DNA from: Phocaeicola oris
GTDB taxonomy: Bacteria; Bacteroidota; Bacteroidia; Bacteroidales; Bacteroidaceae
Assembly: GCF_021295095.1 (NCBI RefSeq)
Contig: NZ_JAJLQX010000007.1
Location: 54,077-118,076 of the forward strand
Direction: 5' to 3'
DNA length: 64,000 nt
In this document: positions 1 to 64,000 of the stretch, piece by piece
Layout of the letters: each line of letters opens with the position of its first letter
Numbering within the stretch: the stretch's first letter is position 1
Program-made: the position numbers and the translations under genes
Notes under the pieces: generated by a model
What the model was told of the DNA's origin: nothing
Seen by the model: only the letters and a program-made list of their open reading frames with translations
The model's database searches: none

Positions 1-98
1 TGCCTGTAGTAGATTGGTTTAAAATGAAATATGAGCAATGGAAGGAGAATAATGAGCAGAATATTTTTCAAAAAAGACATGGGAGAATTAAAATGTAA
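1..98 (+). CDS. C-terminal end of an unidentified protein (cut by window start)
   Basis: A reading frame is open from base 3 and stops with TAA at 96-98, giving about 31 residues ending in QKRHGRIKM. The tail is rich in Lys, Glu and Asn. Too little is present to name a family. It lies 87 bp before the IetA-like ATPase, has the same orientation, and probably belongs to the same accessory region. A chance open frame is possible in a stretch this short. Confidence 0.4.
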   Translation, partial: PVVDWFKMKYEQWKENNEQNIFQKRHGRIKM

Positions 99-130
99 TG
101 TCCAATGAGAACCATATTTTTCTTATAAAT

Positions 131-162
131 TTTGGTAATTCGACAACAATGAGCTATATTTG
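131..162 (+). promoter_or_regulatory. Bacteroidetes-type promoter of the IetA-like gene
   Basis: TTTG at 131-134 is followed after 20 nt by TATATTTG at 155-162, a full match to the Bacteroides sigma-ABfr consensus. The ATPase ATG follows 23 bp later, so the leader is very short. Confidence 0.75.
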
Positions 163-185
163 CAAATAAAAAAGGAACTCTTTAT

Positions 186-1175
186 ATGAAGCAGGCTGAT
201 TACATCAAACAAATTGCAAGATTTGCTTTAGCAAACGACAATACTCGTTTGCTTGATTTGTTGTATCAGTATGTAGAATACTCGCAGCAGAATAACAGAG
301 GTAAATTTGCTTCAGAGATACTTTCTATCATTAAAGATACTGATAGAGGTAATTCTTTAGGTAAGTTGAGAGAGTTTCGATTAAATAAGGAAATTGAGAG
401 TAGAGCTGAAGAGTTTATCATACAGACAGTAATGTCTTCGTTTACGATGAAGGATTTAGTTTGTACACCCAATATTCAGGAAGAACTTGAGTATTTTATC
501 AAGGAAAGAAAGCAAGCTGATACTCTCGCTAAAATGGATATTCCTGTTTCAAATAAAATATTGCTTCATGGTCCATCCGGATGTGGTAAGACATTAAGTG
601 CCTATGTGTTGGCTGGCGAATTGGATCGTCCTTTGATTATAGTAAATTTGGGTACAGTCGTTTCATCCAAATTAGGAGAAACAAGTAAAAACCTCACTCA
701 AATATTTAAGACTGCAGACAAAGAAAAAGCGATTGTTCTATTGGATGAATTTGATAGCTTGGGTAAGATAAGAGATTATGATCAAGACCATGGTGAAATG
801 AAGAGAGTTGTAAATACAATATTACAGTTGTTTGATTTCATCAGTCAAGACACAATCATTATAGCTGCTACTAATCAATTACAGATGATTGACGAAGCAC
901 TTATTAGGAGATTTGATTTGACAATTAAAATAGATTTGCCAACCCCCATACAGGTACATTCTCTTGTTCAATATACGATTAAAGATCGGTTCAAATTCGA
1001 CAATGAAAAGGCTAAAGAGGAAATTATTAACAAAGAATGCAACAATTTATCCTACTACGTTATTAAACAAGCCTTGCTGAATGCTATTAAGCGGAATGTA
1101 TTAGATGGATATGATAACAATGTTATCCGAACAGATATTTGGAAAAAACTCTTAAACAACAAAAGGATTGGTTAA
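186..1175 (+). CDS. AAA-family ATPase, IetA-like (putative defence ATPase)
   Basis: 329-aa AAA ATPase. Walker A GPSGCGKT is at 129-136, Walker B IVLLDEFD at 183-190, a sensor-1 AATN at 227-230 and a paired arginine RR at 241-242. Residues 1-110 are a helical N-terminal region without a recognised motif. Small AAA proteins of this build next to a subtilisin-like protease form the IetAS pair, reported as an anti-phage system and earlier as a plasmid stability and incompatibility pair. Here the protease gene is convergent and ends 24 bp away, not in one operon. The gene has its own promoter and its stop codon lies in the loop of the shared terminator. The family call rests on the neighbour as much as on the sequence; a generic AAA chaperone-like ATPase is the alternative. 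Confidence 0.75.
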   Translation: MKQADYIKQIARFALANDNTRLLDLLYQYVEYSQQNNRGKFASEILSIIKDTDRGNSLGKLREFRLNKEIESRAEEFIIQTVMSSFTMKDLVCTPNIQEELEYFIKERKQADTLAKMDIPVSNKILLHGPSGCGKTLSAYVLAGELDRPLIIVNLGTVVSSKLGETSKNLTQIFKTADKEKAIVLLDEFDSLGKIRDYDQDHGEMKRVVNTILQLFDFISQDTIIIAATNQLQMIDEALIRRFDLTIKIDLPTPIQVHSLVQYTIKDRFKFDNEKAKEEIINKECNNLSYYVIKQALLNAIKRNVLDGYDNNVIRTDIWKKLLNNKRIG

Positions 1176-1192
1176 TACCAATCCTTTTGTTG
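1157..1192. terminator. Bidirectional terminator between the ATPase and protease genes
   Basis: A perfect 16-bp inverted repeat (1157-1172 and 1177-1192, core AAAAGGATTGGT) closes on a TAAT loop that contains the ATPase stop codon. Runs of A on one side and T on the other suit termination from both directions. Confidence 0.85.
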
Positions 1193-1198
1193 TGTAGA

Positions 1199-3778
1199 CT
1201 ACACTTCAGCTTGAAGAGTAGCCTGAGCAATAGCTTCTACAGTATTCTCCTGTTCTAGGTTGTCGTATAGACTATTGCCATCTATTTCAACAGAATGATT
1301 CTGTTCAATTGTCAAAACGAATGAGAAAGGGTGGTCTGTTCCCTCTAAAAAATCACGTCCTGTACAACGAAAAATAATTGATATCTGGTTGCGAACCTTT
1401 TCAATTTCGTCACGACTTACATTTAAAATCTTTTTCTGTACATTTGAAAATATTTTGCTAGACGCTGGGTAAAAATCATCAGACCATGCTCCAACACTAG
1501 ACTTAATGGCCATTCTATCATTATCGTCAGATGCTCTTTGTCTTGCATACTCTTCTGCATTCTTTCTTGGATCATCATGGTTCATGCTGTTTCCCAAATT
1601 GAAGGCAATATGAAATGGGCAATAAGATAAAGCATCGCCCCGTTTTGGATTGAACTTATAGCAGAGAGTAGCAGTTAAAGTTAGCAATGTACCTTTCTTT
1701 GAGTATTGGAGTAAATAACTTGGGATATTCAGATTTATGACCTTATGACTATCGAAGTCTATTCTATCTTCAATAACAAATGTACAACGATTATCAGTAG
1801 AATCTAAACATTTGGAAATATTGGGGACACCATGACCTGAAATATACTTTGATAATCGCTCTGAACTGTATTTCTTGGACAAACGAGACTTCTCGTTGCG
1901 ATCTACATTTGGGTAAGAATTATTATCTAAAGCTTTTAAATTATCAATTGTTTTATCAAGATAATACGTTTTTATCGGGTCGGCACTATTAATCATCAGA
2001 GCCTTTACAGATTGCATGCTTAGGTTAGGATACTTACGAACAATTTTAGCTGCAATATTAGCTGCTAATGGGGCTGCGTAGCTTGTTCCTGAGTTCTGTT
2101 CCATTTTCAATCCTGCTCCATCCAATCTCGGCGATAAGACCAGCATTCTTGATGCAACATCCAGTTGGTCACCACCAGGCATAACTATATCAGGCTTAAA
2201 GAGATTCTTATTTCTTTGGTTGTTCTTGAAGCGAGTTCCATTAATTAAAGAATTGTAATCCATGTAATATTTACGAGAATAAAATGCAGGGAGTTCTTTG
2301 TTCCAACTCAATCCATGACTATTCCGACTTGGATTATAGTTTTCAGCGATAGCACCAACTGCCATATTGTTCATACTCTCACTAGGTTCACAGAGATTCA
2401 TGCATTCACCATCATGGCATTCGGTTTCCTCCAATGTAATAAATGGGTTATAATAATGATTAGGATACTGCAAAAATTGCTTTACTTTTTTACTTGTTTC
2501 AGGTTTTGCAGCAACAATTTGCATTTCTTCGATATCTTCCGTACTTAGATTGCCCACAGAAATGAAAATTAACAAGTCATATAAGAAAGCTAATTGGTCA
2601 AGAATGTATGCGTAAGTAGAAATATCCTGGTTGTATGACTTTCCACGAACCGACATTGAGAGATTAAAGATGCGAATGCCATAATCATGATGAGCGTTAA
2701 TGATAGCATCTTTTATTTCTGCAATATTCAATGGTCCACTTTCACCTCTTTGTACCTTTATAGAAAATATTTTAGCATCAGCATCAATGTTTTTTGCATT
2801 AATATCCTGGTAGAAATTATTCCCGAAGGCAGCCAATGTGGCAACAGTAGTTCCATGACTAGAATCGGACATTAAATTAATTTCATAAGGTTGCTGTTCT
2901 TCCTTATTGGTCAAATCAAAGCCATCTTGCTCCAATATTGGACCTAGTACGGCTAATCTCTGAACACCCGTATCAATAACACCAATCGTTGGTGCCCCCT
3001 CAAGCAAATTCAAAGTTGCATCCGATTCTATCTCTGGATTTCCAAATGTGTTAGGACGAACACGAATGTTATACAACGATTGAACAGTTTGTATAACATC
3101 AAAATTATCCAAGAGCGAAGCCAAGTCATCCTTTTTAATAAAATCTATCTGATATATATCTTGCTCTATCTCTTTATATACAATTTTCTGACTGTCTAGA
3201 TACCCTTTCATAGTTTCCACTATGGCCAGTTGTTTATTTGCCATTCTTGGTGTAGTTTCTACCAATTCTAGGAGCACATCATGTGCATTACCATCCGTAA
3301 TATCAAAAGACTTCATTGAATTACTGCTCCAATAGCTAAAACTATCCATTACAGTCAATAGCTTATACTCTGTACTTTCGTTAGCTTCTTCTGTAGAAAA
3401 TGAATCAACCTGAGACATAAAAACATCATTAAATCGCCCTTCGTCAGCTATAGCAAACAGAACAGTCTGATTCATATTGGAGTAACTGAGTTCTGATAAG
3501 CCATAAGTAGCACAATATCTTTTTATCAATGTGCGATCAGCAATTTTAAAAAAATTAATTGATAGCATATCAAAATGCTCAACTACTATTTCTTGTGACC
3601 TTAAATTATGACGATTATCCAAAGCCTCTTCAAAATCTATACGGCAACGATGAAGTTTTGCTCTCTGCTGTCGATAGTTCTTAACTTCTTCTGATGCTTC
3701 TTCATCTCTACCTCGTGTTTGATTGAACACGAGGCAAATACCAAACTCATTCTTTAAAAATAGATGACTTTTATTCAT
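1199..3778 (-). CDS. Subtilisin-like (S8) serine protease, IetS-like
   Basis: 859-aa protein with a complete S8 triad: Asp269 in GVIDTG, His308 in SSHGTTVA and Ser566 in SGTSYAAPLAA, plus the oxyanion Asn410 in SVGN. No signal peptide is seen, so it should act in the cytoplasm, unlike secreted subtilisins. About 250 residues precede the protease domain and about 230 follow it, where they may carry regulatory or target-binding parts. The convergent AAA ATPase makes IetAS the best match; in that system both proteins are needed for protection and the substrate is unknown. The protease family is certain; the defence role is inferred from gene pairing. The start is the ATG giving MNKSHLFLK; no clear consensus promoter was found in front of it. 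Confidence 0.8.
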   Translation of the reverse strand: MNKSHLFLKNEFGICLVFNQTRGRDEEASEEVKNYRQQRAKLHRCRIDFEEALDNRHNLRSQEIVVEHFDMLSINFFKIADRTLIKRYCATYGLSELSYSNMNQTVLFAIADEGRFNDVFMSQVDSFSTEEANESTEYKLLTVMDSFSYWSSNSMKSFDITDGNAHDVLLELVETTPRMANKQLAIVETMKGYLDSQKIVYKEIEQDIYQIDFIKKDDLASLLDNFDVIQTVQSLYNIRVRPNTFGNPEIESDATLNLLEGAPTIGVIDTGVQRLAVLGPILEQDGFDLTNKEEQQPYEINLMSDSSHGTTVATLAAFGNNFYQDINAKNIDADAKIFSIKVQRGESGPLNIAEIKDAIINAHHDYGIRIFNLSMSVRGKSYNQDISTYAYILDQLAFLYDLLIFISVGNLSTEDIEEMQIVAAKPETSKKVKQFLQYPNHYYNPFITLEETECHDGECMNLCEPSESMNNMAVGAIAENYNPSRNSHGLSWNKELPAFYSRKYYMDYNSLINGTRFKNNQRNKNLFKPDIVMPGGDQLDVASRMLVLSPRLDGAGLKMEQNSGTSYAAPLAANIAAKIVRKYPNLSMQSVKALMINSADPIKTYYLDKTIDNLKALDNNSYPNVDRNEKSRLSKKYSSERLSKYISGHGVPNISKCLDSTDNRCTFVIEDRIDFDSHKVINLNIPSYLLQYSKKGTLLTLTATLCYKFNPKRGDALSYCPFHIAFNLGNSMNHDDPRKNAEEYARQRASDDNDRMAIKSSVGAWSDDFYPASSKIFSNVQKKILNVSRDEIEKVRNQISIIFRCTGRDFLEGTDHPFSFVLTIEQNHSVEIDGNSLYDNLEQENTVEAIAQATLQAEV

Positions 3779-3955
3779 TGTGTAGAGGTTTTTAATCTTT
3801 ACAAAATATTCATAATCACAAAATTAATAATAAGTATTGAGAATACCATATAATACGTAACTAATTTAACGTGAACTCGATGTAATTTTAGTATTTGATA
3901 TTAGAAATAATTGACCATGAATGGAGATTTTGAATAGCATGATTCTTTGCATTAA

Positions 3956-4159
3956 GTACTTTCCAATGGAGACATAGACTTCATTGACGAAGTTCTTTTG
4001 TTCCTAATTGTTACATATAGAAGTGGATATTTAAGAGATAGCTTGAAAAATCTTTGATTTAGAATTTCTAGAAGGAAGAATAAAGAAATGATGCCTTTAG
4101 AAGCCGTAGCGAGCATTCTTATATTGAATAACAAGGATGAGAAATCATTCAAGGATTAA
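3956..4159 (+). pseudogene. Possible gene remnant with an in-frame TGA
   Basis: One frame stays open from 3956 to TAA at 4157 except for a TGA at 4055-4057, and lacks a start codon. Both halves have a protein-like composition (for example DFIDEVLLFLIVTYRSGYLR, then MPLEAVASILILNNKDEKS). It may be the decayed 3' end of a gene. No family is recognised and a chance open frame in AT-rich DNA is quite possible. The rest of 3779-4231 shows no gene. Confidence 0.25.
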
Positions 4160-4198
4160 CTATGTTGAACATATAAAATGTGAATTTCATGTAGCTGA

Positions 4199-4220
4199 CC
4201 GGGAACAATTTGGGAACATT
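4199..4220 (+). repeat. Short direct repeat GGGAACA beside tRNA-Leu
   Basis: GGGAACAATTT is followed directly by GGGAACATTTA, an 11-bp-period direct repeat 57 bp from the 3' end of the tRNA gene. The spacing resembles arm-type integrase binding sites at the end of a tRNA-targeted element. No integrase gene or second att copy lies in the window, so this is a weak call. Confidence 0.3.
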
Positions 4221-4231
4221 TATAAAATAAG

Positions 4232-4270
4232 AAAAAGCTAAGTGTTTGAAAACAAACTACTTAGCTTTTT
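4232..4270 (-). terminator. Terminator of tRNA-Leu
   Basis: A long hairpin with arms AAAAAGCTAAGT and ACTTAGCTTTTT, extended by GTTTG/CAAAC around an AAAA loop, lies 7 bp beyond the tRNA 3' end. T runs occur on both strands. Confidence 0.8.
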
Positions 4271-4276
4271 ACTTTG

Positions 4277-4358
4277 TACCCAGACCCGGGGTCGAACCGG
4301 GATGGATTGCTCCACTGGTGTTTGAGACCAGCGCGTCTACCGATTCCGCCATCTGGGC
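4277..4358 (-). tRNA. tRNA-Leu (anticodon CAA)
   Basis: 82-nt tRNA with a full cloverleaf. The acceptor arms are GCCCAGA and TCTGGGT with discriminator A. The anticodon stem CTGGT/ACCAG encloses the loop CTCAAAC, so the anticodon is CAA and reads UUG. The variable arm is long, as in class II tRNAs, and the T arm reads GGTTCGACCCC. CCA is not encoded. Its 3' end points to the IetAS-like region, the side where tRNA-targeted elements insert. Confidence 0.95.
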
Positions 4359-4379
4359 ATCTTTATCAAAGTGCGGATG

Positions 4380-4410
4380 CAAAGGTACTCTATTTTTCTT
4401 TATCTACAAA
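4380..4410 (-). promoter_or_regulatory. Promoter of tRNA-Leu
   Basis: On the minus strand TTTG (4410-4407), 19 nt, then TACCTTTG (4387-4380). This is an ideal Bacteroides promoter 21 bp before the tRNA 5' end. Confidence 0.8.
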
Positions 4411-4523
4411 CTTTCTGATATTTTTTTTCAAAAAAGATGGTTTTGCATATCTTTTTAGAGAAATAAGGGTATTACATTTAAAAATAAAAACTATATTTAC
4501 ACAGATTATAACCCAGCATATAT

Positions 4524-5567
4524 ATGGCCTACAATAACAATTACTGTATTATATTAGCAGGCGGGGTAGGAAGAAGACTCTGGCCTGTCAGCAGAGAAAA
4601 ACTTCCCAAACAATTTGTTGATTTTTTAGGAACAAACCGAACCCTTCTACAACAGACATTCGACCGCTATCGCAAAATTGTCCCTACTGATCATATCATT
4701 ATTTCAACTCATGTGACATATAAGGATATTGTCCTTGAACAACTGCCCGAACTTAATGAAAATCAGCTTATATTAGAGCCAATGCGTAGAAATACAGCTC
4801 CAAGCATCTACTGGGCTTGTTCACTTATTCAACAGAAAAACGCCAATGCCAATATCATTGTAGCTCCTACAGACCATGTCATCCTAAAGGAAGACGAGTT
4901 TTGTAAGGCAATTAACAATGGACTTGAGTTTATTGATCGTCATCCATATCTCCTCACTTTAGGAATCAAACCAAACAGTCCCGTCACCGAATATGGGTAT
5001 ATTCAACTGACAGACGAAAAAGAAGACAGATTTATCAAAGTAAAGACTTTTGTGGAAAAACCACAATTGGAATTCGCGAAAATATTTGTCGATAGCGGAG
5101 AATTTTACTGGAATTCAGGCATATTCCTTTGGAATGTAGATACGGCTATGCGAGCTTTTGCGAAATATATGCCGGAAATTTGTACAAAGTTGTCCAACGG
5201 AATTGAAGAATTCTCTACTTGCCCGAACATCTCTATTGACTATGCTGTGATGGAAAAAGCCGACAACGTATATGTACAATTGTGCGATTTCGGCTGGGCT
5301 GACCTTGGTACTTGGGAACTGATGTATCAACACCACGACAAAGACAAGCATCAGAATGTTACGCTCAGTGGAGAAACTATGCTTTATGATTGCGAAAATA
5401 ATATTATTACCGCTCCAAAAGACAATATCATCATTGCCCAAGGACTGAAAGATTATCTGATTGCAGTAAAAGATAAGGTAATACTGATATGTAAAAAAGA
5501 TGATAATGCCGCTATCCGTAAGTTCTATAATAAATTGCAAATGAAGTCAGGTGAAAAATATATTTAA
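4524..5567 (+). CDS. manC: Mannose-1-phosphate guanylyltransferase
   Basis: 347-aa nucleotidyltransferase that makes GDP-mannose from mannose-1-phosphate and GTP, the donor for cell-surface glycans and the precursor of GDP-fucose. The signature GGVGRRLWPVSREKLPKQF is at residues 13-31, APTDHVI at 114-120 and the sugar-binding FVEKP at 176-180. It is shorter than two-domain ManC proteins of about 470 aa because it lacks the phosphomannose isomerase domain; that activity is encoded separately at 59768-60739. It stands alone, with its own terminator. The start ATG gives MAYNNNYCIILAGG, which puts the nucleotide-binding strand at the expected place. Confidence 0.93.
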   Translation: MAYNNNYCIILAGGVGRRLWPVSREKLPKQFVDFLGTNRTLLQQTFDRYRKIVPTDHIIISTHVTYKDIVLEQLPELNENQLILEPMRRNTAPSIYWACSLIQQKNANANIIVAPTDHVILKEDEFCKAINNGLEFIDRHPYLLTLGIKPNSPVTEYGYIQLTDEKEDRFIKVKTFVEKPQLEFAKIFVDSGEFYWNSGIFLWNVDTAMRAFAKYMPEICTKLSNGIEEFSTCPNISIDYAVMEKADNVYVQLCDFGWADLGTWELMYQHHDKDKHQNVTLSGETMLYDCENNIITAPKDNIIIAQGLKDYLIAVKDKVILICKKDDNAAIRKFYNKLQMKSGEKYI

Positions 5568-5581
5568 AAATATAATAGAAA

Positions 5582-5616
5582 GGGATGCATCGAGATGATG
5601 CATCCCCTAATTTTTA
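5582..5616 (+). terminator. Terminator of manC
   Basis: Arms GGGATGCATC and GATGCATCCC around a short loop, followed by CTAATTTTT, 15 bp after the manC stop. Confidence 0.85.
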
Positions 5617-5632
5617 AATAAGAAGAAGAATG

Positions 5633-6040
5633 CTACTTTTTATTGCTTCTCCAAGCTTCATTGATCATGCCGGCAATCTGTTTAAACTCTTCATCACTGA
5701 GTTTTAGTTTTGGATTAGAAAAAATCATATCTGATTCCTTATTAATAGGAATCAGATGAATATGAGCATAAGGTACTTCCAAACCAAGCACAGCCTCACC
5801 CACTTTCTTACATGGGAAAACTTCCTTAATAGCCGCAGCTACATTTTTGGCAAAAACCTGCATAGTTCCCAATTCCTCATCGCTCAAATCGAAAATATAA
5901 TCAACTTCATGTTTCGGAACAACGAGTGTATGACCTTTAACCAACGGGTTGATATCAAGGAACGCATAAAACCGGTCATCCTCAGCTACCTTGTAACTGG
6001 GAATTTCACCTGAAATGATTTTACTAAATATTGTTGCCAT
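5633..6040 (-). CDS. HIT-family nucleotide-binding hydrolase
   Basis: 135-aa histidine-triad protein. These enzymes hydrolyse adenosine phosphoramidates or dinucleoside polyphosphates through a covalent nucleotidyl-histidine. The C-terminal motif reads VPYAHIHLIPIN with His93 and His95. The first histidine of the usual HxHxHxx triad is replaced by Tyr91. The two remaining histidines include the nucleophile position, so activity is still likely. The N-terminal part (IFSKIISGEIPSYKV) is typical of the family. It lies downstream of greA in the same direction with a 55-bp gap, and probably shares its transcript. Confidence 0.9.
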   Translation of the reverse strand: MATIFSKIISGEIPSYKVAEDDRFYAFLDINPLVKGHTLVVPKHEVDYIFDLSDEELGTMQVFAKNVAAAIKEVFPCKKVGEAVLGLEVPYAHIHLIPINKESDMIFSNPKLKLSDEEFKQIAGMINEAWRSNKK

Positions 6041-6095
6041 AGTCTTCTGTATGATTTATTTGAAAAAGACAAAACTACATCATGCGGTATCGTTA

Positions 6096-6566
6096 TCACT
6101 CTAAAACCGAGATATTCATAATTTCCAGTCTGATAGACCCTTTAGGCACCTTTACGTCAACAATGTCACCAACTTTATTTCCTAAGATGCCTTGAGCAAT
6201 TGGAGTATTAACAGAAATCTTACCCAACTTCAAATTCGCTTCTTTTTCCGGAACGATAGAATAACTCATCTTCATACCGGTCTTCACATTCTTCAATTCA
6301 ACTTTACTTAAAATCTGAACAGTATCGGTCTTGAGCTTTGACGGATCAATAATTTTAGCATCACTGATATCACTCTTTAGCTGATTAATTTTTGTTTCAA
6401 GCATCATCTGAGCTTCTTTCGCTGCATCATACTCGGCATTTTCCGACAAGTCTCCTTTATCACGAGCCTCTGAGATAGCAGCAATCACCTTTGGACGCTC
6501 AACAGACTCTAATTTTCTGAGCTCCTCTACCATTTTACGGTAACCATCTTCTGAGATATAACCCAT
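6096..6566 (-). CDS. greA: Transcription elongation factor GreA
   Basis: 156-aa protein, the normal length for GreA/GreB. It has the N-terminal antiparallel coiled coil (residues about 1-75, with the conserved GDLSENAEYDAAKE segment at the acidic tip) and a C-terminal FKBP-like domain. It enters the RNA polymerase secondary channel and stimulates cleavage of backtracked RNA. The start has a strong AGGAGG about 8 nt upstream, which is unusual for this phylum, where Shine-Dalgarno sequences are weak. The leader carries a terminator-like hairpin (6611-6646), so the gene may be controlled by attenuation. Confidence 0.95.
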   Translation of the reverse strand: MGYISEDGYRKMVEELRKLESVERPKVIAAISEARDKGDLSENAEYDAAKEAQMMLETKINQLKSDISDAKIIDPSKLKTDTVQILSKVELKNVKTGMKMSYSIVPEKEANLKLGKISVNTPIAQGILGNKVGDIVDVKVPKGSIRLEIMNISVLE

Positions 6567-6610
6567 AATATTTTCCTCCTATTTATTATAATTATTGTTC
6601 ATTTTAATAT

Positions 6611-6646
6611 AAAAATAAAAAGAATTCCGGCATATACATGTCGGAA
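6611..6646 (-). terminator. Terminator-like hairpin in the greA leader
   Basis: On the minus strand TTCCG-A-CAT/ATG-C-CGGAA forms a hairpin followed by TTCTTTTTATTTTT. It sits between the greA promoter (6671-6701) and the greA start, so it may stop part of the transcripts. Confidence 0.5.
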
Positions 6647-6670
6647 CCCCCTTCACCTTTTAAGTATTTG

Positions 6671-6701
6671 CAAAGATACGATTTAAAAGTGATAAAACAA
6701 A
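6671..6701 (-). promoter_or_regulatory. Promoter of greA-HIT
   Basis: Minus strand TTTG (6701-6698), 19 nt, TATCTTTG (6678-6671): full consensus. The leader to the greA ATG is about 100 nt. Confidence 0.8.
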
Positions 6702-6861
6702 ATTAATTCGATGCTTTACAACATATATATAAAAAAATAAACAAATGCATTTCTTAATACAGATAACAGAAAGGCTAAATCAAACCTAATCATTATATTA
6801 AAAAGACGTTATAGCAAGTCCAAAAAGGCATTTTCATTTTGTCGTTAGGCTAATTATATCA

Positions 6862-7125
6862 GTCATCAAGAAACTTTGAAAAGTGAACCATTTAAATTAT
6901 CTAACTCATACGGATGAATTACTCAACTTATACGGATAAGTCATTTGTTTCACAGATGTGAGACACTTGTTTCACTCCTGTGAGACACTTGTTTCACTTA
7001 TGTGAAACGAAAAACTCTCCTGATAAACATGGCAACTTATATGGTTCACTTTCATACTCATACGCATCGAAGCAATAACTGCTGTATATACGAACGATTC
7101 CTCCAAACCGTTTATCCATCTAAAA
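6862..7125 (-). repeat. Palindromic intergenic repeat, copy 1 (3 units, reverse)
   Basis: The core 6947-7008 holds three 18-bp units starting at 6947, 6969 and 6991, exactly 22 bp apart. The form is GTTTCAC-N4-GTGARAC; the third is a perfect palindrome around TTAT. The right flank (reverse complement GTGAACCATATAAGTTGCC) matches copy 2 at 24689-24704, and AGATGGATAAACGGTTT at the far right matches copy 3. The left flank GAAACTTTGAAAAGTGAACC matches the far side of copy 2. Nothing else is seen in 6702-6861 or 7126-7180. Confidence 0.85.
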
Positions 7126-7180
7126 AAGAGCAATGATACACAATGCGTATATGGTAATTCCCCGAACTTACGTTAACAGT

Positions 7181-8332
7181 TTACATAATTTTCTCTATAT
7201 CAGACTGTAATGATAACATTCCTGTGGTAGAATCGTAACGCTTCAATAATTCGTTATTACGATTGATAAGGAAAACTGTCGGAAGATTAGAAATACCATA
7301 AATGTTAACATACGCAGAATATATGCCATTCGGGTCACGAACACAGATCCAAGGTAATTTATCTGCTTGCGTCTTCCAAAAATGCTCGTCTGTATCCAAA
7401 GAGACTTGATAAATCTCGAATCCTCTCTCAGCATACTTATTATATAATTCTCGCAAAGCAAGATTACGAGTGGAAGACATGGCATTATTATATACCGTAA
7501 AGTCAAGTAATACGACCTTACCTTTCAGGTCAGTCAACTTCTGAACATGAGCATTCAAATCATTCAGCGCAATTTCAATAACTCCGGATTCCTTTATTTT
7601 TTCAGCCGGAACAGAAACCGTATCCATCTTAGGGGTACGGGTATTTTTCATTCCTTTAATAACTGTATTGTATAGATTACGCGAACGATCTGAATGAGGA
7701 TACACATTGTTCATACTGGTTGCAACTGCTCCAAAGCATTTAACGTCTTCTTTATTTGACAATGGATCAAAAATCATGTAACCATTCAACGTTTGGAACA
7801 ATGCAAAATATGCATAAGTTTTATTCGGTTCTTTAAAAATATAGTTACGTTTTACATTATCTTTATAGCTATTTATCAAGAAATTCAAACTATCCTGAGC
7901 GATACCCAAAGGTAAATTTGCTTTTCCCAACTCATTTACCTTATTCTGCAAATCATTCTGAAGTAAGACTAATTCCTTAATCTTTATATTGTTTTCTGAA
8001 TCCTCAATAGTATACCCCGTAGCAAAATTCTTCGAGTCAGCTTTTATATTAACCACTTCTGTCGAGTCAATAGCAAAATTAATAATATTATCTTTCAAGC
8101 GTAAACGATAAAATTCCGGAGCAATAGGACGTTTCTGCGTAAATCGGAACGCGCCATTAGCATTCAGCTTAGTTGAATCCACAGAAATTACGCCTTCTAT
8201 TCCCGACTCTTCAAAGTAAAGCATTTGGTTTTCCGCGCCACTTACTTCTCCTTCAACAACAAATTTTGGTTCGTTATTACATGCACTTAATCCCAACAGC
8301 AAACCAAACATTAATATTCCACCTTTTTTCAT
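7181..8332 (-). CDS. DUF4369 lipoprotein with a thioredoxin-like domain lacking CxxC
   Basis: 383-aa lipoprotein: signal peptide with lipobox LSAC and Cys18, a DUF4369-like beta domain (about 22-110), a helical linker (112-235) and a C-terminal thioredoxin-fold domain (about 250-383). In redox-active relatives of the TlpA/ResA type the strand GKVVLLDF is followed by WCxPC. Here residues 279-290 read TVYNNAMSSTRN, so both redox cysteines are missing. It probably binds a partner or acts as a structural periplasmic protein and does not reduce disulfides. It is monocistronic with its own promoter. Confidence 0.8.
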   Translation of the reverse strand: MKKGGILMFGLLLGLSACNNEPKFVVEGEVSGAENQMLYFEESGIEGVISVDSTKLNANGAFRFTQKRPIAPEFYRLRLKDNIINFAIDSTEVVNIKADSKNFATGYTIEDSENNIKIKELVLLQNDLQNKVNELGKANLPLGIAQDSLNFLINSYKDNVKRNYIFKEPNKTYAYFALFQTLNGYMIFDPLSNKEDVKCFGAVATSMNNVYPHSDRSRNLYNTVIKGMKNTRTPKMDTVSVPAEKIKESGVIEIALNDLNAHVQKLTDLKGKVVLLDFTVYNNAMSSTRNLALRELYNKYAERGFEIYQVSLDTDEHFWKTQADKLPWICVRDPNGIYSAYVNIYGISNLPTVFLINRNNELLKRYDSTTGMLSLQSDIEKIM

Positions 8333-8360
8333 GAATATATTATACTATATAATTTGGGTA

Positions 8361-8390
8361 CAAAGATACGTGTTTTAATGATTTAGCAAA
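8361..8390 (-). promoter_or_regulatory. Promoter of the DUF4369 lipoprotein
   Basis: Minus strand TTTG (8390-8387), 18 nt, TATCTTTG (8368-8361), about 30 bp before the start codon. Confidence 0.7.
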
Positions 8391-8482
8391 GTTTTTTTAT
8401 CTTTCTTATGCTTTTAAATAAAAAAAATCAATAAAAACATCAAGAAATTAGTACTTTATCAGCTTATTATTAAATAAATAGC

Positions 8483-8490
8483 TATCTTTG
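8483..8490 (+). promoter_or_regulatory. -7 element of the pnp promoter
   Basis: TATCTTTG, a full -7 match, 35 bp before the pnp ATG. No clear TTTG at the -33 position. Confidence 0.6.
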
Positions 8491-8525
8491 CACGTATTTT
8501 ATGAATTTTAAGATAAATATTTTTT

Positions 8526-10817
8526 ATGATCAATCCAATTGTTAAGACAATCGAGCTTCCTGATGGAAGAACCATCACACTCGAAACGGGAAAGCTGGCA
8601 AAACAGGCAGACGGTTCTGTTATGCTGCGCATGGGCAATACCATGCTGTTGGCTACTGTTTGTGCCGCAAAAGACGCAGTTCCCGGTACAGATTTTATGC
8701 CACTTCAGGTAGACTACAAAGAAAAGTATTCTGCATTCGGTCGTTTTCCGGGTGGCTTCACAAAACGTGAAGGCAAAGCCTCTGATTATGAGATTCTGAC
8801 CAGCCGTTTAGTCGACCGTGCCCTCCGTCCTTTGTTCCCAGAAAACTTCCATGCCGAAGTTTATGTAAACATCGTTCTTTTCTCTGCTGACGGTGTCGAT
8901 ATGCCTGACGCTCTGGCCGGACTTGCTGCTTCTGCTGCGCTTGCTGTTTCTGATATTCCTTTCGAAGGACCTATTTCTGAGGTTCGCGTAGTTAGAATTG
9001 ACGGACAGTTTGTTATCAATCCAACTTTCGAACAATTGGAAAGAGCTGATATGGATCTGATGGTTGGCGCTACCTATGATAATATCATGATGGTAGAAGG
9101 TGAAATGAGCGAAGTAGGCGAAGAAGATTTGCTGAATGCTTTAAAAGCAGCTCATGAAGCTATCAAGGTACAGTGTAAAGCTCAAATGGAACTAACTGAA
9201 GCAGTAGGCAAAACTGTTAAACGTGAGTATAACCACGAGAATAATGATGAAGAACTCCGAAAACAAATGAATGAGGAACTTTATCAACCGGCATACGACA
9301 CAACAAAACAAGCCCTTCCAAAGCAACAACGTGCAGAAGCATTCGATAAGATTCTTGCTGATTTCAAAGAGAAATATGAGGCTGCTCATGCTGATCTCTC
9401 CGAAGATGACTTAGCCGCAAAAGAAGCTATGATGGATCGTTACTATGCCGATGTTATGCGTACAGCCATGCGTCGTTGCGTTCTCGATGAAGGTATTCGC
9501 CTTGACGGTCGTAAGACTACCGATATTCGTCCTATCTGGTGCGAGGTTAGTCCACTGCCGGGGCCTCACGGATCAGCGATATTCACTCGTGGTGAAACTC
9601 AATCACTTGCAACTTGTACATTAGGAACCAAACTGGATGAAAAAATTGTTGATGATGTTTTGGATCAGAGCAAGCAACGTTTCTTGTTGCACTATAACTT
9701 CCCTCCATACGCTACAGGTGAAGCTAAAGCGCAGCGTGGCGTTGGCCGTCGTGAAATCGGACATGGCCATTTGGCTTGGCGTGCAATCAAAGGACAGATT
9801 CCTTCTAACTACCCTTATACAGTTCGCGTCGTTTCAGATATCTTAGAATCAAACGGTTCTTCTTCTATGGCTACTGTTTGTGCCGGCACATTGGCATTGA
9901 TGGATGCAGGAGTTCCTATTAAGAAACCGGTATCAGGCATAGCAATGGGATTGATTAAGGATGATGACAGCGATAAATATGCCATTCTCTCCGATATTTT
10001 AGGTGACGAAGATCACTTGGGCGATATGGACTTCAAGGTAACCGGTACTCGCGATGGTATCACAGCAACTCAGATGGATATCAAGTGTAACGGACTTTCT
10101 TACGAAATTCTTGCAAAGGCATTGAATCAAGCAAAAGCAGGTCGTGAGTTTATCCTCGGTAAAATTACTGATACATTAGCTGAGCCACGTCCGGACTTGA
10201 AGCCACATGCTCCACGAATTGAATCTCTTGTTATTCCTAAAGAGTTCATCGGTGCTATCATAGGCCCGGGCGGAAAGATTATTCAGAATATGCAGGAAGT
10301 TACAGGTGCTACCATAACTATTGAAGAGCAAGAAGATGGCGGACATGTTGAGGTTTCCGCTTCTAATAAACAGAGCATTGACGATGCAATGCGCATGATT
10401 AAGGGCTTAGTCTCCGTTCCTGAAGTTGGTGAAACTTACGAAGGCAAAGTTAAATCAGTTATGCCATACGGTGTATTTGTAGAGTTCTTACCAAACAAGG
10501 ATGGTCTGCTCCATATATCTGAGATTGACTGGAAACGCTTCGAAACAATTGAAGAAACCGGTTTGAAAGAAGGTGATACCATTCAGGTTAAATTATTGGA
10601 TATTGATCCAAAAACGGGTAAGTTTAAACTTTCTCATCGTGCTTTACAGCCAAAACCGGAAGGTTATCAAGAACGCCCTGAACGTAAAGATGGCGAACGT
10701 CGTCCTTTTAATAAAGACCGTCATAGCAATGCTCATCGTAATAATGAACATCATAACAACCATCAGAATCGTCAGGAACAACAACTCGATTCCGATCAAG
10801 AAAAAGGGCAAGAATAA
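8526..10817 (+). CDS. pnp: Polyribonucleotide nucleotidyltransferase (PNPase)
   Basis: 763-aa phosphorolytic 3'-5' exoribonuclease. It has two RNase PH-type domains (about 1-230 and 330-550) with a helical linker, a KH domain with IGPGGKIIQ near 576-584 and an S1 domain from about 635 ([20 protein letters not shown]). The active-site region [18 protein letters not shown] is intact. The C-terminal tail of about 60 residues is unusually rich in Asn, His, Arg and Gln and is probably disordered; such tails can bind RNA or partners. It is a single-gene unit with its own -7 element and a strong terminator. Confidence 0.97.
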
Positions 10818-10836
10818 TTCTTACTACTCTTATAAT

Positions 10837-10870
10837 AAAAAAGACGAGCCCTTTAAAGACTCGTCTTTTT
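10837..10870. terminator. Terminator after pnp (bidirectional)
   Basis: AAAAAGACGAG and CTCGTCTTTTT flank a short loop. It also suits the end of the rubredoxin transcript from the other strand. Confidence 0.85.
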
Positions 10871-10919
10871 TATGTATAATTAACAACAATATCTGCTTAT
10901 CAATTATCAACTACTTCAC

Positions 10920-11081
10920 TTATTCTTCCGGTTCGAATTCGTCTTTGCCTACACCACAAAGAGGGCAAACGAAATCTTCTGGAAGATCTTCAAATGCCGT
11001 TCCGGGAGCAATACCATTATCAGGATCACCTACCGCAGGGTCATAAACCCAACCACAAACTGAGCATACATACTTTTTCAT
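10920..11081 (-). CDS. Rubredoxin
   Basis: 53-aa protein found by translating the minus strand between pnp and the sirtuin. It begins [20 protein letters not shown] and has the two iron-binding knuckles C6-V-C9 spacing CxxCG and C39-P-L-C42 CxxCG, plus the conserved [15 protein letters not shown] segment. This is the normal rubredoxin length. It carries one electron on an Fe(Cys)4 centre in the cytoplasm, and in anaerobes commonly serves rubrerythrin- or flavoprotein-type oxygen and peroxide reduction. It is monocistronic, with TACCTTTG at 11117-11124 as its probable -7 element. Confidence 0.95.
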
Positions 11082-11116
11082 GACTGTAAAAATTTAGATA
11101 TTAGTAAATTCGCGAA

Positions 11117-11124
11117 CAAAGGTA
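11117..11124 (-). promoter_or_regulatory. -7 element of the rubredoxin promoter
   Basis: Minus strand TACCTTTG, 35 bp before the rubredoxin ATG. Confidence 0.6.
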
Positions 11125-11148
11125 AACAATTTAATCTAATCCGCTTCT

Positions 11149-11853
11149 TTATACTTCCATTAATTTTATAAATTCCTCCATCCCTTCGGAAGCCCCCTTT
11201 TGAATAACATGTACTTTTTTTCTCGAAGACATAGCAACTTCTTTTGGATCAATTAAATAAACGGGTACCTCATACGATATATAATTCAATAATCCGGCTG
11301 CAGGGTATACATTAAGCGAAGTCCCTATGATAAGGAATATGTCTGCTTTCTCCACATAATGGATGGCATCCTCAATCTTCGGAACAGATTCTCCAAACCA
11401 AACAATAAATGGACGGAGTTGACTGCCATCGGACGCGGTATCACCCATCTTCACAGCCCATCCTTCCGGCTTTAGCGTCTTAATATACTTTGGATTATTC
11501 GGATCTACACTTGAAGTAACCTTCATCAATTCGCCATGCAAGTGAATAACATGTGTACTCCCTGCACGTTCATGCAAGTCGTCTACATTCTGAGTAACCA
11601 CTGTCACATTAAAATTCTTTTCCAATTGCGCAACCAACTCATGGCCTTTATTTGGCTTTGCGGACAACAATTGCTTACGCAATCCATTATAAAACTCAAT
11701 TACCAACTCAGGATTACGTTCATAGCCCTCCGGCGTAGCAACATCTTCTACATTATATTGTTCCCATAAACCACCTGAATCACGGAACGTCGCAAAACCA
11801 CTCTCTGCGCTCATGCCTGCACCTGTCAAAACTACTAAGTTTTTCTTTTCCAT
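11149..11853 (-). CDS. cobB: Sirtuin-type NAD-dependent protein deacylase
   Basis: 234-aa sirtuin that removes acyl groups from lysine using NAD. GAGMSAESGFATFRD is at 11-25, TQNVDDLHERAG at 87-98 and the catalytic His106 in HLHGEL. The protein contains no cysteine, so the Cys4 zinc site of most sirtuins is absent; the segment between 107 and 150 that should hold it is short and cysteine-free. An open frame extends 34 codons further up, but the start MEKKNLVV is chosen because GGAGG lies 5 nt before it and the TATTTTTG promoter element at 11879-11886 falls inside the longer frame. It is divergent from the FKBP pair. Confidence 0.88.
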   Translation of the reverse strand: MEKKNLVVLTGAGMSAESGFATFRDSGGLWEQYNVEDVATPEGYERNPELVIEFYNGLRKQLLSAKPNKGHELVAQLEKNFNVTVVTQNVDDLHERAGSTHVIHLHGELMKVTSSVDPNNPKYIKTLKPEGWAVKMGDTASDGSQLRPFIVWFGESVPKIEDAIHYVEKADIFLIIGTSLNVYPAAGLLNYISYEVPVYLIDPKEVAMSSRKKVHVIQKGASEGMEEFIKLMEV

Positions 11854-11878
11854 CTTTTCCTCCATTTTATGCTTCCTA

Positions 11879-11886
11879 CAAAAATA
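11879..11886 (-). promoter_or_regulatory. -7 element of the sirtuin promoter
   Basis: Minus strand TATTTTTG, 25 bp before the chosen start. It argues against the longer reading frame. Confidence 0.5.
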
Positions 11887-11930
11887 AGAAAAATTAAGTC
11901 TAAAAGCTCTATCATTCCATAAAAACTTTC

Positions 11931-11938
11931 TACCTTTG
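11931..11938 (+). promoter_or_regulatory. -7 element of the FKBP operon promoter
   Basis: TACCTTTG, 40 bp before the first FKBP start codon. No clear -33 TTTG. Confidence 0.55.
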
Positions 11939-11978
11939 CAATTTATAAACAACAATCACCTAAAAGGTTAATCATAAA

Positions 11979-12563
11979 ATGGATAAATTCAGTTATGCTA
12001 TTGGCATGGGAATGGGCCAAAACTTAAAAAGCATGGGGGCCGATAAACTCATTATTGAGGACTTTGCCCAAGCAATAAAAGATGTATATGATAATGAAAA
12101 TACAAAAATGAGTTTTACCGAAGCTCGCGATCTGGTCAATACATTTTTCGCTGCAAAGGAAGCTCAAATGAATGAAGAGAGCCAAAAGAAAGGGAAAGAA
12201 TTTCTTGCCAACAATGCAAAACGCCCTGAAGTTACAACACTACCAAGTGGATTACAATACGAGATTCTAAAAGAAGGAAACGGACGTAAGCCTGCTGCTA
12301 CCGACCGAGTAAAATGCCATTACGAAGGAACTTTAATTGACGGAACCGTATTCGATAGTTCCATCAAACGTGGTGTTCCCGCTGTTTTCGGTGTAAATCA
12401 GGTTATCAAAGGATGGGTTGAAGCTCTGCAACTGATGAGTGAAGGTTCTAAATGGCGTTTATTTATTCCTTCTGAACTGGCATACGGTGACCAGCAGGCC
12501 GGAGAAACGATTCCTCCACACAGCACACTCATATTCGACGTAGAATTATTACAAGTAATATAA
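11979..12563 (+). CDS. FKBP-type peptidyl-prolyl isomerase (cytoplasmic)
   Basis: 194-aa prolyl isomerase with an FKBP N-terminal dimerisation region (about 1-85) and an FKBP catalytic domain (about 95-194) showing VKCHYEGTLIDGTVFDSS and PSELAYGDQQAGETIPPHS. No signal peptide is seen, so it acts in the cytoplasm on protein folding. It is followed after 12 bp by a second FKBP gene with a lipoprotein signal, so the pair places related isomerases on both sides of the inner membrane. The pair probably arose by duplication. Confidence 0.9.
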   Translation: MDKFSYAIGMGMGQNLKSMGADKLIIEDFAQAIKDVYDNENTKMSFTEARDLVNTFFAAKEAQMNEESQKKGKEFLANNAKRPEVTTLPSGLQYEILKEGNGRKPAATDRVKCHYEGTLIDGTVFDSSIKRGVPAVFGVNQVIKGWVEALQLMSEGSKWRLFIPSELAYGDQQAGETIPPHSTLIFDVELLQVI

Positions 12564-12575
12564 AAGCAAAAGAAA

Positions 12576-13448
12576 ATGAAAAAATTAGTTTACTTTGCAG
12601 CTGTTGTAGCTGCAGCAAGCCTTACAGCTTGTAACGCACAGGCACCTAAGGCTAATCTTTCTAATAGTGTTGACAGCCTTTCTTACATGATCGGCGTTGC
12701 TAATACTCAAGGATTGGATATGTATGTCAGCCAACAGTTGGGCATTGACTCTGCCAACATTGCAGACTTCCGTAAAGGTGTTTTAGAAGGATTCAATAAA
12801 ACGTCAAAGGCGGACGAAGCTTATATGGCCGGTGTACAAATAGGACAACAAGTCGCAGGTAGAATGTACGATGCCATGAACGAACGTATCTTCGCAGGCG
12901 ACTCTACCCAAAAATTAAGCAAGGACAATCTTATTGCCGGATTTATTGCTGCAATGACCAACAAAGCCACTCTTACTCCTGATAGTGCTAATGTTCTTGT
13001 TGACACAAAGATGAAGGCTATTCGTCATAATATCAACTTAAAAAAGTATGCCGATAATAAGGCTACCGGTGAAAAATTTCTTGCCGAGAATGCCAAAAAA
13101 GATAGCATTAAGACTCTTCCTGACGGACTGCAATACAAAGTTATCAAACAGGGTACCGGTGCTCTGCCTGTTGACACTTCAATGGTCAAGGTTAACTACC
13201 GTGGAACATTAGTTGACGGTACAGAATTCGACAGTTCTTATCAGCGTAACACTCCTGCTACATTCCGTGTTGACCGTGTCATCAAAGGTTGGACTGAGAT
13301 TTTGAAGATGATGCCTGTAGGCTCTAAGTATCAGGTTTACATCCCACAAGAACTTGCATACGGTGAAGAAGGCGGTGGTGCCAAGATTTTACCGTTCTCT
13401 ACACTCATCTTCGATATTGAATTGCTGGAGATTGAAGCGAAAAAATAA
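12576..13448 (+). CDS. FKBP-type peptidyl-prolyl isomerase lipoprotein
   Basis: 290-aa Mip/FkpA-like isomerase. A signal peptide ends in the lipobox LTAC (Cys19), followed by a helical dimerisation region (about 28-165) and the FKBP domain (about 180-290) with VKVNYRGTLVDGTEFDSS and IPQELAYGEEGGG. It is anchored in the periplasm or at the outer membrane and helps to fold exported proteins. It is co-transcribed with the cytoplasmic paralogue upstream (12-bp gap) and followed by a strong terminator. Confidence 0.92.
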   Translation: MKKLVYFAAVVAAASLTACNAQAPKANLSNSVDSLSYMIGVANTQGLDMYVSQQLGIDSANIADFRKGVLEGFNKTSKADEAYMAGVQIGQQVAGRMYDAMNERIFAGDSTQKLSKDNLIAGFIAAMTNKATLTPDSANVLVDTKMKAIRHNINLKKYADNKATGEKFLAENAKKDSIKTLPDGLQYKVIKQGTGALPVDTSMVKVNYRGTLVDGTEFDSSYQRNTPATFRVDRVIKGWTEILKMMPVGSKYQVYIPQELAYGEEGGGAKILPFSTLIFDIELLEIEAKK

Positions 13449-13468
13449 TATTTCGGATTATATATAAC

Positions 13469-13499
13469 AAAAAGGCTGCTCATTGAGGGCAGCCTTTTT
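13469..13499 (+). terminator. Terminator of the FKBP operon
   Basis: AAAAAGGCTGC and GCAGCCTTTTT arms, 20 bp after the stop. Confidence 0.88.
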
Positions 13500-13573
13500 G
13501 TATACTTACCATTCGGGTATCATTTATAACTTAATATCAGATGCACACATCCGGCACAAGATATAAACTCGTT

Positions 13574-13640
13574 GGAAGAAGTGATACACATAAGTTCACA
13601 AAGTTATCAAAAGATTCTGCAAAGTGATCCGTATGAATCG
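13574..13640 (+). repeat. Decayed copy of the palindromic intergenic repeat (no core)
   Basis: GAAGTGATACACATAAGTT followed by ATCAAAAGATTCTG aligns with the left flank of copy 3 (GAAGCGATACACACGAGTT, then ATCAGAAGTCTTTT), and GTATGAATC follows as beside the intact cores. The palindromic units are missing. Apart from this and the two terminators, 13449-13876 holds nothing recognisable. Confidence 0.4.
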
Positions 13641-13728
13641 GAGTAGTAGCTGCATACTGTTGAAGAACCGATTTGTAAAAGTACATATTCAAAAGCATAA
13701 AAGCGAAGAGTCAGAAGAAATAAAGATT

Positions 13729-13758
13729 AAAAAAGTGGCTGTGCTCCCGCACAACCAC
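13729..13758 (-). terminator. Terminator of the PUL operon
   Basis: Minus strand GTGGTTGTG, loop CGGGAG, CACAGCCAC, then TTTTTT. It lies about 120 bp beyond the DUF1080 gene. Confidence 0.8.
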
Positions 13759-13876
13759 CTCATCCTTAAAAAACATTACCTATGAGGAAATATAAGGAAA
13801 GCATTTCTCTGCTTCTTCTTGTAAATAACATGATTAAATACACATTTAAAAATTCTTTTCAGCATCCTTTTCTATG

Positions 13877-15145
13877 CTATAAGGTTGTCAATCTCAAGTT
13901 ACGCCAAAGCACTTTTATTCCACCACCATCATGAATCTGAAGAGCGATTCGCCCATGTCCCTTCCCTATCTCCTCGTCGGTAATGTTGACCATTTCCTGA
14001 TCATTCAGCCATGTGGTCACATGATCGCCCTGTACTTTAATACGCATCGTATTCCACTCTCCTTCTTTTAAGATATTCTCTTTCTCGGGAGGAATTTGAA
14101 CAAGCCAACCTCGTCCGTACGACTCGTATATTCCACCGGTGTCATTACCCTTTGGAGCAACCTCAACCTGCCAGCCCTCGACTATTGCTTCCTTGTCAAC
14201 AATAGAACGGATAAACACTCCCGAATTGCCATTCGCCTCCTGTTTAAATTCCAGCCTCAGGTCAAAGTCATCATAATACTTAGTGGTAGCAAGATAGCCA
14301 TATTTCTTTTCCGGTCCACTCTCACAAACCAAAAGGCCATCCTGTACATACCAAAGTTCTTTTCCGAATGCTTCCCAACCTTTCAAGTCCACCCCGTTAA
14401 ACAACTCCACCGTCTCCGGCTTACGTGGCAACTCTTTCAGCTTGATATTACGGAAAGAGGCCGGATAACCATGGTCTTGCAAACAGATAAGTCCTTTCCG
14501 AGACAAACCATATTCCGGAGCGTCTGCCCATTTGCCACTGTTCTTACGTTGAAACCAATCGGCTGTCCATGCGTCAAACTCAAGTATCTTCGCTCCGTTG
14601 AGCCAATGTTCCACATGGCCATTGTCAAACACGATCTTAGAATTATTCCATTCTCCGGCTGGGTTAACTTTCATCTTAGATTGATCTGGCAGGTACATCG
14701 CGTAATCAACCCCAAGCTTCTGCCATTCTTCCAGCTTGTCCGGAAAATTCGGCTCATCAATCAGTTGGTATTCAGGTCCCGTCACGTATGGAACTTTAAA
14801 CTGGGGACGCTCTACCACGTGATAAAGCATGCCGCTGTTACCGCCCTTCGAGAGTTTCCAATCCCAAACAAGTTCAAAGTTCTCATATTCCCTGTCGGTT
14901 ACAATATACCCACTCCCATCACTACCATCTCCCTTTGCTTGTATACAGCCATCAACCACATGCCAGGGTTCCGTAAGTGCCGTGCCATTATAATCGCGCC
15001 AACCGTTCATTGTCCGGCCGTCAAATAAAAGCACCCACCCTTCCGCCTGCTCTTCCGGAGTCAACGTGTTTTGCTGACCGCTTCCACAAGAGAATAACAC
15101 TATTGCCATAAGAACAGGCAAAAAATATATCAAAATCTTTTTCAT
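13877..15145 (-). CDS. Lipoprotein with two DUF1080 (3-keto-glycoside hydrolase) domains
   Basis: 422-aa lipoprotein (lipobox LFSC) with two concanavalin-like DUF1080 domains in tandem. The first begins GWVLLFDGRTMNGWRDYNG, the second VELFNGVDLKGWEAFG. Both keep the NSGM/NSGV core strand and the EYQL/EVAP region. DUF1080 proteins have been shown to cleave glycosides that were first oxidised at C3. The two upstream genes encode a Gfo/Idh/MocA oxidoreductase and an AP-endonuclease-like isomerase, which are the other expected steps. It is the last gene of the PUL operon. The natural substrate cannot be read from the sequence. Confidence 0.85.
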   Translation of the reverse strand: MKKILIYFLPVLMAIVLFSCGSGQQNTLTPEEQAEGWVLLFDGRTMNGWRDYNGTALTEPWHVVDGCIQAKGDGSDGSGYIVTDREYENFELVWDWKLSKGGNSGMLYHVVERPQFKVPYVTGPEYQLIDEPNFPDKLEEWQKLGVDYAMYLPDQSKMKVNPAGEWNNSKIVFDNGHVEHWLNGAKILEFDAWTADWFQRKNSGKWADAPEYGLSRKGLICLQDHGYPASFRNIKLKELPRKPETVELFNGVDLKGWEAFGKELWYVQDGLLVCESGPEKKYGYLATTKYYDDFDLRLEFKQEANGNSGVFIRSIVDKEAIVEGWQVEVAPKGNDTGGIYESYGRGWLVQIPPEKENILKEGEWNTMRIKVQGDHVTTWLNDQEMVNITDEEIGKGHGRIALQIHDGGGIKVLWRNLRLTTL

Positions 15146-15162
15146 TACGTAATTTTATGCTC

Positions 15163-16020
15163 TTATTTTAAAATTTCTTCAGTGATATGATTAAAATAAT
15201 CTATGCACTTTCTAATATCAGGATCAGAATTATCCCAATTGTACTCATACTCTATAGCAAAATATCCACTAAAATTCTGAGCTTTCAAGATTTTCAGCAT
15301 TTCCGGCACATTCAGTATTCCTGTGCCCCAAATCACATCATGTTGCCATTCTCCATTCGCTTTTGGAGCTTCAATATCCTTAAAATGTAACGAAATAATT
15401 CTTCCTTCTAACTTTCGTAAACATTCTAATTGATTCAATCCACAGCGATTCCAATGCCCTACATCAGCACATGATCCGATATTCCTATCACGAGAAGATA
15501 TGGCGTCAAGCAAATTCTTCGGATTCCAATATAGAGATGGCTTCGGATGATTGTGCACAGAAACTTTTATACTGAACTCTTTAGATAACCGTTCTACCAT
15601 ATCCCAATCCGAAAGATTAGGTTCACAGGTTATATATTCCATTCCCATGGATTGGGCAAATTGGAATTCTTTTTCCCAATCTTCTGTTTTATCTGTAGTA
15701 AACACTCCCGTTCCAACGATCTTAATTCCTCTTACAGCTGCGCTGTCTATTATTTCCTTACGGGTTTGCTCATCCATGTCATATCCAAAAACAGCAGTAC
15801 CATATTTCCCACCAAGTTTATGTCCGGGAAAAGCTTCTATATACTTTATTCCCAATTCCTGCGTTTTATCTAATGCTTCGATAAAGGTAAACTTATGAAA
15901 CGTATATGATTGTATTGCGAGCTTCCAGTCTTGCTTCTCTGCCTTTGTATCATTACTTCCATAACCATTAGACAAAAAGCATGAAAAAGCAATCAGTAAC
16001 AATAAAAATATTTTCTTCAT
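15163..16020 (-). CDS. Exported sugar isomerase/epimerase, AP-endonuclease 2 fold
   Basis: 285-aa TIM-barrel protein of the xylose-isomerase-like family with a cleavable signal peptide (about 1-20). Metal-binding residues typical of the fold are visible: E in YIEAFPGH, E in YITCEPN, H in SVHNHP, D and H in CADVGHWN, H in SLHFKD and E in FAIEYE. It probably isomerises or epimerises a keto-sugar, and in this setting may act on or deliver 3-keto-sugars. It lies 11 bp after the oxidoreductase and 17 bp before the DUF1080 gene in the same operon. Confidence 0.85.
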   Translation of the reverse strand: MKKIFLLLLIAFSCFLSNGYGSNDTKAEKQDWKLAIQSYTFHKFTFIEALDKTQELGIKYIEAFPGHKLGGKYGTAVFGYDMDEQTRKEIIDSAAVRGIKIVGTGVFTTDKTEDWEKEFQFAQSMGMEYITCEPNLSDWDMVERLSKEFSIKVSVHNHPKPSLYWNPKNLLDAISSRDRNIGSCADVGHWNRCGLNQLECLRKLEGRIISLHFKDIEAPKANGEWQHDVIWGTGILNVPEMLKILKAQNFSGYFAIEYEYNWDNSDPDIRKCIDYFNHITEEILK

Positions 16021-16031
16021 ATCACTTGTTT

Positions 16032-17549
16032 TTAATCATTGGGCATATCTGGTAAAGAATAACCATTTTGATAAGTATGCTTAACCCATTCCTTGGCAAG
16101 ATCGAGTGCATTATATTCGGCATACCGGCGATCAAAACGAGGGTCTCCGTCAATAACTTTGAAATCATCATAATTCACAATCTTCACTTTATCATTGGGC
16201 GAAATGTTTGTAAATCTCATATTGTCACCATCCCAATGAAGTTCTTTATGCAATCCTGTAAGACCAGCAAAACGAACTGCCAATACTCCCATGTCAACCA
16301 TTTCTGTAAATGGACCGGAGAATTGGAAATTGGAAGACGGTTCCACACGACTTTCAGGTGACTCTTTACATGCACGAATCCAATCCTGTTCATGTGCGTC
16401 CGTATCCCATATATTCCCATGTCCACCAGGTACACGTCGTAACGTAGGTTCCGGTTCTTTAAAGTATTGCATGGCTGTCTTGGGTAACAAAGTAGGATTC
16501 ATGCCATAGCATCCTGTCATAATCTTACCCTTTGTTCCAATAAAAATAATACCTCCATTTTCATCTCCCATCATCTCACCCTCTTCAAGTTCTTCCGGAC
16601 GAGGAGGCATCAAGCCACCATCGTACCATATTACTTTTACTTCCGGCATTCTCACATTACCTTTGGCTTTTCGTTCAGGGAAGGTATAAGTGATTACTTC
16701 GGCATGAGGGGGAGAATATAAATTACTCAATGTAGAACTCGCCATAACCTTTATCGGATATTTTATTCCCAATGCCCAAACAACAGGATCCATGATATGA
16801 CATGCCATGTCTCCCAAGGCACCCGTACCGAAGTCATACCATCCTCTCCAATTCCATGGAGTATATGAAGGATGATAAGGACGCATTTCTGCTGGTCCGA
16901 TAAACAAATCCCAATCAAGAGTCTTCGGGCATTTTACTTTTTCAATCGGTTTCATCAACCCTTGAGGCCAAATAGGACGATCCGTCCAGCAATGTACTTC
17001 GTACACATCACCGATAGCCCCTGCCCAAATCCATTCTGACACACGACGGGCCCAATCAAATGAATTCCCTTGGTTGCCCATCTGTGTAGCAACTTTATAT
17101 TTTTTGGCAAGTTTGGTTAAAAGGCGCGCTTCATATACAGAATGAGTAAGTGGCTTCTGTACATAAACATGTTTCCCTAATGTCATGGCATGAGACGCTA
17201 TAATAGCATGCGTATGGTCGGGTGTAGCAATAGTTACGGCATCAATGGATTTCCCCATCGAATCAAGCATCTCGCGCCAGTCCTTATAACGTTTGGCATT
17301 CGGATAATCATGGAATGTCTTCATGGCATAATCCCAATCCACATCACATAAGGCAACAATATTTTCAGTCGCCATATTTTTCAAGTTCCGACGGCCTACT
17401 CCACCGATTCCAACACCCGCAATATTTAATTTATCATTCGGTGATACATGACCGAAACCTTTTCCTAACACAGTATTAGGAACAATTGTAAAAGCAGCTG
17501 CACCCAACAGGCTGTCTTTTATAAAACTTCTACGTGAAATTTTCTTCAT
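16032..17549 (-). CDS. Gfo/Idh/MocA-family oxidoreductase with a Tat signal
   Basis: About 505 aa. A twin-arginine signal (RRSFIKDSLLGAAAF) precedes a Rossmann domain with GVGIGGVGRRN and the family motif QKPLTHS, then a large alpha/beta substrate domain. Tat export suggests it folds with bound NAD(P) before leaving the cytoplasm. Homologues oxidise sugar hydroxyl groups, including C3 of glycosides, beside DUF1080 hydrolases. The open frame starts 12 codons earlier; MKKISRR is chosen because it gives a proper signal peptide. A hairpin between susD and this gene may lower its expression relative to susCD. Confidence 0.88.
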   Translation of the reverse strand: MKKISRRSFIKDSLLGAAAFTIVPNTVLGKGFGHVSPNDKLNIAGVGIGGVGRRNLKNMATENIVALCDVDWDYAMKTFHDYPNAKRYKDWREMLDSMGKSIDAVTIATPDHTHAIIASHAMTLGKHVYVQKPLTHSVYEARLLTKLAKKYKVATQMGNQGNSFDWARRVSEWIWAGAIGDVYEVHCWTDRPIWPQGLMKPIEKVKCPKTLDWDLFIGPAEMRPYHPSYTPWNWRGWYDFGTGALGDMACHIMDPVVWALGIKYPIKVMASSTLSNLYSPPHAEVITYTFPERKAKGNVRMPEVKVIWYDGGLMPPRPEELEEGEMMGDENGGIIFIGTKGKIMTGCYGMNPTLLPKTAMQYFKEPEPTLRRVPGGHGNIWDTDAHEQDWIRACKESPESRVEPSSNFQFSGPFTEMVDMGVLAVRFAGLTGLHKELHWDGDNMRFTNISPNDKVKIVNYDDFKVIDGDPRFDRRYAEYNALDLAKEWVKHTYQNGYSLPDMPND

Positions 17550-17570
17550 AACAAACAAGATCAATATTTT

Positions 17571-17602
17571 AAAAGGAGAATCCACACTGACAATGTGGAT
17601 TC
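17571..17602 (-). terminator. Intra-operon hairpin between susD and the oxidoreductase
   Basis: Minus strand GAATCCACA, 7-nt loop, TGTGGATTC, then TCCTTTT. It may be a partial terminator or a transcript-stabilising end that sets a higher level of susCD mRNA. Confidence 0.55.
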
Positions 17603-17612
17603 CCTCTATCTG

Positions 17613-19256
17613 TTAATAATTATCATTTTGAGTCAAAGATCCTCCAACATAATCTATTTCTGTCTGTGGAATTGGATACGGCCACGTTTTATCTGTAACA
17701 TTAGTTCCAGTACCACTATAAATTCCTTCATCTGTTTTACCGAAACTCTGCATTGTAGAAACAAACATTTTCCATCGCAGCAAGTCATACAAACGTAAGC
17801 CTTCACCTGCAAATTCTACTCTTCGCTCATGACGAACAGCAGCACGCAAATCATCAGAAATTTTAACTTTATACTTCTTATTAAATACCTCTTCCGTTAT
17901 CTTCTGATCTCCAGAAATATTAAATTTCCTATATTTAGCATACGAATCCGTTGGAGACGTTGTCACAAATGCACGATGGCGAACTTTATTAATAATATCT
18001 ACAGCCAATTGTTTATCTCCACCTGTTTCAATCAAGCATTCTGCATACATTAATAAGACATCTGCATAACGAATATGGAAGAAAGACCAATCTGTATGCA
18101 TAAGATCTCCATCCGGTCTTCTTGAATAATCTACCCAAATCTTTCTATTATGCTGGAGAGAATAATCGTCATACCCTGAATAATCATGAAGTTCTGTAGT
18201 AACACCATCACCTTTGTAAAAAATATCTCCAGAAGACATGACTGTATGCGTCAAACGTGGATCTCCTATTTCATATTCTTCAACTAAGTTTTTGGTGGGA
18301 CATTCTCCTCCCCACCCTCCTGTTGTATTTCGCCCAATACACATTTGAGGAACAACACTTCCTGTAGTATAGTTAGGTATATAAGCCCGAGGTGTTAAAA
18401 AGATGGCTTCTTTTGACATATAACCTTTAGCCACACTATTAAATAATGTCTCATAATCATCTACCAAGCCAAATTGTCCACTATCTATAACATTTTTCAA
18501 ATCTGGCAAAGCACCTTGATCATCCCCAAAAAACATCTTAACTCGTGCTCTGAATGATAAAGCAGCTTCTTTAGAAACTCTGCCGAATTCTGATTCCGGG
18601 ATTTGGCTTGCTGAAGGAAGATTAGATTCGGATATTGCATCATTTAAGTCTTTTAGGATAAATTCTTTCACTGCATTTCCATCAGATTTTGAAATTTCTT
18701 TTTTCTCTGTAGCAGTTAAAGGATGATCAATAATAGGAACATTTTGAAACATTACCGCTAAATCAAAATAATAGAAAGCACGCAAGAATTTAGCTTCTGC
18801 TATCCAACGAAGAATATTCTCTTTTGCGACAATAGCTCCACCATCAGCAATTACTTCTGTTTCCGGTGTTACCGTCGACAAGAATACATTACATGCAGAA
18901 ATGGCTTGGTAACGATGATTCCATAAATCCCTCAACATACTACTTGTTGCTGGAGGATTGCCTCTGCTTACTTCTGTAATAACAACTCTATCAGCAGCGT
19001 CAGAACCTCCTTTCATACAATCATCAGTCAATTGGTCGCCCATATCAAATTTCATTTGTTGAAAGCTCCAATGATCCAAAATCGGAGTATAACAATTAAT
19101 AAGTAATTTAAATCCACCATTTTCTGAATTCAAATATACAGATTCATCCACAGAACCAAGAGGTTGGCGATCTAAAAAATCAGATGTACAACTTGAAAAT
19201 AAGAAATTTACAAGTAAAGCCATTCCCCAGACACTTGATATAATATATTTTTTCAT
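17613..19256 (-). CDS. SusD/RagB-family glycan-binding lipoprotein
   Basis: 547-aa outer-membrane lipoprotein (lipobox SSC, Cys23), followed by DFLDRQPLGSVDES, a common SusD N-terminus. It has TPR-like helices and the family C-terminus (LYDLLRWK, then WPYPIPQTEI). SusD proteins form a lid on the SusC channel and bind the glycan at the cell surface. It lies 13 bp downstream of susC. The ligand cannot be predicted from sequence alone. Confidence 0.95.
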   Translation of the reverse strand: MKKYIISSVWGMALLVNFLFSSCTSDFLDRQPLGSVDESVYLNSENGGFKLLINCYTPILDHWSFQQMKFDMGDQLTDDCMKGGSDAADRVVITEVSRGNPPATSSMLRDLWNHRYQAISACNVFLSTVTPETEVIADGGAIVAKENILRWIAEAKFLRAFYYFDLAVMFQNVPIIDHPLTATEKKEISKSDGNAVKEFILKDLNDAISESNLPSASQIPESEFGRVSKEAALSFRARVKMFFGDDQGALPDLKNVIDSGQFGLVDDYETLFNSVAKGYMSKEAIFLTPRAYIPNYTTGSVVPQMCIGRNTTGGWGGECPTKNLVEEYEIGDPRLTHTVMSSGDIFYKGDGVTTELHDYSGYDDYSLQHNRKIWVDYSRRPDGDLMHTDWSFFHIRYADVLLMYAECLIETGGDKQLAVDIINKVRHRAFVTTSPTDSYAKYRKFNISGDQKITEEVFNKKYKVKISDDLRAAVRHERRVEFAGEGLRLYDLLRWKMFVSTMQSFGKTDEGIYSGTGTNVTDKTWPYPIPQTEIDYVGGSLTQNDNY

Positions 19257-19269
19257 ACGACTCCTCCTT

Positions 19270-22200
19270 TTAAAATTTCATATTAATACCAAACATTATA
19301 GTACGAGGCTGTGGATAGTATCCCATATCAACACCTTTATATATAGGATTACCATTGTATTCTCCTATTTCCGGATCTAAGCCAGAATATCCTGTAATAG
19401 TAAATAAATTTTGTGCTGCAACATAGATACGCAAATTATCGATACTTATCTTTTTAGTCAATGAAACCGGTATAGTATAACCTAATTGTAAATTCTTCAA
19501 ACGTACATACGATCCGTCTTCAATAAACCATTCAGACATCTCTCGATTTAATCTACTATCCGCATCAATAGCAAAATTCTTATTTGTACTCCCTGGCCCA
19601 TTCCAGAATGTAGTCAAGATATCTTTGGGTGCATTATACCAACCCACGCCACCATACAAATCATACTTTAAAATATTTAAAAGATCATTACCTATAGAAC
19701 CTTGGAAAAATGCAGTAAGATCGAATCTCTTATATTCTCCTCCTAATGTTAAACCGAAAGTAAAATCAGGATGAGGATTACCAATCATGGTTCTATCATT
19801 ATTATCAAGTTTACCATCTTTGTTTAAATCAACGAACTTTAAATCTCCAGCTTTAGCATTAGGCATAACTTGCTGCCCATTATTTACATAATTGGTAACT
19901 TCTTCTTGTGTCTGGAATACACCATCTGTTTTATAACCAAAGTAGTATCCTATAGGTTTTCCAACTTCTGTCATCGTATAGGTATAATAACCAAGATGTA
20001 CGCCTGTCCCCGGAATATTAGCATCACTTCCCAAATCTGTTACCTTATTTTTATACGTTGACACATTTGCATTAATCGTATATCCGAATTCGTTAATTTT
20101 TCCATCATATTCAACTGTTATTTCAAATCCCTTATTATTAATACTACCGGCATTTACCCATGGTGTATTAGGGAATCCTAAACCTGCAGGAACTGGAACT
20201 TGTACTAACATATTTTTTGTATCACGATTATAATAATCTAATGATATTCTCAATGAGCCGGAAAGAAATGATAAATCTAAACCTGCATCAAATTGACGAG
20301 TTGTCTCCCATTTTAAATCTTCATTACCTACTTGACTTCTTTTTCCTGATAGTTGCGGATTATTGGAACCAAATAATACATAACTACTATTGGAAAATAA
20401 ATTAAGATATGCCCCTCCTGGAATTGTTTGATTTCCGATTTCTCCATAACCTAATCTGATTTTCCCTTGTGACAACCAATTTTTCATCCAATTCATAAAT
20501 TTCTCTTCCGAAAAATTCCAACCTCCAGATATAGATGGAAATACTCCCCAACGATGCCCTTTAGCAAATTGCGAAGATCCATCATAGCGAATATTAGCTG
20601 TTAACATATATTTATTAGCGTAAGAATAAAATATTCTACAGAAATATGAATTCAGAGTATTTATTGAATAATACCCATCTGCAGTCGGATTCATTGTACC
20701 GGCATTAATGATTTGTTGTCCTTTCTCATTATTAATCATACCCTGTTTTGAAGCACCAATATATTCATAACGGTTCTTTTCTGCAGATGTACCGACCATT
20801 GCAGTTACGTGATGTTCTCCAAGTTTCTGAGTATAAGTTAAGTAATTATCAAATACCCAATAATCTGTATTAGATTGAGAACGACTGGCTGTAGCATATG
20901 AACTGTACTCGTCACCATCTAAATAATATTTCGGAATAAATCCGTCAGATTGATTACGTATTAAATCAACAGATATACTTGATTTAAAAGTGAGGAATGG
21001 GAACAATTTAAAATCACCGGAAATACCTATCTTTGTAGCTATACCATGCCATTTATTTAAACTTGCACGATTTACTTGCGCTACCGGATTATATTTATTA
21101 GAATATAAAACACCGGTATATTTTGACCATGGATTAGTAGGCTCATACGAATCATATATCCGCTCCTTTAAGAATTCCGGCACATCAACTAAATTATTCC
21201 GATAAATAGGAGTTATAGGATCGGCAGAAGCCGCTGTAAAAACTGTAGCCTGATACGAATTGTTTTCGTCGATATTCTTTCTTTCCTCGTATGATACATT
21301 GACATTAGCAGATAAAGTCAGCCATTTTTTCACATCAGAATCAACATTTAATCTACCATTTAAACGTTCGTACTCTGAACCTTTTACAAGTCCTTTATGA
21401 TTCATGTAACCAAAACTACTGCGATATCTCAACTTTTTTATTCCTCCTGAAAAAGCAACATTATAGTTTTGATTTAATGCTTCCGACGAACTATTTGTAA
21501 TAGCATCCCACCAATTAGTACCTTGACGTCCTCCATTTTTATCCAAAAAATTTAAGATAGCATCTCTCTTTTCTTTGGTCGAAAAATCAGATATTAGTTC
21601 TTTACCGGCCGCAGCATAAGCTCTATTCTTGTAATCCATAAAGCCTTCTGCATCCAACATATCATATTCCTTACTTGCGGATTGAAAACCCACACTTGCA
21701 TCAAATTCTATATTTGTACGATAAATATCGCTCTTTTCACCACGTTTAGTAGTAATCAATATTACTCCATTGGCAGCACGAGAACCATAGATTGCTTGTG
21801 CAGAAGCATCTTTCAACACTTCTATATTTTGAATATCACGAGCATTTAACCATCCGATATTGCTTTGTGGAAGACCATCTACAACATATAACGGATCATT
21901 TCCATTCAATGTTCCTATACCACGAATACGGACATCTCCTAATGCCCCAGGACTACCAGAATTAGCAGTAACTGTCACACCGGCTATTTTCCCTTGTAAA
22001 GCATCTGATGCACTACGAAGAGGTAAATTTGATATTTGATCTCCTTTAACTTGCGAGACAGCACCAGTTAAATCTCTCTTTTGCATAGAGCCATACCCCA
22101 CCACCACAACTTCTTCCAAAGCTTCGGTATCTTCTTTCAATACAATGGTCATAGTGTGTTGTCTGTCTGCCGTCACCTCTGATGTGGTATATCCGATGTA

Positions 22201-22743
22201 AGAAACAATCAATGTGGCATTATCAGATACATTCAGCATAAAGTTTCCGTCCATATCTGTAATTGTTCCATTAGTTGCTCCCTTTTCAAGGATATTAGCT
22301 CCGATGATTGGTGTTCCATTAGTATCTTGTACCTTTCCACGTACCTGTTGATTTTGTTCTACATCTTTCACATTGGGATTATCCGAAACATTTTTTGTCC
22401 TTATCAACATAATATTGGTACCTTCAACTACATAGTTTATTTGAGTCCCTCTAAAGATACTGTTCAACACCTTAGAAACGGTTTCTTCTTTAGCATCAAC
22501 ATTAACAGTCCGACCAAGGTCTACATCTTTCTCATTATAAACAAATAGATAATCTGTTTGTTTCTCTATCTCTTTTATAATCTGCCGGGTTGTTACGTTG
22601 CTTGAGGTAATTGTCACGCGCTGGCTCTGAGCACCTGTCTCGTTAGCAAATACTGAGCCTACACATAAGAGCAATAATAGTACAAGAACTTTCATAGTAC
22701 ATAAAAATTGTTTAAAGGCTTCATTATTAGAAAAATATTCCAT
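19270..22743 (-). CDS. SusC/RagA TonB-dependent transporter with STN signalling domain
   Basis: 1157-aa outer-membrane transporter. A signal peptide is followed by an STN domain (about 41-115), a carboxypeptidase-like regulatory domain (about 134-203), a TonB-box-like stretch with EEVVVVGYG at 210-218, a plug and a 22-strand barrel ending in ITGYSGLDPEIGEY and a C-terminal Phe. The STN domain shows that it signals to the FecR anti-sigma factor, which is encoded just upstream with the ECF sigma factor. It imports the target glycan together with SusD. The 5' region overlaps a candidate antisense RNA. Confidence 0.95.
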   Translation of the reverse strand: MEYFSNNEAFKQFLCTMKVLVLLLLLCVGSVFANETGAQSQRVTITSSNVTTRQIIKEIEKQTDYLFVYNEKDVDLGRTVNVDAKEETVSKVLNSIFRGTQINYVVEGTNIMLIRTKNVSDNPNVKDVEQNQQVRGKVQDTNGTPIIGANILEKGATNGTITDMDGNFMLNVSDNATLIVSYIGYTTSEVTADRQHTMTIVLKEDTEALEEVVVVGYGSMQKRDLTGAVSQVKGDQISNLPLRSASDALQGKIAGVTVTANSGSPGALGDVRIRGIGTLNGNDPLYVVDGLPQSNIGWLNARDIQNIEVLKDASAQAIYGSRAANGVILITTKRGEKSDIYRTNIEFDASVGFQSASKEYDMLDAEGFMDYKNRAYAAAGKELISDFSTKEKRDAILNFLDKNGGRQGTNWWDAITNSSSEALNQNYNVAFSGGIKKLRYRSSFGYMNHKGLVKGSEYERLNGRLNVDSDVKKWLTLSANVNVSYEERKNIDENNSYQATVFTAASADPITPIYRNNLVDVPEFLKERIYDSYEPTNPWSKYTGVLYSNKYNPVAQVNRASLNKWHGIATKIGISGDFKLFPFLTFKSSISVDLIRNQSDGFIPKYYLDGDEYSSYATASRSQSNTDYWVFDNYLTYTQKLGEHHVTAMVGTSAEKNRYEYIGASKQGMINNEKGQQIINAGTMNPTADGYYSINTLNSYFCRIFYSYANKYMLTANIRYDGSSQFAKGHRWGVFPSISGGWNFSEEKFMNWMKNWLSQGKIRLGYGEIGNQTIPGGAYLNLFSNSSYVLFGSNNPQLSGKRSQVGNEDLKWETTRQFDAGLDLSFLSGSLRISLDYYNRDTKNMLVQVPVPAGLGFPNTPWVNAGSINNKGFEITVEYDGKINEFGYTINANVSTYKNKVTDLGSDANIPGTGVHLGYYTYTMTEVGKPIGYYFGYKTDGVFQTQEEVTNYVNNGQQVMPNAKAGDLKFVDLNKDGKLDNNDRTMIGNPHPDFTFGLTLGGEYKRFDLTAFFQGSIGNDLLNILKYDLYGGVGWYNAPKDILTTFWNGPGSTNKNFAIDADSRLNREMSEWFIEDGSYVRLKNLQLGYTIPVSLTKKISIDNLRIYVAAQNLFTITGYSGLDPEIGEYNGNPIYKGVDMGYYPQPRTIMFGINMKF

Positions 22744-22750
22744 ACTTTTG
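22743..22750 (+). promoter_or_regulatory. -7 element for the antisense sRNA candidate
   Basis: TACTTTTG on the plus strand at the susC start codon, a full -7 match facing away from susC. No TTTG at -33. Confidence 0.45.
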
Positions 22751-22756
22751 TTTTGA

Positions 22757-22843
22757 CAATTTTAAGGTAAAACTTAGAATTTATTATTGAGTCAATTGCT
22801 ATTGACTCGAACGGATAGATGCTGCAACATCTGTCCGTTTTTC
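22757..22843 (+). ncRNA. Candidate DonS-like antisense sRNA opposite the susC leader
   Basis: The gap between fecR and susC holds, on the plus strand, a -7 element (22743-22750), about 85 bp of transcript, and a strong intrinsic terminator at 22810-22842: ACGGATAGATG, loop, CATCTGTCCGT, then TTTTT. No plus-strand gene ends here, so this terminator needs another explanation. In Bacteroides fragilis, short antisense RNAs of this kind (DonS and relatives) lie between anti-sigma and susC genes and repress their PUL. A second inverted repeat GAGTCAAT/ATTGACTC is at 22791-22809. Position and parts fit; transcription is inferred. Confidence 0.55.
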
Positions 22844-22896
22844 TTGTGTTTTTCTTAAGCATTATTTGTTTCCCATAGGCAAATAGTATTAAATGG

Positions 22897-23823
22897 TTAA
22901 TAGATTATGACATTTTTAGTTTCTCCTTTTATTATGAATTTAAATTTACTATCTAATTGCAATACTTTTAACACATGTTCGATGCCATCATGAGTCCAGA
23001 ACTTTCCGGTATACTGTCAGTCAAGATATTTAGAATCACGAATGATAATATTATAATCATAATACAGAGAAAGCTTTTTCAATATCTCTTTAATAGTTTT
23101 ATTATTAAAACATATAAGTCCTTTCGTCCATAAAAAGTATTCTTTATTCTCTATTGGCTTCTTTATAATTTTATTATTAATCAATATAGCAGTGGAATTT
23201 GGCTCCACCTTTGCAGCCATCGACTGATTTGCATGATCAAAAAGCTCAATTGACCCTCTAATCAATGATGTTTCCCATGTATTTTCTTTCCCATAAGCTA
23301 TCACATTAAATTCTGTACCCAAAACACGAATATTCAACTTATTCGTTTCGACTATAAAAGGCTTCGAAATATCTTTCTTCACTTCGAAATAACCTTCTCC
23401 ATCCAATGTTACATTACGAGTTTCACCTTCAAACTTATTAGCGAAAGTAAGTTTACTGCCGGAATTTAACCAGACTCTTGTACTATCAGGTAAAACAATT
23501 TCCGTACGCTGACCTGCCGGAGCATAAACTGACATCATGGAAGGAACAGCAGCCTTATGGACAGATAATCGCCAAACTTCTGCTATACATAGCAGCATTA
23601 CAGCAACAGCTGCTATCCGCAAAGCATATCTCATAAACAATAAACTCGCCTTCTTCGTCCTCTTTTCTTCTGATGAATTCCAAAGTGTAGCATCATATAT
23701 TTTATGAGCCTTCAAATATTCACACTTATGTTCGTCATCCTCCAGAATCCATTCCGTAACGTATTTACGCTCCTTTTCGGAAGACTTTCCGGATATATAT
23801 CTAAATAATGTTTGATTGTCCAT
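22897..23823 (-). pseudogene. FecR-type anti-sigma factor interrupted by an in-frame TGA
   Basis: The frame from 23823 reads as a FecR protein: cytoplasmic sigma-binding N-terminus, one membrane helix (about 67-84), and the periplasmic FecR domain with VYAPAGQRTEIVLPDSTRVW and the LDGEGYFEVKKDISKPF motif. It stops at TGA (23017-23019) after 268 residues. The same frame then continues with QYTGKFWTHDGIEHVLKVL and ends at TAA 22897, giving about 308 codons. This is the usual FecR C-terminal STN-contact domain. It is therefore truncated by a nonsense change, or read through, or a sequencing error. If real, signalling from SusC to the sigma factor may be lost or locked. Confidence 0.8.
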
Positions 23824-23903
23824 TTTTATCTCATTACATTAATATTACGACTGATTTAGCCTTAACCCTAAAGAGAATCCAAAGAATTTTTGTTTTTCGT
23901 GTT

Positions 23904-24500
23904 TTAAATAAAATAAAAGAAGAAATAAAATAAGGGCAAATAATCTTTCAACGCAACATACAAAGCCCTAAGAGCCCTACTAATATGGTATTCCACGGCC
24001 TTTTCTGACAAATCAAGCTCACTTGCAATCTGTTTATTCGTTTTCTCTTCCATTCTGCTCATCTGAAAAATCTGTTTAGTTTTGTCTGGTAATGAATCAA
24101 GTGTTTTTTCAACTATGTTTTTTATTTCTTCAGAAAAAATATCACTTGGATCGCATGCTTCCAATGCCTCAATCTGAATATTCAACTCCTGCTTTTCCCA
24201 ATTTGACCTAGTTGTCATCACTTTCTGTTCCATTTTTTTATGTTTCAAATAATCTAATGCTCTGTTTTTCAGAATAGTTAATAAGAAAGAAGGAATAGAG
24301 TCTGATTTTGAATAATCTATATTTTGCCACAAAGCAATCATAGAATCGGAAACAATATCTTCAGCCACAAAATCATCGCGCACATACGACTTTACAAAAA
24401 GGAAAGAACGTCTATAATAGGTATTATAGATAACGTTAAAGGTAAAATGTTTTTCCTTTTCAATATGTTTGCTCAAATCTATGGTTTTATTCAGAGGCAT
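23904..24500 (-). CDS. ECF-type RNA polymerase sigma-70 factor
   Basis: 198-aa sigma factor with region 2 (about 25-95, YVRDDFVAEDIVSDSMIALW) and region 4 (about 130-185, MSRMEEKTNKQIASELDLSEKAVEYHISRALRAL). It is of the Bacteroidetes PUL type paired with FecR. It ends in a strongly hydrophobic tail, PLFYFFFYFI, seen in several sigma factors of this group and of unknown use. It probably activates susC transcription when FecR receives a signal from SusC. The FecR gene follows after 80 bp. Confidence 0.92.
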   Translation of the reverse strand: MPLNKTIDLSKHIEKEKHFTFNVIYNTYYRRSFLFVKSYVRDDFVAEDIVSDSMIALWQNIDYSKSDSIPSFLLTILKNRALDYLKHKKMEQKVMTTRSNWEKQELNIQIEALEACDPSDIFSEEIKNIVEKTLDSLPDKTKQIFQMSRMEEKTNKQIASELDLSEKAVEYHISRALRALYVALKDYLPLFYFFFYFI

Positions 24501-24515
24501 TCTAAATGTTTTTTA

Positions 24516-24523
24516 CAAAGCTA
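24516..24523 (-). promoter_or_regulatory. -7 element of the sigma factor promoter
   Basis: Minus strand TAGCTTTG only 15 bp before the ATG, so the transcript would be nearly leaderless. Confidence 0.45.
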
Positions 24524-24609
24524 ACTATTCCAAATAAGATTTCCAACAGACAGCAAACTGAAATTTACCAATGAACTCGTCCGCTTATCAAACTGTTTTG
24601 TCTCAATCT

Positions 24610-24926
24610 CTGCTTCTTTTAAGATGATACATGTTTTTTGTCAACCAACCATAACAACTATTATGCTGATGCGTATGAGCTGAAAAGTGAACCATATAAG
24701 TTGCCGTATTCATCAGAAGATTTTTTCGTTTCACTCCTGTGAGACAATTGTTTCACATCTGTGAGACATTTGTTTCACTCCTGTGAGACATTTGTTTCAC
24801 TCTTGTGAGACAAATGAACCGTCCGTATGAGTTGAGCAGTTTATACGGTTCACTTTTCGAAGTCTCTTGAAGACAAGTTTTAATGAATCGGATGAAAATG
24901 CTAAAAACATCGTTTGAACATACTGT
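24610..24926 (+). repeat. Palindromic intergenic repeat, copy 2 (4 units, forward)
   Basis: The core 24728-24811 holds four GTTTCAC-N4-GTGAGAC units at 24728, 24750, 24772 and 24794, exactly 22 bp apart. The left flank CCGTATTCATCAGAAG is shared with copy 3 and, inverted, copy 4. The outer right flank ACATCGTTTGAACATACTGT matches copy 4 inverted (59293-59312), and GGTTCACTTTTCGAAGT matches copy 1 inverted. The rest of 24524-25211 shows only the promoter at 25063. Confidence 0.87.
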
Positions 24927-25062
24927 GAAAACGTTTTGACTTAAGAATCCGGTTCAATACATTCTTTCTTTTTATATTATAGAAAACACTATTAATCTTG
25001 GAAAATTATCATCATATCATTAAAAACATCATAGAATTCATATAGCATAAAAACATTTTCCG

Positions 25063-25070
25063 TAACTTTG
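25063..25070 (+). promoter_or_regulatory. -7 element upstream of the THUMP-like methyltransferase
   Basis: TAACTTTG, about 140 bp before the start codon, which implies a long leader. Confidence 0.45.
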
Positions 25071-25211
25071 TCTTCGGCACACAGAGTAATAATTATTTGT
25101 AACACTTTGAAATTTAGAACTTCAAAGGTAAAACTATTGTTAATCAATCAAATTGATAGACACCTACATTTCATCTAACTCACGTTGATTTTGTAGGAAT
25201 AAAAACAGCCA

Positions 25212-26405
25212 ATGAACGAAGCAACCATTCAATACATAAAAGAGCACCGGAATGACGATGTGCGTACGCTTGCGCTCCAAGGGAACAAATCGCCTGACAT
25301 TGATATGCCTATGGCACTCACTCAGATAGAAGGATGGCAAATCGCAAGGTTTAAACTACCTTCATGGGCAGATACAGACAACATACTTTATCCCCCTCAC
25401 CTTTCGATGGAACAGTGCTCATCGGAACAAACCGCGAAATATAAAGCATCACTACTGAAAGGTAATTCTTTTGTTGATTTGACAGGAGGGCTGGGCGTAG
25501 ATTTCTCGTTCATCGCACGGCATTTTAAACAGGCAACTTACATAGAACAACAGCCTTCATTAGTCGAGTTGGCTAAATATAACCTTAATCTGCTTGGATT
25601 ATCGAATAAAATCGTTATACTCCATGCTGACGGAGTAGAATATCTAAGACAAATACATCACGTTGACGCTATCTATTTGGATCCCGCACGACGTGATGAG
25701 CATGGTGGTAAGGTGATTGTCATTGCCGAATGTGAGCCGGATATCACTCAAATAGAAAACACATTAATCGAGAAAGCCGATAAAGTATTAGTCAAACTTT
25801 CTCCTATGCTTGATATTACTCAAACAATGAGAGAACTAAAACATATCAGCTCGGTACATATCGTTGCAATAAATAACGAATGCAAAGAACTGCTGCTGAC
25901 GCTTGAGAAAGACTCCGTCCTAAACCGTGAAGAAATCCCTATTCATTGCGTAAATTTTAGGATAAAAGAGAGTCAACAGTTTGAGTTTTCCATAAAAGAA
26001 GAACAGTACACAACATGTATGTTTGCCGAAGAAATAGGTCAATATCTCTACGAGCCCAATGCCTCAGTCATGAAAAGCGGAGCGTATAAGCTGCTTACGA
26101 AAAGATATAACGTTCAGAAATTAGCACCGGACAGCCACCTATATACCTCTCATTCGTATAACCCCGATTTCCCCGGCAGACGATTCTGTGTTCAAGGCGT
26201 TTCCGGATTCAAGAAAAACGAATTGCATAAATTATTAGATAATGTCCGGCAAGCGAATCTAACTATCCGGAACTACCCTGCTTCGGTTGCTGAACTGCGT
26301 AAAAAACTAAAACTCAAAGAAGGCGGAGAACATTTTCTTTTTGCTACCACACTTTTAAACGGTAAAAAGGTACTGATTAAAACAAAAAATATATCTTTGC
26401 AATAA
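25212..26405 (+). CDS. Class I SAM methyltransferase, THUMP-like/PG1098 family
   Basis: 397-aa protein with a SAM-binding motif VDLTGGLGVDF at 88-98 and motif IV YLDPARRD at 155-162. The C-terminal half has the THUMP-like domain found with the PG1098 ferredoxin-like domain in Bacteroidetes. The build suggests an RNA methyltransferase; the target is not established. The glycosidase genes start 31 bp downstream, so it may be co-transcribed with them, although the functions look unrelated. Confidence 0.82.
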   Translation: MNEATIQYIKEHRNDDVRTLALQGNKSPDIDMPMALTQIEGWQIARFKLPSWADTDNILYPPHLSMEQCSSEQTAKYKASLLKGNSFVDLTGGLGVDFSFIARHFKQATYIEQQPSLVELAKYNLNLLGLSNKIVILHADGVEYLRQIHHVDAIYLDPARRDEHGGKVIVIAECEPDITQIENTLIEKADKVLVKLSPMLDITQTMRELKHISSVHIVAINNECKELLLTLEKDSVLNREEIPIHCVNFRIKESQQFEFSIKEEQYTTCMFAEEIGQYLYEPNASVMKSGAYKLLTKRYNVQKLAPDSHLYTSHSYNPDFPGRRFCVQGVSGFKKNELHKLLDNVRQANLTIRNYPASVAELRKKLKLKEGGEHFLFATTLLNGKKVLIKTKNISLQ

Positions 26406-26436
26406 ATAAATTAATATTCTTAAATATAATTTCATA

Positions 26437-28827
26437 ATGGAAAATTCACATCATTCATTTTTTGGAAAGAGCCTGATGGCTACATTCTTTTTATTCGGAT
26501 GCATACAAGCATCTGATGCTCAAATCACTAAATACAATGAAGCCAAAGAAATTGAAGAAGCTCACATGGGAGTTGAGCGGGTTTCCCAAAACTTTTTAAA
26601 AGATTATATCTCGTATGCGTCAAGCAATGACGAGACAAAGTGGGTTCAGATAGATTTAGGTTCCACACAAAGTATCGACGGTATCAAAATATTACCAGCT
26701 TCCAACTGTTGGGGACCAAGAAGAGGTGGATTCCCCAGTCGGTTCCGTCTGGAAGTTTCGAATGATCCCGACTTCAAAGAATATATTACGTACGAGGATA
26801 TGACTCTTTCAAATGACTACCCTCTTCCTTATGATGAAGTAGCTTCTTTTGCGACCAAAACAGTTAAGGGAAGATATGTACGTTTCACTGCGACCAAATT
26901 AAGAGATAATAAATTATGTCTTACAAAAATTATGGTAATGCAGGATGGAAAAGATATTGCTGTTGGCTGTAAAGTGACGGAATCAAATCCGCAAGAAGGC
27001 AGTCAACCTGAGTTGCTGACTCGTCCTCATCGTCCACAGGGAGAGTTTGTTGTTACCAACAATCCACAGAATGTCATTCCCGAGAAGCAATGGAAACCGG
27101 TTAAGAATGTCGTTGAAACTCCACTGACAGGAATAAAGGTGAATGACGGATTGATAAAAACCGTCATGGAGCGTAATATAAATTATTTGTTAAACTCATT
27201 CACTGAAGAACAGTTGGTCCGCAATTTTAAATTAAAAGGCGGACTCCCCGTAAAACCATTTGACTCATCGTTGGCACAATTCTGGTTTAAAGAGCTTCCG
27301 GGCTCTGAAGCCGGTCGTTTCCTAATGGGGGCAGGAAATACACTGCGTTGGATGGAAAATAACGCGCTGCGCGCAGAGATGAACAATATCATTGATGTGA
27401 TAGATCAAAGCAAAGAGCCTGACGGTTATCTGATGGCTTTTCCAAAACATAAAATGTTTACAGGTGAATGTGGCGCTTATACCCGTTCATGGGTTACTCA
27501 CGGACTGATTGACGCCGGTTACGGCGGAAATAAAAAGGCATTTACATTGCTCCGCGGATTCTACGACTGGTTTGATCAGAGCGCCTTTCTTCCTGAAATG
27601 CTCAGACGCTGTCTGCAAGGTATACAAGGTGTTGTTCCCATGACCCGTACTTACTTTACTCCTATAGGAAAAAAGGAAGATATAAAGGTAGTCATGCAAT
27701 ATTTCCAAGAGAATTATTTCATGGAAGGTTTGGCTAACCGCAATAAAGAAATCATTTACAAATACCCATACGACCGTCCGCATAACTATTTGCTGACTGC
27801 CATTGAACCGTATTTTGATTTATATCGTGCAACCGGTGCTCAGAAATATCTGGATGCCATGAAAGGTGCTTGGGATTTGTTCCATGACAACTGGGAAATG
27901 ACCGGTGGAGAAATGTCCATTAACGAAGGAGTTTTTGTATACGAACCCAAGTCATACTACCTGCATCAGCAAGCCGGAGAACTTTGTGGCAATGCTTTCT
28001 GGATTAAAATTAACCAACGCTTCCATAACATCTATCCCGATGAAGAAAAGTACTCGGCTGAGATAGAGAAGTCTATTTATAATGTAGCCATTGCCAACCA
28101 ATATGGCTCTGAAGGCATTCGCTATTTCGCTAAACTGGATGGGCGCAAATATGGACCACATTCTCCAGGTTCTTACCATGCGATGAACACTTGTTGCGAA
28201 GGTCAAGGAACCCGTATATTCGGATCTCTTCCTGAATATCTTTATTCCTTTGCACAGAATGGTGTTTATATTAATCAGTTTACCGCGTCTGAAGTAAACA
28301 TTCCCATAGAAAACCAAACTTTACAGTTGAAGATGGATACTCAATTCCCCTACGGCATGGATGTTTCCATAGAAGTTTTCAATACTCAGGCCGTAAAAGG
28401 TGATATCCATATCCGCATTCCGTCTTGGGCATCTAAGAAGATGGCAATATCTGTTAATGGAGAGATTCAAGGCGAAGGAATACCGGGAACTTATTATACC
28501 ATCAGCCGACAATGGAAACAAGGAGATAAGATTATTTTCTCCTTGCCGGCAGAATTTAAAATTACCAAGTATGAAGGAAAAGAACCGGGATTTGAGAGCA
28601 ATCATTATGCATTGGAATATGGTCCTATCTTGATGGCTGCAGTAGGTGTTAAAGGAAAAAAGAATTTAGAAATCAATTCAAATATAGCATCATTGATTAA
28701 CAAGCTGAAACCTATTGCAGGTAAACCTCTACACTTCACTATCGATGGTGATGACCAGTTCGAATATTGGCCTTACTTCGAAGTTCAGGATGAACCATTC
28801 TCTTGCTTCCCGAAATTTGAAAAATAA
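26437..28827 (+). CDS. GH127-type beta-L-arabinofuranosidase with discoidin-like domain
   Basis: 796-aa exported glycosidase. A signal peptide (about 1-28) is followed by an F5/8 C (discoidin-like) carbohydrate-binding domain (about 40-170, KWVQIDLGSTQSIDGIKI) and an alpha/alpha barrel. The zinc-thiolate catalytic set of GH127 is visible as Glu515-x-Cys517 (GELCGN) and Cys586-Cys587 (NTCCEGQGTR); the first Cys of the pair is the expected nucleophile. It would remove beta-L-arabinofuranose, as found on hydroxyproline-rich plant glycoproteins and some pectin side chains. GH43 and GH42 enzymes follow in the same operon. Confidence 0.87.
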   Translation: MENSHHSFFGKSLMATFFLFGCIQASDAQITKYNEAKEIEEAHMGVERVSQNFLKDYISYASSNDETKWVQIDLGSTQSIDGIKILPASNCWGPRRGGFPSRFRLEVSNDPDFKEYITYEDMTLSNDYPLPYDEVASFATKTVKGRYVRFTATKLRDNKLCLTKIMVMQDGKDIAVGCKVTESNPQEGSQPELLTRPHRPQGEFVVTNNPQNVIPEKQWKPVKNVVETPLTGIKVNDGLIKTVMERNINYLLNSFTEEQLVRNFKLKGGLPVKPFDSSLAQFWFKELPGSEAGRFLMGAGNTLRWMENNALRAEMNNIIDVIDQSKEPDGYLMAFPKHKMFTGECGAYTRSWVTHGLIDAGYGGNKKAFTLLRGFYDWFDQSAFLPEMLRRCLQGIQGVVPMTRTYFTPIGKKEDIKVVMQYFQENYFMEGLANRNKEIIYKYPYDRPHNYLLTAIEPYFDLYRATGAQKYLDAMKGAWDLFHDNWEMTGGEMSINEGVFVYEPKSYYLHQQAGELCGNAFWIKINQRFHNIYPDEEKYSAEIEKSIYNVAIANQYGSEGIRYFAKLDGRKYGPHSPGSYHAMNTCCEGQGTRIFGSLPEYLYSFAQNGVYINQFTASEVNIPIENQTLQLKMDTQFPYGMDVSIEVFNTQAVKGDIHIRIPSWASKKMAISVNGEIQGEGIPGTYYTISRQWKQGDKIIFSLPAEFKITKYEGKEPGFESNHYALEYGPILMAAVGVKGKKNLEINSNIASLINKLKPIAGKPLHFTIDGDDQFEYWPYFEVQDEPFSCFPKFEK

Positions 28828-28835
28828 AATAGACT

Positions 28836-29816
28836 ATGAAACTGCACTACATTGCTTTAACTTTACTCCTTACATGTGGAGGATGTGCTTCTCATAAAAG
28901 TACAGAATCAAAAGAAATGAGTGGAAACCCACTCTTTCCCGGTTGGTATGCCGATCCGGAAGGTTTGGTGTTTGACAAGGAATATTGGATTTACCCAACT
29001 TATTCTGCCAAATATGAAGAACAGACTTTTTTAGACGCATTCTCCTCTACTGATTTAGTACACTGGACAAAACACCATAAAGTACTCTCAAACGAGAATG
29101 TAAAGTGGGTAAAGAAAGCAATGTGGGCTCCTGCTGTTATCCACGCAAATGATAAATACTATCTGTTCTTCGGAGGTAACGATGTACACGAAGGTGAAAT
29201 TGGAGGTATTGGCGTAACGACAGCTGATAAGCCCGAAGGTCCGTTTAAAGACGCTTTAGGGAAACCGCTTATCAACGACATTGTAAATGGAGCCCAACCT
29301 ATTGATCAGTTTGTATTTAAGGATGACGACGGGCAATATTATATGTATTACGGCGGATGGCGTCACTGTAACATGGTGAGGCTGTCCGACGATTTACTAC
29401 ATCTGATTCCATTTGACGATGGCACGATGTACAAAGAAGTAACTCCTAATAATTATGTAGAAGGCCCGTTTATGTTAAAACGCAACGGGAAGTATTACTT
29501 TATGTGGTCGGAAGGAGGATGGACAGGTCCGGATTACTGTGTAGCTTATGCTATTGCCGATACTCCTTATGGTCCGTTTAAACGTATCGGAAAGATTCTT
29601 CAGCAAGACCCCAACATCGCTACCGGCGCGGGGCACCACTCTGTCATAAAAGGAAAAGGAAAGGATGAATATTACATTATTTATCATCGCCGCCCGCTAA
29701 CAGAAACAAGTGGTAACAGCCGCTGCACTTGTATCGACAGGCTCTATTTTGAAAAGGATGGAACAATCCGTCCGGTTAAGATGACATTCGAAGGTGTAAA
29801 AAAAGCTAAGCTATAA
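28836..29816 (+). CDS. GH43-family glycoside hydrolase, lipoprotein
   Basis: 326-aa five-bladed beta-propeller glycosidase. The lipobox ends at Cys17, predicting a membrane anchor. The catalytic base is probably Asp40 (WYADPE), the pKa modulator Asp157 (QPIDQF) and the acid Glu209 (YVEGPFM); WAPAV near 97-101 is typical. GH43 enzymes cut arabinose or xylose linkages, and some cut galactan. It lies 8 bp after the GH127 gene and 2 bp before the next gene. Confidence 0.87.
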   Translation: MKLHYIALTLLLTCGGCASHKSTESKEMSGNPLFPGWYADPEGLVFDKEYWIYPTYSAKYEEQTFLDAFSSTDLVHWTKHHKVLSNENVKWVKKAMWAPAVIHANDKYYLFFGGNDVHEGEIGGIGVTTADKPEGPFKDALGKPLINDIVNGAQPIDQFVFKDDDGQYYMYYGGWRHCNMVRLSDDLLHLIPFDDGTMYKEVTPNNYVEGPFMLKRNGKYYFMWSEGGWTGPDYCVAYAIADTPYGPFKRIGKILQQDPNIATGAGHHSVIKGKGKDEYYIIYHRRPLTETSGNSRCTCIDRLYFEKDGTIRPVKMTFEGVKKAKL

Positions 29817-29818
29817 GT

Positions 29819-30319
29819 ATGAGAAGAAAAAGCAGAGAAGTAACTAACTTTAAGCAGCAAGTGGAGATTATCAAGCAATGTGACGTTTGTCGCATTGCGT
29901 TTAACGGTAAAGAAATACCATATATTCTTCCACTTAATTTTGGCGTGGAAGTGAAAGATGGAACAGTCTATCTGTATTTTCATGGCGCAAAAGAAGGCTT
30001 GAAATACGATTATCTGGACAAACAGGATGTAGTTGCTTTTGAAATGGACTGTAATCATACGTTACTCTTCGACGATTCAAAACTTTATTGTACCATGGTG
30101 TACGAAAGTATCATTGGGAAAGGAAAAATAGAATTGGTTCCGAATGAAGACAAAGTTCGTTGCCTGACGTTATTGAATACTCACTATCACCCGAATGGCT
30201 TCCCTGTCAACATGGAATCTGTTCCATATACAAACGTGTTCCGCATGACCATCCTTGAGATGACGGGAAAGAGTAACATCCGTAAATTGCAGGATCCGAA
30301 TATGCATACCTTATTATAA
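29819..30319 (+). CDS. Pyridoxamine 5'-phosphate oxidase-like flavin protein (NimA-like)
   Basis: 166-aa split-barrel protein beginning MRRKSREVTNF, as in the nitroimidazole-resistance (Nim) subgroup. These bind FMN or a similar cofactor; typical segments are RIAFNGKEIPYILPLNFG and HGAKEGLKYDYL. Some relatives reduce nitro drugs, but most have no known substrate. It starts 2 bp after the GH43 stop and 24 bp before GH42, so it is clearly part of the glycosidase operon, where a flavin protein is unexpected. Confidence 0.82.
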   Translation: MRRKSREVTNFKQQVEIIKQCDVCRIAFNGKEIPYILPLNFGVEVKDGTVYLYFHGAKEGLKYDYLDKQDVVAFEMDCNHTLLFDDSKLYCTMVYESIIGKGKIELVPNEDKVRCLTLLNTHYHPNGFPVNMESVPYTNVFRMTILEMTGKSNIRKLQDPNMHTLL

Positions 30320-30343
30320 TATATCATTCTTAAAACGAATACC

Positions 30344-32425
30344 ATGAAGAAGCACTTGATTACAATCTTAGGAATTGCCTTAGCAGTCAATACCTTTGCC
30401 AATAATCCTGTAAAGGATGATAAAATTTATCATTTTGATAAACCGCTCTATGGTGCCGCATACTACAGCGAATATACTCCAACCGACAGATTAGATGAAG
30501 ATATCAGACTGATGAAAGAAGCCGGACTGACTGTTGTTCGAGTAGGTGAATCTACTTGGTCGCTCTTCGAACCACAAGATGGTATCTTTAAATTCGAATG
30601 GATGGATAGAATTCTGAATAAGATGTATGAGGCCGGAATTCAAGTGATTCTGGGTACTCCGACGTATTCCATTCCGTCGTGGATGGCCGCAGAGCATCCT
30701 GAAGTATTATCGCATACTTGGCAAGACAAACAAAGCTATTATGGCATTCGTCAGAATATGGATTTAAAAAATCCTACTTACCTGAAATATTGCGAGAGAA
30801 TTATTCGAAAGATGATGGAACACTTTGCAAACCATCCTGCCATTATCGGTTATCAAGTTGACAATGAAGTAGAAGCACGCAACATTGACAATCAAGATTA
30901 CTTTGAAGGGTTCCGCGATTATATAAAGAAAGAGTTCAATCATAATTTGGATTCTCTCAATCATCGATGGGGATTGAACTATTGGGGCATGAATATTAAC
31001 AATTGGAGTGATTTCTATGATAGAAAAGGAGTAACTAACCCGTCCTATAAACTCTGGTGGGAGCGTTGGAATAGAAAAGTAACTGCTGATTTCTTAAACT
31101 GGCAAATTGATATAGTGAACGAATATAAACGTCCCGATCAGTTTGTCACCCACTGTTTCATGCCGGCATTTGCCAATATCGATCAGGTAGATGCGTTCCG
31201 ACAGATGGAATATCCTGCCATCAATGTTTATTATAACATGCAAGATGCTCAAGACGGTATGCAAATTGGTTATGCTGCCGATTATATGCGGGTGGTGAGT
31301 AAAAAACATAACTTTCTTGTAACCGAAACGAATGCACAAGGGACAGGATGGAGCAGCCAAAACCAATGGCCGCCATACGATGGACAACTCAGACAAAACA
31401 TGTACGCTTTCCTTTCAGGAGGTGCCAATATGGTTGAATACTGGCATTGGAGCACACTCCATTATGGACAGGAGACTTATTGGAGAGGAGTTCTTGGACA
31501 CGAAGGGTTACCAAACAGAGTATATGCCGAATTCTCGAAAGGGGCTAAAGAATTGGATAACATAGGAGACCAATTGGTCAACTTAAAGAAACATAATAAA
31601 GTTGCTTTGCTCTTCAGTCATGATTCAAAACATGCCCTCGATTTCATGCCGTATGCCAATTCGGGCACACAATATAAAGACTATATGATGTATGAAGCAC
31701 TCTATAAACAAAACATAGAATGTGACATTATTCCTGTGGATAAGATACAAGATTTCTCAGGATATGAAATGTTGATCATACCTTCTTTATATATAGCAAC
31801 TGATGAGCTGCTTCATAAAATCAGCAATTTCGTAAAGAATGGTGGAGAAGTAGTGATGCTGTATAAAAGCGGATATTGCGATCAAGATGATGACGTCCGG
31901 ACGAGCATAGCTCCAGGTCCTTTGGCTGATGCCTGCGGGTTCACATATCAGGAATTCTCATCCATCAACAAACTTTCATTAAAGGGCAATGAAATTGGCG
32001 CATCCGATAATACCATAGATACATGGATGGAATTCCTCCAGTTAGGAAATGCTAAGCCGTTAGCATACGCCGATCATGTATTCTTTGGAAAATGGCCATG
32101 CATCACAGAAAACTCATACGGCAAAGGACACCTTATATATATAGGAACAAACCCATCGATGGAAATTCTGGAGAAGTTGATTGCCCGGGCTGCGAAAAGA
32201 AAGAATATCGCAACAGTAGAACGTAACTTCTCTTTCCCTATCGTTCTTCGCTCCGGAATCAATGAGAAAGGAAAGAAAGTACATTACCTCTTTAACTTCT
32301 CATACGAGACAAAAACAATTGCTTACCCGTATGGGAATAGCCAATCATTGTTAGATTCTCAACAACTCAATAAGGGTACTAATATCCAAATCGATCCGTG
32401 GGGCGTTGTCATTGGCATAGAATAA
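30344..32425 (+). CDS. GH42-family beta-galactosidase (exported)
   Basis: 693-aa enzyme with a signal peptide (about 1-20). GH42 layout: a TIM barrel with acid/base Glu175 in QVDNEVEARN and nucleophile Glu328 in LVTETNAQG, a trimerisation domain (about 400-620) and a small beta domain. GH42 enzymes cut terminal beta-galactose, and some act on alpha-L-arabinopyranosides. With GH127 and GH43 upstream it suggests breakdown of arabinogalactan-type side chains. It is the last gene of the operon. Confidence 0.92.
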   Translation: MKKHLITILGIALAVNTFANNPVKDDKIYHFDKPLYGAAYYSEYTPTDRLDEDIRLMKEAGLTVVRVGESTWSLFEPQDGIFKFEWMDRILNKMYEAGIQVILGTPTYSIPSWMAAEHPEVLSHTWQDKQSYYGIRQNMDLKNPTYLKYCERIIRKMMEHFANHPAIIGYQVDNEVEARNIDNQDYFEGFRDYIKKEFNHNLDSLNHRWGLNYWGMNINNWSDFYDRKGVTNPSYKLWWERWNRKVTADFLNWQIDIVNEYKRPDQFVTHCFMPAFANIDQVDAFRQMEYPAINVYYNMQDAQDGMQIGYAADYMRVVSKKHNFLVTETNAQGTGWSSQNQWPPYDGQLRQNMYAFLSGGANMVEYWHWSTLHYGQETYWRGVLGHEGLPNRVYAEFSKGAKELDNIGDQLVNLKKHNKVALLFSHDSKHALDFMPYANSGTQYKDYMMYEALYKQNIECDIIPVDKIQDFSGYEMLIIPSLYIATDELLHKISNFVKNGGEVVMLYKSGYCDQDDDVRTSIAPGPLADACGFTYQEFSSINKLSLKGNEIGASDNTIDTWMEFLQLGNAKPLAYADHVFFGKWPCITENSYGKGHLIYIGTNPSMEILEKLIARAAKRKNIATVERNFSFPIVLRSGINEKGKKVHYLFNFSYETKTIAYPYGNSQSLLDSQQLNKGTNIQIDPWGVVIGIE

Positions 32426-32587
32426 ACCAAAGTTCTATATGGGTACGATGTAATATTTTCTACCGATATATTAATACACGAAAAACGCCACGGAGGTTTC
32501 CACTTCTTCTAAAATCCATCAATTTAGTTGATATGTTAAAGTGAAATAAAAAAGTAGCCAAAAATTATATAGTATAAAATATATGAC

Positions 32588-32595
32588 TATATTTG
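32588..32595 (+). promoter_or_regulatory. -7 element of the threonine operon promoter
   Basis: TATATTTG, 31 bp before the leader peptide ATG. No TTTG at -33. The leader RNA from here to the first full gene would be about 305 nt. Confidence 0.6.
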
Positions 32596-32626
32596 GAGCA
32601 TAAATTAAAAGCAGAAGAAAGAAATA

Positions 32627-32701
32627 ATGAATAAAGTTTACTTTATAACTACATTATTTACAACATCCACATCTTTCTTCACATTGACCCTTCGGGGTTA
32701 A
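32627..32701 (+). CDS. thrL: Threonine operon leader peptide
   Basis: 24-codon frame: it starts MNKVYFITTLFTTSTSFFTL and ends TLRG. Seven of 24 residues are Thr, with one Ile, in front of threonine synthesis genes. This is the hallmark of ribosome-mediated attenuation. The last codons contain ACCC-TTCG-GGGT (32687-32698), a UUCG tetraloop hairpin. TTGACCC (32684-32690) can also pair with GGGTCAA (32798-32804), just before the T-rich stretch at 32807-32823. Stalling at Thr codons would change which pairing forms. The peptide is clear; the switch is inferred. Confidence 0.75.
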   Translation: MNKVYFITTLFTTSTSFFTLTLRG

Positions 32702-32756
32702 TGCAAGTCTTCGTGTTTCTACGTGTTACACATATATCAATCAATTTAAATCCTGG

Positions 32757-32823
32757 TAATTAAACTTTGAACGGTTTAATTATATTTCTTACAGGTTGGG
32801 TCAAATCCCTATTTATTTTTCTT
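32757..32823 (+). promoter_or_regulatory. Probable attenuator region of the thr leader
   Basis: TAATTAAAC (32757-32765) pairs with GTTTAATTA (32774-32782), followed by TATTTCTT. Further on GGGTCAA can pair back into the leader peptide sequence, and TATTTATTTTTCTTT follows. No classical GC-rich terminator is seen, so the exact mechanism is uncertain. Confidence 0.4.
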
Positions 32824-32843
32824 TAATCAACCAATATCGGTGA

Positions 32844-32911
32844 AATGTACTGCTTTTATATTACCGCAGTCCCATTAGCTGATAGTATATTTCAAAAAGT
32901 AAATAAATCAT
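32844..32911 (+). pseudogene. Possible 3' remnant of thrA, stop overlapping the apgM start
   Basis: A short frame ends at TGA overlapping the apgM start (TCATGA). Its residues ITAVPLADSIFQKVNKS loosely resemble the ThrA C-terminus (VTAAGVFADIIRV type). thrA normally stands here in Bacteroides. It could instead be a short chance frame. Confidence 0.25.
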
Positions 32912-34133
32912 GAAACATATCATTATATTAGGCGATGGCATGGCAGATCATTCAGTCAAAAGACTTGGTGGAAAAACGCTTCTCCAATATGCCGAAACGA
33001 AGTATATGGACTTATTAGCACGTAATGGAAAAACAGGCCGACTGATTACCATACCGGAAGGTTTTCATCCCGGATCGGAAGTAGCCAATGCAACCATCTT
33101 AGGTTATGACATGAATAAGGTTTATGAAGGTCGTGGTCCATTGGAAGCTGCTTCTATAGGTTATGATATGAAACCGGAAGATCTGGCAGTCAGGTGCAAT
33201 ATCATTACTTTGGCTAACGGAGTTATTAAAAATCATCATGCCGGACATCTGACTACAGAACAAGGAGATATGCTCATCAAATATCTTGATAAGCAGTTGG
33301 GCAATGATAAAATCAAATTTATTACCGGCACTCAATATCGTCATTTACTTATCATTAAAGGAGGAAGCAAATATATAGAATGCGCTCCACCACACGACCA
33401 TCCAAACGAGCCTTGGAGAGAATTAATGGTAAAGCCTATCACCAATGCACCTGTTGAAACAGGCCGTATGACTCCGAAAGAGACAGCCGACTTAATGAAC
33501 AAACTAATTCTCCGCTCTCAAGAATTGCTCAGCAAACATCCATTCAACAAGGAAAGAAAAGAAGCAGCCAACTCTATTTGGCCATGGAGTGGTGGCTATC
33601 GCCCTATGATGCAAACATTAATGCAAATGTATCCTTCCATTCACAAGGGCAGTGTCATATCCGCTGTCGATTTGATTAAAGGTATAGGCTACTACGCAGG
33701 GTTGAAAAGCATTATCGTTCCCGGAATAACAGGACAAGCTGATACCAATTACGAAGGAAAAGCAGCAGCAGCTATCAATGCGTTGCAGAAAGATGACTTC
33801 GTTTTCCTACATATTGAAGCAAGCGATGAAGCCGGTCATGATGGTGATCTCGAATTAAAGCTGAAAACCATTGAAGACTTGGACAAACGGATTGTCCAAC
33901 CTATATATAATGAAATAAAGAATTGGAATGAACCGGTTTGCGTCGCCATTCTTCCCGATCATCCTACTCCGGTGGAAATTTGTATACACGTCGCGGAACC
34001 TGTCCCTTTCCTTGTATGGCATCGGGGCATAAAAGCAGATGAGGTACAGACATTTGATGAAGTCAGCTGTGTAAACGGATCGTACGGATTACTGAAACTC
34101 AATGAATTTATGAATCAATTTATGCAGATATAA
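32910..34133 (+). CDS. ApgM-like phosphoglycerate mutase homologue, probable alternative homoserine kinase
   Basis: 407-aa member of the alkaline-phosphatase superfamily (archaeal-type cofactor-independent phosphoglycerate mutase). LGDGMADHSVKRLGGKT at the N-terminus, SDEAGHDGDLELK and ILPDHPTPVE supply the metal-binding residues. In Bacteroides this gene stands between thrA and thrC, and homologues in that position have been proposed to be the missing homoserine kinase of threonine synthesis. The Thr-rich leader in front and thrC 2 bp behind support that role here. Automated annotation usually calls it phosphoglycerate mutase. Confidence 0.88.
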   Translation: MKHIIILGDGMADHSVKRLGGKTLLQYAETKYMDLLARNGKTGRLITIPEGFHPGSEVANATILGYDMNKVYEGRGPLEAASIGYDMKPEDLAVRCNIITLANGVIKNHHAGHLTTEQGDMLIKYLDKQLGNDKIKFITGTQYRHLLIIKGGSKYIECAPPHDHPNEPWRELMVKPITNAPVETGRMTPKETADLMNKLILRSQELLSKHPFNKERKEAANSIWPWSGGYRPMMQTLMQMYPSIHKGSVISAVDLIKGIGYYAGLKSIIVPGITGQADTNYEGKAAAAINALQKDDFVFLHIEASDEAGHDGDLELKLKTIEDLDKRIVQPIYNEIKNWNEPVCVAILPDHPTPVEICIHVAEPVPFLVWHRGIKADEVQTFDEVSCVNGSYGLLKLNEFMNQFMQI

Positions 34134-34135
34134 TC

Positions 34136-35437
34136 ATGATATACTATAGCACCCATCATCATACACCGCGCGTATCTCTTCAAGAAGCTGTTATAAAAGG
34201 CTTAGCTAAAGATAAAGGACTATTCATGCCACAACATATCAAACCGTTACCGGCTTCTTTCTTCCAAGATATAGAAGATATGAGCCTGCAAAAAATATCT
34301 TATGAAGTGGCTGACGCATTTTTTGGGGAAGATATTCCGGCAGACACCTTAAAACAGATAGTATATGACACCATGAATTTCGATATTCCTTTGGTCAAAC
34401 TAAACGATCATATCTATTCATTAGAACTGTTCCACGGACCAACACTGGCCTTTAAAGATGTAGGTGCCCGTTTCATGGCTCGTCTGTTAGAGTATTTCAT
34501 CCATAAAGAGGGCAAAGAACAAGTAAATGTATTAGTTGCCACTTCAGGAGACACCGGCAGCGCTGTAGCCAACGGCTTTCTCGGGGTGGAAGGCATACAC
34601 GTATATGTGCTTTATCCCAAAAAGAAAGTAAGTCGCATTCAGGAACAGCAATTCACTACACTCGGTCAAAACATTACGGCCATTGAAATAGATGGAAGTT
34701 TTGACGACTGCCAAGCATTGGTAAAGTCTGCATTCTCAGACACAGAATTAAATCGGCACATGCAAATGACAAGCGCAAATTCCATTAATGTAGCTCGTTT
34801 TCTTCCTCAAGCATTTTATTACTTCCATGCCTATGCGCAATTAAAGAAGAAAGGTATTGAAAAGGATATAGTCGCATGTGTACCAAGCGGTAACTTCGGA
34901 AATATTACAGCCGGACTATTCGGGCATAAGATGGGACTCCCTATAAGTCGGTTCATCGCGGCTAATAACAATAATGATGTATTTTTTCAGTATTTACAAA
35001 CCGGTATTTATACTCCGAAAAAAAGCATTCAGACATTAGCTAACGCCATGGATGTGGGTAATCCCAGTAACTTTGCCCGAATCCTGGATTTATATCATCA
35101 TAATTATGAAGCTATCTGTGCAGACATCAGTGGCGCAACATGTACGGATAATCAAATAAAAGAAGAAATCAGAAAAGTTTGGAAAGAACAACATTATCTG
35201 CTTGACCCGCATGGAGCATGTGGGCATCGTGCTATACGCGAAGGTCTAAAATCGGGAGAGACCGGATTCTTCTTAGAAACGGCTCATCCGGCAAAATTCA
35301 AAGATACGGTAGAAAAGATTATCAATGAACCAATCGCCATTCCTTTGAATTTACAAAACTTTATGAAAGGAACCAAACAAAGTATTGAGTTAAGCAAAAA
35401 GTTCTCCGATTTAAAGCAATTTCTACTTAACAGTTAA
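34136..35437 (+). CDS. thrC: Threonine synthase
   Basis: 433-aa PLP enzyme that converts O-phosphohomoserine into threonine and phosphate. The PLP lysine is probably Lys107 in GPTLAFKDVGARF, and the phosphate-binding TSGDTGSA and the PSGNFGN loop are intact. It starts 2 bp after the ApgM-like gene and is controlled by the same leader. No clear terminator follows. Confidence 0.95.
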   Translation: MIYYSTHHHTPRVSLQEAVIKGLAKDKGLFMPQHIKPLPASFFQDIEDMSLQKISYEVADAFFGEDIPADTLKQIVYDTMNFDIPLVKLNDHIYSLELFHGPTLAFKDVGARFMARLLEYFIHKEGKEQVNVLVATSGDTGSAVANGFLGVEGIHVYVLYPKKKVSRIQEQQFTTLGQNITAIEIDGSFDDCQALVKSAFSDTELNRHMQMTSANSINVARFLPQAFYYFHAYAQLKKKGIEKDIVACVPSGNFGNITAGLFGHKMGLPISRFIAANNNNDVFFQYLQTGIYTPKKSIQTLANAMDVGNPSNFARILDLYHHNYEAICADISGATCTDNQIKEEIRKVWKEQHYLLDPHGACGHRAIREGLKSGETGFFLETAHPAKFKDTVEKIINEPIAIPLNLQNFMKGTKQSIELSKKFSDLKQFLLNS

Positions 35438-35521
35438 TTGCTTCAGCTCAGGATAAGACTCATTATCTATAATAATTAACGCAAATTCGTCGAATTCAAA
35501 ATAACACAAGCCGGGATTCAC
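35423..35521 (-). pseudogene. Possible gene remnant convergent with thrC
   Basis: Minus-strand open frame of 32 codons (GTG start possible) containing CYFEFDEFALIIIDNESYPE and ending in TAG inside the last thrC codons. It looks protein-like but has no recognised family, and upstream it runs into the flank of repeat copy 3. It may be a relic or chance. Confidence 0.25.
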
Positions 35522-35526
35522 TACTT

Positions 35527-35745
35527 CTTTTTAGATGGATACACGGTTTTTAAGGGAAACCAATCATAATCAACTCCTACTTTGATATATATAAGTGAAT
35601 GAAGCGATACACACGAGTTTCCGTATTCATCAGAAGTCTTTTTCGTTTCACTTATGTGAGACACTCGTTTCACTTATGTGAGACGTTTGTTTCACTTATG
35701 TGAGACGAATGAATCATACGTATGAGTTTTGCAATTTATCCACAT
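35527..35745 (+). repeat. Palindromic intergenic repeat, copy 3 (3 units, forward)
   Basis: The core 35645-35706 has units at 35645, 35667 and 35689, all GTTTCACTTATGTGAGAC, at an exact 22-bp period. The left flank TTAGATGGATACACGGTTT matches copy 1 inverted, and CCGTATTCATCAGAAG matches copy 2. After the core comes ATACGTATGAGTT as in copies 2 and 4. From 35746 to 35854 nothing is seen. Confidence 0.86.
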
Positions 35746-35854
35746 CTCTTTTTCAGGTTATAAAAAAACTTGGTAGAACAACTTGATTATCTTGATAATA
35801 AATAATATGCCATCCATGTACAATGATAGAAAGAGTAATTTCTACCTTATAATA

Positions 35855-35892
35855 GAAAGAGGACGTGACGTTCATTAATCACACCCTCTTTC
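35855..35892 (-). terminator. Hairpin at the end of the lipoprotein operon
   Basis: GAAAGAGG and CCTCTTTC arms with an inner GTGA/TCAC pair. The T run after it on the minus strand is poor, so efficiency is uncertain. Confidence 0.5.
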
Positions 35893-35918
35893 ATCTTTCA
35901 AATCTTTCAAACACGAAA

Positions 35919-37376
35919 CTATTTATTCGTATTTATTACAGCAAAGAACTCACCGCGTTTAAGCAATCTGTACAGGTCACCATTAGGATATTCAAACAAG
36001 AGATACTGTAATGTAGCTTCCTTGAACGATTTAACATGCCAACTTCCATAAACAAATACATGCCCCTTATCATCAGCCGACATAGACATAATCATACGGG
36101 CAGCTCGGCCATCTTGATCGATAATAGGACCATAATCGGTAATCTTATTATGATCGTCTCCATCCTTCAACGATATGCTTCTAAGGTGCAACTTTCTATC
36201 TACATATTTATCGCTTGACGGATCTATCTCTCGTTCATCCTCAGAGAAAATCTTTCTTGCGTCTTCCAAACTCTCATACTGAACGAAATATAGTTTATCA
36301 CCACCTACAGCAGTCTCAAAATAGTTAGAACCTATTGCGGCAATCTCTTGAAAAGCTTCACCATTCTCAATGTTCTTCATCGGATCAAATATCCAAAGAT
36401 GTTCATCCCCACCGCCAAGCGTACCCATTGAGAAATAGCATTTCGTCCTATCTTTAAACGGAGAAAGCCAAGTCCAAGCTCTTTGAGTCAAATTATGGGC
36501 ATCAACCGGAGTACCGTCAATAAGTCTGCCTTTCGGCAAAACATCGACATACGTCTCAATCTTATCCTGATCGGGACGATAAACATAAAGATTACCTTTA
36601 TCATTCTCATATTCATAATTCCTCTTCCAGAGTGTGAACCATACATTACCTTTATTATCAATAAAAAACCAAAAAGAAGCAGCCTTTCTTCCTTTGACCA
36701 CCAACCCAAGGTCTTTCTTCTCACCCGAATCCATATCTATACTATATAAATGGCATCCGTCCGATTCATACAGTTCCGGAAGGAACGGAACGACAAATAC
36801 ATAAATCTTTCTCCTCTGCGGATCAATGCCCAAAGCAGAATATATAGAATATCTCGGCCGGACAATACCATAATCCTTGAACTTACCGGTTGCCATCTCA
36901 TATCCTAAGACATGAGCACCTGTATAGTTCTCGATACCCTCTTTCCAATAATTAGACAGATGGGTACAAAAATACAACCAACCATCATCTTCTGCAATCG
37001 GAGAATGTATCTTACCTTGTTGAGAAAGTGTAGCGCTTTCCCCACAAACCTCAGTCATATCCTCAGTCAACATCGTATGCTGATAAGTCGTAGGATTGAA
37101 CTTATGAAACCCTGCGCCATGACTCTTCGAATGAGTAGATGATGAGAAATAGCAATTTCCATCCGAAGCTACTGTCATGCCTTGCCATTGACCATCCCAC
37201 TCCTTACAAATCTTATTCATGGAAATGGAATAAATCTTATAGTCTTTCATCTTTTCATTCACATTTACATTCATACTATCTGCATCGGCTTGCGGAGTAA
37301 CCTTTGCAGCTCCACCACAAGAACTTAATATAGCCAGAACCGCTCCTGCCATAAAAAATAGAAAATTCGTTTTCAT
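35919..37376 (-). CDS. Lipoprotein with a predicted beta-propeller, function unknown
   Basis: 485-aa lipoprotein (lipobox SSC near residue 20). The mature part has regularly spaced strand motifs such as GNCYFSSSTHSKSHGAGFHKF, YLFCTHL-like and KGNVWFTLW, which suggest a propeller of the NHL/SMP-30 kind. No catalytic residues can be assigned. It lies 43 bp downstream of an 892-aa lipoprotein gene in the same direction, so the two are probably an operon and may work together at the cell surface, perhaps on a carbohydrate. I do not recognise a named family. Confidence 0.7.
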   Translation of the reverse strand: MKTNFLFFMAGAVLAILSSCGGAAKVTPQADADSMNVNVNEKMKDYKIYSISMNKICKEWDGQWQGMTVASDGNCYFSSSTHSKSHGAGFHKFNPTTYQHTMLTEDMTEVCGESATLSQQGKIHSPIAEDDGWLYFCTHLSNYWKEGIENYTGAHVLGYEMATGKFKDYGIVRPRYSIYSALGIDPQRRKIYVFVVPFLPELYESDGCHLYSIDMDSGEKKDLGLVVKGRKAASFWFFIDNKGNVWFTLWKRNYEYENDKGNLYVYRPDQDKIETYVDVLPKGRLIDGTPVDAHNLTQRAWTWLSPFKDRTKCYFSMGTLGGGDEHLWIFDPMKNIENGEAFQEIAAIGSNYFETAVGGDKLYFVQYESLEDARKIFSEDEREIDPSSDKYVDRKLHLRSISLKDGDDHNKITDYGPIIDQDGRAARMIMSMSADDKGHVFVYGSWHVKSFKEATLQYLLFEYPNGDLYRLLKRGEFFAVINTNK

Positions 37377-37419
37377 TATCTTGACTTTATAATTTTCTTT
37401 ACCGTATTACGTATAAAAC

Positions 37420-40098
37420 TTATCTTTCCGTGATAAGATTTCTGTCTCTCAGTTCCTTCACACCGGTTTCCCATGAACTGCCAGCAGCCCACATATAATA
37501 TGAGAAATATGAAGTCGTATTCTGATACAACGGCAACCAAGGTTGCAACTCTGTATATGGGTAATGCGAATCACCATTCGTTTCCAAATTCATCCACATG
37601 TGCAAGAAGTATGGACGATGAACCGGATAAGCTCCGACAAAAGAGATGTTCTCTCTCGTATCGTAACCGGCATTCCATCCCTCCTGCAATGTCAGAGTTT
37701 TACCCCACATCTTATTCGGATTCATAATATATTCCTGATTTCCGCCAACTTCCGGAATAATAAACTTATCCTCTGTTCCATGTGTCTTACCAATAGATAG
37801 AATAGGCTGAGGACCAAGTACATTCATCTCCGGATGAATCATTGTCAAAGCAAAACGAATTCCAAGTAACGGTGTATTACCATAGAGCGAGAACGTTTTC
37901 TCTATAACACTTCCGTAAAAGTCGGCTGTCATCTTCACCTCTGCATAGCTTCCACCTTTCTTTACAACTTCTGCTTTATAAACCTTATGTGTTTCAACAC
38001 TGGCCTGACCTAAGAAATCTTCAAATCCACCGTATGGATAAAATCCCCACTCACGGAACGGACGGTCAACATCATTCGGCTTCTCAGGCCAAAGCTTGAA
38101 GAATAAGTTGTCATCCTTCGATTTCAGATAATACTCTATAATTCTGGCACCGGTAGTCAATAATGTAACCCGAACCTGATCATTCTCCATCACATATTCG
38201 TTAACACCATCTCCATCAATATCGACTTCCTTTAAAGCAACTTCTCCTGCTTCATCACTAATGCCTACCTGACTCTGAGCTTTAGTCCCCAATGCTTCAG
38301 TAGTGACAATATAGCTGCCGGAAGCCTGCTTAATATCGAATATAACTGTCGCGAAAGTACCTTTCTTAATCTGAGCAGACTTAATATCGGTAGCAAGAAC
38401 TTTATTAGGATTATCTTTTGACGCAATGGAAATCTTCACGTCAACATTTTCGTTATCAGTGAAGTTATGAACAGTTACAGGGAATTGAAATCCAGAAGCA
38501 GGACCGTACAGCAATTGATGTTCTGAAATTACCGGAGCCAAATCTAAAGAAGCCATTGTCGACTTTGAGGCATTATCCCCGTCGAACTTAACAACTATAG
38601 GATGAATACTACCCATAGCCTCGACCGAAGGAGTAAGTTCAAGCACAAGTTCCTTTGTACTTCCGGCAGTCAATTGAACTTTCTGTAAAGCATCCCCTTT
38701 CATCGTCACACCTTTAGGTAAGCCGACTGTAATGGTACCACTTATCTGATGTGAATAAAGATTGCTAACCGTAATATGGAGGTCTTTTCCTTCTACACGG
38801 GAATTCAGATGGAGTCTGTCTCCGAAATAATCTTCCAAATATACTCTGTCAAGGTAAAGCAACTGCATAGCCTGCCGGAACTGATCGGAACCCATAATGA
38901 CCCCCTTCTCAGCCACAGCCACAGCACGACGGCTCATAATGGCATCCCACATCTTTGCACGATCAAAGCTATCACCTTTCTTGTTAAACAGCACCATGCT
39001 ATTTGTCAATCCGCCAAGTGTCGGACCGGTTCTAATCACAAAAGGTTTATCACTATGATTGATTTGGTTAGCCTGACCAATGTTAGCATAATAGCCATCG
39101 TACTTTGCTTCCGGCATCTGGTCGTTTATATCCTTTACATTAGGCATATTGCGGAATAAGTAGCCATGCTTCTCTTCTCTGAACTTCAACCACAACTCCG
39201 ATGCTCCCATCATTTGAACCTGAAGTCCGTCGTAATCATCGCACCCGTAAATAGGCGCAGAACCAAGATCGGCTATGACAACATTGTTAGCTTCGTTCAC
39301 CCAGTCGACAATTTGATTATGAGCGTTGAACTCCTGATAACCATTGAAAACAAACCAAGAATTACCTTCATTCATGCCCATGCCCATCACATCAATAGGA
39401 TTACCCGGAGCACAAGTAACGGTTCTGATATTCGACTCACAAGCAAACCAACCACGTTTCATATCATAACCGGTTACAACTTCCTTAGTATTCTTTATGA
39501 TACCATTTAGCATAGCAAGCTGAGTCTTTTCACCCAACGCGACATACAAATTCTTCTTTCCGTTCTGCAAAACGAATGCGCTAAGAGTAGAAAAATCTTT
39601 AGCTTTCGACTGATAGTTATGTAAACTGCATACTTTCATCGGATCCTTTTCACTTAACATTTTACCTGTTTCCGATGTACGCTCGACAAATGCAAGTATA
39701 TCAGCAGTTGAATTGAACGCATCCTTCAGTTGGTCGACTGTAGGATTTTCCAGTATGGCATAATTAACTCTCACCAAACCATTGACAAATCCTTCCTGCA
39801 TCTGTAATCCGGGTATACCTAAACTCTCGGCAACATCAACTTTCGACTGCAGAATACTCTTTTCCAAGTCCGGAATATTGATACGGTAAAGATTACCATA
39901 CCGATACTGGCGACTATATACATTCTGCCAATGATCTGTATAACCACTAAACGCAAAGTCATTCTCAACCGCCTTTACACTTTCCTTTTCCATATTCTTA
40001 AATCTATCAAGGAAAGAGCCGGAACAGCCGGTTAATAATAACGCGGCTAATAAAATAAGAGGCTTTCGCATAGCCATACTAAAAATGTTTTTCATCAT
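37420..40098 (-). CDS. Large multidomain lipoprotein, function unknown
   Basis: 892-aa lipoprotein (lipobox LTGC) whose next residues SGSFLDRF resemble surface lipoproteins. Residues about 40-440 form a unique region, about 450-620 look like two Ig/NPCBM-type beta domains (TVGLPKGVTMKGDALQKV, then FPVTVHNFTDNENVDVKI), and about 640-860 resemble a galactose-mutarotase-like beta-sandwich (RVTLLTTGARIIEYYLK, FGFYPYGGF-like). The VDIDGDGVNEYV stretch near 640 may bind calcium. It leads the two-gene operon. Some glycan-related role is likely but unproven. Confidence 0.65.
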   Translation of the reverse strand: MMKNIFSMAMRKPLILLAALLLTGCSGSFLDRFKNMEKESVKAVENDFAFSGYTDHWQNVYSRQYRYGNLYRINIPDLEKSILQSKVDVAESLGIPGLQMQEGFVNGLVRVNYAILENPTVDQLKDAFNSTADILAFVERTSETGKMLSEKDPMKVCSLHNYQSKAKDFSTLSAFVLQNGKKNLYVALGEKTQLAMLNGIIKNTKEVVTGYDMKRGWFACESNIRTVTCAPGNPIDVMGMGMNEGNSWFVFNGYQEFNAHNQIVDWVNEANNVVIADLGSAPIYGCDDYDGLQVQMMGASELWLKFREEKHGYLFRNMPNVKDINDQMPEAKYDGYYANIGQANQINHSDKPFVIRTGPTLGGLTNSMVLFNKKGDSFDRAKMWDAIMSRRAVAVAEKGVIMGSDQFRQAMQLLYLDRVYLEDYFGDRLHLNSRVEGKDLHITVSNLYSHQISGTITVGLPKGVTMKGDALQKVQLTAGSTKELVLELTPSVEAMGSIHPIVVKFDGDNASKSTMASLDLAPVISEHQLLYGPASGFQFPVTVHNFTDNENVDVKISIASKDNPNKVLATDIKSAQIKKGTFATVIFDIKQASGSYIVTTEALGTKAQSQVGISDEAGEVALKEVDIDGDGVNEYVMENDQVRVTLLTTGARIIEYYLKSKDDNLFFKLWPEKPNDVDRPFREWGFYPYGGFEDFLGQASVETHKVYKAEVVKKGGSYAEVKMTADFYGSVIEKTFSLYGNTPLLGIRFALTMIHPEMNVLGPQPILSIGKTHGTEDKFIIPEVGGNQEYIMNPNKMWGKTLTLQEGWNAGYDTRENISFVGAYPVHRPYFLHMWMNLETNGDSHYPYTELQPWLPLYQNTTSYFSYYMWAAGSSWETGVKELRDRNLITER

Positions 40099-40209
40099 AC
40101 TATATTATATTTATTCTATCCTTTGTTTTTCCATAGATCTATTCACTTCTTAAGGCTCTTAGAAACAAATCTTTCTCTTGTAATGGAAGATGATTTGCGC
40201 TCCATTTCA

Positions 40210-40217
40210 CAAAATTA
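40210..40217 (-). promoter_or_regulatory. -7 element of the lipoprotein operon promoter
   Basis: Minus strand TAATTTTG, about 110 bp before the start codon. Confidence 0.4.
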
Positions 40218-40321
40218 AGTGTTTTTTTTGATATTGCTGCATATTAAAACCTTTTTTCTTTTTCATTACCAAAAGCGATATTCATCACCGGACAAAATAG
40301 TACATGTAATAGCATAAAGTC

Positions 40322-40380
40322 ATTCATACGTATCCGTTGAGGGAATCATCAAATAACCTTTTTCCTGTTTCACATAAAAT
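40322..40380 (+). repeat. Half copy of the palindromic intergenic repeat
   Basis: CATACGTATCCGTT, then CATCAAATAACCTTTTTCC and GTTTCACATAA follow the order of the left flank and first half unit of copy 3 (CATCAGAAGTCTTTTTCGTTTCACTTA). No second arm or further unit. Apart from this and two promoter elements, 40099-40463 holds nothing recognisable. Confidence 0.35.
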
Positions 40381-40418
40381 TTTACATTTAACCCCATAAC
40401 AAATATAAATCTATTTTG

Positions 40419-40426
40419 TACTTTTG
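40419..40426 (+). promoter_or_regulatory. -7 element of the acyltransferase promoter
   Basis: TACTTTTG, 37 bp before the start codon. Confidence 0.55.
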
Positions 40427-40463
40427 GCACGCTCATCATTTATGACAATAAAACAAATTCCAA

Positions 40464-41636
40464 ATGTCAGATATTTCCTCTGCCTCATTCTCAGACAGTA
40501 AGCCCCATTATGAGTTGCTCGACGGACTGCGTGGAGTAGCAGCCTTATTAGTTTTATGGTATCATGTGAACGAAGGATATGGCTTTGCCGAGTCGGTTAA
40601 CGGAGTAAGTGACGGCTTGATTAAAGTATTTAATCACGGCTATTTAGCAGTTGACTTTTTCTTCATTTTATCCGGATTTGTTATCGGATATGCGTATGAC
40701 GACCGCTGGAAGAAGGGCTTTACCAAGAAGAATTTCTTTAAACGCCGGTTGATTCGTTTGCATCCTATGGTAGTTTTAGGAGCAGTATTAGGATTAATCA
40801 CTTTCTGTTTGCAAGGAAACATACAGTGGGACGGAACGCACGTAGCCACATCATCCGTCATGCTCGCCGTACTCTGCGGAATGTTTCTTATTCCTGCTAC
40901 ACCCGGAGGTAGTTACGAGGTTCGTGGAAACGGAGAAATGTATCCATTAAACGGGCCTTTCTGGTCACTGTTCTTTGAGTATATAGGAAACATCCTTTAC
41001 GGCATATTCATCCATAAGTTATCAACGAAAATCTTAGCAGGATTAACATTCATTTTAGGAGTAATTCTAATCTGGTTTACCACTTTGGATATCTCCCACT
41101 ACGGCAGTCTGGGAATTGGTTGGACATTAGACACGGTTAACTTCTTTGGCGGTGCATTACGAATGCTCTTCCCGTATTCCATGGGAATGCTGCTCTCTCG
41201 CATATTTCATCCCATAAAAGTAAATGGAACCTTTTGGATATGCTCATTAGTATTGTTACTACTGTTTTGCGTTCCGTTTATCAGCGCGATGGAACCCTTT
41301 TGCATGAACGGATTATTCGAGTCGTTTTGTATCATTATCGTTTTCCCTGCCTTAGTATGGCTTGGCGCGTCCGGAACCACCACAGATAAGAAATCGACCG
41401 GTATCTGTAAATTCTTAGGCGATATATCTTATCCGCTTTATATGGTACACTATCCATTTATGTATTTGTTTTATTCTTGGCTGATAAAGAATGAATACTA
41501 TACTTTCGGCCAATCGTGGGAAATGTCTGTCATCGTTATGATTTGGAATATTCTATTGGCATACACCAGTCTGAAGCTCTATGACGAACCCGTTCGAAAG
41601 TATTTAGCCAAGCGTTTTATAAATAAAAAAAGGTAG
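40464..41636 (+). CDS. Acyltransferase family 3 membrane protein (OafA/YrhL type)
   Basis: 390-aa integral membrane protein with about ten transmembrane segments. The family motif is at the N-terminus: LLDGLRGVAALLVLWYHVNEG, where the Arg and His are the usual conserved pair. KRRLIRLHPM and GPFWSLFFEY are further family landmarks. Such proteins add acetyl or other acyl groups to lipopolysaccharide, capsule or other glycans. It is monocistronic and no acceptor can be inferred from its neighbours. Confidence 0.9.
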   Translation: MSDISSASFSDSKPHYELLDGLRGVAALLVLWYHVNEGYGFAESVNGVSDGLIKVFNHGYLAVDFFFILSGFVIGYAYDDRWKKGFTKKNFFKRRLIRLHPMVVLGAVLGLITFCLQGNIQWDGTHVATSSVMLAVLCGMFLIPATPGGSYEVRGNGEMYPLNGPFWSLFFEYIGNILYGIFIHKLSTKILAGLTFILGVILIWFTTLDISHYGSLGIGWTLDTVNFFGGALRMLFPYSMGMLLSRIFHPIKVNGTFWICSLVLLLLFCVPFISAMEPFCMNGLFESFCIIIVFPALVWLGASGTTTDKKSTGICKFLGDISYPLYMVHYPFMYLFYSWLIKNEYYTFGQSWEMSVIVMIWNILLAYTSLKLYDEPVRKYLAKRFINKKR

Positions 41637-41652
41637 CTCAAAAAGCTACCTT
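41630..41652 (-). terminator. Terminator of the outer-membrane barrel gene
   Basis: Minus strand AAGGTAGCT, loop TTTTG, AGCTACCTT, then a T run. It overlaps the end of the convergent acyltransferase gene and may serve both. Confidence 0.8.
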
Positions 41653-41672
41653 CCTTACTAAAGCACTATGTA

Positions 41673-42305
41673 TTAAAAATTAATACCGATATTTACGAAC
41701 AAAGCATTGGAGCGGGCAGACAAGTCATCTTTCTTACAAACATTGGTAACACCAAACTGATAGCCGAGTTCTGCGTACATTTTATTATATTCAACACCAC
41801 AGCCGAGTTTGAATCCCATATTGGCACGTTTTAAACCACCTGTCGGAGCCTTATGTTCATCAAAAGAACCGGTACTTATCGTTACACCATCTGCCGTATA
41901 CTTAGTCTTACCGCTAATAGCGTATGAGAAATACGGTCCGATAAATGGAAGGAACGCAACATCCTGAGCTCTGAAACCATACTTAATCAACAATGGAATT
42001 TCTAAGTTATTATAACCAACTCTTTCCTTTCCTTTTTTACCTCCACGTTCCGTATAATACAATCCACTCTCCAAGAAAAGAGGATTGGTCTCTGAAACTC
42101 TTAAACCGACAACACCACCTAAATTAAGGCCGAGTTTACTTCCATATCTGTCAAGATCACCACTCAAACCGGCACTTGTAAACCCAAGACGGATGCCATA
42201 GTACAAATTCTCCGAATCAAGGGTAAAACCTCCACTACTGTATTGACCAAAAGAAGGGATAGCCAATAATACAGTAACAACAATAGCTATTAAAACTTTT
42301 TTCAT
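41673..42305 (-). CDS. Outer-membrane beta-barrel protein (porin family)
   Basis: 210-aa protein with signal peptide MKKVLIAIVVTVLLAIPSFG and a small beta-barrel of the OmpA/PorT-like type: glycine- and tyrosine-rich alternating strands (YYGIRLGFTSAGLSG, NLGGVVGLRVSE) and a C-terminal Phe. The open frame extends 20 codons further, but MKKVL begins the signal peptide and is the sensible start. The function of this size class is generally unknown. The next gene upstream, 78 bp away, may be co-transcribed. Confidence 0.83.
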   Translation of the reverse strand: MKKVLIAIVVTVLLAIPSFGQYSSGGFTLDSENLYYGIRLGFTSAGLSGDLDRYGSKLGLNLGGVVGLRVSETNPLFLESGLYYTERGGKKGKERVGYNNLEIPLLIKYGFRAQDVAFLPFIGPYFSYAISGKTKYTADGVTISTGSFDEHKAPTGGLKRANMGFKLGCGVEYNKMYAELGYQFGVTNVCKKDDLSARSNALFVNIGINF

Positions 42306-42383
42306 TTTCTTCTGTTTTAAACTTAAAATATTCGTTACAAAGAAACAACAATTTTCTAACATCATCGTTTAAGTAAATGTTAT

Positions 42384-43526
42384 TTATTGCCAATGTTCCT
42401 CAAAAAACTTTCTTTGTTCGGTGGTTAAAGCATTATATTTCTTAATCAGAGTTTGACATTTCTCCCAGTTTAACGATGTTGAAGAACCATCTTGATAGTA
42501 TATTTGAATAGAAGTTGGTATAAATTGGCTGACAGCTATATTATAAAAGCTAAGGTCATGCCATGTCTGTGTACCTTTCTTATTACTCAATGCAGTGACT
42601 GTTCCTCGACAGAATACATTCTTATTTCTCGGAACGATATCATTAATCAGCATTTTGCCTTCCTCATCTACAAAATAACCGCATAGCGACACAGCCTTTA
42701 CCGACTTAGGCGACAGATTTATAAAACTAAAAGTCAAATCGAAATGACCTACAATATTCACTCCTATCGGATCACTCTTTATTATATATATGGGATAGCC
42801 ACTCTGATATAACAACTTGAAATCCGCCTCAATCAAGTGCCGAATTTTCTCCTGATTCTCGGGAGATATATAATTCTTCCGAAGAATCATCATCCTGTCT
42901 GCATAGCTTTCTTTTACATCCTTAGGCAAAGACAGCAATATCTTCATATCCCGCTCTTCCATTTCTAATGCCGACGCGTCAACATATCCGTAATAATCCT
43001 TATTATAAACACCAGCTTCTTTTTCTGTCAGATAAAACACATACACAGTATCTCCCTTCAAGAATGAATGATCGGATTGAAAAGCTAAATCTTTCGTCTT
43101 TGCTATTACTTGATCTTTCAACATTACTGCAGGTAAAGCCAGAGTTTCTTTCCGTACACCTTCTTCGGCTTCTTTTTTTATTCTGCTGTCATAAGCATCT
43201 TTAACTGAATCCTCATATACACGCAACCTCTCATCCTCCCGTGCAAGCAGCTCTTTAGCACTTAACATCCGGAAAATTCCGATATTTACCATCAAATAAC
43301 TGATATCAACAACGGCTTTTCGCCCTTTATATTCTATCATGAAATTCCCGTCATCCATCTGATAATTAACAAGTACCTTATCACCTTTCCTTATCTTTCC
43401 TTCTTTTCCGGAAGGGAAATAAATCAAATGCCCTGACTTACGAGCTTCGGTTACTATCTGACTGTAAACCGTCATGCTTAGCAAGCAGACCAAGATAAAT
43501 AGAAAATACTTTTTAAGCATATACAA
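42384..43526 (-). CDS. Exported protein with SH3-like segments, function unknown
   Basis: 380-aa protein with a signal peptide (about 1-22). Two stretches, KIRKGDKVLVNYQMDDGNF near 43-61 and FLKGDTVYVFYL near 155-166, look like SH3-type beta modules. A charged helical region that may form a coiled coil (about 88-130, LLAREDERLRVYEDSVKDAY) lies between them. The C-terminal 150 residues resemble a beta-sandwich. No family is recognised. The Met at residue 3 is an alternative start. It precedes the barrel gene by 78 bp. Confidence 0.65.
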   Translation of the reverse strand: MYMLKKYFLFILVCLLSMTVYSQIVTEARKSGHLIYFPSGKEGKIRKGDKVLVNYQMDDGNFMIEYKGRKAVVDISYLMVNIGIFRMLSAKELLAREDERLRVYEDSVKDAYDSRIKKEAEEGVRKETLALPAVMLKDQVIAKTKDLAFQSDHSFLKGDTVYVFYLTEKEAGVYNKDYYGYVDASALEMEERDMKILLSLPKDVKESYADRMMILRKNYISPENQEKIRHLIEADFKLLYQSGYPIYIIKSDPIGVNIVGHFDLTFSFINLSPKSVKAVSLCGYFVDEEGKMLINDIVPRNKNVFCRGTVTALSNKKGTQTWHDLSFYNIAVSQFIPTSIQIYYQDGSSTSLNWEKCQTLIKKYNALTTEQRKFFEEHWQ

Positions 43527-43587
43527 TTATATATTATCAACAATTATCTTTCATCCTATATAAGATTCTAACCTTATTCCTGTCAGG

Positions 43588-44508
43588 CTATTTCTTTACC
43601 GGCGAACTATTTGAATCATCATTTCGAGTAGTAACGATATAGGCACCAACTAAAATCAGAATACCTGCAATCGGTTTATCCCAAGTCAATATATCCTGAC
43701 CGATAGCCATAGCAACAAATGCCGCGACAACTGTTTGTAAATTGGTATAAACACTTACAGTAGTTGCTTTCAGGTATTTCATCGCAAACGGAATAAGGAA
43801 ATATCCAAGCACGGTAGCGAAAACAACAATAAATGCCATCTCAATGATACCATCCCACGCAATTCCCGAAGTATATAACTTGTTCGTTGAGAAATCTTTC
43901 ATTGCAAACGGAACAGTAACAAGAGCAGAAATAAGGAACACCCATTTCATTTGAGTTACAGGACTGTATCTGGACGATATCTTTCTGGTTACAATCAAAT
44001 AAACAGCCCATGTCAACAAACTTAGGATTGCCAAGAAGATACCTAACAAATCATTTGATCCGCCATTCAAATTCACTTTACTGGCAAAAATCATCAGCAT
44101 TCCTCCAAGGAGAGCCAGTAATACACCAATAATGCTTCTGGTTGTAATCTGTTCTTTAATAAAAACAGTAGCTAAAAGCATCACCGCCACAGGAGTCATA
44201 GCGGCAACCAATGAATAATAAAACGGACTGGTATAATATAAACTGAAAGATGTCAATGTTTGAGAAACCACGAATCCAAGTAATCCGCCCAAAAGGATAA
44301 CAATCAAATCTTTTGTCACGACCTTTTCTTTAGGAGCAAAACATTGGACAATCCAGAAAATAATAGCGGCACCTAAGCTCCGAGTCGCGATATATCCTAT
44401 GGGTGTAACCCAATTATCTAAAAGGAGCTTAGTGACAGGAACACCTAAACCAAAAATCACATTTGCCATGAAAACGGCCGAATGACCTTTTAATTTATAT
44501 CTATCCAT
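43588..44508 (-). CDS. EamA/DMT-superfamily transporter
   Basis: 306-aa membrane protein with about ten transmembrane helices in two EamA repeats (about 8-140 and 155-290). The repeat starts MANVIFGLGVPVTKLLLDN, and the second half ends KPIAGILILVGAYIVT. Members export amino acids, metabolites or drugs across the inner membrane; the substrate is not predictable here. It has its own -7 element. Confidence 0.9.
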   Translation of the reverse strand: MDRYKLKGHSAVFMANVIFGLGVPVTKLLLDNWVTPIGYIATRSLGAAIIFWIVQCFAPKEKVVTKDLIVILLGGLLGFVVSQTLTSFSLYYTSPFYYSLVAAMTPVAVMLLATVFIKEQITTRSIIGVLLALLGGMLMIFASKVNLNGGSNDLLGIFLAILSLLTWAVYLIVTRKISSRYSPVTQMKWVFLISALVTVPFAMKDFSTNKLYTSGIAWDGIIEMAFIVVFATVLGYFLIPFAMKYLKATTVSVYTNLQTVVAAFVAMAIGQDILTWDKPIAGILILVGAYIVTTRNDDSNSSPVKK

Positions 44509-44531
44509 GAATAAGCATTATAAAGTGAACG

Positions 44532-44539
44532 CAAAGATA
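44532..44539 (-). promoter_or_regulatory. -7 element of the EamA gene
   Basis: Minus strand TATCTTTG, 23 bp before the start codon. Confidence 0.6.
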
Positions 44540-44601
44540 AAAAATAGATAGAAAGAGAAGAAGCTATCTGTTATATTTGTTATTTATGCCTCCCTTCCTT
44601 T

Positions 44602-46209
44602 CTAAAAAGGGACCTCTGCTGTAAGCTCCATTCGCTCTCCCGTTTTAGGATGGGTAAAGGTTAGCTTTTCTGCGTGAAGATATAATCTGTCAGCCGGCTT
44701 TCCATATAGAGAATCTCCTTTTATCGGACAATTCAATCCATACGAAGAAGCACAATGAACACGTAACTGATGAGTTCTTCCTGTATGAGGGACCAAACAG
44801 ACTCGTGTTGCACAGTCTTTTATATCAATCACTTGATAATCGGTTACCGCGGACTTTCCTTTTTGAAAGTCAACTACTTGATAAGGACGATTCAAAGGAT
44901 CAGAACAAATTGGCAAAGAGATAATCCCGTGTGTCTGTTTTATTACTCCGTCTAATAAAGCGACATATTCTTTATGTATTGTCCGCTCTTTAAATTGCTT
45001 CTGCAATTGCTCGTGCGCTTCTTTTGTCTTGGTTAACAGCATGACGCCCGAAGTAGCCATATCCAACCGATGGACAATGAGCGATTCTTCCGCTGCCGGA
45101 CAACGCTCTTTAATAATAGAATAAACAGAAGGCATTTGACTCTTCCCGGGAACAGACAGCATTCCGGACGGTTTATTCACGACTATCAGAAAATTATCCT
45201 CATATAATATAGGAAGTTCAAGTGAAACTTTCTCTTCCAAGGGATTCGGATCCACGCTCAATCCTTGCGTCATGAAAGTCAGAATAGGAAGACATTTTCC
45301 ACGACAAGCCGGATAATACCGCAGATGGTGTCGAATCTCTTCCTTCGATGAAGCACCCCACCAGAACTCAGCCATACAAACAGGCCGATAATGATGAAGA
45401 TAAGCATATTGTAACAGCTTCGGAGCACAACATTCTCCACTTCCTGCCGGAGGGATACGTTGTGAAGTGGTAGCAAATATGTTCAACAAATCTTTCTTTT
45501 CGCCCCGGGCATTCAGCATCACAAATCGGCTGAACAACCAACGCTGCAAAGCATCCGACTTTTCTTTCCGCTCCTTCTTCAAAGCATTTATTGCATCCGT
45601 GAATATGGCCAACTCTTTTTCCTTTTGAGTTATAACATGTTCAAAATGCTTTCTCATCCGACACAATTCGGCTTTCATAAATTGGCTTTCCTTTATTAAC
45701 TCCGCTTTCTGTTCCGGTGTAAGAAGATGCTTTCGAAGTTCATCCCGCTGCTGTTTTGCAATCTTCATCTGCTGCCGATAGGATACAATTCGTTGATATA
45801 CTTCCTCTTTTTGCTTATTCAGCCATCCTTTCATCTTTAAATAGGCATCCTCTCTTTCCTTTTCCGCAACAGCCTTATTTAATTGCGATATTTCGGCCTC
45901 ATGAACCTGAAAGTAACTACCCGGCCGAAGTAAATCGTAAACAGGAGGAACAAAATACTCCCAATCGTTCCGATTCGAAAGGATACCGGAATAAGCCGCC
46001 AAATAACCCAACTCTCCTTGCTGATTCTCTACCACAAGCACTCCGAACATCTTTCCTTTTGCTATCTCTTCCTGCCAAACTTTAACTGAAGCAATATAAG
46101 TTTGCAATTCCTCAGCAGCCATCACACTAAGAGGGTGTGGCGTATAGCAAAACGGAAAGGTAAACCGCTCCGGCTTCGGGATTTCTGTATATAACGGATG
46201 GAAAGCCAT
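44602..46209 (-). CDS. RluA-family pseudouridine synthase with long N-terminal extension
   Basis: 535-aa RNA pseudouridine synthase. The catalytic domain fills the C-terminal 215 residues, with VVNKPSGMLSVPG and the active-site Asp in HRLDMATSGVMLL, and RTHQLRVHCA near the end. The first 320 residues are an extension seen in Bacteroidetes homologues, including a long coiled coil (about 130-220, rich in Lys, Glu and Gln). The longer frame would start with TTG at 46212; ATG at 46209 (MAFHPLYTE) is preferred. The stop of the upstream gene is 3 bp away, so the two are translationally close. Confidence 0.88.
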   Translation of the reverse strand: MAFHPLYTEIPKPERFTFPFCYTPHPLSVMAAEELQTYIASVKVWQEEIAKGKMFGVLVVENQQGELGYLAAYSGILSNRNDWEYFVPPVYDLLRPGSYFQVHEAEISQLNKAVAEKEREDAYLKMKGWLNKQKEEVYQRIVSYRQQMKIAKQQRDELRKHLLTPEQKAELIKESQFMKAELCRMRKHFEHVITQKEKELAIFTDAINALKKERKEKSDALQRWLFSRFVMLNARGEKKDLLNIFATTSQRIPPAGSGECCAPKLLQYAYLHHYRPVCMAEFWWGASSKEEIRHHLRYYPACRGKCLPILTFMTQGLSVDPNPLEEKVSLELPILYEDNFLIVVNKPSGMLSVPGKSQMPSVYSIIKERCPAAEESLIVHRLDMATSGVMLLTKTKEAHEQLQKQFKERTIHKEYVALLDGVIKQTHGIISLPICSDPLNRPYQVVDFQKGKSAVTDYQVIDIKDCATRVCLVPHTGRTHQLRVHCASSYGLNCPIKGDSLYGKPADRLYLHAEKLTFTHPKTGERMELTAEVPF

Positions 46210-46212
46210 CAA

Positions 46213-46533
46213 TCAATCGGCTATGGGAACCAAATAATTGACTTTCTTTCCGGCAGACTTAGCATAAGCTATCTCGCGTTTTGTGCTTTCACCGATGTAA
46301 CCATTTACGTTGATAACAAATATCTCATCGGCTAAATCTATTTTACGAAGATGCATATCATCAAGCATCTCTTTCACTCCGGGCTTCCAAACTTCCTCAT
46401 CACCGGAATGACCGAACAGCCCTACCGTGATAACTATATTTCCGGACAGCGTAAGGTCCTTCTGAGCTTCCATGAACTCGTCCTTAAAACGAGTACTGCC
46501 ACACAAAGTAATAATCTTGAAATTCTTTATCAT
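46213..46533 (-). CDS. DUF4406/nucleoside 2-deoxyribosyltransferase-like protein
   Basis: 106-aa protein with a Rossmann-like fold. It starts ITLCGSTRFKDEFMEAQKDL and later has DLADEIFVINVNGYIGESTKREIAYA, the pattern of the deoxyribosyltransferase-like superfamily, where the Glu near GESTKREI is often catalytic. The actual reaction is unknown. It is followed by the RluA gene with a gap of only 3 bp, and has its own -7 element. Confidence 0.83.
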   Translation of the reverse strand: MIKNFKIITLCGSTRFKDEFMEAQKDLTLSGNIVITVGLFGHSGDEEVWKPGVKEMLDDMHLRKIDLADEIFVINVNGYIGESTKREIAYAKSAGKKVNYLVPIAD

Positions 46534-46552
46534 ACCTATCTGTAATATAAGG

Positions 46553-46560
46553 CAAAGTTA
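46553..46560 (-). promoter_or_regulatory. -7 element of the DUF4406-RluA operon
   Basis: Minus strand TAACTTTG, 20 bp before the start codon. It is divergent from the promoter at 46633. Confidence 0.6.
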
Positions 46561-46632
46561 TGAAATTCTGCTATTAAAGTCTAACGTCGTTCGTTTTTTT
46601 ATATAGAATTTCCTGATTTAGCGGAAAGACGT

Positions 46633-46640
46633 TATCTTTG
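46633..46640 (+). promoter_or_regulatory. -7 element of the phosphotransferase gene
   Basis: TATCTTTG. It overlaps the first in-frame start (46638), which therefore cannot be used. Confidence 0.65.
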
Positions 46641-46670
46641 CTAACATTAATAATCAAATACATCAATATC

Positions 46671-47753
46671 ATGGAAATAGAAGAAATCATTAAACAGTTT
46701 CCGCAAGTCGGCAAAGTAGAGAATATCAAACCGCTAACTTCCGGATTTATCAATAGAACGTACTTAGTTACTTCTGCCAATCCGAATGAACCGAATTATG
46801 TTTTGCAAAAAGTAAATCACAATGTTTTCCGGAACATTGACCTTTTAATGCATAACATCGAAGTCGTTACCAATCATATTCATGACAAACTGATTGCCGC
46901 TCATACCGAAAACATTGACCGTAAGGTGTTACGCTTCATCCCTGCCAAAGACGGTAAGACTTATTACTTCGACGGTGAGGGTTACTGGAGAATTTGTATC
47001 TTCATTCCACGCTCCAAGACATTGGATGCCGTTAATCCGGAGACCTCTTATCTGGTTGGTTTGAAATTCGGTGAGTTCGAGGCTATGCTGGCTGACGTGC
47101 CAGAGAAACTGGGCGAAACCATCCCCGATTTCCACAATATGGAACTCCGCATCCACCAGTTGCATGAGGCTGTTCAGGAGAATAAAGCCGGTCGGTTGGA
47201 AAAAGTTCAAAGCATTGTCGACGATATTGAGCGAGACGCTGAGGAAATGTGTAAAGCGGAAGAACTGTATCGCCAAGGACTGCTTCCCAAACGTATCTGC
47301 CACTGCGACACAAAAGTTAGCAACATGTTATTCGATGAAGATTCCAACGATGTTTTGTGTGTTATTGACCTTGACACCGTTATGCCAAGTTTTGTCTTCT
47401 CCGATTTTGGTGACTTCCTCCGTTCCGGCGCGAATCCTGCTCCGGAAGATGAGCCGGATTTAGATAAGATTCAATTCAACATGGATATTTTCCGTGCGTT
47501 TGCAAAGGGTTATATTGAGTCTGCCAAGTCATTCCTCACTCCTATTGAGATTGACAACCTGCCTTTTGCGGCAACGCTCTTTCCATACATGCAGGCTGTC
47601 CGATTCTTAGCCGATTACATTAACGGCGATACCTACTATCAGATTCACTATCCGGAGCATAATCTAATTCGTACAAAAGCGCAAATGAAACTTTATTACG
47701 AAGCAAAGAAAGCCGTTCCGGAAATGACGGAATACATCAACAGCATCCGATAA
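46671..47753 (+). CDS. APH/choline kinase-like phosphotransferase (possible hexosamine kinase)
   Basis: 360-aa kinase of the aminoglycoside phosphotransferase fold. The catalytic loop ICHCDTKVSNMLFD and the metal-binding VIDLDTVMPSF are typical, as is the N-terminal PLTSGFINRTYLV. Related Bacteroidetes proteins resemble N-acetylhexosamine 1-kinase, which salvages mucin or milk sugars; antibiotic resistance is not implied. The start MEIEEIIKQF is set by the promoter element, which overlaps the earlier in-frame codon. It is monocistronic with a strong terminator. Confidence 0.85.
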   Translation: MEIEEIIKQFPQVGKVENIKPLTSGFINRTYLVTSANPNEPNYVLQKVNHNVFRNIDLLMHNIEVVTNHIHDKLIAAHTENIDRKVLRFIPAKDGKTYYFDGEGYWRICIFIPRSKTLDAVNPETSYLVGLKFGEFEAMLADVPEKLGETIPDFHNMELRIHQLHEAVQENKAGRLEKVQSIVDDIERDAEEMCKAEELYRQGLLPKRICHCDTKVSNMLFDEDSNDVLCVIDLDTVMPSFVFSDFGDFLRSGANPAPEDEPDLDKIQFNMDIFRAFAKGYIESAKSFLTPIEIDNLPFAATLFPYMQAVRFLADYINGDTYYQIHYPEHNLIRTKAQMKLYYEAKKAVPEMTEYINSIR

Positions 47754-47770
47754 TCATCGTATCATATACC

Positions 47771-47802
47771 AAAAGGGCACTTTTCATCCGGTGCCCTTTT
47801 TT
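47771..47802 (+). terminator. Terminator of the phosphotransferase gene
   Basis: AAAAGGGCAC and GTGCCCTTTT arms, followed by more T. Confidence 0.88.
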
Positions 47803-47820
47803 GTTCTTTGCTACATTTTT

Positions 47821-47883
47821 GCGTCGTCCCGACGCGGGACAGTGCATTTTCTCTCGTAAAAGCACCTTCGTCGGCCGACGAAA
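47821..47883. repeat. Cluster of three inverted repeats, GC-rich
   Basis: GTCCCG-ACG-CGGGAC at 47826-47840 (alternative GCGTCG-TCC-CGACGC at 47821), then GTGCATTTT/AAAAGCAC (47842-47865), then the perfect 16-bp palindrome TTCGTCGGCCGACGAA (47867-47882). They lie between two convergent genes. One may end the helicase transcript, although no strong T run follows. Confidence 0.5.
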
Positions 47884-47941
47884 GCATTTTTCTTGCGTTT
47901 ATCTATATGTTCTCATCAATTCGTTGGAACTAAAAACAATA

Positions 47942-50890
47942 TTATATATACCGCCATGGAATACTATCCATCAACTTTTTATAAATAGCATCGGACTGAA
48001 GGATTTCGGGAACACCAATAATAAACATCCGTTTCCTTGCACGGGTAAGCGCAACATTCAACTTGCGGTCTATTTGAACCCCATCTTCCTCCATCAAGTT
48101 CGAAAGCCATTTCAGTTGTCCAAACTCGTTAACGCTGAACGAATAAATGATGTTATCGCGTTCGCTGCCTTGGTAGCGTTCCACAGTATCAATGGAAATG
48201 CTGTTTAACTCCGGAATGTTCAGCGCGCGAAGTTCTTTTTTAATCAACGCAATCTGACTTCGATAAGGGGTAATCACACCCAAGGTCTGCGCAGAATCAA
48301 AGTTCACCGAGTCCGACTCATAAATTTCTTTGGCCAGCACAGCTACCTGTCGGGCTTCCATCCGATTGGTCTTCCCTGAAGGGCTTTGACTATCGACTTT
48401 AGAAGGAATAAACAGAACAGGTTTGTCTATATGCTCTTTTTGATGAGCCAAACCGAGCGACTCCAATTTTCCAGAGTAGAATGCGTTATTCGGAAATAGC
48501 GCGACCCCCGGATGCATACGCCCTTGGACACAAAGCATATCCATTGCCCGCGTATTCCCGACACTGCGCAAATGACGATACAGTCGTTCAAAAAGAGAAT
48601 CTTTCAAGTTGTAAACAGAAATATTGCGAAGTAACGCATCATGTACCTCCGACTCCTCACCCGACTGTAATACCACTGCCGGCAATTGCTTAGGATCACC
48701 AATCAAAACAAATTTTCCGATAGCATTTCCCCCATCCGGGAATTTAGCGCACAATATGCCCAACAGTTGTGGCTCAAGTATTTGTGTCGCTTCATCCACA
48801 ATAGCCACGTCAAATCGCTTCAACTTAAACAATTCGGTACGCATAGAGATAGAGGCGACTGTTCCAACAAATACACGGCAATCGCAAATCGTCTCCCGAA
48901 CCTCGCTACGACTTCCGCAGCCGGCCAATATATTCGATAGTAAGTGGTCATGAAATCGTTTATCGCAATTCAATTCCGAACCCACACGAATATATTTTAT
49001 CTCCGGATTTATCGCGCTGATTGATTGACAAATTTCATCGACCGCCCTGTTCGTGTATGCCACTAAAAGCACCTGTTGATGTTTTCTGAAGTAAAAATAT
49101 TCCACCATTCTCCTGAGGGCACACGATGTTTTTCCTGTTCCCGGAGGACCCACCAACAAAAAGAAATCCTTCGCCGCGTCAGCTTTCAAAGCCATACGCT
49201 CAAAAACATTCTCCGCACTCCGAATTGCCTCATCATAACGCACGTCAAACCGCGGAACTCGCTGACTCAACAGCAAATCTCTCCGATCCGGATTGGCCTG
49301 TAAAAAAGAAACCAGTCCCATATACATTCCACGGAATGAAGTATCCATTGAATCATGCTCTATCGCATAATAACTCTCCGGAGGAAAGACAGACAAATTA
49401 CGCTGTGAAAAACGTAAACGAATTCGGAGTTTCGCGTCTGTAATCTCGTCTATACTGCCTTTAAAAACCAACTTATTAGTGGCATTATCCGCGTCGCTGT
49501 TTCGTTCGTAAAGCACCACCACATCGCCGCTACGGAAATTAGGCATAAACAGCTCATCGTATGGCGGAATGCTCAACGTGACATACGGATGCCTCTCTTC
49601 GGATGCCTTATTATCCGTCAACTTCAGATTATAAAGAATTTCTCCCGCCTCTTTCTTCTCGGCTAACGAACTAAGCCATAGCGCGGACGCGCCCGTTCGT
49701 CCATAATAATCCATACTACCGGACTTGCTTATATAAAGTTCTTTAGTGATAAAGTTGTAAAGCGTGTAGAAATAACTCTTTTCTATTTCAGAAAGTTGAG
49801 CTATATGATTGCCAAACCGATTGACAGTCGGCTTCAGATAATTTTCCCAAAAACGGCCGTGCATACGACGAACATTCAGCGTAACGGGGTTAATCTGCCC
49901 CAATAACTCCTTGGTATAAACCATATCATTGCGTGCCTGTGTTTGATACTCGTTGGCCACAATCAGATTCCGAAGATTGATGATTTTCTTTACATCGCCC
50001 CATGATCCGCGTGACGGATAAAGCAACGGATACCGCGTGTATAAAAGATAAGGATGTGTATGCCGATGATTATGATTCATACTAAATTCCAACACTGCTA
50101 AATAGAGCAACATCTGAGTCCGATTATTCTCTTTCGGAATAACTTTTCCACGAACGGTCATTTCGTCAGCACGTCCTGATTTCATTTCAATGAAACTGCT
50201 CATATCGCGCTGCATATAGTCAAGCCTTCCCTGAATGCCAAGAGCTTCACAAATGTATGAAGGTTCAAGTACCGCGTCATTTCTGTCCAACTCATAACCC
50301 GACTGCGCAAAAGTTTCTTCTACCGTCCGGCGAATATGCTCGAAATGTACGCGGCAATCTTTAGCAAACTCTTTTTCTTTCCTTCCATCCAATAATTCTT
50401 CACACGCGGCAAGTTCAATAGGGTACATACGAAACGCCTTCTTCATACAAGAAATGAAATCGGGAGACTGCTTCCCCGCATGAATCCATTCATCTAAAAA
50501 TAGATTCGCTATGTTACCCAATAGCAACGGGCGGGCATTGTCAGTCGGCTCTAACCTATTTAATAAGTAATTAACAGGATGATTCCCATAATCTTTATAG
50601 CACTCCGCCAGCGAACTGATATCCAACAGATAGTCCGGTTCCAATACCATAAACGAAGGGACATACTCATTCGGGCCGACTCTCTTAACATCCAACAGAT
50701 TCAATCGGGCATCATGCCACAACACTTTAACAGTCTCATCAAACTCATCATTTTCTTTGCGCACATGATATTTTACCTTCATGACCTCTTCCGCCGAAGA
50801 TCCCACAGGTAATACGTACAGATAATCCTTATCCGCGGTAAGGAGCTTTACACGTATCTTACGGATGGTCTGTTTTTCTTCTTCGTTCAC
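47942..50890 (-). CDS. Dna2-like nuclease-helicase fusion
   Basis: 982-aa protein with an N-terminal PD-(D/E)XK nuclease region (about 215-245, GRLDYMQRDM and FIEMKSGR with the D, E and K of the fold) and a C-terminal superfamily 1 helicase of the Dna2/NAM7 type: Walker A GPPGTGKTS near 582, Walker B VDEATQI near 695, GDPKQLPAV and the late motif VERYQGSERD and LNVALTRARKR. This order is that of Dna2 enzymes, which cut and unwind flaps and resected ends. It lies 10 bp downstream of murF-alr. Role in general repair or in defence is open. Confidence 0.85.
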   Translation of the reverse strand: MNEEEKQTIRKIRVKLLTADKDYLYVLPVGSSAEEVMKVKYHVRKENDEFDETVKVLWHDARLNLLDVKRVGPNEYVPSFMVLEPDYLLDISSLAECYKDYGNHPVNYLLNRLEPTDNARPLLLGNIANLFLDEWIHAGKQSPDFISCMKKAFRMYPIELAACEELLDGRKEKEFAKDCRVHFEHIRRTVEETFAQSGYELDRNDAVLEPSYICEALGIQGRLDYMQRDMSSFIEMKSGRADEMTVRGKVIPKENNRTQMLLYLAVLEFSMNHNHRHTHPYLLYTRYPLLYPSRGSWGDVKKIINLRNLIVANEYQTQARNDMVYTKELLGQINPVTLNVRRMHGRFWENYLKPTVNRFGNHIAQLSEIEKSYFYTLYNFITKELYISKSGSMDYYGRTGASALWLSSLAEKKEAGEILYNLKLTDNKASEERHPYVTLSIPPYDELFMPNFRSGDVVVLYERNSDADNATNKLVFKGSIDEITDAKLRIRLRFSQRNLSVFPPESYYAIEHDSMDTSFRGMYMGLVSFLQANPDRRDLLLSQRVPRFDVRYDEAIRSAENVFERMALKADAAKDFFLLVGPPGTGKTSCALRRMVEYFYFRKHQQVLLVAYTNRAVDEICQSISAINPEIKYIRVGSELNCDKRFHDHLLSNILAGCGSRSEVRETICDCRVFVGTVASISMRTELFKLKRFDVAIVDEATQILEPQLLGILCAKFPDGGNAIGKFVLIGDPKQLPAVVLQSGEESEVHDALLRNISVYNLKDSLFERLYRHLRSVGNTRAMDMLCVQGRMHPGVALFPNNAFYSGKLESLGLAHQKEHIDKPVLFIPSKVDSQSPSGKTNRMEARQVAVLAKEIYESDSVNFDSAQTLGVITPYRSQIALIKKELRALNIPELNSISIDTVERYQGSERDNIIYSFSVNEFGQLKWLSNLMEEDGVQIDRKLNVALTRARKRMFIIGVPEILQSDAIYKKLMDSIPWRYI

Positions 50891-50900
50891 CCTATCCTCC

Positions 50901-53366
50901 TTAATCCTGATAGTAAATTCGTTTCACACGATCGGAGACACTGGTCAAAATTTCATAAGGTATAGTTCCAAGAATATCAGACAAAACAGTAACAGGCAGG
51001 TTGTCGCCGAATATCTCCACGCGGTCACCTTCCACGCAATCAATGTCCGTTACATCAATCATAGCCACATCCATACAAATATTACCAATGTATGGAGCTT
51101 TTTGTCCATTGACCAAGCAATACGCACGCCCATTGCCCAGACGACGATCAAGCCCGTCGGCATAACCAATAGGAATGGCCGCAATACGGGAATCTCGTTC
51201 CAAACAACCCTTGCGGCTATAACCTACCGTATCCTCTTTCTTCACATTATGAATCTGAAGGATAGTAGACTTCAACGTACTGACATTATGGAGAACCTTA
51301 TTTGTAAACGGATCAACGCCATATAATCCCAAGCCCAAGCGAGCCATATCGAACTGAGCGCCGCCAAAACGCTCAATACCTGCCGTATTCAGAATATGAC
51401 AAAGGATTTTATGACTGAAAGCCGCCTGCAACTCACTTGAAGCCTTCTTGAATATATCAATCTGACGAACCGTATACGAATCAAACTGAGCAGAATCACT
51501 TCCTACAAGATGTGAGAATACGGAACGAGGGATAACAGCTGTCTGACGTTTCAAACGGCTAATCAGTTGAGGAATCTCTTCAGGCTCAAAGCCCAAGCGA
51601 TTCATACCGGTATTTATCTTTATATGAATAGGGAAATTGGTAACTCCTTCTTTCCCTGCTGCTTTTATCAAAGCCTCGAGCAATTGGAAACTATATACTT
51701 CCGGCTCCAGCTTATAATCGAACATGGTCTTAAACGCAGTAAGCTCCGGATCCATAATCATAATAGAAGCGGTAATACCGGCCTTACGTAAAACCGATCC
51801 TTCATCGGCGACAGCAACGGCTAAATAATCCACGCGGTGATCCTGCAAAGTCTTCGCTACCTCGTATGATCCTGCCCCATACGCAGAAGCCTTTACCATA
51901 CAAACTAATTTAGTTTCCGGTCTTAGCTTATTACGATACCAATTCAAGTTATCAATCAACGCGTTCAAATTAACTTCCAGAATGGTCTCGTGTACCTTTA
52001 ACTCCAATCTGTCGGAAATATCCTCGAAGTGAAACTCACGAGCACCCTTAATCAAAATCACTTCATCGTGAAGCTTCTGTAAGATGTTAGAATCAATCAG
52101 TTCTTCTGTTGTCTGAAAAAAATATTTCTCCTCATCGAACAGATTAGAAGCCGCGCTTATATCCTCGCCAACACCTATAATCTTATCAATCCCCCTGTTG
52201 TGCACCATTTGAGCAACCTCTCTGTAAAGCAACTTATTACTCTGTCCCGATTCTAATATATCGGATAAAATAAGCATACGCTTCTTGCTCTTATCAGCCG
52301 ATCGGCGCTGCATAAAGTCGAGCGCAATATCCAAAGAAGCTAAATCGGAGTTATAACTATCATTAATAAGCACACAACCATTCTTACCGTCTTTCACTTC
52401 AAGACGCATGGCTACCGGCTCAAGTGTGGCCATACGTTCCGCGATTTTTGTCGGAGATACCATAAAATAAAGCGCTACCGCCAGACTATGAAGCGAGTTC
52501 TCTATGGAAGCATCATCGATGAATGGAATAGTATATCGTGCCGGAATACCAAGATAGCGATACTTAATCGTGGTACTTTCAACTCCCTTTTCAACCGACT
52601 CAATGAACAGCGGACGCTCATTATCAATCTTCGACCAAGCAATCTCACGAGCCGTGAACAAGGATTTCTGAACACACGAACTTATAAGTTTATTATCAGC
52701 ATCATAAATAAGAACATCACAATCTTTAAAAAGCGTAAGCTTTTCCATACATTTATCTTGCATGGAAAAGAAATTCTCTTGATGAGCGCCTCCGATGTTA
52801 GTCAGTACGCCAATAGTAGGCTGAATAATCTCACGAAGCGACTCCATCTCTCCCATTTCTGAAATGCCGGCTTCGAAAACTCCCACTTGTGTATGCTCGT
52901 TCATCAGCCAAACCGAGAGAGGTACACCAATCTGTGAGTTATAACTGCGTGGCGAACGAGTAACAATTTTATCGGGACTGAGTAATTGATAAATCCATTC
53001 CTTCACAACGGTCTTGCCATTGCTACCGGTGACACCAACAATTGGTATCCGAAATTGCTTACGATGGTCGGCAGCCAAAGACTGCAAAGCTTTTAGCGAA
53101 TCTTTTACTTGAAGGAAATTAACATCAGCATAATCTGCAATATTCTCCGGCAAGTCGTTCACTACAAAGTTACGAACGCCACGTTCATATAAGTCGGGGA
53201 TATATTTATGCCCATTATTTCGCTTTGTTTTTAACGCGAAAAACAAAGTCTCCTCGGGAAATCCCAAAGAACGGCTGTCGGTCAATAACCAATCTATATT
53301 TGCTTGTGCTGTGCCTATACGCTTGGCACCAATCACTTTTGAAATGTTTTCAATTGAGTTTGACAT
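50901..53366 (-). CDS. Bifunctional MurF ligase / alanine racemase
   Basis: 821-aa fusion typical of Bacteroidetes. Residues 1-450 are MurF, which joins UDP-MurNAc-tripeptide to D-Ala-D-Ala (ATP loop GVTGSNGKT at 111-119, VFEAGISEMGE). Residues about 455-821 are alanine racemase, which makes D-Ala from L-Ala (PLP lysine in MVKASAYGAG near 490; GYSRKGCLERDSRIAAIPIG in the C-terminal barrel). The fusion links D-Ala production to its use. The start overlaps the end of the GSCFA gene by 34 bp, showing tight coupling. Confidence 0.94.
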   Translation of the reverse strand: MSNSIENISKVIGAKRIGTAQANIDWLLTDSRSLGFPEETLFFALKTKRNNGHKYIPDLYERGVRNFVVNDLPENIADYADVNFLQVKDSLKALQSLAADHRKQFRIPIVGVTGSNGKTVVKEWIYQLLSPDKIVTRSPRSYNSQIGVPLSVWLMNEHTQVGVFEAGISEMGEMESLREIIQPTIGVLTNIGGAHQENFFSMQDKCMEKLTLFKDCDVLIYDADNKLISSCVQKSLFTAREIAWSKIDNERPLFIESVEKGVESTTIKYRYLGIPARYTIPFIDDASIENSLHSLAVALYFMVSPTKIAERMATLEPVAMRLEVKDGKNGCVLINDSYNSDLASLDIALDFMQRRSADKSKKRMLILSDILESGQSNKLLYREVAQMVHNRGIDKIIGVGEDISAASNLFDEEKYFFQTTEELIDSNILQKLHDEVILIKGAREFHFEDISDRLELKVHETILEVNLNALIDNLNWYRNKLRPETKLVCMVKASAYGAGSYEVAKTLQDHRVDYLAVAVADEGSVLRKAGITASIMIMDPELTAFKTMFDYKLEPEVYSFQLLEALIKAAGKEGVTNFPIHIKINTGMNRLGFEPEEIPQLISRLKRQTAVIPRSVFSHLVGSDSAQFDSYTVRQIDIFKKASSELQAAFSHKILCHILNTAGIERFGGAQFDMARLGLGLYGVDPFTNKVLHNVSTLKSTILQIHNVKKEDTVGYSRKGCLERDSRIAAIPIGYADGLDRRLGNGRAYCLVNGQKAPYIGNICMDVAMIDVTDIDCVEGDRVEIFGDNLPVTVLSDILGTIPYEILTSVSDRVKRIYYQD

Positions 53367-54322
53367 TGTTCAAGTTCTTTTTTGATATCAATATAAGGTA
53401 ACTTCCTTTTAAGTTGATTTAAATTTAACACTATTCCATTTAAGAATTCACGATAACTCTCTGAACTCGGAATAAAAGGCTTATGCTTCAATTGCTTGGT
53501 TATATCTGCCCATTCATTTATAATTTGAACCGTCGACGGAGAAAAGTAACATTGCCGGAAACATTCCCATATATAGTCAATGGCTAAAGAAGAAGGATGC
53601 AACATATCATCGGAGTAGAAACGATAGTCACGCAATTCATCCATCATAATCTCATACGAAGGAAAATAATAACAATCAGACACTACCTTCTGCAATTTAT
53701 GAATAGCTAAAAGAAGCGTTGATTTACTTATCTGGTTTCCGTGCAATCCGTCTTTTCTATGACGAATAGGACTGACTGTCAGAAGAATCCGAATTTTTGA
53801 ATTCTGCTTTCGCAAACGCATCAGAGTTGTACTTAAGGTTTTCACAATCTCATCCACATTCAACAGGCGTCGGATGAACAAAGCCTCCGGCATCTTATGG
53901 CAGTTGCCAACAACCTTCCCGTTTTTTTCATATACCCAAGCTGAGCCAAACGTACAGATTAACACGTCTGCTTCTCTAATCAAAATGGCTGCCTGTTTTA
54001 AACGAGAATTAATCTGTTCCAAGCAAGTGGATTGGTCTATAGAAGAAAAAGAGGAATGATGCATCCAGCTGTGCCAAAGTCCATATTCATAAAACAGGTC
54101 ATTAACATGATAGTTTTTTCTGTCCAACAGTTCATTCATTGCTTCAGAAACGGATAACGGATTATAAAGTACGCCAAACGGATTAATATCAATCCGAAAC
54201 TTGTTATCGGCAAGTAGTTCTCCTATATTCTCAGAAAAGCACGAACCAAACAACATCAATCGATCGGAATGATGTATCTCCATTTGCTTTAACGGCAAAT
54301 CTACGTGCGTCCGAAATTCCAT
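53333..54322 (-). CDS. GSCFA-domain protein
   Basis: About 329 aa, named after its motif GSCFSENIGELL. The fold is related to SGNH/GDSL esterases: the GSCF serine stands where the nucleophile block lies, and DDMLHPSSLAIDY supplies the distal Asp and His. The substrate is unknown; adjacency to murF-alr suggests envelope work. An upstream frame starts at 54355, but that codon lies in the -7 element (54353-54360), so MEFRTHVDL is chosen. Confidence 0.83.
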   Translation of the reverse strand: MEFRTHVDLPLKQMEIHHSDRLMLFGSCFSENIGELLADNKFRIDINPFGVLYNPLSVSEAMNELLDRKNYHVNDLFYEYGLWHSWMHHSSFSSIDQSTCLEQINSRLKQAAILIREADVLICTFGSAWVYEKNGKVVGNCHKMPEALFIRRLLNVDEIVKTLSTTLMRLRKQNSKIRILLTVSPIRHRKDGLHGNQISKSTLLLAIHKLQKVVSDCYYFPSYEIMMDELRDYRFYSDDMLHPSSLAIDYIWECFRQCYFSPSTVQIINEWADITKQLKHKPFIPSSESYREFLNGIVLNLNQLKRKLPYIDIKKELEQCQTQLKTFQK

Positions 54323-54352
54323 ATCCTTGATCCCTAACATAAAATTTAAGGA

Positions 54353-54360
54353 CAAATTTA
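54353..54360 (-). promoter_or_regulatory. -7 element of the GSCFA-murF/alr-helicase operon
   Basis: Minus strand TAAATTTG, 31 bp before the chosen start; divergent from the dxs promoter. Confidence 0.5.
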
Positions 54361-54382
54361 CACATTATATACAATAAAATAC

Positions 54383-54390
54383 TAATTTTG
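54383..54390 (+). promoter_or_regulatory. -7 element of dxs
   Basis: TAATTTTG, 62 bp before the dxs start. Confidence 0.5.
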
Positions 54391-54451
54391 TCTCTTAAAT
54401 AAAGCGAAAACAGGCTTTGTGCCTAAGTTCTGTTCTACTAATTTGATAACG

Positions 54452-56350
54452 ATGACAGAAGAAAATTCATATCAATTATTAAATACTATTGATTCTCCTA
54501 ATGATTTGCGTAAGTTAGATATTAATCAGCTTACAGAGATATGTAAGGAGCTTCGACAGAAAATTGTTGATGAACTTTCTTGTAATCCCGGTCATTTCGC
54601 GTCCAGCTTGGGTGTAGTAGAACTGACCGTTGCCTTGCATTATGTTTTCAACACACCATACGACCGGATTGTTTGGGATGTTGGTCATCAGGCCTACGGG
54701 CACAAAATCCTGACAGGGCGTCGTGACTCATTTAAAACAAACAGAAAATTGAATGGTTTGCGTCCATTCCCTTCTCCGGAAGAGAGCATATACGATACTT
54801 TTTCTTGCGGACATGCGTCAAACTCCATATCCGCTGCATTAGGCATGGCCATAGCAGCCAAGCTTAAAAAAGAGAATAAGCGGCATATCGTAGCAGTAAT
54901 CGGTGATGGCGCTATGACCGGCGGACTGGCTTTCGAAGGATTGAATAACGCTTCCATGGACCCGAATAATCTATTGATTATCCTCAACGATAACAATATG
55001 TCCATTGACCGAAACACAAGTGGAATGGAACAGTACTTGCTTAACCTTCAGACTTCTGAAAGTTATAACTTCGTACGTTACAAATTGTCTCAACTGTTTT
55101 CTAAAATGGGAATACTGACTGAAGACCGTCGGAAAAGGATTATTCGTTTTAACAATAGTATAAAGTCCGTGTTGATGCACCAACAGAACGTGTTCGAAGG
55201 AATGAACATTCGTTACTTCGGTCCGGTTGACGGTCACGATGTGAACGGTCTGGTTAAAGTGTTGAACGATATAAAAGACATGAAAGGGCCGCGTCTGCTT
55301 CATATCCACACGGTAAAGGGCAAAGGATTTGAACCGGCCGAAAAAGAAGCAACTGTTTGGCATGCTCCCGGTATGTTCGACAAGGAAACCGGCGAACGCA
55401 TCATCCAAGACGAAGAAGGATTACCACCGAAATTCCAAGATGTTTTTGGAGAAACACTTCTGGAACTCGCTAAACAGAATAATAAGATAATGGGAGTAAC
55501 TCCGGCTATGCCTACGGGATGTTCCATGAATATTATGCAAAAGGATATGCCCGAACGAGTATTCGATGTGGGAATAGCAGAAGGACACGCGGTCACGTTC
55601 TCCGGTGGTATGGCTAAAGAAGGACTCTTGCCTTTCTGCAATATCTACTCATCGTTTATGCAACGAGCTTACGATAATTTTATTCATGATGTGGCACTAC
55701 TAAAGCTCAATGTAGTCCTATGCTTGGATAGAGCAGGACTGGTTGGCGAGGACGGACCGACACATCATGGCATATTCGACTTGGCTTATATGCGACCTAT
55801 CCCCAATGTAACCATTGCTTCTCCTCTTGACGAAACAGAGTTGCGAAACCTAATGTATACAGCTCAGTTACCTGATAAAGGACCGTTCGTCATCCGATAC
55901 CCCAGAGGGCGCGGGTCGTTTGTCAATTGGCGTTGTCAGTTCGCAGAAATCCATATTGGTAAAGGCAGGAAGTTAAAAAACGGAACTGATATGGCCGTTA
56001 TTTCATTGGGATCTATCGGAAAAGTTGCCGAACAAGCTATTCTACGTGCAGAAAAAGACTATGGAAAAAGCATCGCGTGGTATGATCTTCGTTTTTTGAA
56101 ACCTTTAGATGAAGAAATGTTACAAGAAATTGGTCAGCATTTCGAAAAAATTATTACCTTGGAAGACGGTATTCTGAACGGTGGCATGGGAAGTGCCGTA
56201 TTAGAATTCATGAATGATCACCATTTCTATCCGCAAGTCTATAGAATTGGTGTCCATAATAAATTTGTACAACATGGGCCGATAGAAGAACTCTATCGCA
56301 TTTGTGGCATGGATGAAGATAGCATTTATAAAGTATTAACCACTTTCTAA
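54452..56350 (+). CDS. dxs: 1-Deoxy-D-xylulose-5-phosphate synthase
   Basis: 632-aa thiamine-diphosphate enzyme, the first step of the MEP isoprenoid route (pyruvate plus glyceraldehyde-3-phosphate). The TPP motif is GDGAMTGG near 151-158, and [15 protein letters not shown] and RYPRGRG mark the second and third domains. The open frame begins 11 codons earlier with GTG; ATG at 54452 ([10 protein letters not shown]) is preferred. It is followed by trkA after 16 bp and trkH, an unusual but tight operon. Confidence 0.96.
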
Positions 56351-56366
56351 AAAAGAGGACAAAGGA

Positions 56367-57707
56367 ATGAAAATAATTATAGCAGGAGCCGGTTCTGTAG
56401 GTACGCATCTGGCAAAACTTTTGTCGGATGAAAAGCAAGACATCATCCTTATGGACGAAGACGAAAGCAAGTTAGCCGGAATGGATTCAAATTTCGACTT
56501 GATGACTGTTTGTGCTTCTCCCACATCTATATCCGCGCTGAAAGATGCTGACGTAGCTAACGCGGATTTGTTCATTGGTGTCACTCCGGAAGAGAGCCGT
56601 AACATGACAGCCTGTATGCTTGCTACAAATCTCGGCGCGAAAAAAACTGTTGCTCGAATAGATAATTATGAATACCTGTTGCCAAAGAATAAAGAATTCT
56701 TTGAAAAATTGGGGGTCGACTCGCTCATCTATCCGGAAATGCTCGCTGCGAAAGAAATCGTTGACGCACTCAAGATGAGTTGGATTCGTCAATGGTGGGA
56801 ATTCGCAGGTGGAGCACTTGTATTGGTTGGAACAAAGATGCATGAAACCGCTGAGATTCTAAATATCCCTTTGAAAAATCTCGGCGGACGTGAAATTCCT
56901 TTCCATATCGTGGCTATCAAACGTGGTGACGAAACTATTATCCCACGAGGTGATGACGTCATCATGCTAAATGATATTGTCTACTTCACCACAACAAAGA
57001 AATATATCCCCTACATCCGAAAGATATCCGGTAAGGAGAATTATGCCGATGTTCGTAATGTCATCATTATGGGAGGTAGCAGAATAGCTGTTCGTACTTC
57101 ACAATATGTACCTGATTATATGCAAGTAAAAATTATAGAAAAGGACATCAACCGATGTAACAAACTTACCGAACAGGTTGATGACCGCATTATGATAATT
57201 AACGGTGACGGACGCGACCTTAGTCTATTAAAAGAAGAAGGTATAGTGAATACCGAAGCTTTCGTCGCCCTAACCGGTAATGCGGAAACTAATATCCTTG
57301 CCTGTCTCGCTGCAAAGCAGATGGGAGTTCCCAAAACAGTCGCAGAAGTAGAAAACATCGATTATATCCGTATGGCAGAAAGTTTGGACATCGGTACGGT
57401 TATCAATAAAAAGAAAATTGCCGCCAGCCATATCTATCAAATGATGCTCGATGCTGATGTAACCAATGTGAAATGTCTTACTTTCTCTAACTCCGACGTC
57501 GGTGAATTCATAGCAAAGCAAGGTTCCAAGATTACAAAAAAACCGATAAAGGACATGGGACTTCCCAAAGGCATCACTATCGGCGGTATGATTCGTGAAG
57601 GTGAAGGCATGCTGGTTAACGGAAATACGCAGATTCTTCCGGGCGACCATGTGATGGTGTTCTGTCTTGGTGATATGATTAAAAAAGCCGAAATTTATTT
57701 CAACTGA
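56367..57707 (+). CDS. trkA: Trk potassium uptake regulator TrkA
   Basis: 446-aa cytoplasmic gating subunit with two RCK repeats, each with a Rossmann NAD-binding site: IIAGAGSVGTHLAKLL at the start and VIIMGGSRIAVRTS near 232, and each followed by a TrkA_C domain. It binds TrkH and controls potassium entry. The stop codon overlaps the trkH start (TGATG), so translation is coupled. Confidence 0.95.
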   Translation: MKIIIAGAGSVGTHLAKLLSDEKQDIILMDEDESKLAGMDSNFDLMTVCASPTSISALKDADVANADLFIGVTPEESRNMTACMLATNLGAKKTVARIDNYEYLLPKNKEFFEKLGVDSLIYPEMLAAKEIVDALKMSWIRQWWEFAGGALVLVGTKMHETAEILNIPLKNLGGREIPFHIVAIKRGDETIIPRGDDVIMLNDIVYFTTTKKYIPYIRKISGKENYADVRNVIIMGGSRIAVRTSQYVPDYMQVKIIEKDINRCNKLTEQVDDRIMIINGDGRDLSLLKEEGIVNTEAFVALTGNAETNILACLAAKQMGVPKTVAEVENIDYIRMAESLDIGTVINKKKIAASHIYQMMLDADVTNVKCLTFSNSDVGEFIAKQGSKITKKPIKDMGLPKGITIGGMIREGEGMLVNGNTQILPGDHVMVFCLGDMIKKAEIYFN

Positions 57708-59161
57708 TGATCAATAAAAAAATCATATTCTACGCAATGGGCATCCTGCTTTATATCCAAGTAGGATTCCTTCTGCTTTGTGCTTTGATTTCTTTATATT
57801 ATAAGGAGAGCGATTTGGTTGCATTCCTTATCTCCATGGCTATTTGCGCCGGAGTAGCCTCTTTATTCTTCTATGCGGGGAAAGGGACAAAACGCTCTTT
57901 CAGTCGACGCGATGGATACATCATTGTAGCTACAGCATGGATTGTCTCATCCATCATGGGTATGAATCCGTATCTCATCAGCGGATACATTGATAATGTG
58001 AGCGACGCGTTCTTCGAAACCATCTCCGGTTTTACATCAACCGGAGCGAGTATTCTCGACAATGTAGAATCTTTTCCGCACGGACTGCTCTTTTGGCGCA
58101 GTCTCACCCAATGGATTGGTGGCTTGGGAATTGTGTTCTTTACCATCGCCGTACTACCTATCATCGGAACAGGAGGCGTGAAGCTCTTCGCTGCCGAAGC
58201 AACCGGCCCGACACACGACAAGGTTCATCCGCGTATCGGCGTAACAGCTAAGTGGATTTGGATGATTTATGTTGGAATGACAGTTGCTCAAACCGTATTG
58301 CTTCACTTCTCAGGAATGGGACTTTTCGATAGTGTTTGTCATGCATTGGCAACATGTTCAACAGGAGGATTCTCTACCAAACAAGAGAGCATCTCTTTCT
58401 TTCATTCAGCTCGGATAGAATACATCACCATTATTTTCATGTTCCTCAGTGGCGTAAACTACACCTTATTGTACACGACATTACTCAAGTTACGTATCAA
58501 AAAACTCTTTTACAATACCGAATTCCGTTGGTACTTCAGCATTGTAGTACTCGCGACTATGGGTATTACTTTAGGACTCTTTCTTTCCGAAGGAGGCAAC
58601 TTGGAGGGTTCTTTCCGCCGTTCCTTATTCCAAGTTGTATCCATTCAAACTTCAACGGGTTTCATGAGCGATGATTACATGCTCTGGGGACCGTCTCTCT
58701 GGATGATACTCAGCCTATTGATGATTATAGGTTCGTGTGCCGGTTCTACTTCCGGAGGCATTAAATGCATTCGCTTTGCCATTATGTGCAAAGTCGCTCA
58801 TAATCAGTTCAGAAGAATCATTCATCCAAATGCTATCTTCCCTGTCCGTATCAGTCGGCAAGTGATTCCGGAATCAACTAAAACCATCGTTTTAGCTTTC
58901 ATATCCACTTATTTGATTGTAATGTTTGCCAGTTGGCTGATATTGATGATTTTGGGTATGAATTTCACTGAAGCCTACGGTGTGGTCATTTCCTGCCTTG
59001 GCAATACCGGACCGGCCCTTGGTAGTTGCGGACCGGCCTATTCATACAGTGGTATCCCTGTTGCCGCCAAATGGATTTGCTCGTTCCTGATGTTAGCCGG
59101 TCGTTTAGAACTGTTCACTATCCTGATTCTCTTTATGCCAAGTTTCTGGAAAAAACTGTAA
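57707..59161 (+). CDS. trkH: Trk potassium transporter membrane subunit TrkH
   Basis: 484-aa channel-like transporter with four membrane-pore-membrane repeats. The selectivity-filter loops are visible: TISGFTSTGASIL, CSTGGFSTKQES, IQTSTGFMSDD and GNTGPALGSCG; GSCAGSTSGG provides the internal gate loop. It moves potassium inward together with TrkA. Confidence 0.95.
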   Translation: MINKKIIFYAMGILLYIQVGFLLLCALISLYYKESDLVAFLISMAICAGVASLFFYAGKGTKRSFSRRDGYIIVATAWIVSSIMGMNPYLISGYIDNVSDAFFETISGFTSTGASILDNVESFPHGLLFWRSLTQWIGGLGIVFFTIAVLPIIGTGGVKLFAAEATGPTHDKVHPRIGVTAKWIWMIYVGMTVAQTVLLHFSGMGLFDSVCHALATCSTGGFSTKQESISFFHSARIEYITIIFMFLSGVNYTLLYTTLLKLRIKKLFYNTEFRWYFSIVVLATMGITLGLFLSEGGNLEGSFRRSLFQVVSIQTSTGFMSDDYMLWGPSLWMILSLLMIIGSCAGSTSGGIKCIRFAIMCKVAHNQFRRIIHPNAIFPVRISRQVIPESTKTIVLAFISTYLIVMFASWLILMILGMNFTEAYGVVISCLGNTGPALGSCGPAYSYSGIPVAAKWICSFLMLAGRLELFTILILFMPSFWKKL

Positions 59162-59184
59162 TACACGGAATACTTCCGAATACT

Positions 59185-59212
59185 AACTCGTTCATTCCCC
59201 TATAAACGAGTT
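59185..59212 (+). terminator. Possible terminator after trkH
   Basis: AACTCGTT and AACGAGTT arms 24 bp after the stop. No T run follows, so it may only protect the mRNA end. Confidence 0.4.
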
Positions 59213-59292
59213 AACCAATTGATAATATCTCCCTCAGTCAGAGATAAGCCTTACTACATAAAAATGATTGTCTCTTAGATGATAACGACCTT

Positions 59293-59580
59293 ACAGTATG
59301 TTTAAACGATGTTTTCGTGTTCTCTCTCGGCAGACTCATTGATTTTGTCATAAAGAAACTTAAGAAAATGATACGTATGAATCAATCAACTCACACGCAT
59401 AATTTAGTTGTTTCACATCTGTGAAACAAGTGAATCACATCTGTGAAACAAATGAATCACATCTGTGAAACAAATGAATCACATCTGTGAAACGAGTGAA
59501 TCACATCTGTGAAACGAAAAATTCTTCTGATGAATACGGAAAATCAATCGTATCTCTTTCTATATTCATATATATGAAGT
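59293..59580 (-). repeat. Palindromic intergenic repeat, copy 4 (5 units, reverse)
   Basis: The core 59410-59515 has five units at 59410, 59432, 59454, 59476 and 59498, again exactly 22 bp apart. The first is GTTTCACATCTGTGAAAC; the others have GAATCAC as left arm and are almost identical to each other, which suggests recent tandem duplication. The right flank (inverse of CCGTATTCATCAGAAG) and left flank ACAGTATGTTTAAACGATGT match copy 2 inverted. The remaining 59581-59736 shows nothing. Confidence 0.88.
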
Positions 59581-59736
59581 CACTAAGCGTTGCGGACTTA
59601 TTTTCCAAAAGACTACGAGCTGCGAATTCGAATACAAAGTTCTTAATAAAGTTATAACGAATTTCTTATCCTGAATTGAGGTATAAATACTAACAGTTTT
59701 TAAGTTATAAATTCCAACTAACTTAAATAAAAAACG

Positions 59737-59744
59737 TAACTTTG
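59737..59744 (+). promoter_or_regulatory. -7 element of manA
   Basis: TAACTTTG, 23 bp before the start codon. Confidence 0.6.
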
Positions 59745-59767
59745 TATTCAAAATAACACATACAATT

Positions 59768-60739
59768 ATGTATCCATATAAATTTAATCCCATATTAAAG
59801 TCGACCATTTGGGGCGGCGATAAAATTATCCCCTTTAAACATTTAAACGTCAAGCAAGAACAAGTTGGCGAAAGCTGGGAAGTATCTGGCGTACATGGCA
59901 GTGAGTCCATTGTATCAAATGGTCCGGATACCGGAAAAAACTTAGCCCAACTGGTAAAAGAATACAAAGGGCAATTAGTAGGAGAAGACAACTACAAGCA
60001 ATTCGGCAACACTTTTCCATTGCTAATAAAATTTATTGACGCACGCGACGACCTATCCATTCAAGTCCATCCAAACGATGCGTTAGCCGGAAAACGTCAC
60101 AACTCCATGGGAAAAACCGAGATGTGGTATATCATTGATAATGCAAATGATACAGCCCACCTGCATAGTGGTCTAAAGAAACGGATTACTCCTGAAGAGT
60201 ATGCACAAATGGTTGAGAATCATACCATTGTCGATGCATTGGCTGATTATAAAATAAAGCCTGATGAAGTCTATTTTCTCCCTGCCGGACGAATTCACAG
60301 TATAGGGAAAGGTTGTTTTCTTGCTGAGATTCAACAAACCAGCGATATTACTTATCGTATTTATGATTTCAACCGAAAAGATAAGAACGGAAAGACACGC
60401 GAGCTTCACACTGAGTTGGCAAAAGATGCCATCGACTATACTGTGCAAGACGATTATCGCACCCTATACACTCCTGAGCAGAATAAATCGGTAGAGTTAA
60501 TTAACTGCCCGTACTTCACCACTTCGGTATACGATTTAACAGAAGATATGAGTGTGGATTACAGTGAGTTAGATTCTTTCGTCATTTACATCTGCTTAGA
60601 AGGTTCATGCACTGTCACCGACCATGAAAATAATCAGTCGCAACTTCGGGCAGGCGAATCTATCTTATTTCCGGCTACCACAAAAATGATTCAAATAACG
60701 GTAAACGAACACGTTAAGTTCTTGGAAAGCTACGTATAA
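59768..60739 (+). CDS. manA: Mannose-6-phosphate isomerase, class I
   Basis: 323-aa cupin-type zinc isomerase that interconverts fructose-6-phosphate and mannose-6-phosphate. Metal ligands are seen in DLSIQVHPND and KTEMWYII, and PAGRIHSIGKG marks the active site. It supplies mannose-6-phosphate for GDP-mannose made by the separate ManC at 4524. It is monocistronic. Confidence 0.95.
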   Translation: MYPYKFNPILKSTIWGGDKIIPFKHLNVKQEQVGESWEVSGVHGSESIVSNGPDTGKNLAQLVKEYKGQLVGEDNYKQFGNTFPLLIKFIDARDDLSIQVHPNDALAGKRHNSMGKTEMWYIIDNANDTAHLHSGLKKRITPEEYAQMVENHTIVDALADYKIKPDEVYFLPAGRIHSIGKGCFLAEIQQTSDITYRIYDFNRKDKNGKTRELHTELAKDAIDYTVQDDYRTLYTPEQNKSVELINCPYFTTSVYDLTEDMSVDYSELDSFVIYICLEGSCTVTDHENNQSQLRAGESILFPATTKMIQITVNEHVKFLESYV

Positions 60740-60753
60740 GCTAATACAAAAAG

Positions 60754-60793
60754 AAAGAGAGCTGTTTCCCCGAAAAAAGAAACAGTTCTCTTT
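60754..60793. terminator. Bidirectional terminator between manA and the lactonase gene
   Basis: AAAGAGAGCTGTTTC and GAAACAGTTCTCTTT arms (one G-T pair) around a 10-nt loop, between two convergent genes. Confidence 0.85.
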
Positions 60794-60796
60794 GCG

Positions 60797-61957
60797 TCAT
60801 TGTATAAAATTAACAAACATCGGCTTTTCCATTTCAATCTTCTTCCCCATATTAGTAAGCAAACCGGTCTCGGCATTCCGACCGTAAATCTCAACACAAT
60901 TACCATCGCGACTGGCAACAAGAATATATTTCCCGTTAGGAGTAATCGCAAAGTTGCGTGGATGAGGCGCGGTCAACTGATAACCTATTTTCGTCAACGT
61001 ACCGTCAGTAGGATTAATTCTAAAGATGGCAATACCATCACCTTTCAGTCGGACAGAAGAATAAAGAAACTTTCCATCCGGAGAAATATGTATGTCAGCT
61101 CCACCCCGAGCGTCTAAAGAATCAGACTTGATAGACTGCTTTTCTTTCAGATCATCATTGACATAATCAAAAACCGTCACATTATCCGAAAGCTCATTCA
61201 TTAGATAAGCATATTTCCCATCCGCACTAAATATAAGATGCCGGGGGCCATTCCCAGGGCTCACCTTAACATCCCTCTGTAACTTTATTTTAAGCAATGT
61301 AGCGGCGTCACAAGTACAAGCTTCTGAAAAAACGGGAAACACATGAATCTGATCTGTTCCCAAGTCGTCAGCAAATAAATACTTCCCGTCCGGCGAGAAC
61401 TTCACACAATGCAGGTACGGTTTGGTCTGGCGTTCTGGATCAACACTTTTTCCTGTAAAAGGAATGACACAAACAGAATCTTTCAAACAAGCGGAATCAT
61501 TCAATGCGATAACCGTAATGCTGCCTCCGTTATAATTGGCTGTCAGCACAAAACGTTCGGTCGGATCTAATGTAATATTACACGGAGCTCCACCATGAAC
61601 CGAAACTTCATTCAACAGCGTCATCTTTCCGTTCTCCCTATCAAAAGAAATAGCATAAGCACCGGCAGTCTCCGTGGCTTCTTCTTTCACCGCATAAATA
61701 TATTTCCCATCCGAAGTTGTCGTCATAAACGAAGGATTTGATATGCCACTCAAGCCACACAAATAGGTCGCGTTAGCCGATTCTTCATCAAAATAATACG
61801 CACGAATCGATTCTTTTGCCGGATTGCCACAACCTCCAAGCAACATAATAAGCGATGATTTTGTAGCTTCAGCAAGATTTTCTTTTTTCGCTGCAGACTT
61901 GCATGCGAAGAAAAAGAAAGACATTATCATTATGCAGAGAAATGAGATTCTTTTCAT
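60797..61957 (-). CDS. Lactonase-family (6-phosphogluconolactonase-like) lipoprotein
   Basis: 386-aa seven-bladed beta-propeller of the Pgl/lactonase family with a lipoprotein signal (FFACKS, Cys19). Repeated blade motifs such as TSDGKYIYAVKE, SPDGKYLFADDL and SADGKYAYLMNEL are clear, and GNGPRHLIF and APHPRNFAI are family landmarks. Lipid anchoring means it acts outside the cytoplasm, so it is not the pentose-phosphate enzyme and its substrate is unknown. Confidence 0.87.
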   Translation of the reverse strand: MKRISFLCIMIMSFFFFACKSAAKKENLAEATKSSLIMLLGGCGNPAKESIRAYYFDEESANATYLCGLSGISNPSFMTTTSDGKYIYAVKEEATETAGAYAISFDRENGKMTLLNEVSVHGGAPCNITLDPTERFVLTANYNGGSITVIALNDSACLKDSVCVIPFTGKSVDPERQTKPYLHCVKFSPDGKYLFADDLGTDQIHVFPVFSEACTCDAATLLKIKLQRDVKVSPGNGPRHLIFSADGKYAYLMNELSDNVTVFDYVNDDLKEKQSIKSDSLDARGGADIHISPDGKFLYSSVRLKGDGIAIFRINPTDGTLTKIGYQLTAPHPRNFAITPNGKYILVASRDGNCVEIYGRNAETGLLTNMGKKIEMEKPMFVNFIQ

Positions 61958-62058
61958 ATTTCGGAGTATTAGTTATACAAAGGAACAATGATTTTTTGTC
62001 TTTTCGAAGAGATTTGCAAATAAATTATAAAAATAATATTTAGAAAAATAATTATTTG

Positions 62059-62066
62059 TATATTTG
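62059..62066 (+). promoter_or_regulatory. -7 element of ssrA
   Basis: TATATTTG, 13 bp before the tmRNA 5' end. Confidence 0.65.
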
Positions 62067-62078
62067 TCATGACTACTT

Positions 62079-62472
62079 GGGCTTGTTTGGTTTTGACAGC
62101 GAGTTGAGGTGGTATGTAAGCATGCAGAGCGTTGTTAATATGGCTCTATAATCTCAATTATCAAAATTTATCTGGCAACGAAAATTATGCTCTCGCTGCG
62201 TGATTGAAGTATAGTAAATCACCTTTATTTCTGGCATAGTGTTAGAAACGGGATGTCGCTCAAAAGCCCTTGTTCCGAGGCGTTTGATATAGTGGCACAG
62301 CAAAATCGGGAATAGTCAGGGATTCGCCTTGCGTCTTTGATGAAATTTAGAGGATAAGGCATGAGTGGGTGGCTTTGGTCTTGCTTGTGCACGAAAATCG
62401 AAGGCAAAGATAAGCATGTAGAAAGCATATGGTCTCCTTGTTTGGACGAGGGTTCGACTCCCTCCAGGTCCA
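62079..62472 (+). ncRNA. ssrA: tmRNA (transfer-messenger RNA)
   Basis: About 394 nt. The 5' arm GGGCTTG pairs with the 3' arm CAGGTCC to make the tRNA-like acceptor, with the T arm GGTTCGACTCCC near the end and the start GGTTTTGACAGC typical of tmRNA. The tag frame at 62174-62203 encodes GNENYALAA and a stop. CCA is only partly encoded. It rescues stalled ribosomes by trans-translation with SmpB. The gene pncB starts 25 bp later without a clear terminator between them. Confidence 0.96.
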
Positions 62473-62497
62473 CAGATTTTAATCTCTATATAACATC

Positions 62498-63667
62498 ATG
62501 GTTATAAAATCAATCTTAGACACCGACTTGTATAAGTTTACCACTTCGTACGCTTACATCAAGTTATTTCCGTATGCAGAAGGCACTTTCACTTTTAAAG
62601 ACCGCGATGAAACGGAATACAGCGAGGAATTTCTAAAAGAATTCCTTGAAGAAATAAATGAAATGAAAAATATCTGTCTTACTCCGAATGAACTGGAGTA
62701 TATGGATACGCGTTGCCGCTTTCTCCCAAGAGCATATTGGGAATGGTTAGCATCGTTTCACTTTGACCCCGAAAAAGTAAAAGCTTCGCTTGACGAACAG
62801 CATCACTTGCATATTGAGGTAACAGACTATATGTATAAGGTAACATTATACGAAGTCCCTTTATTAGCTGTTATTTCCGAGCTCAAAAACAAATATGATC
62901 ATCATGTCCCCAATAAAGAACAGGTGATTGAACGTTTGAAAACAAAAGTTCTGCTATCAAACAATAATAAGATGACTTATTCCGACTTCGGAACTCGTCG
63001 TCGTTTCTCATTTGAGATTCAAGATTTCGTCATCGGCTATTTAAAAGAGCATTCAACTTATTGCACCGGGACTTCAAATTGTCTGCTGGCCATGAAATAC
63101 AATATGCGTGCCATCGGAACTCATCCACACGAGTGGTTTATGTTCCATGGAGCTCAGTTCGGATATAAACATGCCAACTACATGGCATTAGAGAATTGGG
63201 TAAACGTATACGATGGCGATTTAGGCACTGCCTTAGCCGATACTTATACTTCAGATGCTTTCTTAAGCAATTTCAGTAGGAAACAGGCAAAGTTGTTTGA
63301 CGGCGTACGTTGTGATTCCGGAAATGAGATTGAATTTATTGATCGTTTAATTGACCGTTATAAAGAATTAGGTATTGATCCTACAACAAAGACAATTATC
63401 TTCAGCAATGCACTGAACTTTGAAAAGTCATTAAAAATTTTCCAATATTGTCAGAATAAAATTCGTTGCTCATTTGGAATTGGCACCAACTTAACAAACG
63501 ATACAGGCTTTAAACCTGCAAATATCGTTATGAAGCTGAAAGAATGCCGTATGAACCGAAATCAGGACTGGCGTGAATGCATCAAACTATCAGATGATAT
63601 GGGCAAACACATGGGAAGCAGCGCAGAACTTGAAGCTTGTCTCTATGAATTGAAATTAAAAGGCTAA
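62498..63667 (+). CDS. pncB: Nicotinate phosphoribosyltransferase
   Basis: 389-aa enzyme that converts nicotinate and PRPP into nicotinate mononucleotide in NAD salvage. Typical segments are SILDTDLYKFTTSYAY, FGTRRRFSFEIQ, HEWFMFHGAQFGYKHANYM and the phosphate-binding GIGTNLTNDTG. The start lies 25 bp after the tmRNA with no promoter of its own visible, so it may be made from the ssrA transcript. Confidence 0.95.
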   Translation: MVIKSILDTDLYKFTTSYAYIKLFPYAEGTFTFKDRDETEYSEEFLKEFLEEINEMKNICLTPNELEYMDTRCRFLPRAYWEWLASFHFDPEKVKASLDEQHHLHIEVTDYMYKVTLYEVPLLAVISELKNKYDHHVPNKEQVIERLKTKVLLSNNNKMTYSDFGTRRRFSFEIQDFVIGYLKEHSTYCTGTSNCLLAMKYNMRAIGTHPHEWFMFHGAQFGYKHANYMALENWVNVYDGDLGTALADTYTSDAFLSNFSRKQAKLFDGVRCDSGNEIEFIDRLIDRYKELGIDPTTKTIIFSNALNFEKSLKIFQYCQNKIRCSFGIGTNLTNDTGFKPANIVMKLKECRMNRNQDWRECIKLSDDMGKHMGSSAELEACLYELKLKG

Positions 63668-63716
63668 TAACAAGTTAGTAAACACATAAAAGGAGAGATT
63701 AACTTAATAAAAATAC

Positions 63717-63750
63717 CCCCGAAAGTTAGAGATAAACTTTCAGGGTTTAT
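63717..63750 (+). terminator. Terminator of pncB
   Basis: CCC-GAAAGTT and AACTTTC-A-GGG arms, followed by TTTATTTATT. Nothing else is seen between 63751 and 63878. Confidence 0.8.
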
Positions 63751-63878
63751 TTATTATTTATACTACTTCGATATACGCAAATATGAAAATAGAAACGCAT
63801 GAGTTTTTCATTTTCATCAGAAATAATTGGGCTCAGTCTCTTGATAATAAATCTAATGAGCAATTCAGACTCAACCAT

Positions 63879-63918
63879 AAAAAAAGAGGAGTCTTTCCTG
63901 TTCAAGGAAGACTCCTCA
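63879..63918 (-). terminator. Terminator of the rRNA operon
   Basis: Minus strand GAGGAGTCTTCCTTG, short loop, AGGAAAGACTCCTC, then TTTTTTT, just after the 5S rRNA. Confidence 0.9.
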
Positions 63919-63921
63919 AGA

Positions 63922-64000
<79 letters not shown>

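Follow-up and report, generated by a model that had tools for sequence, protein, structure and literature searches.

The stretch of DNA analysed here, referred to as the window (64,000 nucleotides of a Phocaeicola oris contig), carries four intergenic arrays of three, four, three and five units of a palindrome, GTTTCAC-N4-GTGARAC, repeated at a strict 22-bp period (Table 1). Pattern counts and Tandem Repeats Finder, which recovered the identical four arrays at period 22, agree with each other and with the sequence-only reading in which these arrays had been described. On both strands together, 30 matches to the unit with at most two mismatches were found in the window, where 0.77 were expected and where 100 shuffles gave a maximum of five. 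The arrays lie outside genes, as had been claimed, having zero overlap with any ORF of at least 90 aa in the window, and the gaps that hold them are same-strand for copies 1 and 4, divergent for copy 2 and convergent for copy 3. The unit formula needs a correction for copy 4, where only the first unit reads GTTTCAC-N4-GTGAAAC and the other four read GAATCAC-N4-GTGAAAC, two mismatches away from the formula. Copy 1 had been placed at 6862-7125; the repeat is present there, but the element is larger, running from about 6750 to about 7174. No outer ends of copy 2 were recognised beyond the array and its conserved inner arms, and the X end of copy 3 matches an IS982-type end at C48:89554-89636 (72% over 83 bases). 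CRISPR had been set aside on account of the spacing, and rightly so, since CRISPR spacers are unique and at least about 20 bp long and the spacers here are only 4 bp. Only tmRNA and 5S reached the Rfam gathering score in the window, the former at 62079-62475 and a partial 5S rRNA at 63919-64000.

Table 1. Positions of the repeat copies in the window, and of the ISAs1-type insertions next to arrays in genome G258
Feature	Position or locus	Strand	Remarks
Copy 1, entire MITE	6750..7174	-	Approximate; read against other copies
Copy 1, ends	~7174 (X); ~6750 (Y)		X arm with degenerate terminal repeat; Y terminus eroded
Copy 1, array of three 22-bp units	6947..7008	+	Pattern count, Tandem Repeats Finder
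Copy 2, array of four 22-bp units	24728..24811	+	Pattern count, Tandem Repeats Finder
Copy 2, array with conserved inner arms	24682..24858	+	GAAAAGTGAACC left, GGTTCACTTTTC right
Copy 3, array of three 22-bp units	35645..35706	+	Pattern count, Tandem Repeats Finder
Copy 3, X-end terminal inverted repeat	35478..35494	+	AACGCAAATTCGTCGAA; matches IS982-type end
Copy 4, array of five 22-bp units	59410..59515	-	Pattern count, Tandem Repeats Finder
ISAs1-family IS or its MITE beside arrays	L210, L213, L214, L215, L217, L219, L220		G258

The repeat and its carrier element in P. oris

The proposal of a dispersed family is borne out by the whole genome (2.98 Mb, 50 contigs), in which the exact unit occurs 67 times in forward and 54 times in reverse orientation, with none for a backwards control, and in which a 202-bp query taken from copy 2 gave 71 BLAST matches. 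The set examined comprises 45 copies, 41 from among about the first 100 of these 121 places and the four of the window, and the genome holds more. Arrays in P. oris were found through single exact units, so that even one-unit arrays are detectable, and those of other species through two neighbouring core-perfect units. The number of units per array in P. oris ranges from one to eight, with four units in 15 of the 45 copies listed; these are counts of exact half-unit matches, which were preferred, as at a threshold of six of eight core bases the counts include some flanking CATNCGNATG palindromes. Relative to its flanks, the array is oriented one way in 24 of 42 copies, the opposite way in 12 and symmetrically in six, when orientation is set by the block TATTCATCAGAAGA at a score of at least 10/14, three further copies being devoid of the block. 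Within P. oris arrays N4 is identical at 0.34 against 0.05 expected, and the sets CASEAJ and E01 lean likewise; such sameness looks like the outcome of tandem duplication, and units have been both gained and lost in this species, probably by that route. By eye, an additional palindrome, CATACGTATG with its variants, can be seen at the next 22-bp step outside the P. oris arrays. A second palindrome, AACTCATGCGGATGAGTT, also in tandem and also with a 22-bp period, lies beside a single GTTTCAC unit from L039:2016 onward.

In P. oris the repeat is a MITE of roughly 420 bp (range about 350-450 bp) with the array at its centre and no gene inside. Twelve similar copies were compared by BLAST, and four young ones, which are 89-97% identical to each other, begin and end together at the terminal repeat. 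Seven copies (L025, L028, L035, L042, L048, L049 and L051) align mutually over about 164-182 bp to the left and about 169-202 bp to the right of the array, and five others (L020, L022, L023, L041 and L046) give shorter alignments on one or both sides; L020 and L042 also have 670 bp of flank in common. The limits of the young copies are inverted repeats, AACGTGAGTTCGACGAATTC on the left and AACGTGAATTCGATGAA, reversed, on the right. Terminal inverted repeats, AACGTGAGTTCGACGAATTCAAAATAA / AACGTGAATTCGATGAAATAA, are present at both ends of the young copies L025, L035, L042 and L051, all four of which are bordered, as read by eye, by 5-bp target duplications (AAGAT, ATCTT, AAATT and ATTTT), that of L051 (ATTTT) going with one changed terminal base. 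In many older copies, including most of the ends in the window, the terminal repeats are eroded. A non-autonomous mobile element, one of the possibilities raised in the sequence-only reading, is supported in P. oris by inverted termini, 5-bp duplications and ends apparently shared with an IS982-type IS.

The 17-bp end AACGTGARTTCGAYGAA was found, at up to two mismatches, 35 times in forward and 33 times in reverse orientation in the P. oris genome, the control giving 0 and 1. Twelve of these 68 matches sit 104-109 bp from a contig end, which suggests that the assembly broke inside a multicopy element. The sequences that continue past the MITE end at such places are of two kinds. One of them leads, as judged by eye, into the beginning of a transposase resembling MITENKVTEIFCMADDFCKFFD of L020, of which related copies exist; a homologue of 308 aa in L085 reaches 220 bits with the NCBIfam IS982 model NF033520 (cut-off 130), and the L020 fragment only 28.9 bits, below that cut-off. 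In the other, the first 27 bases are identical to the left arm of the MITE, and the reverse complement is, by eye, like the end of a transposase. Taken together, these continuations suggest that the two ends of the MITE match both ends of an IS982-type IS, and such a multicopy IS would probably move the MITE in trans; no full IS982 copy bearing the MITE ends is assembled in the 50 contigs. Two loci, L020 and L083, are mosaics of IS982-type ends and pieces of another transposase (LLDREKITQISRETPGSEAYVKRF), probably arising from nested insertions.

The nearest described system found is BrickBuilt of Porphyromonas gingivalis, a Bacteroidales MITE of which Klein et al. (2015, PMC4596501) reported 19 copies for a single strain. 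According to that account, it resembles the P. oris MITE in being always intergenic, in having internal tandem repeats and in holding no transposase, and its repeats are framed by a leader and a tail, with small inverted ends (PMC4596501). It differs, as described there, in its unit of 23 nt instead of a 22-bp palindromic unit, the comparison being one of unit length, in its 1 to 22.8 repeats where arrays outside P. oris mostly have four, and in its ends, which resemble the IS5-family ISPg1/ISPg9 (e.g. GAGACCTTTGCA in Table 2 of the paper) instead of AACGTGARTTCGAYGAA of IS982 type (PMC4596501). Matches to BrickBuilt were reported from P. gingivalis alone, apart from related hits in P. gulae (PMC4596501).

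The array module in other Bacteroidales

Copies are not restricted to P. oris, as the array module occurs in several families of Bacteroidales, and the host genus, which had been named as Bacteroides, should read the genus of P. vulgatus. When species representatives were scanned for exact pairs of adjacent units, at least 83 stretches matched, and 80 loci are listed. The core TCAC-N4-GTGA with its 22-bp period was found in unrelated flanks in records titled Phocaeicola, Bacteroides, Parabacteroides, Prevotella and Tannerellaceae; flanks differ between species, the period and the core are common to them, and arms such as TTATCAC, TCTTCAC and TTTTCAC replace the GTTTCAC of P. oris. Bacteroidales titles are borne by 79 of the 80 listed loci, the remaining one being titled Methanosarcinaceae. 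On that contig an array of TTTTCACTCGTGTGATCTCACT units lies at L137:7551-7674, and it may be an archaeal copy or a case of misbinning.

With the palindromic 16-base tandem-pair pattern TCACN4GTGAN10TCACN4GTGA, the genomes with matches numbered 3 of 393 for the order, 35 of 399 for the family and 2 of 247 for the phylum, the two last being the P. oris genome and one genome of its family, while the reversed control pattern gave two, one and no genomes, respectively. Ten of 33 genomes of the same genus match, with counts of 125, 26, 22, 21, 17, 17, 2, 1, 1 and 1, the highest being that of the P. oris genome itself. The distribution across genomes is therefore patchy. P. vulgatus ATCC 8482 has 11 arrays, B. 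ilei seven and G258 fifteen. In viral contigs, a pattern two and a half units long matches two stretches. On an IMG/VR contig (L174:977-1032) the units lie shortly upstream of an ORF that weakly resembles VapE (23 bits, cut-off 25), and this copy may be phage-borne.

Outside P. oris, four units were counted in 105 of 115 arrays among the loci listed, under a rule of at least six of eight core bases (66/76 listed species-representative loci, 11/11 in P. vulgatus, 7/7 in B. ilei, 14/14 in G258 and 7/7 in G636). This count covers the 80 listed loci minus four that touch a locus end and the 15 of G258 minus one, so that five arrays at locus ends are left out of the total, and L116, L150 and L154, which belong to the B. 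ilei and P. vulgatus sets as well, are counted twice. The rule depends on the threshold, the totals being 98/115 at the lax setting of 5/8 (where only 3/7 arrays of G636 have four units) and 92/116 at the strict setting of 7/8, as well as on the selection of arrays by two neighbouring core-perfect units.

In G258, an ISAs1-family IS (323 bits against NF033564, cut-off 70) and its MITE of about 158 bp, with ends CAGGGCTGACGCATTA, are present in ten complete copies, seven of which adjoin an array, six of them beyond its last unit at a distance of about 20-23 bp and the seventh within a unit; the remaining three have no listed array next to them. Target duplications were seen by eye, of 10 bp in L214, L217, L219 and L220 and of 9 bp in L210, and none was visible by eye in L213 and L215. 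The gap sequence between the ISAs1 element and the array is not conserved, so that the IS itself seems to target the arrays. As a carrier of the array the ISAs1 element was rejected, because the gap of about 20 bp is unconserved (by eye) and most insertions have duplications of their own. An end of the CAGGGCTGACGCATTA type also touches the array in L163.

Constraint on the core was assessed on one species pair. Of the seven arrays fetched from the sister genome G636, four correspond to one of the 11 loci of P. vulgatus, and only these four orthologous arrays entered the test. They differ at 0/128 core positions, 4/96 in the outer arms, 18/64 in N4 and 5/48 in the spacers, compared with 48/696 in intergenic flank, 195/1404 at fourfold sites and 686/7762 at codon positions 1 and 2, the last value (8.8%) indicating that the coding control contains some misaligned sequence. 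In these arrays the core changes more slowly than both fourfold sites (p=2e-8) and flank (p=3e-4), and N4 changes faster than fourfold-degenerate sites (28% vs 14%, p=0.003), a rate unexplained by a site that merely ignores its centre. A second family of five copies in P. vulgatus and G636, among which two pairs are probably orthologues and hence non-independent, repeats this contrast of N4, with pairwise differences of 0.49 in N4, 0.03 in spacers, 0.08 in arms, 0.11 in the core and 0.14-0.25 in flanks; its core does vary (34/320 pairwise differences, 7/32 columns). One of these copies, L226 of G636, has only about 140 bp in common with the other four, reaching at most from -31 to +25 about the array, and the smallest mobile unit may be of that length. 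Its P. vulgatus counterpart aligns in the left flank to within 5 bp of the element and has no array in the next 220 bp; as the right flank is not conserved, an empty site is only suggestive here. Loop inversion was considered as a source of change in N4 and rejected, one exact case being found (ATAG/CTAT, L025 vs L035), and reverse-complement N4 within arrays is clearly above expectation only in P. vulgatus (0.12 vs 0.04).

As regards the surroundings, no recurrent neighbour gene family was found, the largest cluster comprising 3 of the 206 proteins next to arrays. Of 125 arrays counted earlier under different ORF settings, 51 lay in same-strand gaps, 36 in convergent ones, 16 in divergent ones and 21 at a locus edge, and one (L160) lies inside an ORF. 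Among the 16 loci searched with Rfam, the gathering score is attained by a tRNA that lies in L200 at about 600 bp from the array.

Possible roles of the array

The explanation we hold to be probable is that of an IS982-type MITE in P. oris carrying a Bacteroidales module which would be the cooperative site of a dyad-binding protein. Its palindromic TCAC-N4-GTGA sites, placed two helix turns (22 bp) apart, all lie on one face of the helix, and outside P. oris mostly four of them, usually flanked by inverted outermost half-sites, form one array. Most likely a homodimeric DNA-binding protein would bind cooperatively here, reading the TCAC/GTGA half-sites and not the central N4; arms and N4 differ between species, as if site and protein changed together, and MITEs would carry the module about. 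A protein-binding array had already been among the suggestions made for this repeat, and it is favoured by the constrained core and the mostly fixed number of units, although no binding protein was found. Perhaps one may go further, tentatively and with more doubt than belief, and propose a "quartet" chromosomal site, in which four phased palindromes make up one nucleoprotein complex, with intergenic copies numbering from several to some tens in each genome, with fixed half-sites and an N4 diversifying more quickly than neutral sequence (as if cut, recombined or selected to differ), and that the specificity of this site would shift by species together with a partner protein.

A folded nucleic acid, whether tandem RNA hairpins acting as terminator or mRNA stabiliser or DNA cruciforms, could also account for palindromes in tandem, and we regard such a structural element as unlikely. 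The six arrays tried, folded as single DNA strands, all fold better than their shuffles (z -3.8 to -10.5), yet palindromic repeats fold well as single strands in any case. Convergent gaps are enriched over divergent ones (37:29 for arrays vs 26:51 for other gaps of the same listed loci, p=0.011), in a comparison where divergent gaps outnumber convergent ones two to one in the control, so that the simple ORF caller may be biased. When 64 of the 80 listed loci were grouped by species, the outermost arms of the array paired with each other above background in 12/15 sets (such as TCTTCAC..GTGAAGA of G258 or TTATCAC..GTGATAA of B. ilei), the exceptions being P. distasonis NM39, RUG12482 and RUG14221; moreover, in the orthologues L199/L227 both outermost bases changed together, from G..C to A..T, whereas in L197/L224 just one of the two changed. 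Against this, pairing within the unit, measured at its three outer arm positions, exceeds background in only 3/15 sets and is far below it in G258 (0.21 vs 0.46), by which a DNA-binding dyad fits better than RNA hairpins, and an RNA hairpin per unit is not favoured. All Rfam hits that overlap arrays in the 16 loci (miRNA and other models) are far below the gathering score and are taken as hairpin-shaped chance. A general complementarity of outer stems is not claimed, since scores of own against cross pairs show an excess in P. vulgatus only (24.5/18.2, as against 18.6/18.5 in B. ilei and 16.1/20.4 in G258). That the arrays are nothing but neutral minisatellites inside selfish MITEs, as in BrickBuilt, is in our view distinctly improbable. 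Such a reading agrees with the terminal repeats and target duplications of the young copies, as well as with the one to eight units and the homogenised N4 of P. oris arrays, but it predicts a unit number that varies everywhere, in contrast to the mostly four units seen elsewhere in unrelated flanks and to the unchanged core of four orthologous arrays.

GTTTCAC/GTGAAAC equals the half-site of the parS consensus, a widely conserved sequence, and a centromere-like split parS, recognised by ParB or by some relative of the Noc kind, would explain this identity, which holds in P. oris and also, at their outer ends, in several arrays of P. vulgatus; one contiguous GTTTCACGTGAAAC is also present in the P. 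oris genome. We give this reading very little credence, as a split of 4 bp would rotate the half-sites, and as the arms are species-specific, being TTATCAC, TCTTCAC or TTTTCAC in other species. The contiguous GTTNCACGTGAAAC is absent from the arrays, which differ from parS in their tandem arrangement too. The sole exact GTTNCACGTGAAAC match in the P. oris genome, a parS-like sequence, is found in L061 (G000:C3:85911-85924). As for the earlier comparison with REP/BIME elements, which are associated with a RAYT transposase and are insertion targets for ISs, it is apt in some respects and not in others. The arrays share with them short dispersed palindromes in many, mostly intergenic copies, but REP/BIME palindromes, as described by Di Nocera et al. 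(2013, PMC3733652), are tagged at one end with GTAG or CGTC, and the units here have no constant tag (by eye) and a strict 22-bp period.

Searches of the open-access literature found no description of the unit, the four-unit rule or the MITE. A cooperative site for a dyad-binding protein, if this is what the module is, points to a DNA-binding protein of a major gut lineage that would recognise mostly four phased sites with a constrained core and a hypervariable centre, recurring in unrelated flanks across gut Bacteroidales. The module is present in P. vulgatus ATCC 8482, and this can therefore be tested at once.
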